Of a stretch of 64,000 nt of DNA, positions 1 to 64,000 are shown in pieces. Both the position numbers and the translations under genes were made by a program. The stretch's first letter is position 1, and the number at the start of each line of letters is the position of its first letter. The DNA lies in NCBI RefSeq assembly GCF_037975245.1, contig NC_092571.1, forward strand, positions 23,813,564 to 23,877,563, read 5' to 3'. The notes under the pieces were generated by a model, which worked only from the letters and a program-made list of their open reading frames with translations, was not told where the DNA came from and did no database searches. This stretch comes from Apostichopus japonicus (lineage: Eukaryota > Echinodermata > Holothuroidea > Aspidochirotida > Stichopodidae).

Positions 1-780
1 GGGGGGTGGTTCCCAAACTTCAATTGGCATTCGAGTGGATTTTTTTTTATATACTGGCGGGTAAAAATATACAACTGATACGAGTGTCCACCTCTTTATC
101 ATCCTCACACAACAAAAATCAAGTATTTAAATATTGTTAACACAATATTCCTTTTTACAGCTAAATTATAGACTTAATGTATAGTGGTATCAGCTTGCTT
201 TCCAATATTTGTTAATATTTTTAACTTTTGGGAAAATCACACTTTCTCTATGATGTTCATTAATTAAAGTGGCAAAGTGACAAAACTCAATTGGAAATCA
301 TAGAAATGTTATGACCTCAAATAACATTTTCCTCTATATTATTCCAAATTTGTCAAGGACCATCGGTGTGGAACGTTAACAGAAGATTTTTTTGATTGAG
401 CTATTTTAAGAGCACTACCCCCTCCCTACCACCCTCCTTACCCCCTTTCGTCATGTAATGTCTGCTAGGAAAGATCATTTATGCACATCAAGAGACTTCC
501 AATTTACAACGAGGACTTCAGATTTCGTTTATTGATTTTTTTCTTCAAATAAACCTCCATTCCCATTCCGTTAGTTATTGGCAACAAACACGTTCAATGT
601 GGAAATTCTATTTAAATCTCTGTTTACTCTGTTAGTATGCGTTGCATTGTGAGGGCAGTCATCGGAGCAAAAAAGACAACAAAGAATAATGTAACGTAAA
701 ATTTCCATGTTCATGAATAGGTTGCTCTACAATGATATGTAAATGTAAGTATATTCATAAATATGGGAGTGGGTAAACTG
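1..780. other. intergenic, no gene seen
   Basis: AT-rich DNA with a C-rich patch near 418-450. No coding exon, RNA gene or element with recognisable ends was seen. Confidence 0.5.
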
Positions 781-935
781 AACACCGGATAAAAGTCAAT
801 CAATAGTACTATATAGTTTGTTAAGCGATGAATATTTATCATGATTTTATCATTTTAAAAAGATTGATAATTATTTCTTTATTCTTTATAATATACTACT
901 GTCATGTTACTTTAAGTTTTTTTCCGTTCACAATA
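781..935 (+). repeat. duplicated flank, matches 7309-7760
   Basis: The word 'aacaccggataaaagtcaat' and the following AT-rich sequence recur just downstream of the LRR gene at 7309-7375. The stretch at 885-935 recurs at 7710-7760. In the second copy the two halves are separated by about 330 bp. Both copies are in the same orientation, so this may be the remnant of a tandem duplication that once included a second LRR gene copy. That origin is inference. Confidence 0.55.
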
Positions 936-3900
936 TGTACTCTTATAGTTTTCCTGTATAATTTGGTGGAGTTGAGTCATAATCATAAACAAAAGAAGTA
1001 TTTGACTTATGGCATCCTTATATTAAACAATTTTCATCAATATTTGTTAATATGTTATTAACTAATGTATATAGTAGCTGTAGCTGGTTTTGTTGGTGAC
1101 TGGATTGAACCTTTAGAGGAGACAGTGCTTGTAAAGTTATTCGATTTATCAATTAGTCCAGGGACCCTGACATGGGCTTCAGATTTAGTGGGGAGGGGTG
1201 GGGTGACAGGACTCAGACCGGGGAGGGGTAGGGTGGCAGGAGCCAGACCTATGTTCAGTGGTGTTGAAATTACGCCTTTCGGCGGCAACAAGCCAAATAA
1301 AAAAATTATTATTGTAAAAGTTATTGGTATCCATGACTACAACCCCCCCCCCCCCCTTTGCCTGTGGCTGCGTTTTATTACGGAACCACTGAGACCCCTC
1401 AAACAAGATTTTTTTAAGTTTATTTTTTTTGGGGGGGTGCCCGAAACATCAGCATACTGCCCGAATTTCCACGTAAATGTCTTGTTTGGGTTGCAGCCCC
1501 AATCCCCCCCCCCCCCACCCACCCGTCTCCTAGTAGAGGCTCGCGCAAGGCAGTGATTTAGATTGATGCAACTAAACTCAATGTAACTTGAGTGTATACG
1601 TATAAGTACTTTAACTGTGCTGGCTATTATTACAGGGTGTATCTACTTCCATGCATACATGGTATGCAATCTTGCGATGCAATCAGTATGCTTGCCTTTG
1701 TATTCTACGCATAATTCAAATGTCTATTTTGTATATTTGGTATATATTTTGTATGTTTCGTTTAAATGGTAATGAAAGAGGGCAGAGAGGAATAGGCAAT
1801 GTTTGGAATACAAAGCGGAATGCAATAAACGGAGAGTGACCCTCAGTATACTTCGACTTGGCTTTAGTTATTGTTTCGTGTATGTTTACCTCTCGTATAT
1901 CCTCGTACGCGTGACACTATATAACTCATATTGTCCCACCTGCGTAGCTTATAGATTAGTTAGAATGAAATCCTTGTGATTCTGTAGCTATCATATATGT
2001 TTGACTCGTACTTTAATCTTAGCGAATATGCAAGTATAGTACATATAAGTCTTGTTGACTAATATGTGTCTACATTAGTCAAATTTCGTCTCATGTTTCC
2101 CTCTCGGGTTGACTCGTATATACACTTCGGAATCCGAACCATTTCATACATCCGATTGGCCAGTAGTGTACGATAAACCGTCCTCCTCCCTACCAAAGAT
2201 ATTAATCGCAACAGAGTAAAAGAGGATGCAAACAGAAGTAGAACTGATATTTGCGGAAAGAAGGGACACTGAGATAAAAAGCAAAAAAAAAAGCAGAACG
2301 GAATAATGAAAATGAAGATTATTCCAATAATAATTATTACTGAACGATAAATTATGACCACCACTGTAAGACCCCTTTCACTATACAATCATTTTATTCT
2401 ATCGAACCGTTTTTTTTTTTCACTTTCTCTTTTTTGAAAATTTGTTTCGAAATTCAGCATACATATATAGCTCCCATCTTCTGATGTGAGGCTAATTTCT
2501 TCGGACGGGGTTGTAGAATGTTTTTTTTTTTTTCGTTTCTAATTGTAAGCGATATATCACTTGATTTGAACTTCGTAATACACTTTTACCTCGTTGAGCC
2601 CCTCTCCACACACCTATCACCCCCCCCCCCCTCCCTCCTCCATTGCCGAATTTCTCGTCATTAAGTCAATACGTAATTTAATCCTGATCAATGTGTGGGA
2701 ATCATTCGCTGGGTCAAAACAAATATATGATGGCAAGTAAAATGTTAGCCTTCGATAATTTTTTAGGTCAGTACTATACATGCTTAATTTCTAGTAAAAT
2801 GCTGTTCTCAATGCGATTGAATTTGTCACATGATTTTAAAACATTCATAGCAGAAGCAATATCCTGAAACTGGTGTACGAATATTATAAACATTATTACT
2901 TATCTCGTGCAATACAGGGAAATATTAAATATTATACATTCATGAAACATGTTATATATAGAGAGTAAGAACAAGAAGCACATTGGCCCAAATTCCACTT
3001 AATAATTTGTTCATTTCTGAGACAAAAAGAAAGAAATTAAAACATCGCCAAACTAAATCAATACATGGCCAACACCTGACACTATCAGTTTAATTTTATT
3101 GTAGCTGTATATGAATTAGGTACAACCCCAACCCAACCCCAACCCCCTCCCCCTTTATTGGAACTTTGGAGTTTGTTTTGAATGTATAGCCCCTTGATTA
3201 GTATACCAAACATATTAAGATAATATGCCATCACACAGTTGCATATAATCATATCATGTTTAAAATATGGAAATATAACGTGATCAGAAACAACAAAGAC
3301 TGCAAAAGAAGAACAGGAAACATTTATGGATTCAAATAATATGTTCACAATGGCTGACAAATTTGTAAAGAATAAATGATACATTGTTTAGCCAAGTGTC
3401 GTGTTTCTTGTTTAATTGAGTTCATTAAATTTATAAAACAATGGATTAACATAAGGTCTGCACTGCCTGACTAGGGAGCTGACGACATCGTCGATATAAT
3501 ATACTATGAGACATTTTTTCTTTCAAATGAATAACAAACACACGCTTAAAGATGGAATTTTGTTCCTACACAAATGTAGTTATAAAATCGAGGAAAGGAT
3601 AAAGCACCATCTTGTACTTAAGTTTCTTACCCTAAGTATTGTTACTTATGTGGAAGGGGTAGGGATTCCCCTTACAACCCTCCACGTAAATGACGGACAT
3701 TAATCAACATTTGTTCCCCACCACCCCCCCCCCCTTCCCTCACCCCAATTGGAACTCTGCAGACTACCAGCCCGTTATTAAAGCTCGCTTCGTATGTTAG
3801 TATTTTCTCCATTTTTGGTTTCCCGAAAGGGAAAACTATGGAGTCACTCTTACCGACCTTGCAAAATTGGGAAGGGGACCGCGGATTGCAAAGTCGGCAA

Positions 3901-4073
3901 TGACTATAACGTGGATCGGTAATTACTATAACGCGGATATATATTACGTTTATAGATTCGTTCAAAATGGCAGCATACAGAAACAATAAGCTCGAAGCCG
4001 AAATCAAAAGTGAATTACTCAGGTTACACATCTGGAGTCTATGCATACTGAGTCCTTCAATACCACTCTAATT
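936..4073. other. intergenic, repeats and poly-C tracts
   Basis: No gene is supported. Poly-C runs lie near 1341, 1505, 2617 and 3723. The part at 1420-1545 is a dispersed repeat described separately. Short open frames at 1065-1556 and 3672-4046 run through poly-C or poly-G tracts and are not protein-like. Confidence 0.5.
1420..1545 (+). repeat. dispersed C/G-rich repeat, relative at 55128-55225
   Basis: The order of words 'CCCGAAA', 'CAGCATAcTGCCCGAATTT', a G/C homopolymer, 'TGCAGCC' and a 'CTCCTA' end is shared with 55128-55225. The second copy ends 'CCTCCTACGCC', as hAT-type MITE termini here do. This is probably one end of a non-autonomous DNA element. Complete boundaries could not be set. 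Confidence 0.4.
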
Positions 4074-4254
4074 TTTTGGCTAAGATCATGAGTAGTATCT
4101 GTTCCCTTTCGAGGGGAATGGTGATGCACACCCGACGATGATCACACAGTCACAGTCCCGATGCAAGGGGACTGGGGTTGAGCGCGGATTAGTCGTTCGG
4201 TAGCTTGGTTTTCGTGCCCAGTTTCTTTCCTGGGTGACTTTTCCTAAAAAGTAC
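4074..4254 (+). mobile_element. U2 snRNA-headed SINE-like element, copy 1
   Basis: This is a plus-strand copy lacking about the first 12 bases. It begins in the U2 snRNA 5' region ('TTTTGGCTAAGATCATG', then 'GTAGTATCTGTTC') and leaves U2 for an unrelated body. The body contains the inverted pair CCCTTTCGAGGGG and the hairpin words GTCCCGATGCAAGGGGAC, and ends 'CTGGGTGACTTTTCCTAAAAAGTA'-like. The same head and body recur at 25909, 27815 and 32256, so it is a family and not a U2 gene. The Sm site and the 3' half of U2 are absent. Confidence 0.75.
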
Positions 4255-5429
4255 CTCTCATTGCCTTTCGGGAAACATCTCATACTCTAGTTATTGATCT
4301 CTCCAAGTTTCCAAAATTGTTGTTTAATTTGTGTAATTTTTATCTTATCCGCCGCAGTTTCTTAAATATATTTCCGCCATATCACTCCATGTTTTTTTTC
4401 TCTCTTATCAGTCCTAGTTGAAACTCTCAAGGACCGGAGATGAGATACTGAAAGGGACAGCGCGATCACTAGACAAAGTTTAAGAGAGCACGAACTGATG
4501 ACTAATTATTATAGAAATTCATTTTAATCGAACGATAACAGCGTTTGACAACAGCAGAGTACACAACAACGTAAACTTGGATGAAATCTTACATAAAATC
4601 AACACATAATGCAAGAGAATATAGTGAAAACTAAACCGTTTCATTTAGTTAGTTTGCTGTAATACCTAGTGGAGTTTGGATTTGTTATGACTGGATTATG
4701 AAGCACTTCAGACTATATAATGCGTTTCCCATGGCAACGGAAAGTAAATCGAGCCTGAAGTGTGTGGAGCGTACTTTGCCCTCGTTCAATACTGTTTATG
4801 GGTGGGTTGTGAAAGTTTAACCGTGCTTTCGCGGTATGCAGTATTGCTGATTCCCTACGTTTTTTTCAGAGACATCTCTATGTAATACAGCTCTGGTATG
4901 TAGTAAGCATGGTGGTAATGTGCATATAGCCTACGTACATACAGTATAAGTATACGCTTTGAAAGCAGAGGAAGTCCTTTCGGTCTGGGTGGAAGTCTCC
5001 AACATTCAGTTGCAAAGAAAGAGGTACTGTATGATAATAATAGGCCTTTGCTAGATACCCTTAACAGCCCATACCTTTTGTTATATAGGTTATTCGTATC
5101 AGGGCCGCAACAAGATTGATTTTACAGGGATGCAGTAAGATGTTAAGCCGTCCGAGGGTCGACTGTTAACGTATAAGACATTTAATCAACGGTATGTAAC
5201 CGTTGAAATGGCACTTCCCCGGCCTTGTAAGATGCAACCAAACATTCTTTGATATGAAATCTCAAGTCTTAAGAATTTACACTTCCGAAGAAGGGTAAAT
5301 TAGAAATATTTTATTGATTCGTTAAAGTCACTTTGTAGGGGATAATATGAATTAACGTTTCTTTATATAAGCTCTGCTTTATTCATTGTTTTACATACGT
5401 AATTAAAGATGTAAAGCATGCTCGGATAC

Positions 5430-5433
<4 letters not shown>
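4255..5433. other. intergenic, no gene seen
   Basis: Mixed AT-rich sequence. No exon with flanking splice sites and no element termini were recognised. Confidence 0.45.
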
Positions 5434-5492
<59 letters not shown>

Positions 5493-5558
5493 CCTATATA
5501 TATATATAGGCCTATATATATAGGCCTATATATATATATATATATATATATATAGGCC

Positions 5559-5590
<32 letters not shown>

Positions 5591-5592
5591 TA
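5434..5592. repeat. (TA)n microsatellite with AGGCCT interruptions
   Basis: Alternating TA, broken at least four times by 'TAGGCCTA', itself a palindrome. The whole tract is therefore strand-symmetric and could extrude as a cruciform. Confidence 0.9.
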
Positions 5593-6219
5593 AAGGTAAG
5601 CCATATGGGTAATTAAGGTGTAAATTAATTTGTTAAGTTTGTATTATCATTGTTTGTTTTACATGCCAAAATGGGACCTATGGGGGAGGGGTGAACTTAG
5701 TAGGGTAGGCCGTGTAGGGGACTGTACCTCATAATTAAAACATTGGGGCTCTGATAAAGGGGCTAACAATGAAACTGGTAAGCCTGCATAAAACACATCA
5801 GAATTGTGAGTGAGTTCGATCACGTTCAACATGCTGGCCATGAAAACTCGTGCCTGTGTGATTGGATATGTCATAGATGAAAGTTCAAAGGTCAAATACC
5901 CCAGATCTTTGTTTTTAGCCATTATCTGACTGTCAGTATGTTGTAAAAAGTTATTAACCACAAGATATGTAGAGGATAATGGGACAAATATTTAAAATAG
6001 TACTTATGTGGTTCTTGAGGGTTAAGTTGATAGAGCAATGTAGGTCCGAGGTGATTTTGGCTCACATGTTATGCCTTGCAACAGTGATGATTAGATAATA
6101 TCGTTTTCTACTAAACTTTAAGCTACGCTATACGTAAATCTTTTATAAATGGCATGTTTTCATTGATTTTATTTTACTCATAAAGGAACTATTCTGTGTG
6201 GACAGAGACCGACCTCATT
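5593..6219. other. upstream region of the LRR gene
   Basis: No coding exon was recognised. A possible splice acceptor lies just before the coding sequence ('TGTGTGGACAG' ending near 6206, after a T-rich stretch), so a 5' UTR intron is possible. No clear TATA box was assigned. Confidence 0.35.
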
Positions 6220-7185
6220 ATGATGTTCACCAAACACCGAAGCCTTTCAATAGGATTTATGGTCTTCATGTTATGTCACGTTCCTGTTATGTCTCCAATG
6301 GATGTCCCCGGTCCAACTTGCCGTACCTTAGATAAACATGTCGATGAAATAAATGACTGCTTTGATTACTTTCCAAATGATGAACAGATTAGATGTGTAA
6401 ACTTATCTCACAATTCTTTAAAGGATCTTGCTACCAATTTAGCAAACTGTCTACCAAATCTTAACGAAATCGATTTAAGTTTCAATCAGTATCCTCAAGT
6501 TCCAACTCGAGCCCTCGCTGGTCTCGCTGATCTGCATTACTTGCAAATGGATAACAATTTGATCATTTCACTGGAAGGAGCCTTTCATAGATTGGGAAGC
6601 CTAACTAGAATATCCTTTGGATCAAATCAAATCGGGAAAATACCTACCGATATGTTTCGTGATCTTCGACAGTTGAAAGTAGCAGAATTTCCTAACAACA
6701 ATATAACTGTCCTTTCTTGTTTGGGCGACATGAAGAACTTGACGATCTCCCAGATCGACTTGAGAAACAACAAGTTGACTGCTCTTAATTTGGACTGCAT
6801 CATCAAGATAGAAAACGCCACGACAATATTTGGTAATGACTCTGTTATTCAGGTCAGTCGCAAGAGAAATAGCCCAATCGAATTCTTGATCAGTGGTAAT
6901 CAAAACACGATTAGTTGTAAAAATGATATCACTTTGGACACCTCTTCTCTGGAGGCCATATCCATAAATATCTCCTGTCGATTCCAAAACGGTACTCATG
7001 GTAGAATTATGACTGGTTATGGTAAGGCTACTCAAAATTTGAAAGAAGCAAGTGATACTGCAGAAAAACAAAAAGGGTTTATCTGGCCTTTATCAATATC
7101 AATTATATTATTACTTATTGCAGCAGTGCTGTCTATCGGGCTTTTATTGCACCCCAATAATGATCCTGGCCGTGGTGCGAATTGA
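6220..7185 (+). CDS. leucine-rich-repeat transmembrane protein, single exon
   Basis: Predicted 321-residue type I membrane protein. I start at the ATG at 6220; the open frame runs 24 bases further upstream but has no earlier ATG. Residues 1-27 form a signal peptide (basic HR, then a Met/Phe/Val-rich core). Residues 34-57 hold three cysteines, as in an LRR N-cap. Four to five leucine-rich repeats follow at about 58-190, with LxxLxLxxN-like cores (CVNLSHNSL, EIDLSFNQ, HYLQMDNNL, RISFGSNQI, QIDLRNNKL). A less regular cysteine-containing region reaches about 285. A single helix spans 287-310, followed by an 11-residue tail with no TIR or kinase domain. Seven N-glycosylation sequons support an extracellular domain. 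Role unknown; LRR ectodomains of this kind usually bind proteins at the cell surface in adhesion or immunity. It could instead be the last exon of a larger gene. Confidence 0.75.
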   Translation: MMFTKHRSLSIGFMVFMLCHVPVMSPMDVPGPTCRTLDKHVDEINDCFDYFPNDEQIRCVNLSHNSLKDLATNLANCLPNLNEIDLSFNQYPQVPTRALAGLADLHYLQMDNNLIISLEGAFHRLGSLTRISFGSNQIGKIPTDMFRDLRQLKVAEFPNNNITVLSCLGDMKNLTISQIDLRNNKLTALNLDCIIKIENATTIFGNDSVIQVSRKRNSPIEFLISGNQNTISCKNDITLDTSSLEAISINISCRFQNGTHGRIMTGYGKATQNLKEASDTAEKQKGFIWPLSISIILLLIAAVLSIGLLLHPNNDPGRGAN

Positions 7186-7308
7186 ACATTGTTAGCGGCT
7201 AGCAATCATGGCGTTGCCAATCGTTGAACGCATACACCATGCCACCGATATAATCCGATATACCATGTAATCCGATTAACCACTTAATCCGATATTCGAT
7301 GTAATCCG

Positions 7309-7760
7309 AAACACCGGCTAAAGGTCAATCAAGAGTACTATATAGGTTATAAGGCGATGTATATTTATCATTATTATATATAATTTAATGCTTGTTTCTA
7401 TAAGTGTTTATGATTAAAGCGTATAGAGTTTTGCCGTTCATAGTAGTGCATGTATTATCCGTTTAATTTAATGCTTGTTTCTGAGTGTTTCTGATTATTG
7501 TGTATAGTTTTGTGCCTTTCGCTTTGTGCCTCTGACAATGTGTTATGCGTTCATTTTAACGTGTGATGGATCGAGTTGTTATGATTTCATGCCAATGCTC
7601 CATCTTGGGTGACTTTTCTTAATAAAAAAAGTATCAATTTAAGTTTATTTCTGATATCGATTGATCAAGCATATGTATGTTCAGAAGACTGATACTTCTT
7701 TTTAATTCTTTGTAATGTACTACTGTCATATTACTTTAAGTTTGTTTCCGGTTCACACTA
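7309..7760 (+). repeat. duplicated flank, second copy (interrupted)
   Basis: Matches 781-935 in two blocks (7309-7375 and 7710-7760), with about 330 bp of extra sequence between them that includes the U2-SINE tail at 7603. The insertion therefore probably postdates the duplication. Confidence 0.5.
7603..7635 (+). mobile_element. U2-headed SINE, 3' tail fragment
   Basis: 'TTGGGTGACTTTTCTTAA' followed by an A-run and GTATC matches the 3' end of the copies at 4074, 25909, 27815 and 32256. Head and body are missing, so it is a severe truncation or a decayed copy. Confidence 0.45.
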
Positions 7761-8904
7761 TCAACTATTAGTTTATATACAACGCGCATCTAACAAATGC
7801 AGACCAATTTTCTACTTCGCAAAGAATCTTTTGGAGAATTTTGGTTTATTCCGTTCTGTCATTCTAGGTCAAACATGCACTAACACAGTAACATCCTCCT
7901 CATTCTCCGTCAAAGTTGTTGTGCCGTTTCCTTTCTCTCGTCCTATTGTGTTGTGGGCATTTCTTTAGTGATGGCGGTCATAACAATTCATAATCATGGA
8001 CGTGAGATATGAATCTAAGAGACTGACTTCGGCCAGCTTGCGGCTTTGATAAGCCAATGAGGCTTCTTCGCGAGTTCCTGCTTGCAGGGGGATCTACAAA
8101 AAAAAATACATACATACATACATACAATTTAAAGGGCCGCCTTGTTATCATTCCATGTCTTATTCCCCTACATAAGCCTACATTATGTCCTTCTAAAGAA
8201 ACCCAAGTGCAACATTTAACTATGACTTCTACTTCACCCTTTCAATGATGCCATGTAATTATGCAAATTAAGTAAGAACCAACATGTATCGTTAGGGGAA
8301 AAGAATGGTCGAGTAGAACTTCGGGCATTACTCTTGAACGTAATTTAAATAGCATTTTTTAATGGGCTCTTGAAGCTGAGCTGTTAGCTTTTTTTTTTTT
8401 GTATCTTACTGTTAGATTGTTTTGTACTATGTATGGGTAGGTGATTACCTAAGTAGAATCTCCTAAAATGTTTACAATGTCAAATGTTCTACCACGAAGC
8501 CTGCTCTGTTTCTACAAATCCACACAAACCTAAGGGTATCTGTAACTTTTTGAACCATCACACCATAGATTTATGTTGTAGCAGTGCAAAAACGACATGA
8601 TTCGAAAATCAATATAGGCCTATATACTGTCATCTTTAGGTCAATAAGGAACGAGTAATGGTCAGATAAGGCTAATAGCAGTAACACAATTTGAAATCAG
8701 ATTTAATTCAACAGTGTCGAAAATGGGTTTTAAAGCTGTTGTTTGTTTATATAAGGTTTTATGGAGTCTTTCTTTGATCCAATATGTAATATTTATCAAA
8801 CGTGCTCTTCAAAACATCAAACAATACGCCTGAGTTGTATCAATGGCGTCATGTGGTAGAGGCTTGATAATGCCTTTATGTAGATGTGGCGAACCATCTA
8901 TCTA

Positions 8905-9360
8905 TTCGGACCATCATATAATAGATTTGTGCTGAAGAAAGAGCGCCGCCTCCAAGCCGGTCGCTAATAGCGGATACCTTTATTGTAAGAGTGGCCAGAC
9001 AAACGTATCAAAACTAGATTCGTTATGTTGCCAAGGTGCGTTTCGTTAGCTAATAGAGAAAATCGTTTATAGCAATGAGCAGGGTGAACTTTGAACCATC
9101 ACACAGAAGATTAGCAAGATATCTCGAGTTTTTAAGTCGCTAATAGAGAAAATCGTCACGTAATAATGGTGAGAGGTCCGTCTTTGAGCCATCATACTTT
9201 AGATTTGTGCTGTAGAAAGGCGCCACCATCTAGCCGGTCCCTAATAGCGAATATCCTTATGTATGAGTGGCCAGCCAAACGTTTCAACAATAGATTCGTA
9301 ATGTTGCTATTGTGCGTGTCGTTAGCTAATAGTAAAATCGTTAGTTACAATGGTCAACAA
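8905..9360 (+). repeat. tandem duplication, ~277-bp unit
   Basis: The block starting 'ccatcatataatagatttgtg' near 8910 recurs near 9187. Shared words are GCCGGTC(G/C)CTAATAGCG, GAGTGGCCAG, AAACGT and TAGATTCGTAATGTTGC. A related start lies near 8554. No coding capacity is evident. Confidence 0.6.
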
Positions 9361-9775
9361 TTGTCAAATATCTTTTATAATGATATTATTAGTAAAATTT
9401 TTCTATAATTGTTAAATACATAGGTCAAATATACATATTTACTAATTAGCCCCCAAAACAGCGTCTAGTTCGTCCCTTAAAGACGCAATATAATATACGT
9501 AATAATGCTCTCGAGCCTAATTGGGTTCGAAGGAACAAATGTGCGGCGATCGCATGTAACTCGCAGCTTTGAGACATTATCTACACGCCATAACTCGGTG
9601 AAGGCGTTTACATTATGAAGTTATGAACCATGAGAGTAATTTTCCATCCTTAAAGGTAAGTTAGTAATTTACAGTTGTATCTTGAACATTAAAGTACCTA
9701 CAATGAAGTTTCTATTTGTGTTCTGGGGAACGCCATACGTGATAGTAATACCTGCACAATAAGATGAATATTTTT

Positions 9776-10247
9776 AAACTGATGTTAAAGCCGTTATGAA
9801 CATGTCGAAAATAATATAGATACACCGATGTCGATATGAGTATATCGAAACATCGTAATGTCAATATGTTAGATGTAAATCAAAATAGATAAAAACTGTT
9901 TTCACATAATATAGGCCTACATATAACCTACGCATGGAACAAAGTTAAACATGTCGATTCGAATCTGTGGCTGAACACTCCAAAAGTGTTATATGTATGG
10001 CTATGTTGTACCTTCTGGACTGTCACCAGTTCTAAATATGTCGAAATCGAGGTAAGTGTAGGCCTACGGGACCGTGCGTACCGCTTTGCCGTAGCAACAC
10101 TGTTCAACGGCATGCGATTCCACGTGTTTTCAGCCAACAGTAAATTAGGTCTATGATATGTTTTGATTACTCATATCGACTCAGTTTCCATATTTTTATT
10201 TTCTTCGACATGTTAATAACGGCTTTGATATACTCATATCAGTTTCG
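9776..10247. mobile_element. foldback/MITE-like inverted repeat
   Basis: The left arm 9776-9870 (AAAGCCGTTATGAACATGTCGA ... GTCGATATGAGTA) is imperfectly complementary to the right arm 10150-10247 (TCGACATGTTAATAACGGCTTT, ACTCATATCGAC). The arms are about 95 bp with small gaps, around a ~280-bp centre. No clear target-site duplication was found. Related words occur near 50553. Confidence 0.5.
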
Positions 10248-10259
10248 ACATGATTTAGG

Positions 10260-12619
10260 CTATTGGCACTTTGGAATATATCTGGAACGCATGGCGCGCC
10301 TTACTGGTTTCATAATTTCATTTGGAACATAAAGGAGACTAGAATGATGAATTCAATGTTTTGATTTATAGCTGCCTGTTGATAATGAAGAACATACCAA
10401 TATTAAACATGAAGAAAACCATAGGATAATTAAGTTAGTGCTATATTTTATAATTGGAGTGTTGGAGACAAACCATACACTTAAGTAAGATATAATTAAT
10501 GTTGGATATACACCCCCGCCCCCCCCCCCCACACACACACACATTCATCCTCGCAAGTATATTATGCCCTTTACCTTCGCCGCACAGGTCAATAAGTAAG
10601 GTAATAGTGTCAGGATATAAGCAACACATTTTAGAGTGCTAGGTATGTTGGTGTACAATTCGGTATATTGGCCATATAAGTTAACGTACACTGACAATTA
10701 AACAGTGTATTGCGTTATGCCATGTCACTGTGAAGACAAGTTTGTACATGAAAAACACACCAGTGAGCTCTGAAAACATTGCTCGTTCACACCATATAGG
10801 CTATGAGAACACTCCGTAATTATTTCTTAGAGAAACAAACAAAAAATCCCTTTCAACTGATTGTTTATTTCTATCGTATAACTAAGATAATGGAGTTCGA
10901 GGGGTTAAGGGTAAAGTTCGTTTATATTATTTTCTTATTCCTTTCACAAATGCTTTAGAGTACAGTTAATGAGTCGCCAGGGAAACAGACGGTATGCAGC
11001 GATCCAATATCCCGACGGTATCGTGATAGATGATACGGAAAACGCTATACTGTTCTTTGCTGTGGAGAAACGATTATATGTCTTGTTGCTATGTCTTGCT
11101 ATGTCTTGCTGTGTCTTGCTATGTCTTGCTATGTATTGTTATGTCGTGCTATGTCTTATACGTCCTTTTTTGTTTTTACAACTGGCCTTGAAAAGGGGAA
11201 GGAGGATTGAGAAAAGTAGATCAAACATTGACAAAACCCTAGACTGATTTCGATAATAGGAAACACTTAATTGGCTTTGAGTGTTAAATTCCAAAGACGA
11301 TGGATCGTGTTACAACTCCCTGTACAGACAATGTTGTTTTTGTGCAAAGTTCATCGATTGTTGTGGAAAAAGAACTCTCAAAAGATTTTTTGTTTAACCT
11401 AATAGAACTTGTCAACAGGTTCACCTCAAATCAAAGGCTTATGCTCACCGAGCGTGGTAGGCAATATTAAACAAGCGTTACTCTAGTTGTTTGCCCATAT
11501 CAGTGTATCAGGAGTTGTTATACTATATAATGAAACACCATGTACTGAGGCCAAGGGTTTTAAAGCGCCATTAATTAACAGATTTAGCTATAATCTACGC
11601 CTTGTCGGTTGGCCTTCACCAGTCAGTTGTTACCCATATCAGGAGCTCCACTATAGTAATAACGCAAATAAATTGCCAAAGATTATATTGGACAAAGGAA
11701 GATCAAACAAAGATCTGAGCCTGGTTGGTGATAATCGTTCGATTTGGTGAACCTTGGAGGTAAAAACAGAAGGAGCAGGACAGAATACGTCTCTTGTTTC
11801 AAGACCCAAGCGCCGTGATACTAATCACTGTACATTACATCTTATGGGACACATGGGACGAGAAGGGTACAAACTTGACGCGAATATGTTGAAAGGAATT
11901 TTAAGATTATAATGACTGGAAATGTGATGCTTTTATTTTAAAGGTATTCTTCTTCTTAATTAATCTATACAAGACAAAGCTCACGTAATACATCGCAACC
12001 AAGCATACCCCGGGCCTAACCCCCTCCTTCATAAAATCCTGAACCCGCCACTGTGTTAGTTGTGAGGCTCATGTGACTGTCTGTCCTTTATAAAGGCAGC
12101 TGAACGGTTTAAACTACGGAAAGAGGGTTGGCTTACTTAGTTTACATTTTGTAAGCAGCTAACGCAAGCGTATAAGAACTGATTGGTAGTAAGGGAAAAA
12201 ACGTGTTTGACCTTAATCTCATAAGAGAAATTGGGTTCATCACACCCACGTTTTGACAAAAGGCCTTATATTTGGGGGCGGAGGCTTTCAAGTGAACAAG
12301 AAAACTTTGCTAACTGCATTGATGGAAACTTATTCAACAGAAAAGACACCTACGGTTCTCATTGGACTTAATTGTTCACACATTGTGTGACTCCGGTTGC
12401 CATGGTGAATGGAAACTACTTTCCACACTGAATCAATTGTTTGATTCCAACTGGTTGGCATCTAAGAGAGTAAAACGATATTATTATTAACAGAACAGAC
12501 ATGTGTATAAAATGCAAACTAGATCGGTAAATGTTCTAACTTTATTAAAGCATACCAGCGACCATACCTTAGTTGAAATAAGAATGTACTTGTATATGAA
12601 ATTGTACAACAGTTTGAAA
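10260..12619. other. intergenic, no gene seen
   Basis: Contains a poly-C/(CA)n patch at 10514-10543 and a 10-bp minisatellite at 11070-11160. Short open frames at 10969-11247 and 11487-11750 have no similarity I recognise and no supporting splice sites. Confidence 0.4.
11070..11160 (+). repeat. 10-bp minisatellite (TATGTCTTGC)n
   Basis: About eight degenerate copies of TATGTCTTGC in tandem. Confidence 0.8.
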
Positions 12620-14170
12620 ACTATAATATCTGATGAAAGGCTAAATACGCATATCCCTGCACTAGGAGAAAGTATATAAGGCTAAGTTACTAGATCAAGT
12701 GCTGTATATGAAACCGTAAGATTTGAATATGTATATAATTCTGACAAAAAAAAACACTAATGAAAGGCTGGCTAAGCATTTGCACGCACACCGCGATAGT
12801 GTAAGGCTAAGTTACAAGTAGAATGCTGTTTATATCCATATAAACAGTGGCATCATTCTGAGCCTGTGAAATATTCTGAAAATTGTCATATCTAATGAAA
12901 GGCTAACTAAGCATATCCCTTCACACCGAGATAGTGTTAGGCTAGGTTACAGTAGAATGCTGTTTAGATCCATAGAAACAGTGACATCATTCTGAGACTG
13001 TGAAATATTCTGAAAATGGTAATATTCTAATGAAGGCTAACTAAGCATATCCCTGCAAACTGCGATAGTGTAAGACTAAGATACAAGTATAGAATGCTGT
13101 TTATATCCCTATAAACACTAACATCATTCTGAGCCTGTGAAATATTCTGAAAATTGTAATATCTAATGAAAGGCTAACTAAGCATATCCCTGCACACTGC
13201 GATAGTGTAAGACTAAGTTACAAGTAGAATGCTGTTTATATCCCTATAAGCAGTGACATCATTCTGAGCGTGTAAAATATTCTGAAACCATATATATCTA
13301 ATGAAAGGCTACATAAGCATATCCCTGCATACCGCTATAGTGTAAGGCTATAGGTTACAGTAGAATGCTGTTTATCCCTATAAACAGTGACATCATTCTG
13401 AGCATGTGAAATTTTTTGAAAAATGTAATATCTAATGAAAGGCTAACTAAGCATATGCCTACACACTGCGATAGTGTAAGGCTAAGTTAAAAGTAGAATG
13501 CTGTTTATATCCCTATAAACAGTGACATCATTCTGAGACTGTGAAATATTCTGAAAACTGTCATATCTAATGAAAGGCTACATAAACATATCCCTACACA
13601 CTGCGATAGTGTAAGGCTAAGTTAAAAGTAGAATGCTGTTTATATCCCTATAAACAGTGACATCATTCTGAGCGTGTGAATATTCTAAAACCATATATAT
13701 CTAATGAAAGGCTAACTATAAGCATATCCCTTCCACCGCGATAGCGTTATGCTACAGTAGGTTACAAGTAGAATGCTGTTTATATCCCTATAAACAGTGA
13801 CATCATTCTGAGCCTGTGAAATATTCTGAAAACTGTCATAGCTAATGAAAGGCTACATAAGCATATCCCTGCACAACGCGATAGTGTAAGGCTAGGTTAC
13901 AAGTAGAATGCTGTTTATATCCCTATAAACAGTGACATCATTCTGAGCCTGTGAAATATTCTGAAAACTGTCATATCTAATGAAAGGCTACATAAGCATA
14001 TCCCTGCACACCGCGATAGCGTAAGGTCACATCTCTATAGAGTACTGTTCTCATCCCACCCAATTGTGACATCTGTGTCTATAAAATGTTCTGAAAACAT
14101 TAACATAAAATGTTCTGAAAACATTAACATCTAATGAAAGGCTAAACAAGCAAAATCCTGTACACATCGT
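12620..14170 (+). repeat. satellite array, ~135-bp monomer, 11-12 copies
   Basis: The anchor 'TAATGAAAGGCTA' recurs near 12757, 12892, 13027, 13164, 13300, 13432, 13567, 13703, 13842, 13978 and 14122, giving a period of about 135 bp. A diverged copy lies near 12627. Monomers share GCATATCCCTGCACACCGCG, GTGTAAGGCTAAGTTACA, AGTAGAATGCTG and CAGTGACATCATTCTGAG. Most carry the hairpin TGTTTATA-TCCC-TATAAACA (8-bp arms, 4-base loop). The middle copies are the most alike and the edges are diverged, as expected from unequal exchange. Confidence 0.9.
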
Positions 14171-15449
14171 GACAGTATGAGGTATAAGTATATAAGTACT
14201 ACGGTAGCTTATAATATCCATGTGAAGCGTGATATTGTAAAACCAAACAAACTGTAATGAGAACTATATATGAGGAAGCTGGATCATGAATACATATCGT
14301 AAGATAAAGAATTAAGAGAAAAATTCTGCTTTAATGACTAACTGAAATTGATAATGGTAATATGATAGGAAAGAATATCCCGGTTGGTGTTTGAAAATAT
14401 AAAAAACATATGCATATAGGCCACGAATTAATTGATTTCAGTAGAGTAGGCTTCACACTGTTCATACGTGCAACATGAACATCTTAGAAGAAAAACTCGT
14501 AAGCCTCAAGAAAAGAATTACAAATTATATACAGCCTCACCAAAATAAAAAAAAATAAAAAATATTAAAAATTGAATACTAATAATATTCAAACTTGTAA
14601 CCTATAAAGATCAAAACAATAATATCATAATGAAAATGAACACATAAACATATGAATACATGAAATATCCGTTTATACATGAAAAGAAAAAGTACAAATA
14701 TTTCTCATATATTTATTGAAAGGGTCACACTGCAAGCGAATGGGAAGGGGGCATTTCAGTCTAATTAATGTGAATTAAAACTTGATATTCAAATAATACG
14801 CAACATTCTTTGAAGAAGTAGAACATGGAACACATTCTCATTCCTAAAAATAGCACATTTGTTTACATTAGTACAGTTAACTAAGGCACTTTTTATTATG
14901 AATACTTTTTCTAATGTACCTAAAATGGTGGAATGCGCTGGCACAGCATCTAAACTAATTATTTCCTCTTATTCTCTTTGTACCAGATCTTATCCTCATC
15001 CGTAGTTTTTTTCTTTAAAACATAGCACTATAACATATATACATCTACATCTGTAGCATTCCGATGTATAAACGTTTGATTTTTGTCAGGAGACATCGAC
15101 GATAAATACAAATATTATAATGGAGTATAAGCTATTACAGAAGATGCGCGTTGATGACATCACATTACACCAACACTCACTGCGAATCATATCAGAACTT
15201 GGAGTAAAAAAAGGATTTGTTTGTTAAAATTATAGGGAGTGTATGGGGGGGTGGCACTGTAAAACAACATGCGGTACGTAGATAAGGTTCAGCTAACATC
15301 GGAACATTTTCTTTTCTATAAACCAGAGAAACATCCACCGTATAAGTACCCATGTTAGATTGCTTATCACCAGAAATCCCCTGAATATACCTAGTAACAT
15401 ACGGCGTTGCACAATGTCTCCCTCTATTTATGTAGCCTACAGTATACAA
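14171..15449. other. 3' flank of orphan membrane gene, no gene seen
   Basis: AT-rich. On the minus strand an AATAAA occurs near 14891, about 550 bp after the stop of the 15450-17666 gene. It is a possible poly(A) signal, but no evidence separates it from chance. Confidence 0.35.
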
Positions 15450-17666
15450 CTAATACTGCAAAAAATCTTTCTCGAATTTACCATCGATTACGTAACAGTC
15501 CAAGTCAGTTTCTAGCTGTCGCCATTTACTGTCATCTAGGCATTCCGTCTTTCCCGGTGACCGCAGTACGAGGACTAGAACCGGTAGAACACCGGCTACT
15601 ATTACCGTCGCAAAGAATTCAACCGTCGCGGGAATATCGCTAAAACCGTCGATTGTCTTAATGATTGAAAGACCCAATAAAACGAAAAGACCGATGAAAA
15701 AGAACTGGGCTAAGATTTTAAAAATCTCTGTTTTGATCGGTTGATACTTTTTTATCACTCTTTCAAATAAATCGACTTTGATGAATGGCACTCCTTGATC
15801 ATTGGAGAAAACAAGTTTGTTAAAAGTAAGGTTTCCATCGGATGTTCCGGCAATGGTTTGTGTATCTTTCTGTATCCTTGCGTCTCTCGCCTCCGCAAGT
15901 TGGAAAACTCGATGAAGCAATGTACAATAGCTGTCGTAATATCCGGTTATCGCGTTGAGTAAAATACCGGCAAATAGAACACCGACCATCACATATTCTC
16001 CAACAGTCTCGGTATGAAGTAAAAAACCGACGAATGTAAATCCGATTAATTCTCCGATATAAACGAACACCGCGATTATCTTGAAAAACATGGAAATGGC
16101 CAACAGAACGATTCCAATACCGGTCAACACTTCACGTGCGTCGATATTGTTGCTATAACATTTTCGAAATAAAAATAGCAGAATATCCCCAAGCGGAATT
16201 GCGTAAAATGTCATACTAAATACAAAATATATGAATATGACAGGCAGAGCTATAAGGTACAGGATGGTAGTGATTGTTGTAGCGATCACTCCTGGTGCAA
16301 GGTGCCGCCCTAATAGCTTGTCGTGTAACCATACGTAAGGGGAACCGAAAAAGTAGGTATAAAGACCGCTGTTGACGATTCCAAAGCTACGAAACATCAT
16401 AGCCTCAAAGAAGCCGTATATTCGGCGTTCTGGTATGGAATTATCGATTTCGACACTCTGAGGTATCTGCAATTCCTCCTCCAGTTCTACGAGGCAGAAA
16501 TAGACGCGGTCAACTTCCTGTACTCTCATACGTTCAGTAAATTTATCGTAACTTTCGAAGGTAAATACAAGTATGGAGGCGATAGTTATGTAATAGGCAA
16601 ACTCAATTAATAAGTGCAACCCGTAGATCTCGGCGTACGACAATACCCCTGCTTGGTCTATCACAGCCATTCGCCTGCCAAGTTGCCCAGTAGCTGCCCA
16701 TGTTATGTACGGTATGTATGGGATTATCCCAAACAGGAGTATGATTACGATCCAGCGAAGTAGTCTAACCCACCTATTATCATTTCCAGAAAACATGACG
16801 TTGTACTTGAATCCGAGAGGAAGGTCAGCGTGTATAGCTATGGTATTTTCGTTGGTTTCTGCAATTGGCGGAGAGGGGCGTATCCTAACGAAGAATAAAC
16901 CCGCGAGAGGTGAGTATAGGGCTAAAATAATACCGATGAAATATACACTGTAGATAAGACTACGGTACTTGGATAAAACTACCGGACTCTCACGTATCAC
17001 ATCGTTACCGATACTTGCCCAGCAGTCATATATAGTTGATGTCTGGAATAATATGTAGGATGAACCCGGAAGGAAGAAGCTTAATGTTTTGTCAAGTTCA
17101 CTTTGAGTCAGTTGTCTCTCGATGCAAATTGAGAAATCGTCGGATTCTTGGGAAGCCATAGATGAGAAGGTAAAAATCATTTCCGCAAGTTCTTGCAAGA
17201 CATCACTCTCGTTTCTGTCCTGGAAGCACTCTGGGTCCGTTTCAATCGTTACGGTTAGATCATCCACCCCTGGCAAGAGTGTACCCATACTCAACTGAAT
17301 AAAGTCAAATGGAAGGGCAAGCAGTAGATTCCCTTTACCTCTGGCAGCAAACACCCATGTCAGCGGGTTTATAATATTAGTATCTTCTTCCAGGTAAGCG
17401 TTAGGGCCAGAAAAGGGCTCAGGGAACTTTAAATTTAAGTAGATGAAAAAGTTACCTTCTTCTAAGGTTTCGTTTAGGTTAGATATACTATCTTCGGAGA
17501 CATTGAATGTACACATACCATCGCTGTATACAGAAGTAGTGACGGAGTCAAAATTGTCAACCTGCTGCGTCTTACAGGTTGACAACAACCCGAAGAAAAT
17601 GATTGCGATGAAATATCCGAATTGACAAGATAAACAAGACACTCTACCGCCATGTGAAGCAGCCAT
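15450..17666 (-). CDS. orphan multi-pass membrane protein, intronless, 738 aa
   Basis: I do not recognise the family. The ATG at 17664-17666 is chosen because the frame's upstream extension has no other ATG and this start gives a signal-like leader (hydrophobic core at residues 17-30). Residues 31-235 look extracellular, with four cysteines after the leader (52, 147, 181, 215) and several N-glycosylation sequons. Membrane segments lie near 236-260, 303-325, 347-370, 458-500 (probably two), 512-550 (probably two), 554-576, 648-670 and 683-702, so about nine or ten helices. The long loops at 371-440 and 577-645 are charged and probably cytosolic. The C-terminal 35 residues are charged. It has no GPCR, Patched-like or transporter signature that I can see. 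One uninterrupted 2.2-kb exon could mean an intronless gene or a retrocopy. It is not adjacent to a related gene. Confidence 0.8.
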   Translation of the reverse strand: MAASHGGRVSCLSCQFGYFIAIIFFGLLSTCKTQQVDNFDSVTTSVYSDGMCTFNVSEDSISNLNETLEEGNFFIYLNLKFPEPFSGPNAYLEEDTNIINPLTWVFAARGKGNLLLALPFDFIQLSMGTLLPGVDDLTVTIETDPECFQDRNESDVLQELAEMIFTFSSMASQESDDFSICIERQLTQSELDKTLSFFLPGSSYILFQTSTIYDCWASIGNDVIRESPVVLSKYRSLIYSVYFIGIILALYSPLAGLFFVRIRPSPPIAETNENTIAIHADLPLGFKYNVMFSGNDNRWVRLLRWIVIILLFGIIPYIPYITWAATGQLGRRMAVIDQAGVLSYAEIYGLHLLIEFAYYITIASILVFTFESYDKFTERMRVQEVDRVYFCLVELEEELQIPQSVEIDNSIPERRIYGFFEAMMFRSFGIVNSGLYTYFFGSPYVWLHDKLLGRHLAPGVIATTITTILYLIALPVIFIYFVFSMTFYAIPLGDILLFLFRKCYSNNIDAREVLTGIGIVLLAISMFFKIIAVFVYIGELIGFTFVGFLLHTETVGEYVMVGVLFAGILLNAITGYYDSYCTLLHRVFQLAEARDARIQKDTQTIAGTSDGNLTFNKLVFSNDQGVPFIKVDLFERVIKKYQPIKTEIFKILAQFFFIGLFVLLGLSIIKTIDGFSDIPATVEFFATVIVAGVLPVLVLVLRSPGKTECLDDSKWRQLETDLDCYVIDGKFEKDFLQY

Positions 17667-18176
17667 CCTGACATGAACCGGGGAAAAAAAGTTGCGAGTA
17701 AACAATTATTGCACGGTGTACGGAAGTACCTCACTCAGCATACAGAGTTATAACTGCCCACGAAAGAACTCTAATATCAGGTGTATATTTGCTTCAAATG
17801 ACAATTAATAAGTCGAATTGTCTTTATAGAGACATTTAACCACGCTGACAGGAACGAGTACATGAATAACGGACAGTACCGTACCTGTTTAATCCTGTTG
17901 ACAAGACTCTCGCCTCAGCCTGGTGTGTATTCCAGAGTATACCCAACTCATATACGCCTATACACAATATGTCATACAGTGAGTACTACATACACAATGT
18001 ACGTACGTGCTGTATATTTGCAATACAAAGGTGTTTCCACTACACGCAATAGGAACCATTTGGGTACCTGTGGAAGGGCTATAAATGACGTCATAATACA
18101 GGGGTGCGTGGGAATAGGTCAAAAGATCAGAGAGCCTCTTGAAGGCTGTATTGACATTTGTAAATGATATGTATAA
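17667..18176. other. upstream region of orphan membrane gene
   Basis: No coding exon seen. It would hold the promoter of the minus-strand gene. No TATA box was assigned. Confidence 0.35.
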
Positions 18177-18241
18177 TGAGAAGTCGTGGGAAGTACAAAG
18201 TGTGGTATACCCATAGAAATTGTACTTCCCACGACTTCTCA
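18177..18241. repeat. perfect 22-bp inverted repeat, 21-base loop
   Basis: The arm 18177-18198 (TGAGAAGTCGTGGGAAGTAC + AA) is exactly complementary to 18220-18241. It would fold into a perfect 22-bp hairpin on either strand. No element ends or duplication were seen around it. Confidence 0.9.
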
Positions 18242-18243
18242 AT

Positions 18244-18259
18244 GAGCTGTATACAGCTC
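18244..18259. repeat. 16-bp perfect palindrome
   Basis: GAGCTGTATACAGCTC equals its own reverse complement. It starts two bases after the 22-bp inverted repeat. Confidence 0.9.
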
Positions 18260-19103
18260 ATTGGAGAGCTCATTTGGAGAGTTGATCTACTCATTATTTG
18301 AATAGGTTTGATAAGTGTAGTATGAGATTCTTGTCAGTATAGTATGTCGGTAAAAGAAGGTACTTTTCAACAAGCATAACTAGTTTAATCAATGTTAGTT
18401 TTCTATGGTACGGTTTACCTATGGAAACAACTTTGCTGTAATTTATGAGTTTGCTGCAAAATGTTAACGACATTTGATAACTAATATTTTTTTTGCAGCC
18501 AAAAAATGTTAAAATTCCTCACATATTAGATTCAATGAATTTGTCATTTTCGTGCTAAGTGTTAACATTTTATCTGAACAATTAATAACAGATTTAGTAA
18601 CGTTTCCATATTTAGCTCTTGATATTACAATAGAATAATATTTGTTACGCTCATATTTGTATTTAGCAATTTGCTTATTACGAGTCATATAAACTATAAG
18701 GCGACAAACACGTGCAACAGTACACTGTACACTAACATCTAAAGTTATTGAAGGTGATTTTAATCCAGAAAGTTTGTCCCGATTTGTTACAGTCCAATGA
18801 AAACCAAAAATGAAAAACGAAAAACAAAATAAGTGCTACATATTAAATGGTTCAAATAGTCGTACCTGGTTTCAATGTAATCAATTTTAAAATATGTTAA
18901 ATCGATGAAATGCTCCTGCAGGCCTTTTAATGTTATTATTGATTCTCTGTTGAATCAATTCTAATAACTCAATCAAAGCAGGTTCAATTAACTTCATATA
19001 TGAACTACAGGATGGCATACAACATCATCAATGGAAACAACGTATATTATATCGTAAACAGTTTAATGGACTCCATAAAAGTCTTATGCTTTCATATTGG
19101 GTT
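18260..19103. other. intergenic, no gene seen
   Basis: AT-rich sequence without recognised features. Confidence 0.4.
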
Positions 19104-19467
19104 TTAAAGATATGCTTTATTGGCTCCAATTATAGCACGCTATAGCTAGGAAAGTTTTGTGATTACGTAACTCGACCTGCCACGGTCGTAACTCGACCTC
19201 AGGCTCAACAATTAGCCTGCATAGCTTCTTAACACCATTATAGGCTCTTTGTGTAAACACTGTGTGGAAATGTGTTCATGTTTACAGTGTAGTTAATCAT
19301 ACAGCGTTCACACAAAGACCCTCATACAAGAACAAATATGTGGCAGGCGTTGCAGACTAATTGATAGAAAGAGGTCATTTTACGAAGACGGCAGGTCGAT
19401 TATGTAATCTCAAGAAACTTTACCATTATAGCGTGCTATAGTTGTGGTCCATACAACATACCTTTAA
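19104..19467. mobile_element. piggyBac-like MITE with TTAA duplication, copy 1
   Basis: The element 19108-19463 (356 bp) is flanked by TTAA at 19104-19107 and 19464-19467. Imperfect terminal inverted repeats reach inward about 75 bp: AGATATGCTTTATTGGCTCC at the left, against AGGTATGTTGTATGGACCAC read from the right. Both arms contain TATAGC.CGCTATA and CGACCTGCC. A second nested inverted pair (TCTTTGTGTAAACACTGT) fills the centre. There is no transposase. TTAA target duplication is typical of piggyBac-type elements. A relative lies at 49638-49843. Confidence 0.8.
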
Positions 19468-20903
19468 GCTGCTTCTGAGATGTTAACGTAATAGAGACAC
19501 AACCCCCACCGTCATCTTCAGTATGACAGAAACCTTTGTGTGGAACAACTCCCTGAAACAGCTAAGAAATATCTTGTTCCGTGTGAGAGATACCCTCGTT
19601 GTAAATTTGTCATAGTCATTCCACTCTATATATGATCTGACACCTGGTTACAAGCTCTTTGTTTTTCTTTTCATATTTTCAATGTGGAATATTAACTGTT
19701 TTTGACCCTGAAACCAACGTCATCATCTGGTCATGTAACCTACAGCTTTTTAGATTCATCATTTGCAAAACCCTTCTCCATTATAAAAAAATAAATATTC
19801 GAATAACTTAATACAAATTGAAGCACCGATGATGTCATATTTAGACTTGATCAAGTCTTCCGACATGCCTGTTGAGAAACATGAAATCTGTGATATCAAA
19901 ATGGTTTACTTAGCTGTTTGGGGGACTTGTTCATGACAGTTAACTCTATCTCAAGCGATGATAATGTTTGGGTTCTGTGTCTAAAATACAGCCTAAACTG
20001 ATAGTATATTAAGTGTTTATTTAGATAGTTGAACCAGCATGACAAGACGCAATTCATCATTGGATCGGATTCAGATGCATACCGGTATTCAACATCAGCG
20101 GCGGCACCAGCCAAGGCAATATGGGGGGGGGGGGGGACTAGGGGCAAGGCATCTTTTTGGGGTGTGTGGGATATAACATTGATATGTGGCAGGGGTCTAA
20201 GCGTGTGTCCTCTCCCCTTTGGGAATCTTTCTATACAAGGAAAGTGATTTAGACGCAAAATTGTGCTATCAGTTGACAATGCTGCACATTAATGCATTGC
20301 ATTGGAAGCTGTTTCAAACACAAACGATTAGCCTAGTCATTCTATATCTTTTGGATAAGTAGCAGATCTGATTGATGAGAGGGCAACGGGGGGGGGCAAA
20401 GGGAAATCTGGAGAGCAATTAGCAAAATTAGCAAAATTCGCTCATGTTGATGGTTCATCAAGTTCATCTATAGTTAAATGTTGCAGAAAGATGACATTTC
20501 ATTGGAAGTTTTAAACACAAGCTTGAATCTTGCTTCGAACTCGAAAAAGGAGTAGAATTCCAGTTTCCTATAATCAAAGGGCGTGGTGTGTATGTTTGTG
20601 GGGAGGGGGAGGGGAGAGTTAGTGGACGGAAAGGAAGAGGTGCGGTTGAGGAACGGACGAAGATGGATTGTGAAAATAACAGCAAAAAAAAATAGCAAAA
20701 AACCAAGGTGTTTAAGAGAACATGAAAAATATAAATTCAGTTATTTATGTCTTTATATATAATGATAATCTTTTGATGATACTGAGATTACAAAGATATA
20801 GATTCGCAATGTTATAGTTTCAAGCAAACAGTAATAATATAAGCAAATAACGAGGATGAAAAGGTGCAATATAACTGATATGGCCTTCCAAGAGTTGCGA
20901 TGC
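19468..20903. other. 3' flank of alkaline phosphatase, no gene seen
   Basis: G-runs lie near 20125 and 20390. A short minus-strand open frame at 19896-20279 crosses a G/C homopolymer and has no recognisable similarity. Confidence 0.4.
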
Positions 20904-21175
20904 TTACTGAATGAAAATCCTCTTGAGTATAATCAAAGCTAAAGCGAGATATGATATAACTTTTATGTTCCCCCCTCTGTTTGTACCATAAATACAATGG
21001 TCTTTATTTTCGCCTACACATGACGCATACTTCATCGCATGTGCTATATAACTTTGTTCTTGAACACCGTGAAAGAGGTGAGCCATGGGTCCAAGAGCAT
21101 AAATCGCTACATCTTGTCCTCCGTGAGTTTCACTGTTTAAAGGTACGAGGGCGTCCTGGGCAAAAGATGGATCCT
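20904..21175 (-). CDS. alkaline phosphatase exon 9, C-terminus
   Basis: ETHGGQDVAIYALGPMAHLF through EQSYIAHAMKYASCVG holds the last zinc histidine. After a short Gly/Asn-rich linker the protein ends in a hydrophobic stretch (VISYLALALIIL) and a basic tip, consistent with GPI-anchor addition near GTNRGGN. Acceptor CTCTTCAG. Confidence 0.95.
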
Positions 21176-24100
21176 CTGAAGAGATAGAGAAACAAGACAA
21201 GACAAGAAAAGAAAAGACAAATAATTTCATATTGTCTTGATCTATACGGCCTATGATACGATGATGTGTCGTTATCCCTAACAGGACCAAAGAAAATTTA
21301 CGACTAGAACAGGATTCGAACCAGTAACATCTTGGTTACAGGGCCAGCGCATCCCGTTCTAGTCGTTAATTTCTTTGTTCTTTTCCATTCTCTATAATTT
21401 CCCAGTCATGTTTTACGTTCTTCAGTTGCTAGTATCTAGTAGTGACAAAGACTTTCTTGACAACTTCAATAAAAATCGAAACTGTCCCAATGTTGACAAA
21501 CAAACTACAGATTGCTGATGTGTTTTGCGAAACTTTTTAAGAACGACCTGGAATGTTTCAAACTTTTTACAAGAAATATTTTCGACTCGATAGTGAAAAA
21601 ATCTTCTACACACATGAGGAGGCTGTGACTCAGGCGAGCTGATATATGTCGAGTTGTTTACCACTGACTTCAAACGTGTATCAGTCTCAAGGGCGTAGGA
21701 ACCGGGGGGGCGGGGGCGCCAGCCCCCCCCCCCAGTGAAAAATGTGGAGGGGCGGAAGTATCATTCCGCCCCCCCCCCCCGCTTCGCAAGTCAGAAAACC
21801 CCTTTTTCATATCCAAATGAGAACAAAAATCTCATTTGGAGCACCAAATTGCATCTAAGGCCAGGTGAAAATACAAAATTAAGTTTACAAAATGGAGTGG
21901 GTGTTGAAGTGGGCTATACTGCACCAAATTTCATCTGAGGCCACCTGGAAATGCAAGAAAATCCAAAGGGGAGGGGGACACCCCCTCCCTTAGACCCCTC
22001 CCCAGGCCTGCCATCAGTCTTCAGCCCCCCCCCCCCCCCCACTCAAAAGTACCTTCCTACGCCACTGATCAGTCTTATATCTGACTTATGTACTTTAGGT
22101 AACTATATCTCAAGTCTGACTTACGTTTGACCTATGTATTGCTATTGACTAATTCTGAATGCTCAACAGACCTCAACATATGAAATGTATGATGTCGACA
22201 CCGTGTCAAGAAACAGGGCGACTCGAATCTATATCAAATCAAATACACGAGTTAGATTGAAAAGTTGGCTTACCAGTAGGGCCGCCGTAATTATAGACTA
22301 CTGTTTTTAAAGTGGCCCATAGCTTTTCAAGGGTTAGGCATGACAAATTTTCTAACATTTTTGCTGACAATTTTGTTGGGGTGACAGATATTTGATGCGG
22401 GGGGGGGAGGGGCTATCCGTCTCTCCGCCGGTGGCTAATGCTTACCAGTATCTACATCGGTTAAGTTTGATCTTTTCCCGGTTTCATGGAAGGATTGGTT
22501 CACTCTTCTAAATCCATAGCCATTCATGTAACCAAGAGTCGTATACGGAAGATCATCCGATCCTTTGATTCCATCAACCAGGCCTGAATTTATCAAGAAA
22601 AGTAGGAAAGGAAGAAAAAGAGTGGGCGTTGTTCCTGAGCGGGGTTGTAGGGGTGTGTAGTGGTAAAATGTTATGAATTTATTTGAGTAGTCATCGTGTG
22701 AAGTCATCATGTAGCGACAGTAAATGGATACTGGACAGAATGACGCTATTATTGCCGTATTTCAACTAGAGGTTTTTTTTCTTCTATGGCGAATATTTTT
22801 GTCTTGCTTCTGCCCGCGTTATTTTGTTGATCGAAAGAAATAGGATGAGAAGGTTCCTCAAGTATCTGGGAATATAGAGCAAGTGGCTGATGAACCGGAG
22901 GTTGATCAGCGGGGCGATGTGCTAAAACGATATCTATTTTGGCAAGTTAGATAGATGGGAAAGTACATAATTTCAGATGATGAAAATGATTTTTGCGGGT
23001 AGGGGACCATACACGTTCCCTTGAATCATATAGAATACACATACATTCATATTTATGTGTCCTTGTTGGTACTGTTTGGATGAAACAGCTAAATGTGTTA
23101 GAAATTCATAGGTATAATAAAGGAAAATGTTCATATATACATCGTGAGCCTACCAAGGATTGGGTTTCCTCTTGAGGGGTATCCGGCCATAGACATCACG
23201 TGACCATGATCAGCGGTGACGATAACCAACGTGTCATCTGTATCGACAAGTTCCAAGGCTCTTTTCACGGCCTCATCAAAAGCCAATGTCTCTGTGAGGG
23301 CGCTGTGTGCAATACCGTTGTGATGACCATGGTCGATACGACCAGCTAGAAAAGGAAATTAGAACGATCGTATGGGAATTTCATGGTATGAATAAATAAT
23401 AAACAGTTTTGGGTAACCTAATAGACCACAGGTAATGTGTGTTCGCGTCTTGTGACGTCAGATTCAGATTGGACCGTGATGTGACTGGTATATGATGACG
23501 CGACATTCAGCTTGTTTGTTTACTGAATCGCTTTCTTTTCACCCCCCCCCCACCCTCCCCCTCACCCTTCCGCCATGTAACTGATGGTAAGCACTTACAT
23601 TCTACCGAGAGAGAAAAAAAAACATCTTGGTCTTTACTGAGTATCTGAATCGCTCGCCCCCCCCCCCCTCTCCCCACCCCCCGCCTTCCACCATGTTACT
23701 GGTGGTAACTACTTACATTCTACCAAGAGAAAGAAACCATCGTCATCTTTACTGAGTATCTGGATCGCTTTCTCTGTCATCTCGGCGATAGAGGGCTCCC
23801 CTGCCCCGTCACTAGCCCTGTTCTTCTCGTACTGCATGTGACTTCTATCAAATAATCCTGTCGAAAAAATCAGCTAATATTAGCATGACATTTTAATATA
23901 ATAAATCATATTGAAGCATTTCTTTTCTTCATCAGAAAAAACATCACCATAACCATAATCATAGTTAACGGGTACCCATAAATTACGTAAGCCATATTTG
24001 AAATTAATTTTTTGTTATAATCCTGTGCTATCAAACTACAGTATGTGGTGGGCATGCTAACTGAGGTCCAAGGTCACGCGGTGAAAGGTCAAATATATAC

Positions 24101-27100
24101 CTTCAGTCGAAATTTATGTCAAAGCACCCCTGATTGTCTTCAAACTTCGAAGGAAGGTGCCCGAGATGGGAACTTGTGATGAGAAAACACTCCGAACGAA
24201 AGGTCAATAGGTCAAATTAATCAAAGAATAGTATCACAATATGTTCTTACCATGGTAACTGAAGTCAACGAAATGTTAAATAATGATGTCGAGTGAAGAA
24301 AATGTGATCTTGGGCCTATAACGGCAAGGGGTAACATTTAATTACGACTTCACAGCTGTAATGGGTATTCCAAGTACCATACAAACTATTATATACGTAT
24401 CATGGTAACTGATGTCAAAGGTCAAATGTAATAATGTGATTATAAATGTAAAGGTCTCCTTAACCAGTCGACCAATAACCTCCTAATTGGATAGGAAGGT
24501 CTTGAAAACCTTCGGAATGAAGGTCAGATGTCAAAGGTCGAATGAAGCAAAACAGTGACTTTTTGCTCTGAATACAAAGTCAAACATTGGATAAAGTTGC
24601 AACCTGCACAAGTTAAGTATTATCAAAGTACATAATTACCATGGCGACTGAGGTCAAAGCTCAAGGTGTAAAAGGAGTGTATGAATTATGGTTGTGGCAA
24701 TTTTGTAGGCCATTCATAATCATTTGTTCAGTGAATGCTTTTTGCGATGAGATATATACGCAACTCCGTAGATTCCTCTATTATTTCATGTTGGAATAAT
24801 TTGAGTTGTTATGTCTAAATTCATTGTTCCTGTTACGATTTCGATGTCATTATTTTTCATTGACCAGTTTTTTATTTCCCTTTAAAGGATTGGTACGATA
24901 CCCACAAAGCGAAAGGATTCAATACAATATCGATACGAATTTAAACTTGACCCCAGCTGCGAATGACCCTAACTGACCTAGTAGAGCATCCGTCACTTCC
25001 GGGTCAATAGCATTGAAGTCATCAAGTTTCCAGACATACTCTGCGTTTAGATCAGCGGAGATTCTAGCCTCTAGCCATTCATCCGTCAAGTTTCTACCAT
25101 CTTGTCTAGAACCGGTTGCATCCGGGTATTCTGGGTCGGCTGACGTCACTGGAATGAAGTTTCTTCTTCCTCCACCCATCGCCACCTGATGGTCAATAAC
25201 AAAGTAACCAAAGAAATAATAAGTAAGAAAAAAACACTGAAGAGTAAAAGAAGTGTAATTGTTGTAAGGCGCGCACACGTAAGAATTAGCGCACACGTAA
25301 GCGCGTAAGCGCGCACGTATATAAGTGCGCACACTTAAGCATTACTAGAAATACATATAGTAAGTTATTGCATTCGATTGATGTAACATGGCATATTGCT
25401 GATACCTTTAATCCTGGATCGTTTACCTGAAGTAGGTGAATGAGGGCGCAATGCTAAAATGATACCAAATTTTGTAAGCTAGGTTGTTAACAGTGCTATG
25501 TAGAATGGAGAGGGTAAGAAAGTACCTTTAATCCCAAATCGAAGTCGATCAGTTGAGCAGCGATGTCAATGCAGCCGTTTTCTTTGGCCTCGTCGGGAAG
25601 ATTTACGTCACTTTCCCAATTTCTGCTAGCGGAATGAGCATAGCCTGCTGCCGGAGTAGCGTGAGTTAACCTTGTCGTAGTCACAATACCGGTTGATTTG
25701 CCTATCATGGTAACCCAAATAACGGATAAATGCTTTTTTTCATTTTCATATATGTTCTCTCCTTGGTGATTTGTAGTTAATTAATATTAAAAGTGATCAT
25801 AAATTAAGAAAGGTGCATTAGTTGTTTAGTGTACCAAATCGTCAGTCAAAGCCTTGCTCCGTCTGTGCCATTGTATGTGAATAATGTGAACGATTATCAA
25901 TTTGAAGATACTTTTTTAAGGAAAAGTTGCCCAGGAAAGAACCTGGGCACGAAAACCAAACTACCAAACGACTGATCCGCTCTCAGCCCCAATCCCCTTG
26001 CATCGGGACTGTGACTGTGTGATCATCGTCAGGTGTGCATCACCATTCCCCTCGAAAGGGAACAGATATTACACATGATCTTAGCCAAAAGGCCGAGAAG
26101 CGATTACCAATTTGAATATGTTACGTGAAACTAGCGTCTGTGTTCTTGCCAGGAAGGGTAGAGCTTTGGTTAAACATAGCTAATACAAGTAGAACGACGT
26201 TTGATATCTTCTAATAGCTGGTTATTTCTTTCGCTATGAACGGGAACATGTTCTTTCAATTTGAAACGGTGCTATTGACTACATGAAAGGAGTACTAAGG
26301 AAGAGGAAGTAGGGGTCACCTGGAAGTAGGTCAATAGAGGGGGAATTCTGAAAACGTTACCAATTTGGGTAAATTAAACTTCATTTGTCGTATGGAAACA
26401 GTTAAGAGAGGAGTGACGTAACTAACCAATAACCCCAGATAACCTTAATAACTCTAATAACAAATAACCTTACATACGTAAGTTGACGATGACAAGTGGT
26501 GAGATGTGAAATATGGCTATGAAAACTGGCAGCTACTGTATATAACAGAGAGATTCATTTGTTTATTCTGGGGTCAGGGAGTGGGATAGGCTCATCACTG
26601 GTCTCATGCTCCAGTGCCATAATACAACAGACATACAGACAGATAGATAGACAGACAGATAGACAAACTGTTAAGAAGTGGCAGCAGACCATTTTAATAA
26701 TAATACGTAATACTTATATAGCACCTCCCAGAAATCATGAAGCGCTGTACAATAAAAAATAAGTAAAAAGGAGCATAAACAGTTAAACCAGGTTAAGAAG
26801 TATAATGACAGTTTAAAAACAGCTAAAAAGGTACGTCTTCAAATCTGTCTTATAAAAAGGTTAAGATTAGGTGTTCTACGGATGTTTGTTTTGCATTTCT
26901 GTTAACTAAGTTTTCCTCACATCACTTTGTCTTTATTTATTCTCATCTCGTTTCATGTGCACTTTTGATAAGTTAGTATACCTTTACCATCCCAACTACT
27001 TAGTTTTACTCAAATGCCGCCCTCCTTATAATAAAACTTACCCGCTGTGATTGCGTCATCCAAAATAGTGGAGAGTTTCTCCGCTGTTGCTTCGGAAGAG

Positions 27101-29636
27101 CAGTCAGATGGTATGATATTGTCATCGTATCCGAGAACGCCAAGTTTAGTTTTAACTCCGGAAAGAAATGCTGTCGCTGTACCGGCAGAGTCGGCAACTT
27201 GAGAGTTCGTGTTATAGGTCTTATAAAGAAAACGAAAACAAAATAAATGTAAATTTCTCTCATAAATGGCACGAATCAGTCTTGATCATTGTACATTTAT
27301 TTTAATCTTCATGTGAGATTGGAACACATTTTTCGATATGGCTTATACTCCAAAAACAACTTATGAAAGGCAATTTTTTTATGTTTTTATTTATTTAATT
27401 GACGTGATCAACATGGTTATTTTGATTAGTACGAATACTGTCTTTGCTTCGAATATTGTAATTCATTTTTTTTTGTATAGAACTGATTAGCAGGACTACA
27501 ATGATTCAATTGATTAGTAAACATTAGTATAATTATTAATTGTATAATTCATAGTATTGTTTCATTATTATTTTGATATGTTCATTTTGCATGTGATTGT
27601 ATAAATACCTACACGTATAGGAACTATGACAGAGAGATTCGCACCCACCCCAACCCACCCCACCCCCACCTGCACCCCACTTAAAAAAGTGTTAAACAGA
27701 ATATTTCTTCTCCTCGTTTGATTTTTCCTTCAAATGTCAACAGAAAATCGTAGGTTATGATATCACATGCCAACATATCGATGCAACACAAATTTATACA
27801 TTTTAGACAAGGTACTTTTTAAGAAAAGTCACCCAGGAAAGAACCTGGGCACGAAAAACCAAACAACCGAACGACTGATCCGCTCTCAACGCCAGTCCCC
27901 TTGCATCGGGACTGCGACTGTGTGATCATCGTCGGGTGTATATCACCATTCCCCTCGAAAGGGAACAGATACTACACATGATCTTAGCCAAAAGGCCGAA
28001 AAGCAAGGTAGCAATTCGGAGATAAACATAATGACATTTTTTATGTCCCATATGGTCCACAGTAGCATCTACAAAATATAGATTTATGTCGGGGGGATTA
28101 CCACCATGGTGGTAAAAATATTATATTTGTTGTATTTATTGCGATTAGCTGGCTATATATGCACATTATGGTTAACATATTAACATGAATATGCATAAAT
28201 TTAAGTACCAGTGTGAGTACCATGAATAATAGGATTAACACCTGTTGTTTTGATTATCATAAGTTATGCACTCTTTGTGTTGAATATGATTAATATAGAT
28301 AGTATGATCATATGATAATTAACATATATCTAATTATTAGGTATCTTTGCAATGGATGGAGAGAATATTATAAGTGATTATGATGTTAAATTTTGTTTTA
28401 AAGAACATTAAATCTGTAATATTTCCCGTATGGAATAATGTTTTTTCTTAGCTGTTTGGACAATCTGTTCCTTATACACCACAATTATCACCATCTCATA
28501 TACCAATACTGGTGATTGAGTGTGTGTCTCCTACAGTGGCGTGTGCAAAGGGGCGGGGCAGGAGGCATGCCCTACCCTCGTCGATCGGGGAATTGTTTAA
28601 TCGGGTGATTTTTTGTTTGTTTTTAGAGTATTAATTATCACAATATTGCATTTGTACCTAATTACAGTCCTAATTTATAGTCTAAATATTCTTCAGAATG
28701 CATGATATTTTTCTGTGGTAGCTGACTACCTGCAAAACCCTACATGGAAGTCGGCTTTAACTACCCCAAGACCACACCATTCCTTTAACAAATTCTTTAT
28801 TCGCCTCTGACCCCTTCAATATCGGTTCAACCGTTACCAAAATCAGTCGGAATTAGACTTTGCCGCCCTGGACACCTCATTTACCCCCCCCCCCCCCCTC
28901 ATTTACCCCTTGAAATCCTCAGTGCACGCCACTGGTCTTCTATATATACTGTGTTTAAAAATTCTTTAACAAACCTTTGAGAGGGCGACGTGCGGGAATG
29001 TCTCCCACATCAGACAGCCTTCTTCGCCAGTTTTCCCAACAAGTTGTCCTTTGTATATTCTACTGGCAGTGGATGTATGGATATCGAGACCGTCACCCAA
29101 AAATAAAATTACATTTTTCGCTTTGTTTTCGTTCAAATTATTATTCAAGGCGTTATTCAGTGCAATTTTCCCCAGGTTCCTCCAGTGCTCTGCTGGCTGG
29201 GTAAGTACAACTACAAAAAGAAAGAATACATTTTAGAATCTCAGTATCAGAAATTCCTTTGTTCCTTTGTTTTAGCTTAATTAGATCAGTGGAAAAGTGT
29301 GTTAAATTTGTATAAAAGGTTTTAAATTATAGTCGACGGCGAGATCAAATTGATCTAAACTTAGGTTCCGAATTTTGCCAATGACATGTGACTAGCTAAT
29401 AAACGCGTCACGGTATAGTGTTACAATAAAAGCATTTTATGTTTGTGCAAAACTGTAGGAACGTCTTTTGAATTTTTTTTGTTTAAACAGTAAAAAAAAA
29501 TATTTGGAAGGTTTTCAGAATATTGTCATGTAATTTTTTTCTAAAAATTTTCAATTTTTTTGAAAATAATAATAATAATAACAAAGAAAGAGGGAGGGTT
29601 GGGGGATATCGATGATCTTTAAAGAATGATTTCATA

Positions 29637-29729
<93 letters not shown>

Positions 29730-30721
29730 TGGCTTTTAATTTCAGTGACAGATGTTCTGATGTAAGGCGAAAACTCAATAGAAAAAAACAAACTTTCGTG
29801 GCCTCGAGTAACATAACAGTTTCCAACGTATTTCAAGCTCCCTGGATTCTCTGTTGTTTATATGAAGTTTAAAAGAGAAATCATGTTTGTTTGCTGTTGC
29901 TATACAATTAATAAAAACTGCTAATTAACAGTACCGTTTAGGTTTGCACTGAGGAGACGATGTCATCATGAAATTTAGCCTTAAAGGACCATTTCAAGAA
30001 ATTTTGTATAACTTGTTTAAAGATGAATATCTTGCAAAAAAAACTTGAAGCTACTCTGTATTCTTATTTGTTCTTGGATTATGACATATTCAAGTATCAA
30101 GTATACAACCATATATGGCGATCTATACAAAGGGCATATAGTTGCGTTTGCCTTTTGTTTTGCGTTTATGTTTCAGATAAGCTTCAGGCGTCAGCAAATG
30201 ATTTCGGGTGACCGCATTTACCAAGAATCAGGGATGCTACCATATTTTATATACTCTGGGGGTTAAAATGCGTCAAAAGCCAGGGTCGGTCCCCGGGACA
30301 ATTTTGCCACCGGGTCCATATTTTGCACTCTTTATTTTCCTTGAAGTATAAATATTATGAAACTGAGAATACATTATTCCTGTATCTCCTATTTTCCCGG
30401 GCCCTCGCTTTGTGTTCTTGTGCCTCTTCCGGTTTGACCCCTGAATCAGGGTCTTTAGCTTCCTGACCAACCCCTCCCTCCCAGAAGTTGAAGTGATATT
30501 ACACTATTGATCAATAATAAAATGATCTCCCGGCAGGAACTCTCCCATCAAAGAGAGATTCATCTATCAAACTCGGAATTAAAAGTTGATAACTTACATT
30601 TGTTATAAAGACAGTGTAAATCAAAGAGATGTATTTACTTACAAGATGGTAGGAACAAAATCAATAAAATGTATCGTCGTAAATATTTGAAAGAATTCCA
30701 AAAGGAAGTATTTTCTTCCAT
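20904..30721 (-). CDS. alkaline phosphatase, nine coding exons (gene model)
   Basis: Homodimeric Zn2/Mg phosphomonoesterase, normally GPI-anchored outside the cell. Coding exons (minus strand): 30721-30643, 29192-28975, 27219-27042, 25701-25526, 25185-24978, 23857-23717, 23345-23154, 22583-22446 and 21175-20904. Every junction has GT and AG and keeps phase, giving 533 residues, the usual family length. Key sites (human placental numbering in brackets): Asp60 in LGDG (42), nucleophile Ser110 in VADSAGTAT (92), His172 (153), Arg185 (166), Glu333, Asp338 and His342 in VESGRIDHGHH (311, 316, 320), Asp379-His380 in TADH (357, 358), His461 in ETHGG (432). All ligands are present, so I expect an active enzyme. 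A C-terminal hydrophobic stretch suits a GPI signal. Oddities: GDGL-D replaces the usual GDGMG, and exon 1 is short and less certain. Introns hold two hAT MITEs and two U2-headed SINEs. Confidence 0.92.
21289..21380 (-). repeat. tRNA-like sequence inside a ~27-bp inverted repeat
   Basis: Read on the minus strand, ACGACTAGAAC at one end pairs with GTTCTAGTCGT at the other. The pairing extends outward over AAAGAAA/TTTCTTT. The interior holds GGTTCGAATCC, a T-arm/B-box-like word, and CCTGTAAC, reminiscent of a tRNA-Thr anticodon loop. A full D-arm is missing and the anticodon stem does not pair, so it is not a functional tRNA gene. It lies in alkaline phosphatase intron 8. Confidence 0.5.
21688..22067. 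mobile_element. hAT-like MITE with 8-bp duplication
   Basis: Flanked by identical 8-bp repeats ATCAGTCT (21680-21687 and 22068-22075). Termini are CAAGGGCGTAGGAA and, read from the other end, CAGTGGCGTAGGAAGGTAC, the usual hAT end style. The interior has poly-C/poly-G runs and the repeated motif GCACCAAATT(G/T)CATCT(A/G)AGGCCA. There is no transposase. It sits in alkaline phosphatase intron 8. Confidence 0.85.
22446..22583 (-). CDS. alkaline phosphatase exon 8
   Basis: Encodes LVDGIKGSDDLPYTTLGYMN through DVDT, matching the family's LPYTTLxYxNG region. Acceptor AAATTCAG, donor ACTG|GTAAGC. Confidence 0.95.
23154..23345 (-). CDS. alkaline phosphatase exon 7
   Basis: SGRIDHGHHNG through VTADHGHVMSMAGYPSRGN carries the Asp/His zinc ligands. 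Acceptor TTTTCTAG, donor CTTG|GTAGGC. Confidence 0.95.
23521..23780 (-). repeat. tandem copies of the alkaline phosphatase exon 6 end plus intron start
   Basis: The unit at about 23656-23775 (true exon end, donor, intronic poly-C) is repeated at about 23541-23655, and a third fragment remains at 23521-23540. The decayed copy keeps the exon-derived words ATTCAGATACTCAGTAAAGA and a donor AGAATGTAAGT at 23598-23597. The reading frame in the copy is degraded. Confidence 0.8.
23717..23857 (-). CDS. alkaline phosphatase exon 6
   Basis: LFDRSHMQYEKN through DDGFFLLVE, which brings the Glu metal ligand. The donor is GAAT|GTAAGT. The 3' part of this exon and its donor are repeated downstream in the intron (see 23521-23780). 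Confidence 0.95.
24043..24680. repeat. degenerate long tandem repeat with AGGTCA words
   Basis: The phrase 'CATGGTAACTGA.GTCAA' recurs near 24248 and 24399, with diverged forms near 24046 and 24637, each followed by AGGTCAAA-type words. It lies in alkaline phosphatase intron 5. AGGTCA is the nuclear-receptor half-site, but the repetition alone explains its abundance. Confidence 0.5.
24978..25185 (-). CDS. alkaline phosphatase exon 5
   Basis: Begins VAMGGGRRNFIPVTSADPEY, a family hallmark, and ends TDALLG at CTAG|GTCAGT. Phase 0 in, phase 1 out. Confidence 0.95.
25526..25701 (-). CDS. alkaline phosphatase exon 4
   Basis: Encodes GKSTGIVTTTRLTHATPAAG and then YAHSASRNWESD, holding the Mg-ligand histidine and the phosphate-binding arginine. 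Acceptor ATGATAG, donor AAAG|GTACTT. Confidence 0.95.
25909..26100 (-). mobile_element. U2 snRNA-headed SINE-like element, copy 2
   Basis: Minus-strand copy beginning CGCTTCTCGGCCTTTTGGCT (U2 5' end) and ending CTTAAAAAAGTA. It is flanked by near-identical ~18-bp direct repeats, CGATTATCAATTTGAAGA (25891-25908) and CGATTACCAATTTGAATA (26101-26118). Duplications of that size and sequence are expected from LINE-driven retroposition. It lies in alkaline phosphatase intron 3. Confidence 0.85.
26690..26770 (+). repeat. dispersed 'TTATATAGCACC...GAAGCGCTGTACA' motif
   Basis: The pattern TACTTATATAGCACCTCCCA then GAAGCGCTGTACAATAAAA resembles a sequence common in animal genomic repeats. Element boundaries are not visible. 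Confidence 0.35.
27042..27219 (-). CDS. alkaline phosphatase exon 3, catalytic serine
   Basis: Begins TYNTNSQVADSAGTATAF, which contains the alkaline phosphatase active-site pattern with the nucleophilic serine. Ends AITAG at GCGG|GTAAG. It follows exon 2's ALSK exactly as in the family (ALSK-TYNT). Confidence 0.95.
27815..28003 (-). mobile_element. U2 snRNA-headed SINE-like element, copy 3
   Basis: Minus-strand copy: U2-like head (CTTTTCGGCCTTTTGGCTAA), body and CTTAAAAAG end. The flanks share CAAGGTA (27808-27814 and 28004-28010), a probable remnant of the target duplication. It lies in alkaline phosphatase intron 2. Confidence 0.8.
28534..28934. mobile_element. hAT-like MITE with 8-bp duplication
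   Basis: Terminal inverted repeats CAGTGGCGTGTGCA and, read from the other end, CAGTGGCGTGCACTG. Flanking 8-mers GTCTCCTA (28526-28533) and GTCTTCTA (28935-28942) match at seven of eight. Length is 401 bp, without a transposase. It sits 40 bp from alkaline phosphatase exon 2. Confidence 0.85.
28975..29192 (-). CDS. alkaline phosphatase exon 2
   Basis: Encodes the mature N-terminus (EHWRNLGKIALNN) and the first metal site AKNVILFLGDG, and ends FPHVALSK at donor AAG|GTTTGT. The acceptor could be 29196 (CCCAG, phase 0) or 29192 (CCAG|CAGAG, phase 1). The latter fits the proposed exon 1. Confidence 0.9.
29640..29727. repeat. (AT)n microsatellite
   Basis: Alternating AT with one ACACAC interruption. 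Confidence 0.95.
30643..30721 (-). CDS. alkaline phosphatase exon 1, candidate signal peptide
   Basis: ATG in good context (AAGATGG) opens 26 codons and ends at a strong donor, CTT|GTAAGT (30642-30641). The frame ends in phase 1, which joins in frame to an AG at 29194-29193. The coded peptide has two arginines then a hydrophobic core, YILLILFLPS, as in a signal peptide. The model length becomes 533 residues, which fits the family. The choice rests only on phase, donor strength and hydrophobicity, so another first exon is possible. Confidence 0.5.
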
Positions 30722-31244
30722 CTTCTTTTTTTGGTGTTAGTACCTGGATCCTTCAACTATAAGTGTCAAGGGTTTTTACTACCGTGTCTCAGTGAATAAA
30801 CTTTCATCAAAGAATAAACTAATTGACTTTGGTCTTGTTATGGAAAGCTTGTTTACATAACTTCATTCTTAGCCACGGTCGGTTGAACATATTCTATTCC
30901 AGTTGAAATGGGGTTGCCAAGCAACCTCCCCAATTCACGAGTTATGAGACGTCCTCTTAACGGTATCATAGAAGTAAGATGTATGCTAATCCCTCTACAG
31001 ACACCTTACCTAGCATGCAGAGTACTTTAACTCAGGAATTTAATTTTGATTACGCCTCCGAACTTACGTAACGAAAAACCGATAACAATGGATGGTTTCC
31101 AACGGACAAATATTGGCGGTTTTCAATCGCGATACCTGCTCTGCATTCTTTAGCCGTCCTGACCTAGTACGACTCAGCAGAGAGAGACTGTGGACGCAAC
31201 GCCACCACACAATTCAACCTCATGATCTCAACATTCAGGAAGGA
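30722..31244. other. upstream region of alkaline phosphatase
   Basis: No gene. If exon 1 is right this holds the promoter. A GGATCC/TACTAAC-containing 5' leader precedes the ATG on the minus strand. No TATA box was assigned. Confidence 0.3.
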
Positions 31245-31572
31245 CATGACTAACCTTTCTTCTGCTCCCCCCCCCCTCCATCTCCCCTTGTTTGCCCCAC
31301 CTGTTCTCCTAGCACTCTTCCCCCTTTATTCTCCACACTTTCCTGCCTTTGTCCCTCTGCAGTTTATTTCCTACCTCTCCTCTTCCCTCTGTTGGTTTCT
31401 TTCATGACTAACCTTTCTTCTGCTCCGCCCCCCCCTCCATCTCCCCTTGTTTGCCCCTCTGTAACACCTGTTCTCCTAGCACTCTTCCCCCTTTATTCTC
31501 CACACTTTCCTGTCCATGTCCCTCTACACTTTATATCCTACCTCTCCTCTTCCCTCTGTTGGTTTCTTTCTT
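31245..31572 (+). repeat. tandem duplication, ~160-bp C/T-rich unit
   Basis: The block from ATGACTAACCTTTCTTCTGC to GTTGGTTTCTTTC occurs twice in succession (about 31245-31403 and 31404-31572) with few differences. Open frames here come from C/T-rich composition and are not proteins. Confidence 0.85.
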
Positions 31573-31699
31573 CTCTCCATCCTTTGTCTACTAATCATCT
31601 TACATCTATCTCTTTTGTGTTAACCCTGCTCATTAACCTGTCTGTATTCTGTGCTTGTATTTGTCCTTCTGTTACTGTTATTACCTTGTCATTCAGCCT

Positions 31700-31730
31700 C
31701 TGAAGAAGATCCTGCTAGGATCGAAACGTC
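31700..31730 (+). other. conserved-looking hairpin, hammerhead-like core
   Basis: CTGAAGAA, then GATCC-TGCTA-GGATC, then GAAACGTC. A 5-bp perfect stem is flanked by CUGANGA-like and GAAA words in hammerhead ribozyme order. One extra A lies between the first core word and the stem, so a strict core is not met. Similar hairpins occur in repeats of many invertebrates. Confidence 0.4.
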
Positions 31731-32255
31731 AGGCCTACTTACTTTTACACATTTTTTTTTAAAGAAAAATATCCATGAAGTTCTAGGCAAACAGTTTTCT
31801 CACAAAAAGACCGATGACGTAAGATGTAAGACATCAAGAAATTACGAGATTAATACAAAAGAAATTCCATATTATTGAATATTAGTTACCAAAACACCGA
31901 CTCCTCACATGTTGTGACAAATGCACTTAAATATCTGTAACATTCCATCCCATCCAAAATAAAGAAAGGTGTGGTAATAAAATTCCCTAGTTTGCTATGC
32001 TGTTTCAACTTATCCCTCTATTTATTGTTGTATAACACTACATGCATAAAGAAATGGAATCACGGCAAAAAGTCCCAAGAATCCAGCTTGTGAAATTACG
32101 GGATGTATCTCCAGGTAGCGTTCGATAGAGGTCACGGAATACGAACCTGGGGATAGGGGCGGGGGCGGGGGCAGTGTTATGCTTATTAGAAAAGTGTCAG
32201 TGGAAAAGTTGACGTTGATTTCTCGTAAATTTATTATCCCACCTAAATTTAAGGG

Positions 32256-32449
32256 ATACTTTTTAAGAAAAGTCATCCAGGAAAGAACCTGGGCTCGAAA
32301 ACCAAACTACCGAACGGCTGATCCGCTCTCAACCCCAGTCCCCTTGCATCGAGACTGTGACTGTGTGATCATCGTCGGGTGTGTATCACCATTCCCCTCG
32401 AAAGGGAACAAATACCACACATGATCTTAGCCAAAGGCCGAGAAGCGAT
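32256..32449 (-). mobile_element. U2 snRNA-headed SINE-like element, copy 4
   Basis: Minus-strand copy with head ATCGCTTCTCGGCCTTTGGC, body with GATGATCACACAGTCACAGT, and end CTTAAAAAGTATCC. Nearly identical to copies 2 and 3. Confidence 0.85.
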
Positions 32450-32463
32450 CAACAGACTGACTA

Positions 32464-32502
32464 ACAGATACTACAAATGATCTTAGCCAAAAGGCCGAGA
32501 AG
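32464..32502 (-). mobile_element. isolated U2 head fragment beside copy 4
   Basis: GCTTCTCGGCCTTTTGGCTA then AGATCATTTGTAGTATCTGT on the minus strand: the U2-like head alone, 14 bp from the head of copy 4 and in the same orientation. Confidence 0.75.
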
Positions 32503-32816
32503 CTACCTCCGCGGATCTAGGATTTCGCGGAAGTGGTGGCCCCCAAAACAAGTATCGTTAGATAAACGAATGCAATCAATTTTTGCAATCGCGTTGAAAA
32601 TCGTATTACTTTTTAGCGGGTGGGGGTAAAGCAGGGGCAGTGGATATCATAGTGTTGCCCCTGATTTCTATTTTGGGAAAGGTTTTTACTCAGTTTAGAG
32701 ACACTATACTTGTCATTTCCTGTTATCTTCGTTTTATTAAAACTGGAATATTGGTCATACTTGAATACTTTCGTTCATCGATTTAGCGATTACTGTGAAG
32801 CCAATTCAAACAGACG

Positions 32817-33112
32817 GAAGCTGGTCACTTCGCCCAACAACCATTTTGCCCAACTGCCATTTCGACCAACCTTACTAAGTCTTGGTTACAGTCGGTAGGA
32901 TGGATGTGTTTTAGGGGTAAGGTTTGATAAGTTTTTATGGAGACCGATTCCCATTTGTTTGTATCAAATTAGATTAACACTGTACAACAAGATTAACACC
33001 TAACTGGTGAAATGGTTGGTCGGAATGACCAACAAGGTTGGGCGAAATGACCATGCTAGTTGGGCGAAATGGCAGTTGGGCGAAATGGTTGTTGGGCGAA
33101 GTGACCAGAAAG
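32817..33112. mobile_element. inverted-repeat element with 10-bp duplication
   Basis: Direct repeats CAAACAGACG at 32807-32816 and 33113-33122 enclose a foldback. The left arm CTGGTCACTTCGCCCAACAA pairs with the right arm TTGTTGGGCGAAGTGACCAG. Sub-repeats of GTTGGGCGAAATGG alternate in both orientations. No protein. Confidence 0.75.
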
Positions 33113-33283
33113 CAAACAGACGATCGTATCGACCAACGTTTAAACACATAATTCTACTCAATTTATGTTTGCACTTATTATAACTGGGGAGGGAGGGGTG
33201 AGGGAAGGGAGAGGAAGGGAGGGTTCTGTTTGTTTCTTTGGTTCTCTTTTATAATTGAAAAGTTCTGTTTCTTTTCAGGGAGT

Positions 33284-33425
33284 GTCACTACCCAACAAGC
33301 CCTATAGGTTTTTTTTACTACACTTCCTTACACAAGTTTTGTTTTCTTATCTCCTTCTATATGTTATATGTCATACTTATGTTGTGATAGAACAAAAATA
33401 AATGAAATCAAATGAAATGAAATAA
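33284..33425 (+). mobile_element. possible truncated LINE 3' end
   Basis: CCCTATAGG, a T-rich stretch with 'TATGTTATATGTCATACTTA', then AAAATAAATGAAATC-AAATGAAATG short repeats. Simple-repeat tails after such a 3' UTR are usual for CR1/RTE-like LINEs. No reverse transcriptase is present. Confidence 0.35.
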
Positions 33426-36339
33426 TCATTATTCGGAAAAGCGTGTGACGTCACAACTAGTTTATTGCCTCAAAGGTACCTTTACACTTAACAAAAATTA
33501 TGTAAGACAAGTTTAAACACAATACTAACTAACAGGTTTCCAATATTATCCGATGTTACTTTTATATCATTTTCTTTAAAAGAAAAGACAAAAGATATGA
33601 TATGATATGATATATGAATATAAAATGATTTAATGGGACCGCTGTATATGAGAAAGTGAATTATGTTCTCCCGGCCAGCTCTACCTGTTTCTTATTTTTC
33701 CTGGTGAACCTACTAACACCCTGCTCCCTCCCCCCCCCCCCCCCTCCCATATGCACCCGGTAAATTCATTTCAACCTATGACAGAATAACACAATGAAAA
33801 CATCTCTTTCAGTCGACAGATTTTAGTTTTAATAATATATATATAAAGATACAGATAACATTTTCAGTTTGCTTGCGACACACTTTAAAGCTAAAATTAA
33901 AATTGCATTTACATCATTTAAGATTTATATAACGAATAACGTAAACTAAGATATTACCACATAATTATATACTAGCGGCACATCTTCTCTACATATTTGA
34001 TAAAAATATTCTTTTACACAAAGTTACGGTCCTAAATTTGTAAAATTGCAAACATAATTATTTCTGATATTTGTTGACAGCAGTCGATATGATTTGATAT
34101 ATAAGAAATCTTGAACACAAATAAACACTAAAAAACGAAGATTTAATTATGTTGTTTTTCACTGAATTCGATCAACTTTTGGGGTCAAACTTAGTGATAT
34201 TTAGGTTCGTATGATAACGCTAATTAAATAGTATTACTATAGACCTTTTCCTTTCTTCAGCATAGATAACGTATCGTATGAATTATGCGTGATTTAGGCA
34301 ACGATATGTAACAGTCGGTAATGTATAATAAGCAACTTGGCCCTGATGCAGAAATAGAAATGGGCTCCCAAAGGAGAATCGACATTTAACCATGCCCAGT
34401 TATGGTTTGGGCTTGGGTGAGGAGTTCTTTTTTATATTCAGCACCTGTAGACTCGCAGATCTGACACTCTCATGCTTTGAGTTTGTGTTTGTGTATATTT
34501 CCACAATTAGAGTGGAGTAGTACAGAGTCAAGATAAAACAAGGTGTTGGAGGAGGATTCAAACAGCATTAGCGTGTACGAGCAGTCCCCCTTAATCAAGT
34601 TACACAATACAGATAAGCATAACACAACAATAGAGGAAAAGAACAAAGAAAATAAAAATGAAAATAAAAAAAAAGAAGTAATTAACAACCGTTTCGTTTG
34701 TATTCTCATTTAGGTGAGGAACGGGAGAGAACTTTTAGAACCTGTATTTGAACAGTATTTAAGACATAAATAGAAAATTAATAAAATCTTCTGCATGAGT
34801 TTAAAACTTTCTTCAGCCGATCAGTGGTCCTATTTTTTCGGTTCTTAAAACCGGTCCCTGAAGCCCAGAGAGTTCGCACCAGCCTTGTTACGTCACTGAT
34901 GACATTAGAAGGACATCCTCGTCAGAGCAATTAAGTATTATCGCCGATGTATAAATGCGCAAAGATATATTTATAATCATAGTACATTTATTATTGAACA
35001 CATTTATTTGAAGATATTTATTTAAATCAACACAACAGTCGATTTGTACGAGAAAGAGTTCAGACTTTGGGAGGAACATAACAGAAGGTCATGTGACCTT
35101 ATAAATATGATATTTAATTATGCATAAATAGGAAAAAGACAAAACAAATAAAACAATAAACAAAGAGAAAACAAAAAAACAACAACAACATCAAAATAGA
35201 GATAAGAGTTAAATGAGAAAACAACAATATGCAAGTTATACATATAGCTATATTAAGTATATAGTATTTAAGAACTTTCTGAACATAAACAATTATACGG
35301 CACTATATGCACTTAGGGAAGGGAATATATATAGTTTTGTCCCATGTTGTGCTGAGGGGAGGTAATTCTATATAAAAGGGTATAGAAAGGCTGTTGGGGA
35401 GGGGAGGGGTGGGGAGGGGTGGGGAGGGGGAAGGACGAGGAAAATGTCGAAAATGCAAATATGTACTGTATGATTCTAACTGAGCATAAATATCACAATA
35501 GCGGTAAATATCATATATAGATAGAGAGAGGGATTAGAGTTTATTATGATGGTAACTCTAAAAGCTTAGTATTCAATCATATTTGCTTAATTGGTGGCCC
35601 ACTTTCCACCTTTATGACCTTGGGGACACTCAAGTGGGGGAGGGGTGTCGTGGTCTGGGGAAAGGGGCTACGGGGAGGATGTTTCCCCAGTCCATTCTAT
35701 ACATTAGGATTTTATTTAATATGAATAAAGGTGCCTAGTTGCAAAGTGGATTTAAGCTAGTACTAGGAATTGTTAAGGAAATCAAATGCCATCTTGATAA
35801 CTTGATTAAATAAATAGATCAGATCGCCTTTTCTGGTACATGTAATTTGAAGAAATAAAATATCGGCAATTTGTTCTTTCACATTTTATTATTAATAACT
35901 ATAATTTTAGTTCTTAGTTTGTGATTCGGCAAATTTGACTTTTGGCAAGAAAGAATAAATATTTTTAATTATCATTGTTCGAAACAAAGAGGAAAACACG
36001 TTTGTTCAACCACTCCACCTCCCCCCCCCCCCTTACCCCTCCACACACACTCTGCCCATCAACACTGCATTCTGTATATATGTGAGCAACGAAGAGGGTA
36101 ATAAAATGACTGCAGTATTTCATTCATTCATATATACCGTATACGTGTCTTAACGAACCTCGGTGTTGCCCTCTGCATTAATATACTACTAGTTGCTGTT
36201 ATTTCCTTTACGTTCCCTTCTAATTCGGCTTTCTCCATCTCACCTCCTCACCCACGTCCTCCACCCACCCACCCCCCCCCCCTCTCTCTCTCCCTTGCTT
36301 TACTTTAAACATTAATGATAACATTATTACATTAAACAT
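33426..36339. other. intergenic, no gene seen
   Basis: AT-rich with poly-C near 33729, 36020 and 36271 and a G-rich tract (GGGGAGGGGTGGGGAGGGG) near 35397-35431 that could form a G-quadruplex. The open frame at 34470-34709 (-) is low-complexity Phe/Ser/Leu and unsupported. Confidence 0.4.
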
Positions 36340-36502
36340 TTAGATGTTGCCCGTTTTACTGGTCACAAGCTCTTTTGAAACGAACGGTGTGTTTTTCCTT
36401 TTCTTTTCCTTCTTCTTGAACCCCTCTTTGTTATTCGAATGTTTCTGTATTGATTGAGTGGTAAAGTACGCCATTGTAAATCCTTGCCCAAGTTCTATCA
36501 AC
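36340..36502 (-). CDS. PRRT3/4-like last exon
   Basis: Excellent acceptor (TTTTTTCTCTTGTCTTTCAA + CAG). The first G completes Arg421 in frame. LIELGQGFTMAYFTTQ finishes the last helix as in the vertebrate proteins, followed by a Lys-rich tail and TAA at 36342-36340. Confidence 0.75.
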
Positions 36503-37134
36503 CTGTTGAAAGACAAGAGAAAAAACAAAAGTGAATTGGCATAGAGAAAATTAAAATCCTTTATCAGCCTCGGAAGAGGAAAGAAAACATACTGGAAAAG
36601 CGAAACGATTTACGGTTTTCCAAGCTTTGTCTGGGAAGGGAAAGAAACGGAAGGGAGGGTAGGGGAAGAGAAGGGAACAAACTTTTACAACATCATTGAA
36701 TTCTGCAAGTTTTACAATACTACAGATCTTTTTGTTTTTAATAATTCAGTCATAATCTTGCTTCTAAAATGTCTCTAGCGACCTACATTTCATGAATCAA
36801 ATCATTATTCTCTCCTTCTCTCTCTTGTTTTTAGCCATTTTAATTTTTGCTGGTTCTTTGTTACATTTGCTTTTTTCTTTCTCTTGATATTTTCTCTCAC
36901 GTTTGGCTTTGCCTGACAAAGTCTTATGGAATTAAAATCAACTATTATATCATGTTTTATCCTTGAAATGACGTTTACGAGCATAATTGGAAAGATTTTT
37001 GTTACGCCATCTGTTGGATATTATTGATTTAATATAATTAGTCATGTTTTAAATCGTTAACAAAAACTAAAGCCGTTTGGAGCCGAGAATGTCCTTGTAA
37101 ATGTAAATACCATCGTGCTGTGTTTCCATGGGGA

Positions 37135-37218
<84 letters not shown>

Positions 37219-40200
37219 ACAATCCATTGAGTAAACAATTTGTGTTTTTTTGTGGCTGATTAAACAAAGCAGAATATGATTCTTATCAATTTACTTGCAG
37301 AAATTAACAATTGTGAAATGATAATAGAAAAACTTTCTTCTTCGTCAAGCTCACATCCGCTGCAACAACCTTTTGTTTCCACATAAAAGTGATTGATGGA
37401 AGGGGTGTGGGTGGGGGTGGGGCAGGTCCTGTCAGTTTCTAGCGGGAGGAGGGGGGATGCCGTTTTAAGCCGTTTTAACATTTTACCTCCCAATTCTACT
37501 TAAGGGTAATATACTCTACTTAAATTTAAGTGAAATAGAATTCGACTTAAGTAAAATGTATTTCACTTAAGTGAAATAGAATTTCCACTTAAAGTAGAAT
37601 ACAAATGTTCTTTTTTCTTAAGTGGAATGCCATTTCACTTAAGTAGAATTGTATATCACTAAGGGTAGGATATAATTTCACTTCAGCTTAATTGAATTCT
37701 ACTTAAGTGAAATGGCATTTTATTTAAGTCAACAATATGGCCTATATTTTACTGAAATAGAATTCCAATTAAGTAGAATTGAGTTCTAATTAAGTTGAAT
37801 TGAATTCGGCTGAAGTATAATACTATTTGACTTGAGTGAAACTGAATTCTATTTAAGTGAACCTATATTCTACACGTTTTCGAAGTAACAGTTGCTATGG
37901 AGATATCAATGTAAACAATAGTAGGGGAAAGATCATTTTGTCTATATAATATTCAGTTCGAGTATAGATATTTTACGTTTGGAATAATTTCTTTATGTGT
38001 GATTGGTTCACATGTTTACAACTTGTCATGTGCGTTCACCACTTCTCGTCTGTCTGTCTTTCTCTCGAATAGTAGATATATTTACATATTTCATGCACTT
38101 AGCAACATACGTTGCCCAATCTGAGTGTTAATAACGTTTGGCGGGTTAAGTTCTGATCCGTTGGGCATACGCTTGAAGTACACGTTATATCTAGTGTTAC
38201 ATCGTTGCGGTAAAAATATGCGAAAAGACGTTTCAAAACAGAAATATCAGTACTTAATAGCTGCAGTTTGCTTTGGTTTATAACACAGGTGGGCAACGTG
38301 TTGCCCGCGGGTCGTGTGCGGCACTAGGACAAAAAGTTTACGCGACCCAGACGGCCTTAGATTGGAAGACATTGGCAGACAGGCATATTTAGCATGGAGA
38401 GTTTGTATATATTGTGATTTCAACTTTAACAGCTGGTCACCACCGCGCAGAGCCAGTTGATCCCTCAATTATCACGTATGTCCAATGTACCACGGGAGTC
38501 GGTACGGTACATCTTAAAAGTGTTACGGCGCTTCCGGGATACTGGCCCAAAGTTTCATTGCGACACGCCACTGAACCAATTTCGAGCCCCACCAATGGTT
38601 CAAAAATGTTATATCACGTGTCGTTCTGACCAAGAAAAATGTTAGACACAAAACCGATCTAAGAAAATCGAATCAGCACAAACACATTTGACTGGCTCGT
38701 AATGTACTCAAAATATTACCCGATTTCAAAAGATAATAATAAATTATGTGCCCCATCAAGTTTATGTAATGTTTAAAGTTTTTGCCTATTTTGGTTATTC
38801 CTTTCTCTCTCTCTCTCCTCACCCCTCCCTCCGTCCCTACCCCCCCCCCCCCTCCTTCCGTCCCACCCTCCATGATGCTGAAGTGGGTGAGAGATAATGA
38901 GATCTTAACTAAGGAACACAAATATAAATCACTTAATGTGTTGTGTTAAAGTTATCACAGACCTGACCAGTTTTAATCTTTCTAACATATTTCGGAGTAA
39001 TTGTAGAGGAGACCTGTTTAAAATCTCTGAATATTTTATCAGATCTCTTTTTGCTTGTCTCCTTCTTCTTGTTCATTTCTGACCTGGTTTCACTGTTGTC
39101 TGTGGCTTGACTTTCCCTCAACGTCCACAGACACTATAACATACGTTGCGGAAGAATGAATACTCTGAAAACGACTTAACCAAGTCTTATCTGAATAACA
39201 ATTAACTCATAAATGACCACAACATGGCAAAGACCTAGATAATTATGTTAGGGTTGCCTTTAATGGTAATTTCGTTTTTTAAATAACTCTAGTTTTTCTT
39301 TTCATTTTAAAATGGAAAGAATCGTACATCTATAAGAACTAAAAGAAATGTTAAATTTCCAAGACAAAAAAGGAAATATCCTTTTAATTTAATATCGGCA
39401 ACCAATAAGTTCGTCGATTTAGGTGTTGAAGGACAAAGTTAACCAAATTAAGAACCTGTCAAACATATATGGAATAAAACAAAGCAATACATTAACCATT
39501 GATATATATTTCATTCCATGCCACTGATTTTTGGGGAAAATTAAAAGAAAGTTTCAGATTTTTAAGTCTTTCAGGTGATATGTTTAACATTTACAGTGGA
39601 ATACAAATTTTCTTTATTAGATTGTGTCGTCAAAGTTACGTCATACAGAAGGCAATCGAATTTTAGTTTTAATATTTTAACGGTTGATTAGGACAATTTT
39701 TAAACACAGAGTTTGTTCTTAAAGCAATTAGTATTATAGAAATTAGGCAACCGAGCATTTTATATAAACTTCGCCGACCAAATCAATGTCAAACATGTGG
39801 TTTATATTGGTAAAGTTTAAAGGTTAATAAAAGAAATTTGACAATTTTAAAGTTTCTTAGGTTATATGAAGAATGTAATAAGATATGAAAGATTAACCTC
39901 CGCGCCACTTTACACGCCGATGTGCTCTTGTTTCTTTTATCTATATATATTATATAATCGAATATATAAGTATGAATAGCCCCCCCCCCCCAGAAAAATG
40001 GGGAGGGGGTTTAACCGGGTATTACAATCACCACCATATGTTTTAGTAAATTTTACCCATGACCCATGTGAGAGGAAATCCATTTCCGTTAGCAACTCTT
40101 TCAACCAATCAAAAAATTGAAAATAAAAATACTTTGTCATTTGAGAGACGAAATCTGGCCTTTAAACTCTGTATGATAAGCTATCAGCTAAGCTAAAAAT

Positions 40201-42003
40201 TTTTAAAAAATACTAAGATAAATTCAAAGGGTTTTCAATTAATTTTCTACAAAAGCCAGAAAAAAACGTCGGTTGAGGTAACTGACCAAACAGTCCAGTG
40301 GCGTGCACATGATATCAAAGGTTGAGGGGGGATGGAAGCATTCCCCGACTGTTTAAGGTATGGGGGATGGTCATTTGTGGCATGGCCAGAGGCGCATGAA
40401 GGATTTTATAAAGGAGGGGGGCTGCAGGCAACGGGAATCTGTAATGTCGCAGCTATGTATACGTACTAATTTCTTTGGTGAAGGGGGAGGGGAGGGGGCG
40501 TTAGGTCAATTCCTGTCAATCCATGAAATGAATTTAGCGCATGTTTGCTCTGAGGTAATGTTGTTTGTGACGGTGTGCGTGTGTGTGTGTGTGTGTGTGT
40601 TTTGAAGTAATTACGATAAATATGAAAGAAATTTGACTTTATTAGAAAATATTAATTCAATTTATATATGAATACTAAAGTACATGATTGGTTTAATTAA
40701 AAGATAAATTTTATAAGCAGATAAAAAAAATCAATACACACCTGAAGCAAGTGTTGAATATATAGATAGCGGTGGCAGTCATTCTCCATTCGCAGTAATA
40801 GATCATGAGCCCTCTAATTATGACGAATGTGTTTAAAACCACGCAGATTGCATTCAAAAATGCGGTGATTTTGGCGATCCTTAACACTTTCCTTGTTAAC
40901 TTGACTCGGAAAGCTAGTCGAGTGGTGTTAGCCTCTGATTTCGTAGTTGTAAATCGATTGAGAACTTTAGATCGTAACCGGGATATCCCACTTTCTTGAG
41001 ATTCATATTTCTTCTCGAATCCATCCTCACCGCATTCTTCAGCAGATTTCTTTCCCATCTGAATACCGGCAGAATCGGTTAAAGTTCCATTTTCTGCTAC
41101 ATTTTCATCACATCGCGATGTCTCATTTTCATTGTCGATCGATACCGATTTGTCAACATCGTCGAGGACAGTCGGTCGTTGAGGATCTCCTCTACCGGGA
41201 ACGTCCTTTACAGATTGCTGCGGCGTCGATTGATTGCTGAAATTCTGATAATTAACCGCCCCTACCGTCGTCACAACGGTTGAAACACCGTAGCTAACAC
41301 TCTCTTTCTCTTTCATTTCCGCTAAAACTCCAGACGATTTCCTCTCCGCTTTTGTCAGTTTCGTCGCAAAAATGATGAAGGTGAAGATCAGTAAAACTCC
41401 CCAAAGGACGAAAAAACCGTGACAGATAAGCAACATCAGCACAAAACTATCCAATATCTCAATCAAAGTAACCGCGATTATCACGGCTATGAAATGAACG
41501 ATTATAATGAAGATTAATACGATTTTATTGTGCAATACTTTTGACGAAGATCTCGCTTTGAGTCTACTCGCTTCGTATAGAATCAGGCACATCAAGCCGA
41601 AACCCCCGGTTAGACACGGGTATGCCAAATTGGATAGAATATTCTCGATGATTTTCCACGGTACACCGGTATCGTACCAGAACTGTAGATAAAGATACAT
41701 GTATAGTGTTCTTGAAAAGCCGAGGATAAAAAGCAGTATCTTAATCGCGAGGATACATGACTGGATGTTGGAGACTTTCTTAGGGGCTGAACTACGCCTA
41801 AAATAGAGCGAGATGGAATAGAGGGCGTAGCACGCCAAACAGAAATAGACCAGTCCAAGAATGTAATAGTGAAGACTCCACAACAGAAGCCAAGGCTTTG
41901 GTGGGGCTTCCCTTTGTGGCTCTAGCATGTCATCAGGTGCGTCAAGTTTCTCCTCGCTATCCTTGTCGTACCATGAAGTATTTCTGCTTTCGACAGATTC
42001 CAT
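36340..42003 (-). CDS. PRRT3/PRRT4-like multi-pass membrane protein (gene model)
   Basis: Two coding exons, 42003-40742 and 36502-36340, encode 474 residues. The ATG at 42003 is chosen because an in-frame stop lies upstream, and a strong acceptor (TTTTCTCTTTTCAAG, ending 42057) shows a non-coding 5' exon. Helices lie near residues 38-67, 80-105, 122-145, 160-183, 187-213, 384-405 and 409-436, with a long polar Ser/Asp/Glu-rich cytosolic loop at about 214-375. LGFSRTLYMYL and YPCLTGGFGLMCL resemble the membrane domain of vertebrate proline-rich transmembrane proteins 3 and 4. The large proline-rich ectodomain of those proteins is absent. The 4.2-kb intron falls inside the last helix (NTCF-R-LIELGQGF), and the tail is basic (KKKEKKRK). 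Function of the family is poorly known, so the role here is open. Confidence 0.75.
37139..37213. repeat. (AT)n microsatellite
   Basis: About 37 uninterrupted AT units inside the PRRT-like intron. Confidence 0.95.
37495..37875. repeat. array of self-complementary ACTTAAGT/GAATTC words
   Basis: About 380 bp built from ACTTAAGT, TTTCACTTAAGTGAAAT and AGAATTCTACTTAAGTAGAA variants in both orientations with irregular spacing. Nearly every word is a palindrome, so the two strands read alike. It lies in the PRRT-like intron. No terminal repeats or duplications were found. Confidence 0.8.
40577..40602 (+). repeat. (GT)n microsatellite
   Basis: About eleven GT units. Confidence 0.9.
40742..42003 (-). 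CDS. PRRT3/4-like exon with ATG, first six helices
   Basis: Codes residues 1-420 plus two bases of Arg421, ending ACTTGCTTCAG|GTGTGT. Read-through past this donor gives ten codons and a stop, which would cut the last helix short. Confidence 0.85.
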
Positions 42004-42047
42004 TTTTTCCTCCTTTCTATTGCACTAATTAAATTCCTTGTAACTGG

Positions 42048-42080
42048 TAGTTGATGCTTGAAAAGAGAAAAAGAAAAATT
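42048..42080 (-). promoter_or_regulatory. splice acceptor before the PRRT-like start exon
   Basis: On the minus strand a pyrimidine tract, TTTTTCTTTTTCTCTTTTCA, runs into AAG, with the AG at 42058-42057. Fifty-three bases of 5' UTR follow, containing an in-frame TAG, then the ATG. An upstream non-coding exon is implied but not located. Confidence 0.6.
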
Positions 42081-45000
42081 TGAAATGTATTGATTTTTTT
42101 ATATTTTTTTTTATAACTTTGTCAGAAAATAATATTTAACTGAGATTAGAAGGGGGGGGGGGGCATTCGAGATGGGTAGAGGGTTAGCGAGTATGGTTAG
42201 GGGTAGGTGAAAGGAGGTAGACCAGCAGAGGTTCTCTTCCAGAAATTCTGGGATGGACTTTTGTGGTGGTCGATTAGGGTTCAGTTTAATGTCTTGCCAA
42301 TAGGGATATCATACTGCTCTGGCTTCCCTACAATGATGGTACGGCAGTTCTATTTATGTTGAACTTATAATTAAAATCACCGTAATCTGTTTGAAATACT
42401 AAAATAAATTACTCTAAAAACGAATACTTTACATATGTTGCCAATTTTAACCTTCTGTGTGGCATTTTAAGTTCTTGTTATGGTTGTCGTCACAATAAGA
42501 CCCCCAAAAAATAAATAATAATAATAATAATATTAATAATAATAATAATAATATTTATAATAATAATAATAATTAATAACAGCAACGAAAAATAATTTCA
42601 GTGTTTCGTAGGTAAATATTTAGATTTAAATTTACTGTGTATGTATCTATGCATGTATACATACTTTTATTTATAGCTTCTGATCTTATGATATTTTCTT
42701 TTAATAAAAAGTGAAAAGTGAAAAAAATGTTATGGTTATATCATAGTGGAAGTTTTCCTAATGGCCTATATCACACATAAATATTAATTATATTATTAAC
42801 ATTATCCAATGTATCGAACACCCAACAGCTATACCCGTCTTCCTTTAACTACAACCCCCTACCCCCCACCACCTCCCTCTCCTCGTTACCCCACCAGTTC
42901 ATAATTGCTTTCTTACCCCTTCAGGTTAATAAAGCGAAAGTAGAAACGACGAATAAAAAGTGACGTTATATAATTTACTATATAAACAATACGAATAATA
43001 ATGGTATGAATCTTTCAATATTTGAGGCCAAAAATTGTAACAACAAAACATTACATATATATGATTTTCTTTCATGTGCTTTCGTTATGGGCTAAACAAT
43101 GTTCCAATAACACAATTCTGCTTGAAGAAAAAAAGTGTTTTAAACGGACTTTTTTTATAGTTCGATTGTTCAATTTTTGAGTTGCAATATATGTGACGAT
43201 GAACGATGGTTTAATTAAAATAACATTAAACTGGGCTACTCAGTGAAACTAAACCAGGCGATAAGATCCCATATGTCTCGACAGTGATGAGAAGGAAAGC
43301 GTGACAATTAATTATCAATTTTAAGGAGAACTCATTGCTTTTACTCCGTTTTTAATACTTTTTCTTCATTGATACATATTAGGTGGAAAAAAACGAAAAA
43401 AAAAAACCTTTGGCTTCTCTTGAAATTCCTTCTTTGCAACAGCTTTCTAGGTTAAATATATATCGAAGGAAACTTTTGTGGGAGCCCAGTGGCGTCGCCA
43501 GACATTTCACTCTTGGGGGCACAGCACTTCCTTAGGAGAGGGGCACCATATTTATTGGTGAATGCCGTCCTGGGGGAGGGATCTAAGGTTGCCCCCTCCC
43601 CTTCCAGAAATTTTAATTAATTAAGGGTCCTTAGATGCAATCTGTTGCTATATTTTGCAACTTGAAGTATATCTTTATGTTCAAGAATCGTCGGGCTGAG
43701 TCTGTCCGATATTTATGTTTTTAATTGAGGTAAATAAAGGTTTTGTTTTGAGTATTTTTTAACACTACAAATCGCATCTGGGGGCACCTGGGGGGCACGA
43801 TTTTTTTTGGAAGGGTACGAGCCATAATACTTGTCTGGAACGCTCCTTTAAGGTTTAATGGATGCGTTTTCACGGTCCACTGGTTATAAATGTTACAGTC
43901 CATTGTTTTGTGAAGCCTCACATTCTCAAAAAGACATGTGCTTTTCTAATCTCATATGAACCCGTCAAGCACTCTTATAACTGGCAGACAACGTTAAGTC
44001 TCCTAGACAAATTACACTGTTAACAAGTCTTGAGTTTTCCTTTTGAGGTGTGTGTTGCACCCGATGAACTGATCGAGTCACCTGTACGATAGACTAAAGA
44101 ATCCAGTCACTTATATGAACGAGCCTCCAATGTTTTAAAGGGCCATTTCTAATAAGAAAAATAGTACGGTACATTACAACCTGGAGTGATAGCAATGATT
44201 TCGTAACGGTGTACAACATATCAGAATTCATTTTGTGCCTACAGTACAAGCTTTTAAATGTCAAACGTAGTCAGGAAATCTGTTATCTATTATCTACGCT
44301 TGACGTAATGGAAGTCCCACCTGTTACGGGAGTCTATATGGGCCATCTGTTGCAGCCAACAGAAAAAAAAAAATCCTGGGATCTTTTTTTTATATATTTT
44401 TTTATTGGCTATTCCGACACAACCGATATTTGGCTGCGTAAATGAAAAAGAACGGTCATGAAAAGTAAGTTGCGTTCTTGGGGAAATTAAATATCTGATG
44501 CAAGAACTACTAATAAAATAGATTCAAAATGTGATTCTCTGTTCATGTAATGCATAGCATTGAACTTGCACATGATTTCAACGGTATGGTGGGCCGGAGG
44601 GAGGGAGGATTCTAAATTGCCACCAACTGGGTTAGGTATAGGGGCATAAACGTTATGGAAATGCATCCTGGGCCCCGAGGAATGGTCTAATAATTTCCCA
44701 TTGAATTTCAAAAATACCCCGACTGAACGTTCAGGGGGGCGGGGGGGGGGGGAACTCGCCCTTCGCAAGTCAGAATGAGAGATAAAGAGCTATAGACGAA
44801 ACATTGAAAATACAACCGATTGTTCCTTTAAAAAAATTGTTGATAACATCTGTCTGTTTCAATATCCTCTCCCTGGTGTAGATGAGATTTAATAATAAAG
44901 GAAAGGCAATTAACTGAAGTGAGGAGCCAATGTCGAGAAAAAAATTATACAGCAGGTGGTAATCCATCAACGTCACGTTAGGATACATGTGCTTTACAAG

Positions 45001-46956
45001 TTACTTTACGAGTGTAAAACAGGAAGTACAAAAGTGTAGGCTTGTAAAGCCTTGTATAACTTGAACCGTGTTTATATTAACTTCTTCGGTGTCGTTTATA
45101 CCTATATTATATACATCAATCTATCTGTCTTGTTTATTTCATTTGTTTTGTAGCTGACGCTGCGATGTACAAATATTTGAATAAGAGTAAAACAAATAAA
45201 ACTGAAAGTAAATGGAAAAAGCAAATTAACAGGCGAAAACGAAAGTAGTATTATGAACTCCGAGGCCGAGACAGAAAGTGAGGAAATGCTCATACTTGTG
45301 TTCGGTATCATGCAAGAAGTAAACACAATAAGTAAACTAAATATCAAGTGTCTGTGAATAACAGGTCAAGTTTTGTTACTGTATCACCATTTACAAAAAT
45401 CGCATATTTTTTATTTTCTTCTTGTATTCCTTACAAATGTTAGCCTACATGATCTTTGTGAGATATGACCAATGTACTGAAACCGATGTTAATTATGGAT
45501 AAGAAGTATGTTTTTATTTATGTTTGATTATTTTTGTATATATACAACAGCATCGTAAACAGTCTCAAAAAAAAAAACGCCGAACTGAAATTTCAACATT
45601 TACAAAAACTATTTGTCATTGTATACTGAAAGCAATATAACCAATGCTAGTCAATAATGCATAGCGAAAAGGTCAAGGAACGCCGAAATATGTCATCTTC
45701 AAATTATTTTCCAACAATTGACGAGACTATTCTAACTGACTTATTCTCATCATTCAGCATTTTTCTCTTCTCTCCTTTTTTCTCTCTTTTTTTTAAAATT
45801 TATTTTATTTTATGTTTTGCTTTTTCCATCTGGCAATCCTTCACGGTTGAAAGTGTCAGGGCAAAGATAATTGAAAGGTGTTAAAAGAAAAGTTAGGAGA
45901 CGCAATATTTTAAAAAAAGGGCTGCAATGGTCTGTGTCCATGTACTCTGTGAACATGGGTTAAATCTTGAAATATGTAGGGTTTATGACAAACGTCGATC
46001 GCGTGGTAACTTGACAAAGTGTATCATATCACATCACTCAAATAGTTACGAAAGAAGGTATTCAAGGGTGACTCTGGGCACAAAATTAGATTTGGTCATT
46101 CAAGACACACTGTTTTCAGCCCAGGTTTCGATTCCTATAACATTTTCAACTTTTGAGAAATGAACCCTTTAAAGAAGTGAGGTTCATTATATAAAGTGAC
46201 TGGACTATTTAGTCTAATACACAGAAAATTAGGTCAGTTCCTCGAATGCATCTCAAAAATATAATAGGAAAACATAAGACTTTTCATGCCCGGAAATGAA
46301 GTGTTTACAATACATTAAACAATTATTGTTTGCCAAGGATAAATGTAGTTGAAAGATGTTCTGTTATGGAGATGAAGGAACATATTTTGATTGCGTGATT
46401 AGATTTGATAAAACAATGGGTTAAAATTAAACATTAATATCTGCACTAAGGATTCGATGTCACCATCCTTTTAAACCTTCAAAGAGCATTCCAGAGTTTT
46501 ATCATATTTTTAAGGGTGAGTATAGCTTGAAAACTTCGATAGTATATATACAGAAACATTAAGAAGCACTCATTTTTTCTCTGCTTTTCTTGGTCTATAA
46601 CATATGAAGACTAAAATTTCTACCTAAGGTCATCTTTTAAGGAGGGGGAGGAATTGATATTGTCGTATGATGGATGACGTCACTAATAATCGCCAATGGT
46701 CATCAGGTTCATCCAACGACAAGCGTTATGCAGACCGCATCATGTTGTGCACGTGACACTCACAAGCGAATGATGTAGACTTGTGCAGGGTATGGGAAGG
46801 TCAATGGTGACATTACCTAAACATTAGCTGTGCGTTGATATGATGGTTAAAACTACTGCACAATCAACGAAACTTTATCCTTTTGAAAACATGCGACTAC
46901 ATTTTCAATGTATGACGTATTACGTGACATGTGCAAATACGCTTGCGCAGAATATT
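42081..46956. other. gene-free region with repeats
   Basis: (AAT)n lies near 42516-42575 and poly-G near 42152 and 44745. A hAT-like 5' end CAGTGGCGTCGCCAG occurs near 43489 with no partner found. 44586-44775 resembles the G-rich hAT MITE at 21688 (shared CTTCGCAAGTCAGA). No exon was recognised. Confidence 0.4.
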
Positions 46957-47529
46957 ACGTTTATGGCAAGCCGTATGGGACAAACACTGCATAATATATA
47001 TCCTCGTATTAATACGAATATATACGCGTAATCATTCGAATATATCCGCGAGTATATTATTATCTAATCATATTGTTTATATATATACGCGTATTAATTC
47101 GAATATATATATATATATATTATTTCGAATATATACGCGTATAAAAACCAATATATCCTCGTACTTATTCGAGTATATACGTGAATTAATTCGAATATAT
47201 ATGCAGATTAATTAGAAAATTTAGGCGGATTATTTCAGCCAATCGGATAAGTAGGACGATAAACACGTGTATATTTGAATGAATCCGTGCATATGTTGGA
47301 TTTAAGCCCCATATGTATTCGAATTAGTGCGGATATGTTGAATTTAATACATGTATATATTCGAATTATTACGTGTCTATATTCGAATTAATACGCGGAT
47401 ATTAATTAAACCTTATGATTGGCTAATAATATATACGCGTATATATATTCGAATTAATACGCGTATATATTCAAATTAATACGATGATATAGTATGCGGT
47501 GTTTGTCCCACATAGCTTGCCATACACGT
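46957..47529. mobile_element. 37-bp inverted repeats enclosing an ATTCGAATATATACGCGT array
   Basis: The left arm (46957-46993; TATGGCAAGCCGTATGGGAC then AAACACTGC) and the right arm (47493-47529) are about 85-90 percent complementary. Between them ~500 bp are made of ATTCGAAT, ATATACGCGTAT and TTAATTCGAATATAT variants, all near-palindromic. TA lies at both arm edges if ATGGCAAGC marks the end. No protein. Most likely a non-autonomous DNA transposon with an expanded internal microsatellite. Confidence 0.65.
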
Positions 47530-48387
47530 TCAAAGGTTGTTGTTAATATTATCTGTCGTTATGCCTTTGGTGACGAAGAAGAATAACTTACCAGCTATTT
47601 TGGGTTTTGGAGTGGGGAGGAGGAGGTGAGTGAGGAAATACTTCTTGTTCATTGTTAGTTCCGGTTACAGCATTGTATGGTAATTCGAGTGATGCGAGTG
47701 GGTAGTCGTGTCATGTGTCATTTCAGGATGACTGAAATGGTCAACGACAACTTACTTTAATGTATACAGTTTGTGTAATAAACCGTATGCACATTATATG
47801 TACAGGTGTTGTTTCCTTTGACTTGGCAATGTACTTTGAATGGATTATGTTTACCATTCTCTCCGCAGGCAGGCACTCAGAGAAATTGATAAAAGTTATA
47901 TATTGCACACATGTTGCTAGATTAAAGTTTCGACGCCGTATTACCAATGTTCTTGTTGGTCATATATACTGTAAATATCATTTTATTTGATAGTTAATAA
48001 TTTAATGTCATTGATACGATCTATCTTAAAAAAAAATGACAAAACAAACCAAAATTATAGAGTGTGGTCCGTGACGTCATGATAATGATGACGAAAAGGC
48101 CGTATTATCTTTGAAATGTGCATACATGATACATGGTTCATATATAGTTATGATTTTCTTAACGATCCGTGAAATTGAACTAACGTATCCTGGCAACAAA
48201 ATGCAGACTGCAGGGATGATGACGTCATCACGGTAACTAATATGAAGCAAATGTCTTTGATTGCCTTAGCTCGCAATGTTCAAATAAGTTGTTTAGCTAC
48301 AGTGAAGGATTGGAATTTATACAAGTCAATATATCATTTCAGTATAATCTGAAGCCTTGATAATTTCTTTCAACCGGATGTATATGT

Positions 48388-48446
<59 letters not shown>

Positions 48447-49588
48447 CATCAATAGCTAAAACCAAATATTCCAAAGGTTTATATTACATTTTATGAGAAA
48501 TATATGAACGCAACATTGAAGTATTACCCAATGGAAAATAAAATATTTTGGGGAATAACTTCTGGGGATGACGTCACAGACGCCCATTGTGATATATGCT
48601 TCTATTTTAAAAATAAAAAAGTAATATAACGAAGGGTGTGTTTATTATGGTCATAAAAAAAAGGCTTTATCGTGTCTGATGGCGACGAAATTTGATTTTA
48701 AACTACGACCTTCTTATATGCCCATGCGTGCTGAGTATACGTGACGCTATGATGCAGGGACCTATCTCTCTCTACCGATGATTCTTTAAATGTTTCGTGG
48801 AAACCGGTGCATTTTTTTTTAAATAGTTTTTGTGTGTCTTGTGAGCACTGGTGGTGTTGGCTATATCGCTTTCACAAGAAATATTACAAGGATAAAATGG
48901 CAATCAAAAATATCTATGAATGACAAAGTTGGTCTGGTCTTGTATTAATTGTAGATTGATGAAAAAAATGCGATCGAAAAAAAAAAGTTGCAATTGGCAG
49001 ACATTTCTATTATTATTTTACATGAATCAAAGCTACATCAGCCATCCAGGGTTAAATTGTTCGAAGTAAAAGAGTGATCAACTGTATCACTGTAGAGGTT
49101 GAAGGGAGTGTGTTTAGCATTTCAAAAGGACACATTGGGCCGGGCTCTCCAGCCAGGCCCAAAATAAATAGAGGGCGCTGTCATATCGGTACTATTAGAT
49201 TTCCTTTATATAAAGGAACGCTGGGTACTATTAGAGTTCCTTTATACATGCGAGAACTGCGAGAACTCGAATTTGGACGCCATTTTGTTTCCATTTGGTG
49301 TAAAGGAACTCTAGGTCCTATCTGAATTCCGTGAAAATTGGCAAGGAAGATCGTAACGGTTACATGAGATGATCATTCGTATATACAAATTCGTTCGTAT
49401 ACTTACTGAAGAAGAGATCTTTCGAAACATAATTTCGAAGTATAAATTCAAACTAATTGTCTTACTATAGTAACTTAACGTGTGTATAACAAAAAAAAGT
49501 TCAACTACCCATCAGCGGGTCTGTGCACAAGTTCCTCCCAAAGGTTTCTCATAGCACTGTAACATATCTCTGCTTCATCAGGTATTAT
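47530..49588. other. gene-free, includes (AT)n at 48397-48441
   Basis: Besides the microsatellite, 49130-49330 holds a repeat-like stretch with duplicated words (GGTACTATTAGA/TTTCCTTTATA). No exon seen. Confidence 0.4.
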
Positions 49589-49915
49589 CAGTCACCCAAG
49601 ACATGTAGAGTCTGGGTATGAAAACCAAACGACTTAAAGGTATGCTGTATTGGCCCCAAGTATGCTAAATATTCAAAATTCTTAAACTGTTCTTATTACT
49701 GCTCTTCGAGGGAATTTTCCTCACTGGGACATTCAGTCATCTTCTGTGTTCCCTTAAAGTATCTGAGAACAATTTGGAGAGTACTTTCTGAAAACTTCTA
49801 GCAATTATAGCGTGCTATAATTTGAGTCCTATACTGACTACCTTTAACATAATCCACTCTCAACCCCCCCCCCCCACCCCACTTGCATCTAAACTGTGTC
49901 CACATGCTTGCCGAG
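49589..49915 (-). mobile_element. decayed U2-SINE body split by a MITE
   Basis: The left piece 49589-49633 (GTCACCCAAG ... GAAAACCAAACGAC) and right piece 49848-49915 (CACTCTCAACCCC ... CTTGCATC ... CTGTGT) are the neighbouring parts of the SINE body found intact at 25909, 27815 and 32256. They are separated exactly by the TTAA-flanked MITE. The head is not recognisable. Confidence 0.65.
49638..49843. mobile_element. piggyBac-like MITE, copy 2, inserted in a SINE
   Basis: TTAA at 49634-49637 and 49844-49847. The ends AGGTATGCTGTATTGGCCCC and, from the other side, AGGTAGTCAGTATAGGACTC match the family at 19108. It contains TATAGCGTGCTATA. Length is 206 bp, a shorter relative. Confidence 0.75.
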
Positions 49916-50120
49916 AGCGTTCACGCGATATGTGTAACTTTAATTTGGAGGTCGCAAAACAGCATTGATCACCGATATTAGTGAGCAAAGAGAGAACCGT
50001 TTTAACAAAATACCTTTGTAAAGTCATCCTGCTATTAATCTAGTGCCCTCTTCTTGATGTTAATTTATTTTACCAAACCGGAGCAACTCAATTCAATCAA
50101 GCTTATGAACACTGTAAGAC

Positions 50121-50171
<51 letters not shown>

Positions 50172-53100
50172 AACCGACACGAAATACCACCGCAATGACC
50201 TTGGTAAGTACACGGTACACAGCGTGCATACAAGTTCCCAGTCAATAACTAACCAATCTGTTTATTGATTTGTCTACAAGCCAATTGTATATAAACACGA
50301 GAACAATTTTTGATATTTGTCAAAATTGTCCCCTTTATTGAGGTTCAGATGGCTCACCCCGTCGATTGATCCCTGTACTGGAAGAAGGTGATTTGCTTTT
50401 CTTTTTCTTTCTTCTTTATGTCAAAAGTGGTAAAATAAGAAGTTTGTATGCACGTATGTGCACGTAACTTCGCTTCATTATACGGGTTTACAATGTACAG
50501 GGAGTATACTCTATGGAACGCCGTACGTTTAATTATACCCCCAACGTGAGATAAACATGTTCAAATTGATATGAGTATATCATAAGTTCAATAAAGGCTC
50601 TGTATTAACTAAGGACTCGTCTTTCATCCGGCAAAAAAATACTATATGCTGGTAGGTGTTGAACCAGCTCATTTTTATTTTAATGATCAATATCTTCATA
50701 TTGATGGGATGGTAAAACATGCTGATTAAGTTACATTGTTTCTCACTCTCTATACCTTAATGATCGTTTCCTCACCAAACGACATTTGGAAAATCTACAG
50801 TATTTCCCAAGAGTCTCATCACCTCGCCAGGTTTATTGAACATTTACCAAAGATAGACTAGAAAACTATAATAAAAAAAAAGACTTCGCCCAAAGTTTCC
50901 GCATTTGTTTATTGCTATGTTTTATGGTTATATTAACTATGTACTCAGGCTGTAAAACCGCGCCCACGGCATTTGATACGAATTTCACCTAAGAGACCAA
51001 TACAAGTGTTATGTTCTCAGTTTTGTTTGGCCCGTTTTTCATTTATTACCATTCATATCTCCCCAGCAAATTGCAAAGATCAGTTTAATAAAACCCAGCA
51101 ATACGTTTACTGTGCATTTGTGTTTTTCTTGACTATAACAACAAGAAAAACTGGAACTTTCGTGTTTTTGGTGTGTAATGCGAAATATGACTGACAATCC
51201 GGTGCTTACTCTGTGACTAAACATAATAATGGTCTATGCGTTCTCAACGGCACATATCGAGTTCAGTTTAGTTAGCAAATTTTAATTATCTTGCTGCACG
51301 CTGATTATGCGAAAACACTATAACAGTGAATTGGATGCTTAATTAACTTGATTATCCTATTAATGACAAAGTTCTGAGAAGCCTCTGGCTTCACCGCGCA
51401 CGCTTTAGCGTGGGATCCTGGTGCGAAGCCTCGGTATATGGGGTCTATAAGTGAAAGAATTCCCTGGAAGCTCTTGCAATTAAGTACTTTCGTGAGACAT
51501 TTTCTGGCCTTTCTGGGACGCAAATACCAATATCTTATGGTAATTTAATCAACATTTAGCTCAATCTTTAGAGGAAAGGCACTTCCTGCCACACTATAAT
51601 TAAGGGCCCTTTTTGCCCCCCCCCCCCCCCCTCCTTATAGTCCTGCTATGAGCTCAAGTGAAGTTGCCCCCGTGCTGTAGGCGTCCTTGCATGGTTAGGT
51701 ATAATAATTTGAGCTGCTTTGGTGTGAAGCCATTCATTGATATAGAGTGAAATTCACTCCATAAGTTATACCTTGCATGGTTAGGTATAATTTGAAGGGT
51801 TTAACCGAAAGGATATGCAATTCAAGTAAACAAAAACAATGCATATCCTATATAGTTACAGGCAGGATTTGTGGTCAGGCATTGTCATCGTTATACAACA
51901 ACAAACACGTCAATACGAAAATACCATATATTTCGTAGTGTTATTACTAATAACGAAATATTACAGTGCTTGTCATATATCAATAATTATACATATACCA
52001 TCGTCGTGCAATGCCGCATCATGCCATACATGCACATGTTTGTATGTGGCTCTATTTCAATCTTTAGTGTTTTCTCATTTATAGCGATGCCATCTTTTTT
52101 ATGGAACTGCTTTTGAAGATTGAAATTCTACACATTCTACACAAATATAATTTGAGCGCCTTTGGTGTGAAGCCATTCTTTGATAAGAGTGAAATTCACT
52201 CCTTACGTTATTGAACCTGGACACTCTTAAAGAGTGAGATCTCACCATTTGAAAATTTGTATAATTGATCAACTTATATCAGATCATTTCCCCCTTTTTT
52301 TCGTACTGTTCTGTGCTGTACTGTATTGTCCACCCAATTGGGACAGTTTTTTTTCTATACTGTAGTGCCATGTCCCGCTTGTAGAGCACTCGTAATGTCA
52401 TTACCAGCAGTATGCATATCATGTTTCTATCATATCAAGGTTAGGAACTGTTTGAAGCATGATGCTGGCGTACAGTTTTGAAAGGTATTAGCATTTGGAC
52501 ATTGTCCCAACTGGCAGGTATTGTCCCTATATAGTGCTGCATATTCATCGACCGGGCTCTTGCCTATTAATCGTTTATGTAAAAAACAAATTTCACTTCT
52601 AAATATCCTATAATTGTCTTTAATATTTATAGAAAAATCCTTCCTATAAAGTCAGGCTATTTCTTTTTTTAGTTTTGTACCAAATCGTCCTTAAATAAAA
52701 CAACATTATCGATAAACTGCTTTGAAGGTAAAAACGGCATTTTTTTTCGGTTCCGCGAATTTTCTTTTTGAAATTTCGTTTTTATATATTATTTTTTTTT
52801 CATTTTGCCAACGCTGTTTATTGCATGGTTTGTGCTGCCCTAGTTTACAAATTAAATTTTAAGTGCATATCGCGTAGGCTACTAGTATTACTTCTCGTTC
52901 GTAAAAATCAAATTCACATAAGTGGAAACATTTTATAGATCAGGTTGAAGTTAGTTTAAATCTGATCGGTTGTTTTAATAACACCCTAATAAACATATGA
53001 CAAGATTAAGATCTGAAACAAAAAGATAAAACCCATCATGCCCTACAATAAATATGAGAACATACATACTGATGCTAAACCATGTGTAAAATAGATGTCA

Positions 53101-53972
53101 TAGCTGAAACGTCGTGATTTTTTTTTCTTTTTTTTTTTTGCTTTAATGAAGATTAAGAATTGTTCTTCAAGCATGCATGATTGTCACATTCATGTTCTTG
53201 GGATCAAGCTCCCTTTCTTGAAAGCAGGTTGAAAGAATGTTAGAGCAATATTTTTTGGGTTGTGCACGCTTTTTTATGGGGGGGGGGGGAGGGGAGCAGG
53301 CGCGTAGCCAAGGGACGAAGAGGGCAACCACCCTTCCCACTTGGGCTTATTTTTTATGATATCGCTAGCTATTAGGCTACTCTAACGTTTACAATCGGAC
53401 AGTTCTGCGAAGCCTAAGCTTCTTGGTACTACATTCTGCTCGGACATCGATTCTGCAAAGTTTTTCTACAAGAAGAAAACGTCGAATGGAGACAATTTTT
53501 ACATGGTTAGAAAGAGAAAAATAAGAACTACAAGGACACTGTCTCAAAATCTTCCACCAGACAATTCTTTTATCTCCCGCCAGGCATAGCGGCATGATTG
53601 GAAAACCTTGGGAAACGCCTAAACCGGGTTCGCGGGAAGTACATCGCTATTTTGTACTAAACATATTCTCAGTATCACTTTATAGACACTGTTCTTCTGT
53701 TCATAATAACGGCATAGTTTTTAAGGGCGTATTCAATGTGATCAACATATATCATTCGATTTCTGTCCATGACTGTAATTAAAACTTAACTTATTTGAAA
53801 TACCAGTTTAATGATTGCAAGTGTGGGCAAAGGATTAGGCATTTACTGTATTTGTATGACTACGTGTTCGGCGAAAATGTTCAGCGATCGACAGCTAGGC
53901 AGTGAGTGTTTTCGACACGTGTATACATCATCCAAGCAGCGCACACTTATACTATTTTCTGTAAACATGTAT
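49916..53972. other. gene-free region with repeats
   Basis: (AT)n lies near 50133-50163, poly-C near 51618 and poly-G near 53279. A direct repeat of about 55 bp (TTTGGTGTGAAGCCATTC then GAGTGAAATTCACTCC) occurs at 51717-51765 and 52158-52206. A hAT-like end CAGGCGCGTAGCC lies near 53297. No exon seen. Confidence 0.4.
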
Positions 53973-55906
53973 CAGGCGCGTATCCAGGGGGGGCGTTGGG
54001 GGCGCGCGCCCCCCGGGTAAGGAAAAAAGGAGAGAAAAAAAGAGAAGAAAAAAAGTAAAAAGAGGGGGGAGGAAAGAAAAAGAGGAGAGGAAGGAAGGGA
54101 AAAGAAAAAGAAGAAAGAGAGAAAAGGGAGAAAAAGAGGGAGTAGAAGATAAACGCCAAGACCTCGGGAAGAGAAAGAGGAACAGATATAATAACAGCGC
54201 TGATAGCTATTATATACACAGGGTAGCCAGTGACAGATCGAGGATTACGGAGGAGACGTGCGCCTCACCCTACCCCTTACACCGACAACTCCATTTTTGA
54301 CGTTCCATATTTCCACTCTCACTAATGTATCTATATATATATACTATATATGGTCTATCTGTGGCTGGTCTTGAACTCAACCGAGTCGTCGGGGAACATG
54401 ACGCATGACGCCCCCCCCCCCCCTGAACAAATTTTCTTTATGATATCCCTAGTAATTTCAAAATAGACTATGATTAGATGCAACTTACAAGGCATGGGAA
54501 GTATCATTTCCAGCGATCTGGGAACTGGCATTTTCGGCCAAAATTTTCTTGCACGATTCGCGCCAACTCATTGTGGCGCTACGCTTAGATAGTTTGCCTA
54601 CAGGCTTCGCCCCTCCCTTGGCAAATTACTCGCTACACGCCTGTTCGAATTTGTAAAGCAAAGAGCAGAGATCACATCATATCAGTGAGAATGAAAATGC
54701 GTGTTCCAGGATGAACAGCCTCAAAACTGTCTATGTGTGTAGTCAAAGGCGTAAGAGCCCAATTGGATTTTGGGGCTGTAACGACTTGCCAGAAAATATA
54801 ACCAACATTTTTCGCGCGCTCCTCGCGCGTCCAACATGTTAATGTCAATATCATATAAGCAAGCATCGGTCATTACATCGCATGGCATCGTGTACCGTAC
54901 GGTCCGTGAAAGTTGCGCAGTATACCGCGGGATGCTAATGTAAACAACGAAATGTCTTATGTAGATGGAGAAAAAGCATATCCAATTATGTCAAAACTCT
55001 CTTTTACAGTAGTAATGACGAATTAGTCTGCCAAGCTTAGAACTTTATTTTAATTACCAAGGAGATAATTTTTATACTATTCATTTCCTTAAGTTACAAC
55101 ATTGCTATTTATTTTTCTTTCAGTAGGTCCCGAAAATTCTCAGCATATTGCCCGAATTTTCAGGGGGAAAATTGGTTGGGGGGGGGGGGGGCTGCAGCCT
55201 GCCCGGCCCCGCCTCCTACGCCTATGTGTGTAGTGTTCGGTTTCGAAATATCTGATATCGGAAATATCTGGTATTTTTCATTTCCTTCAACCAAGTTTTA
55301 TAATAGCCGTTATAAGAGGTTTTAATATTTGTACACCAATAAATTAACTGTGTCTGAATTTTCGAAAATTTCCTCACCAACATTCTTCATCATACTTCCT
55401 TCGACTAGTGCAATTTTGACCTGTCTGTTAGGGGTTGAAAGAGGTTTTTCTATATTGATTGTCCATAGATTGAATTTTGTGCAACATTATGGGTCTGTTT
55501 TGAAGTGATTTTATTCACGAGAAATGTGAATTTTCAAATGCTGAACAAATAATGGGCTTAAAACCTTGAAAAGTGGGGCTTTCGGATATTGTGGGCCGTG
55601 ACGTAGAATCATCTACAAGAGCAATGAATGATCCACAGGACATGCAATGAAGTCGAACATGATGTGTGACTGGTGACAATCTTCCAAAAGGTTGGATGGA
55701 GAAAAAAAACTATTGGGAACTACTTGGTTCTCAGGCAAAAATGTAAAATGGTTGGTCATTTTCAAGCCCGAGAAGTGCCATTTCCGGTGATCTGGTGGGT
55801 ATCAAAACCAGAAATTTTCTTGTACGCTCCGCGCCAACCGATGGTGGCGCTCCGCTTAGATAGTAATTCGCGCGCCCCGGGCTAGAAAATCCTGGATACG
55901 CCCCTG
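53973..55906. mobile_element. composite TIR element, CAGGCGCGTATCCAG ends
   Basis: The left end CAGGCGCGTATCCAGGGGG and the right end, read inward as CAGGGGCGTATCCAGGATT, form terminal inverted repeats. About 110 bp near 54480-54600 recur at 55738-55862 (TTTTCTTG.ACG, CGCGCCAAC, TGGTGGCGCTCCGCTTAGAT), so two related elements may be nested or joined. No convincing target duplication and no transposase. Confidence 0.5.
54019..54180 (+). repeat. homopurine tract
   Basis: About 130-160 nearly uninterrupted A/G bases (AGAGAAGAAAAAAAG, GAGGGGGGAGGAAAG and similar), inside the TIR element. Such tracts can form triplex DNA. Confidence 0.8.
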
Positions 55907-60032
<4,126 letters not shown>

Positions 60033-60038
60033 TTTATT
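60033..60038 (-). promoter_or_regulatory. poly(A) signal AATAAA for the C3orf33 homologue
   Basis: AATAAA on the minus strand about 110 bp after the stop codon at 60147. Confidence 0.5.
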
Positions 60039-60146
60039 TAATAAAAAGTTATCAAAATTAACTTATAAAGCTGTTTTTGAGCCACTCTGTGCAGTCTGTA
60101 GACCAAAAAATCCTCAAATTATTGTTCATATTGCTCATTATCCTCT

Positions 60147-60455
60147 TCATTTCCTTTTGAAAAAACTTCTCCAGAAAGTTGCAAGTGTTCTCGGAAATTG
60201 ATAAACTTGTTTTCCACACAAATTTACCCACTCTCTGATTCCCTCTGTTCTGACCGAGACTGCCTCTGAAAGTTGCTCCCGCATGCTTGGAGTTTTCCAT
60301 AAGCCTCTCTTCTTCCTCTCTGAGTACATTTCAGCTTTCAGTAATTTTTGTGTCAACGAACGAGTGTACCGTGATGACGGAGCTAACAGATCCTGCGTCT
60401 TTCCCAGGCCAAGCCGAAGAACTTCAAAATTCAAGTTTTTGGATGAAAAAGAATG
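60147..60455 (-). CDS. C3orf33: C3orf33 homologue, last exon
   Basis: Acceptor CTTGCTTTCCAG. Codes LRLGLGKTQDL, KLLKAEMYSERKKRGLWK and a C-terminal helix-rich tail. Stop TGA at 60149-60147. Confidence 0.85.
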   Translation of the reverse strand, partial: HSFSSKNLNFEVLRLGLGKTQDLLAPSSRYTRSLTQKLLKAEMYSERKKRGLWKTPSMREQLSEAVSVRTEGIREWVNLCGKQVYQFPRTLATFWRSFFKRK

Positions 60456-63400
60456 CTGGAAAGCAAGAAAATTGAGATCGAGATTGAACAGAAATCAAAA
60501 TTGGTCGTCTACTATCACCAAGACTGCTGTTATGTAAGATTTTTCTTAACTTCATCGAGACACCATATTGGAGATAGCTCAATGTCTCAAAAGATAATCT
60601 GGTGGAATACAATGATTCAGAAATTACTTTTGCAAAAGGTTGGAACCAGAATGCAAAAATGCATGTTTACAAGGTTTTCACAATTTTCACCCCTGGTGAC
60701 TCCAAATGATCTTTGATCTCCACCAAACACAATAGGATTTTTGTAATTAATGTGGTTCTTCTACACACTTACTATGAAGTTGGTTTGACCTTCCCTTCTT
60801 GAAATATCGTGTTTACAAAGTTTTCACAATTTGACCTCTGGTGATCCCAAATGACCTTTGACCTCCACCAAAACCAATAGGCTTCTTGTAATTGAGGTGG
60901 TACTTCTACACTAACTATGAAGTTTGTCTGACCTTCCATTTTTGAGATATCGTGTTTACAAGCAGGCTGTCACAAACGCACTCACACATACATACACGCA
61001 TTCGTCGTCATGAATGCATAGGCTACGATTATCATTGAAACCAAAAACTTGTGGGGCAAACAGATGAGCTTGAAAAGCAAGGTATTAAAGGGATGGTTTG
61101 TTGGCAAATAGCGAGACAGATAATACATCAATGTTCCACACTGGTAGTTGAGAATCCCTTCTTCTTTCTTATTAACTCTGGATATGGTTATGATTCATTA
61201 ATATTCAAGGGGTTTGACAGTCAGAGAGATAAAAAGTTCACACTGAGAGTGGAATATACAAATTTGATATCTTGTTCCTTACATTTAATAGATTCTGGGA
61301 TACTAAAATGAACATTAAGCAGTGGCAGGTCAGGTGTGTATTAGGAGAAGTCATCTCAACCATGTGCTGAAGTCAAGTACAGCAAAATCAAGACTGAATC
61401 TAAGTTTTACTCCTCTGTTCTGAGTCCTAGTAATACTTTTTAACTTCTTAAATTTAATTCAGGGCAAGTAAGTTTTGAAAAAAAACATGTTATAGTTTTG
61501 CGGGACTCATTTTGGTCTCTATCTGAACTTTCAAGTCCTGATTGTCACAGTCCTTCACAACTGAGCCTAGTTAGGGTCCTGCACAGCACATTCCAATATT
61601 GATGTCCTTCAAACATGACCTTCAGTCTTACATCACTGACAATGTCCAATTGCACTAGTACATTGGGTGAACCTAGTGGGTAGTAAACTATCGTTTGCTG
61701 ATATAAACAAACAACTTTCTACCAGATTCAGAATCTCTCTACTTTGAGTACCTTTGGCATTTTTATCACAACTTCTATCTGTCCAGCATTGTTTACAGAC
61801 AGGAGTCGAAACCAAATAAGAGGGTTTTCCTTCAAAGTAGCCTTTAAAAACTCTTGGCCTTCTGACTGCAGAGAGACGCCAGCAAGATATAAAGGGAGGT
61901 AGCTGTTTGAACCTAGCAGGACACAGAGAGAAAACAAAGGAGAAATTTTATTGTCAGGAAAGAACTGCAAAGTTAGATATGACAGGTATTTCATATCTGC
62001 ACAATATTAGTATATATATTTGAATGATGTACGGTTCACTTTCATAAGGCTGTTACTGCTAGCTATTATAACTTACTACCAAAAGGGAGAAATCACAATC
62101 CAATCTTTGATCCTTCTGCCTTCCTTCCCCAATCTTCCTCTGCTGTCAAGTCAGGAAACAAAAAATTGTGTCCCTAGCATCTTTGCCCACTTTCCCAAAT
62201 ATTGAGAGATTTTAAGGCATCTGTTCATCTCAGTTCATCATCAGTACAGTGCCTGCAGCCATGAATACTGAACAATGTGCTATTCAGCCATGTATTAAAA
62301 GAAACAAAGCATAAACGATACTTCTCACTTCACACAGTGGAACCAATGGGGGGCGGGAACGGTGGACACAAAGGCACAAAATTCAGTTGGGGGAACAATA
62401 TTTGTTTCCTTTTACTTGTGAAGTTTTTGTACACTTAACGGTGGCACAGAAGAGTGGGGGTGGGGCACAGTATTCTGCACGCAGGGGCACAGTCCCCTTT
62501 TTGTCCTGGCCTGGCAACCGGCCTGAGGTACTGCCTCCAATATAGCAACCTAGTAAGCTGTTTGATTCTGTCAAGTGCGCATAGACCAAATGAGACCATA
62601 GAGGAGAAAGACAACAGACTGGCCAATACTATCAATGACATAAACCTGAGTTGATCTTTTGATAAATTTGTTCCTTAAACATACAAATGAAGAGGGTTTT
62701 TCAGAATATATAAAACACATGCATTTAACTGATACTGATCGCTAATGATATTTCATCTTCAAGTTTTTCTGTGATAAGAAATTGTTCGACAGGAGATACA
62801 TCCAAATACTTGCACTTTTGTTTTACCTCGTTGACTTGATTGTATTTTCCATGGCAATGGTAGAATTGGTAAGTGACTAACTTCTATCACTCCATCTTCG
62901 ACTTTTTCAACTCTACCATGTAAATGGACTCGACGCTGAACAAAACCCTTTGGAATATCTTTGGCATTTCTGAATGTAGTCACCTGAGAAAAAGACGTAA
63001 AACTAACGTAAAAAATGGAAATGAACCCTTTCGGTGTAACATACACTTGAAGAAATGATAATTAATATTTAAAATTTAGTGTCCAGAGAAACCAGACTGT
63101 ATTTTTTTATCACATTAATGTTTATTCATAGCTCTCAAATGACATCAAGGTTCAAAGGTATTAAATTCTCCTGTCTCAAGAGCATGAAATCTGTTAGAAC
63201 TCAAAATGATTCTCAACGCTCTTTTCAACAGTTTTTATTCCAAAATATCTTTAATAATACAATACAACTTTTCCCACCAGAGTACCAACATCTAATATCA
63301 TATTGTGAATGAAAATAAAGCCAGCTCTAAGTGTTAAAGAATAAAAGTGAAAACTAATCAAACACAGAGTGTTCAAATTTAAATTACTTTTGCTGCTATA

Positions 63401-63466
63401 TCTCACCAGACGTACACTTCTGCCAATGGTCAGTACCCCTGCTATTGCAGTTGTTGTAACAGCAAT
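60147..63466 (-). CDS. C3orf33: C3orf33 homologue, 5' incomplete (gene model)
   Basis: Coding exons (minus strand): 63466-63407, 62983-62827, 61912-61752 and 60455-60147. All junctions have AG/GT and matching phases (0, 1, 0), giving 228 residues to the stop. Order of features: a hydrophobic anchor (AIAGVLTIGRSVRL); an OB/SNase-like domain (DIPKGFVQRRVHLHGRV, then LPLYLAGVSLQSEGQEFLK and PLIWFRLL); then the signature RLGLGKTQDL and the conserved LTQKLLKAEM, with a charged tail ending in RK. These match vertebrate C3orf33 in the same order. That family is a small membrane-anchored protein linked to AP-1/ERK signalling and, in later work I recall, to mitochondrial inner-membrane organisation. 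The start codon and the first exon(s) lie beyond 63466, probably outside the window. Confidence 0.85.
60660..60990 (+). repeat. tandem repeat, ~146-bp unit, two copies and a start
   Basis: GTTTACAAGGTTTTCACAAT recurs near 60663 and 60809, with a third start at 60954. Shared words are CCAAATGA(C/T)CTTTGA(C/T)CTCC and ACTATGAAGTT. It lies just upstream of the last C3orf33 exon, in its intron. Confidence 0.75.
61752..61912 (-). CDS. C3orf33: C3orf33 homologue, OB-domain exon 2
   Basis: SNSYLPLYLAGVSLQSEGQE through NPLIWFRLLSVNN and KMPK. Acceptor TGTCCTGCTAG, donor AAAG|GTACTC. Confidence 0.85.
62827..62983 (-). CDS. C3orf33: C3orf33 homologue, OB-domain exon 1
   Basis: VTTFRNAKDIPKGFVQRRVH through EVSHLPILPLPWK. 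Acceptor TTTTTCTCAG, donor CGAG|GTAAAA (phase 1). Confidence 0.85.
63407..63466 (-). CDS. C3orf33: C3orf33 homologue, transmembrane exon
   Basis: Twenty codons, IAVTTTAIAGVLTIGRSVRL, from acceptor TTCTCTTTCAG to donor CTG|GTGAGA. It corresponds to the IAG-RSIRL anchor of the family. Confidence 0.8.
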
Positions 63467-64000
63467 CTGAAAGAGAAGGTAAAAGTGGAACAAGTAAGAA
63501 CAAGAACAAGTGATTCATGCTGACAAATAAAACATAGAACTGTTAGGACACCAAAAAGGAAACCAATTTTAAGCTTCAAATTCACATTTCTCAAGCCAGT
63601 GACATACCTGTACGAGTTGGCAAAGGATGGTGCAATATGCTTAAGTCCCCCAACCTCAACCCCCTTCCTACCCACTGTCTTTTATTCAAATATGGCAACT
63701 TTCTGTGCATATAGTTGAAGCACTACCTGTAGGTGGTTTCGATAAAACATTATTTATACTAATTAAAGATCTTAATATGGATCATTCAGACCAGTTGCTC
63801 AGTTCGGGCATTCTGTAGATGTTCAAAATGTCTAATAAATTTAATTTATATATTTATTGAAAAAGTTTTTTACTAGGCCGTGGCTATTCTTACGACTAGT
63901 CGTAATAATTATTTATAAACTATTCTTACGACAAAGGCGAATTCAAGCGCAGTAAAGTAAATAAAGCAACTGCGCATGTAGTAGGGGTAACCCTAACTTT
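63467..64000. other. upstream of C3orf33 TM exon, no exon identified
   Basis: This would be intronic if the gene's first exon lies outside the window. A TACGACTAGTCGTA palindrome at 63891-63904 and a repeated TATTCTTACGAC word (63887, 63922) were seen. No coding match. Confidence 0.4.

Follow-up and report, generated by a model that had tools for sequence, protein, structure and literature searches.

A U2-headed SINE of the sea cucumber Apostichopus japonicus and its probable residence in the U2 snRNA genes

How could a SINE be transcribed when its head is a pol II-type snRNA? The question is raised by a repeat of ~192 nt, starting with nt 1-45 of U2 snRNA, of which four copies lie within the window, by which we mean the whole stretch of 64,000 nucleotides that was analysed (G000:C11:23813564-23877563 of Apostichopus japonicus; the genome searched comprises 671,581,487 bp on 35 contigs). 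An earlier note on this DNA had proposed an invertebrate family of retroposed elements, in which a U2 head is fused to an unrelated body, and had counted four near-full copies. The host is indeed an invertebrate and all four copies are present; the one at 4074 starts at U2 nt 15 and the one at 27809 at nt 4. The copy on which the note centred, hereafter copy 1, lies where it had been placed, but on the minus strand. The features are as follows.

25905-26104, minus strand: copy 1, the BLAST reference for the other three copies
26060..26104, minus strand: head of copy 1, U2 snRNA nt 1-45, with one mismatch to the host U2 genes
25912..26059, minus strand: SINE body and A-run of copy 1, from alignment to the other window copies and to the U2-gene insertions
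25907..25911, minus strand: GTATC 3' of the A-run of copy 1, equal to U2 nt 36-40; the reconstructed target has ACATA instead
26101..26116, minus strand: 5' target site duplication of copy 1, TTCAAATTGGTAATCG, the final 4 nt of which are the first 4 of the head
25891..25906, minus strand: 3' target site duplication of copy 1, TTCAAATTGATAATCG, with 1 mismatch
27809..28004, minus strand: second copy, from U2 nt 4, with a weak 7-bp target site duplication (TACCTTG)
32255..32449, minus strand: third copy, with a complete head and no convincing target site duplication
32463..32503, minus strand: extra partial U2 head, nt 4-44, which precedes the third copy
4074..4256, plus strand: fourth copy, 5'-truncated, which begins at U2 nt 15

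The three other copies match copy 1 with BLAST E <= 3e-71. In the consensus, the head agrees at every position with nt 1-45 of the U2 genes of the same host, including AUCAUGUGU where the Rfam U2 consensus reads AUCAAGUGU, and copy 1 departs from the host genes by a single A for G at U2 nt 36, so that the head had rightly been called identical or nearly so to U2. The flanking repeats of ~18 bp reported for copy 1 come close to what we find, a 16-bp duplication with one mismatch. Its end had been described as short and A-rich, and an A-run is there, but it is followed by GTATC.

The Rfam gathering score for U2 (46) is attained twice in the window, at 26028-26104 (49.3 bits) and 32401-32506 (46.0 bits), which means that SINE copies, at two places among the four copies of the window, can be mistaken for U2 genes. 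When Rfam was searched at a relaxed E-value the head was recognized as U2, the body had no credible match and three more matches had E 5.5 or worse. Extra partial U2 heads ahead of complete ones occur in the window (32463-32503) and at loci L002 and L077; template jumps are perhaps their source, and they resemble the heads that are said to have been added repeatedly in SINEU, a family of crocodilian SINEs.

The dispersed family and its ends

The 24-nt joint between U2 and body has 542 exact matches in the genome (269 forward, 273 reverse), against 0 for the reversed pattern used as control. A search with 228 nt returned 2648 first-look candidates, 40 of which were scored, and the true number of copies is probably in the low thousands.

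We studied the ends of the element in 91 pooled copies with 3' ends, which come from the window, from the best-match loci and from 40 exact-joint places. Alignments stopping before consensus nt 186 or too close to the end of a locus were excluded, and neighbouring and segmentally duplicated copies (L085/L086) were counted as two. Loci L002-L040 are the best matches to one copy and hence biased towards it; loci L081-L120 are exact-joint places (20 of the 26 listed for C1, and 20 on C4, in order and skipping L018), drawn from the first 100 of the 542 and biased towards the intact joint of the bulk of dispersed copies.

Retroposition had been made to depend, in the earlier note, on target site duplications (TSDs) genome-wide. 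Measured against a null in which the flanks of different copies were paired (swapped-flank), TSDs lie above 95% of the null in 63 of the 91 copies, the other 28 remaining below, and above 99% in 34, where they are 10-24 nt long, which bears the claim out; in the exact-joint sample by itself the same thresholds are passed by 30 and 16 of 39 copies. The element is also short (~192 nt), non-coding, dispersed and present in many copies, which, together with TSDs of variable length, are general traits of SINEs. At the 5' side, 68 of the 91 copies start at U2 nt 1-7, including 31 that start at nt 1, the others being truncated. Both U2 upstream regions were compared with the sequence in front of dispersed copies, and 0 of the 91 flanks scored above the shuffle maximum.

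The 3' side carries a trace of U2 as well. After the A-run we find GT in 76 of the 91 copies and GTA in 68, a minority of dispersed copies having instead a longer A-run and no GTA. Target and template can be told apart when the TSD starts at least 2 nt later, and among the 19 confident copies of this kind the GT is missing from the reconstructed target in 14. The GT(A) or GTATC after the A-run thus fits a template that runs from the SINE into U2 nt 36-40. In the target itself, the third position after the A-run is an A in 88% of 34 copies, an indication of short pairing between the target and this RNA, although the way in which TSDs are aligned partly favours that A. Taken by their ends, the dispersed copies look like misplaced copies of a transcript composed of U2 nt 1-45 and the body.

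Dispersed copies also occur in head-to-tail runs, at L011, L015, L017, L024 and L038. Their spacers, of ~5-30 nt, partly resemble the target duplications of the copies, as if one site had been hit repeatedly.

Insertions in the U2 genes and LINEs at the same site

At least 46 U2 genes are present, 42 of them in C16:31,015,207-31,155,899 and 4 on C15; the figure is a minimum because no more than 46 candidates were scored. The unit of the C16 array is 645 bp long, and a unit that holds the SINE is 798 bp, that is, 645 + 153. A genome search for the SINE tail CTTAAAAA running directly into U2 from nt 36, which permitted 1 mismatch and needed none, gave 7 places, of which 6 lie in the C16 array and 1 on C20. 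The order in the array is U2 upstream region, U2 nt 1-45, the ~145-nt body, A5 and U2 nt 36-193, so six C16 U2 genes are interrupted by the body at nt 35/36. The idea of a U2 piece that was fused to the body as the head of a SINE is not supported by this observation: since six U2 genes hold the body at this position, the simplest reading of the head is as host gene interrupted by the element.

These six genes contain seven SINE copies, which do not all have the same 5' end. In four, which are full-length, GTATCTGTTC stands on both sides (with a mismatch in one), so that U2 nt 36-45 are repeated; an upstream joint guided by the U2 part of the RNA would be expected to look like this. One is 5'-truncated and has an 18-bp U2 duplication, GTATCTGTTCTTTTCAGC; another, bordered on either side by this 18-bp stretch, is truncated behind the 3' end of a LINE that was in the gene before it; and the last is truncated ahead of one of the four full-length copies, in a doubly occupied gene (L072). 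Truncated insertions with an 18-bp U2 duplication are the mark of targeted retroposition, and varied 5' ends at one fixed 3' boundary argue for target-primed reverse transcription at a single nick and would not result from gene conversion.

The same array holds LINEs. Three of them, A (L078), B (L080) and C (L124), have a stop-free ORF2 of 1157, 1153 and 1162 codons; C and B are 51% identical over 1132 aa of ORF2, and A is 36-37% identical to both. LINEs A and B carry the domains Exo_endo_phos and RVT_1, with CCHC in ORF1, and C, to judge by its 51% identity to B, is probably Keno-type like them in endonuclease and reverse transcriptase. LINEs B and C end in ...GAAAGAAA(A), followed by GTATCTG of U2, while in LINE A the gene resumes two nt further, at ATCTG; the 3' boundary within U2 is therefore common to the array SINE insertions and to LINEs B and C. 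LINE C is flanked by a 15-bp U2 duplication.

Passages of PMC4640811 attribute to the LINEs Keno and Utopia one common 3' flanking U2 sequence, to off-target Utopia copies junctions such as TGTAGTATCTG, and to Keno, not to Utopia, an endonuclease of the apurinic type. LINEs A-C are inserted at this common site, their junctions adjoining those quoted there, and the Exo_endo_phos endonuclease of A and B is of the type reported for Keno, unlike Utopia. The target is thus of the same kind for the SINE and for Keno and Utopia, but these are autonomous LINEs and the SINE encodes nothing.

Three LINEs with uninterrupted frames and only 36-51% ORF2 identity share the U2 site in one array (C16:31.01-31.16 Mb). 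In the region of the array there is also L079 (C16:31040850-31046450), a LINE with a stop-free ORF2 of 961 codons and a poly-A end, which interrupts no U2 gene at the usual site.

Proposed transcription and spread of the SINE

A scan of the consensus, accompanied by simple shuffles, found one A-box-like stretch and internal T4 runs, which are expected to stop pol III, and found neither a B box nor an Sm site; the internal pol III promoter that a tRNA, 7SL or 5S head would provide is not seen in it. With the B box absent and the T4 runs present, the usual transcription of SINEs is unlikely, and we infer from the sequence that transcription would start at the U2 promoter.

We consider it likely that a SINE of ~145 nt resides in the U2 genes, is read from the U2 promoter and is moved by LINEs that target U2. 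Keno-type LINEs, which share its site and its array, would make a nick between nt 35 and 36 of the U2 gene and reverse-transcribe SINE RNA at the nicked site. Once inserted behind the U2 promoter, the SINE would give a chimeric RNA made of U2 nt 1-45, the SINE and U2 nt 36 onward. If this RNA were used at a further U2 gene, the U2 stretch in its cDNA would restore a seamless upstream joint; if it were inserted off target, it would leave a dispersed copy that begins around the U2 start and has a few U2 nucleotides after the A-run. Such dispersed copies, being promoterless, would be dead on arrival. We infer the use of LINE proteins, the part that homology plays in the upstream joint and the order in which all this takes place.

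Some dispersed loci touch on the chimeric RNA. L121 and L123, encountered among the listed and the sampled places of the exact-joint search, each have a tail-GTATCTGTTC-body joint, as in the doubly occupied gene L072. This could be what a doubly occupied U2 gene would transcribe, and a later SINE insertion at the U2 site in a dispersed head could give the same. At L121 the joint heads a tandem run, the remaining units being joined via U2 nt 24-45.

The tandem units of L121 (C3:3634300-3636500) are ~171 bp long and consist of body, tail and U2 nt 24-45; they form a SINE-derived mini-satellite. At the C20 locus a bulk-like body occurs together with U2 nt 36-193, and the likeness of the upstream flank to that of the array is not significant (p 0.2). 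Given this flank the locus could be the relic of a gene or else a retrocopy, and we did not retain it as proof of a retroposed chimeric transcript.

The array copies and the bulk of the family differ at the joint, where GTTC is followed by CCYTNGGGAATGG in the former and by CCTTTCGAGGGG in the latter, so the array copies of today are not the direct parents of the bulk. These parents may have been lost through array turnover, or the bulk may be of other origin. In a conventional history, of the SINEU kind, head and body would have been fused once and the composite, equipped with its own promoter, would spread from dispersed copies; those in U2 genes would be head-guided secondary insertions or gene conversions. 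It would account for the 542 exact bulk joints, against just 6 array U2 genes found carrying the element, and for the bulk joint being missing among the array copies seen; U1- and U2-headed SINEs of crocodilians are reportedly a precedent. We nevertheless think it unlikely. Conversion would not produce the 18-bp U2 duplications on two truncated array insertions, the consensus has an A-box-like stretch only, no B box and internal T4 runs, and the GT(A) after the A-run, which equals U2 nt 36-38, would be unexplained unless the template entered U2 or the end was inherited.

One dispersed copy, L043, near C15:6478680 and ~1.2 kb from a C15 U2 gene, has an array-like joint. The other dispersed loci were picked because they resemble a bulk copy or contain the bulk joint exactly, so that L043 gives no frequency of array-type dispersed copies.

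Returning to residence in the U2 genes, the partner LINE has to be considered. A LINE with a 3' end matching that of the SINE, which the earlier note had proposed to look for, is not among the three LINE 3' ends compared (similarity not significant, p 0.74-0.93), and what turned up instead are LINEs that share the insertion site; the partner is therefore assigned by site only. The body might instead stem from a U2-targeting LINE by internal deletion, in the way that Drosophila R2 SIDEs stem from R2; in favour of this origin are the shared target site and the A-rich end, which like that of LINEs B and C stands immediately ahead of GTATCTG. We regard it as improbable all the same, because the SINE and LINE 3' ends of A-C are not significantly alike and because the best match of the body to LINEs A-C is of 33 nt at E 0.025, aside from a SINE copy in the stretch that holds B; there may, however, be more families of U2 LINEs than these. 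The earlier note had allowed for a body that was part of a longer element. The four LINE-bearing stretches lend no support to its being a piece of the U2 LINEs, their sole strong match being that SINE copy within L080.

Finally, it is most improbable that heads are added at insertion by a LINE reverse transcriptase that copies SINE RNA and jumps to U2 snRNA, because jumps would scatter the joints, instead of giving one identical joint at 542 places and a same-position joint inside U2 genes with U2 continuing beyond the insert, even if R2 jumps to U12 and tRNA are reported in PMC3414825 and extra partial heads precede complete ones at window 32463-32503, L002 and L077. Jumping can explain these extra heads, not the family.

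Relatives and significance

The closest known family is SINEU of crocodilians, which Kojima in 2015 reportedly described as having a 5' part from U1 or U2 snRNA. U1 and U2 pieces are said to have been added repeatedly at its 5' end, and a Tx1 LINE to have been proposed as its partner; Keno belongs to the Tx1 clade. To our knowledge, residence of SINEU inside U2 genes has not been reported. The sea cucumber SINE is likewise headed by U2 snRNA, its consensus nt 1-45 being those of the host U2, but its host is an echinoderm and the element lies inside the U2 genes. SINEU is also mentioned as snRNA-derived in a passage of PMC8010984.

The nearest functional parallel is that of the R2 SIDEs of Drosophila, non-autonomous elements which, according to PMC3414825, inhabit a multicopy RNA gene and depend for their movement on a site-specific LINE; R2 RNA itself derives from a 28S cotranscript. 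Both are short non-autonomous elements in a multicopy RNA gene with a site-specific LINE at hand. SIDEs, however, are internal deletions of R2 with a 5' ribozyme and have both ends from their autonomous partner, whereas the SINE body shows no convincing similarity to LINEs A-C; its dispersed copies, moreover, retain the upstream part of the gene.

Among the open-access papers listed in our searches there is no report of this SINE family in sea cucumbers, nor of a SINE resident in U2 genes. The annotation of Apostichopus japonicus, in the section of PMC10344927 concerned, gives 159,644 bp of SINEs (0.02% of the genome) and 996 splicing snRNAs. With so small a share of annotated SINEs, the U2-headed family is probably filed mostly as unknown repeats or partly among the 996 splicing snRNAs.

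Our results tie a SINE to U2-targeting LINEs in a single gene array, and make several stages visible together: targeted insertions, truncated insertions, a doubly occupied gene and off-target copies. They also offer an answer to the question of transcription in a SINE whose head is a pol II-type snRNA. On balance, although with less assurance than for the residence itself, we favour a broader reading, in which a promoterless SINE colonises the array of an essential snRNA gene, is expressed as a U2-initiated pol II RNA and seeds the genome off target. This route would explain snRNA-headed SINEs generally, the head being host gene and not part of the element.
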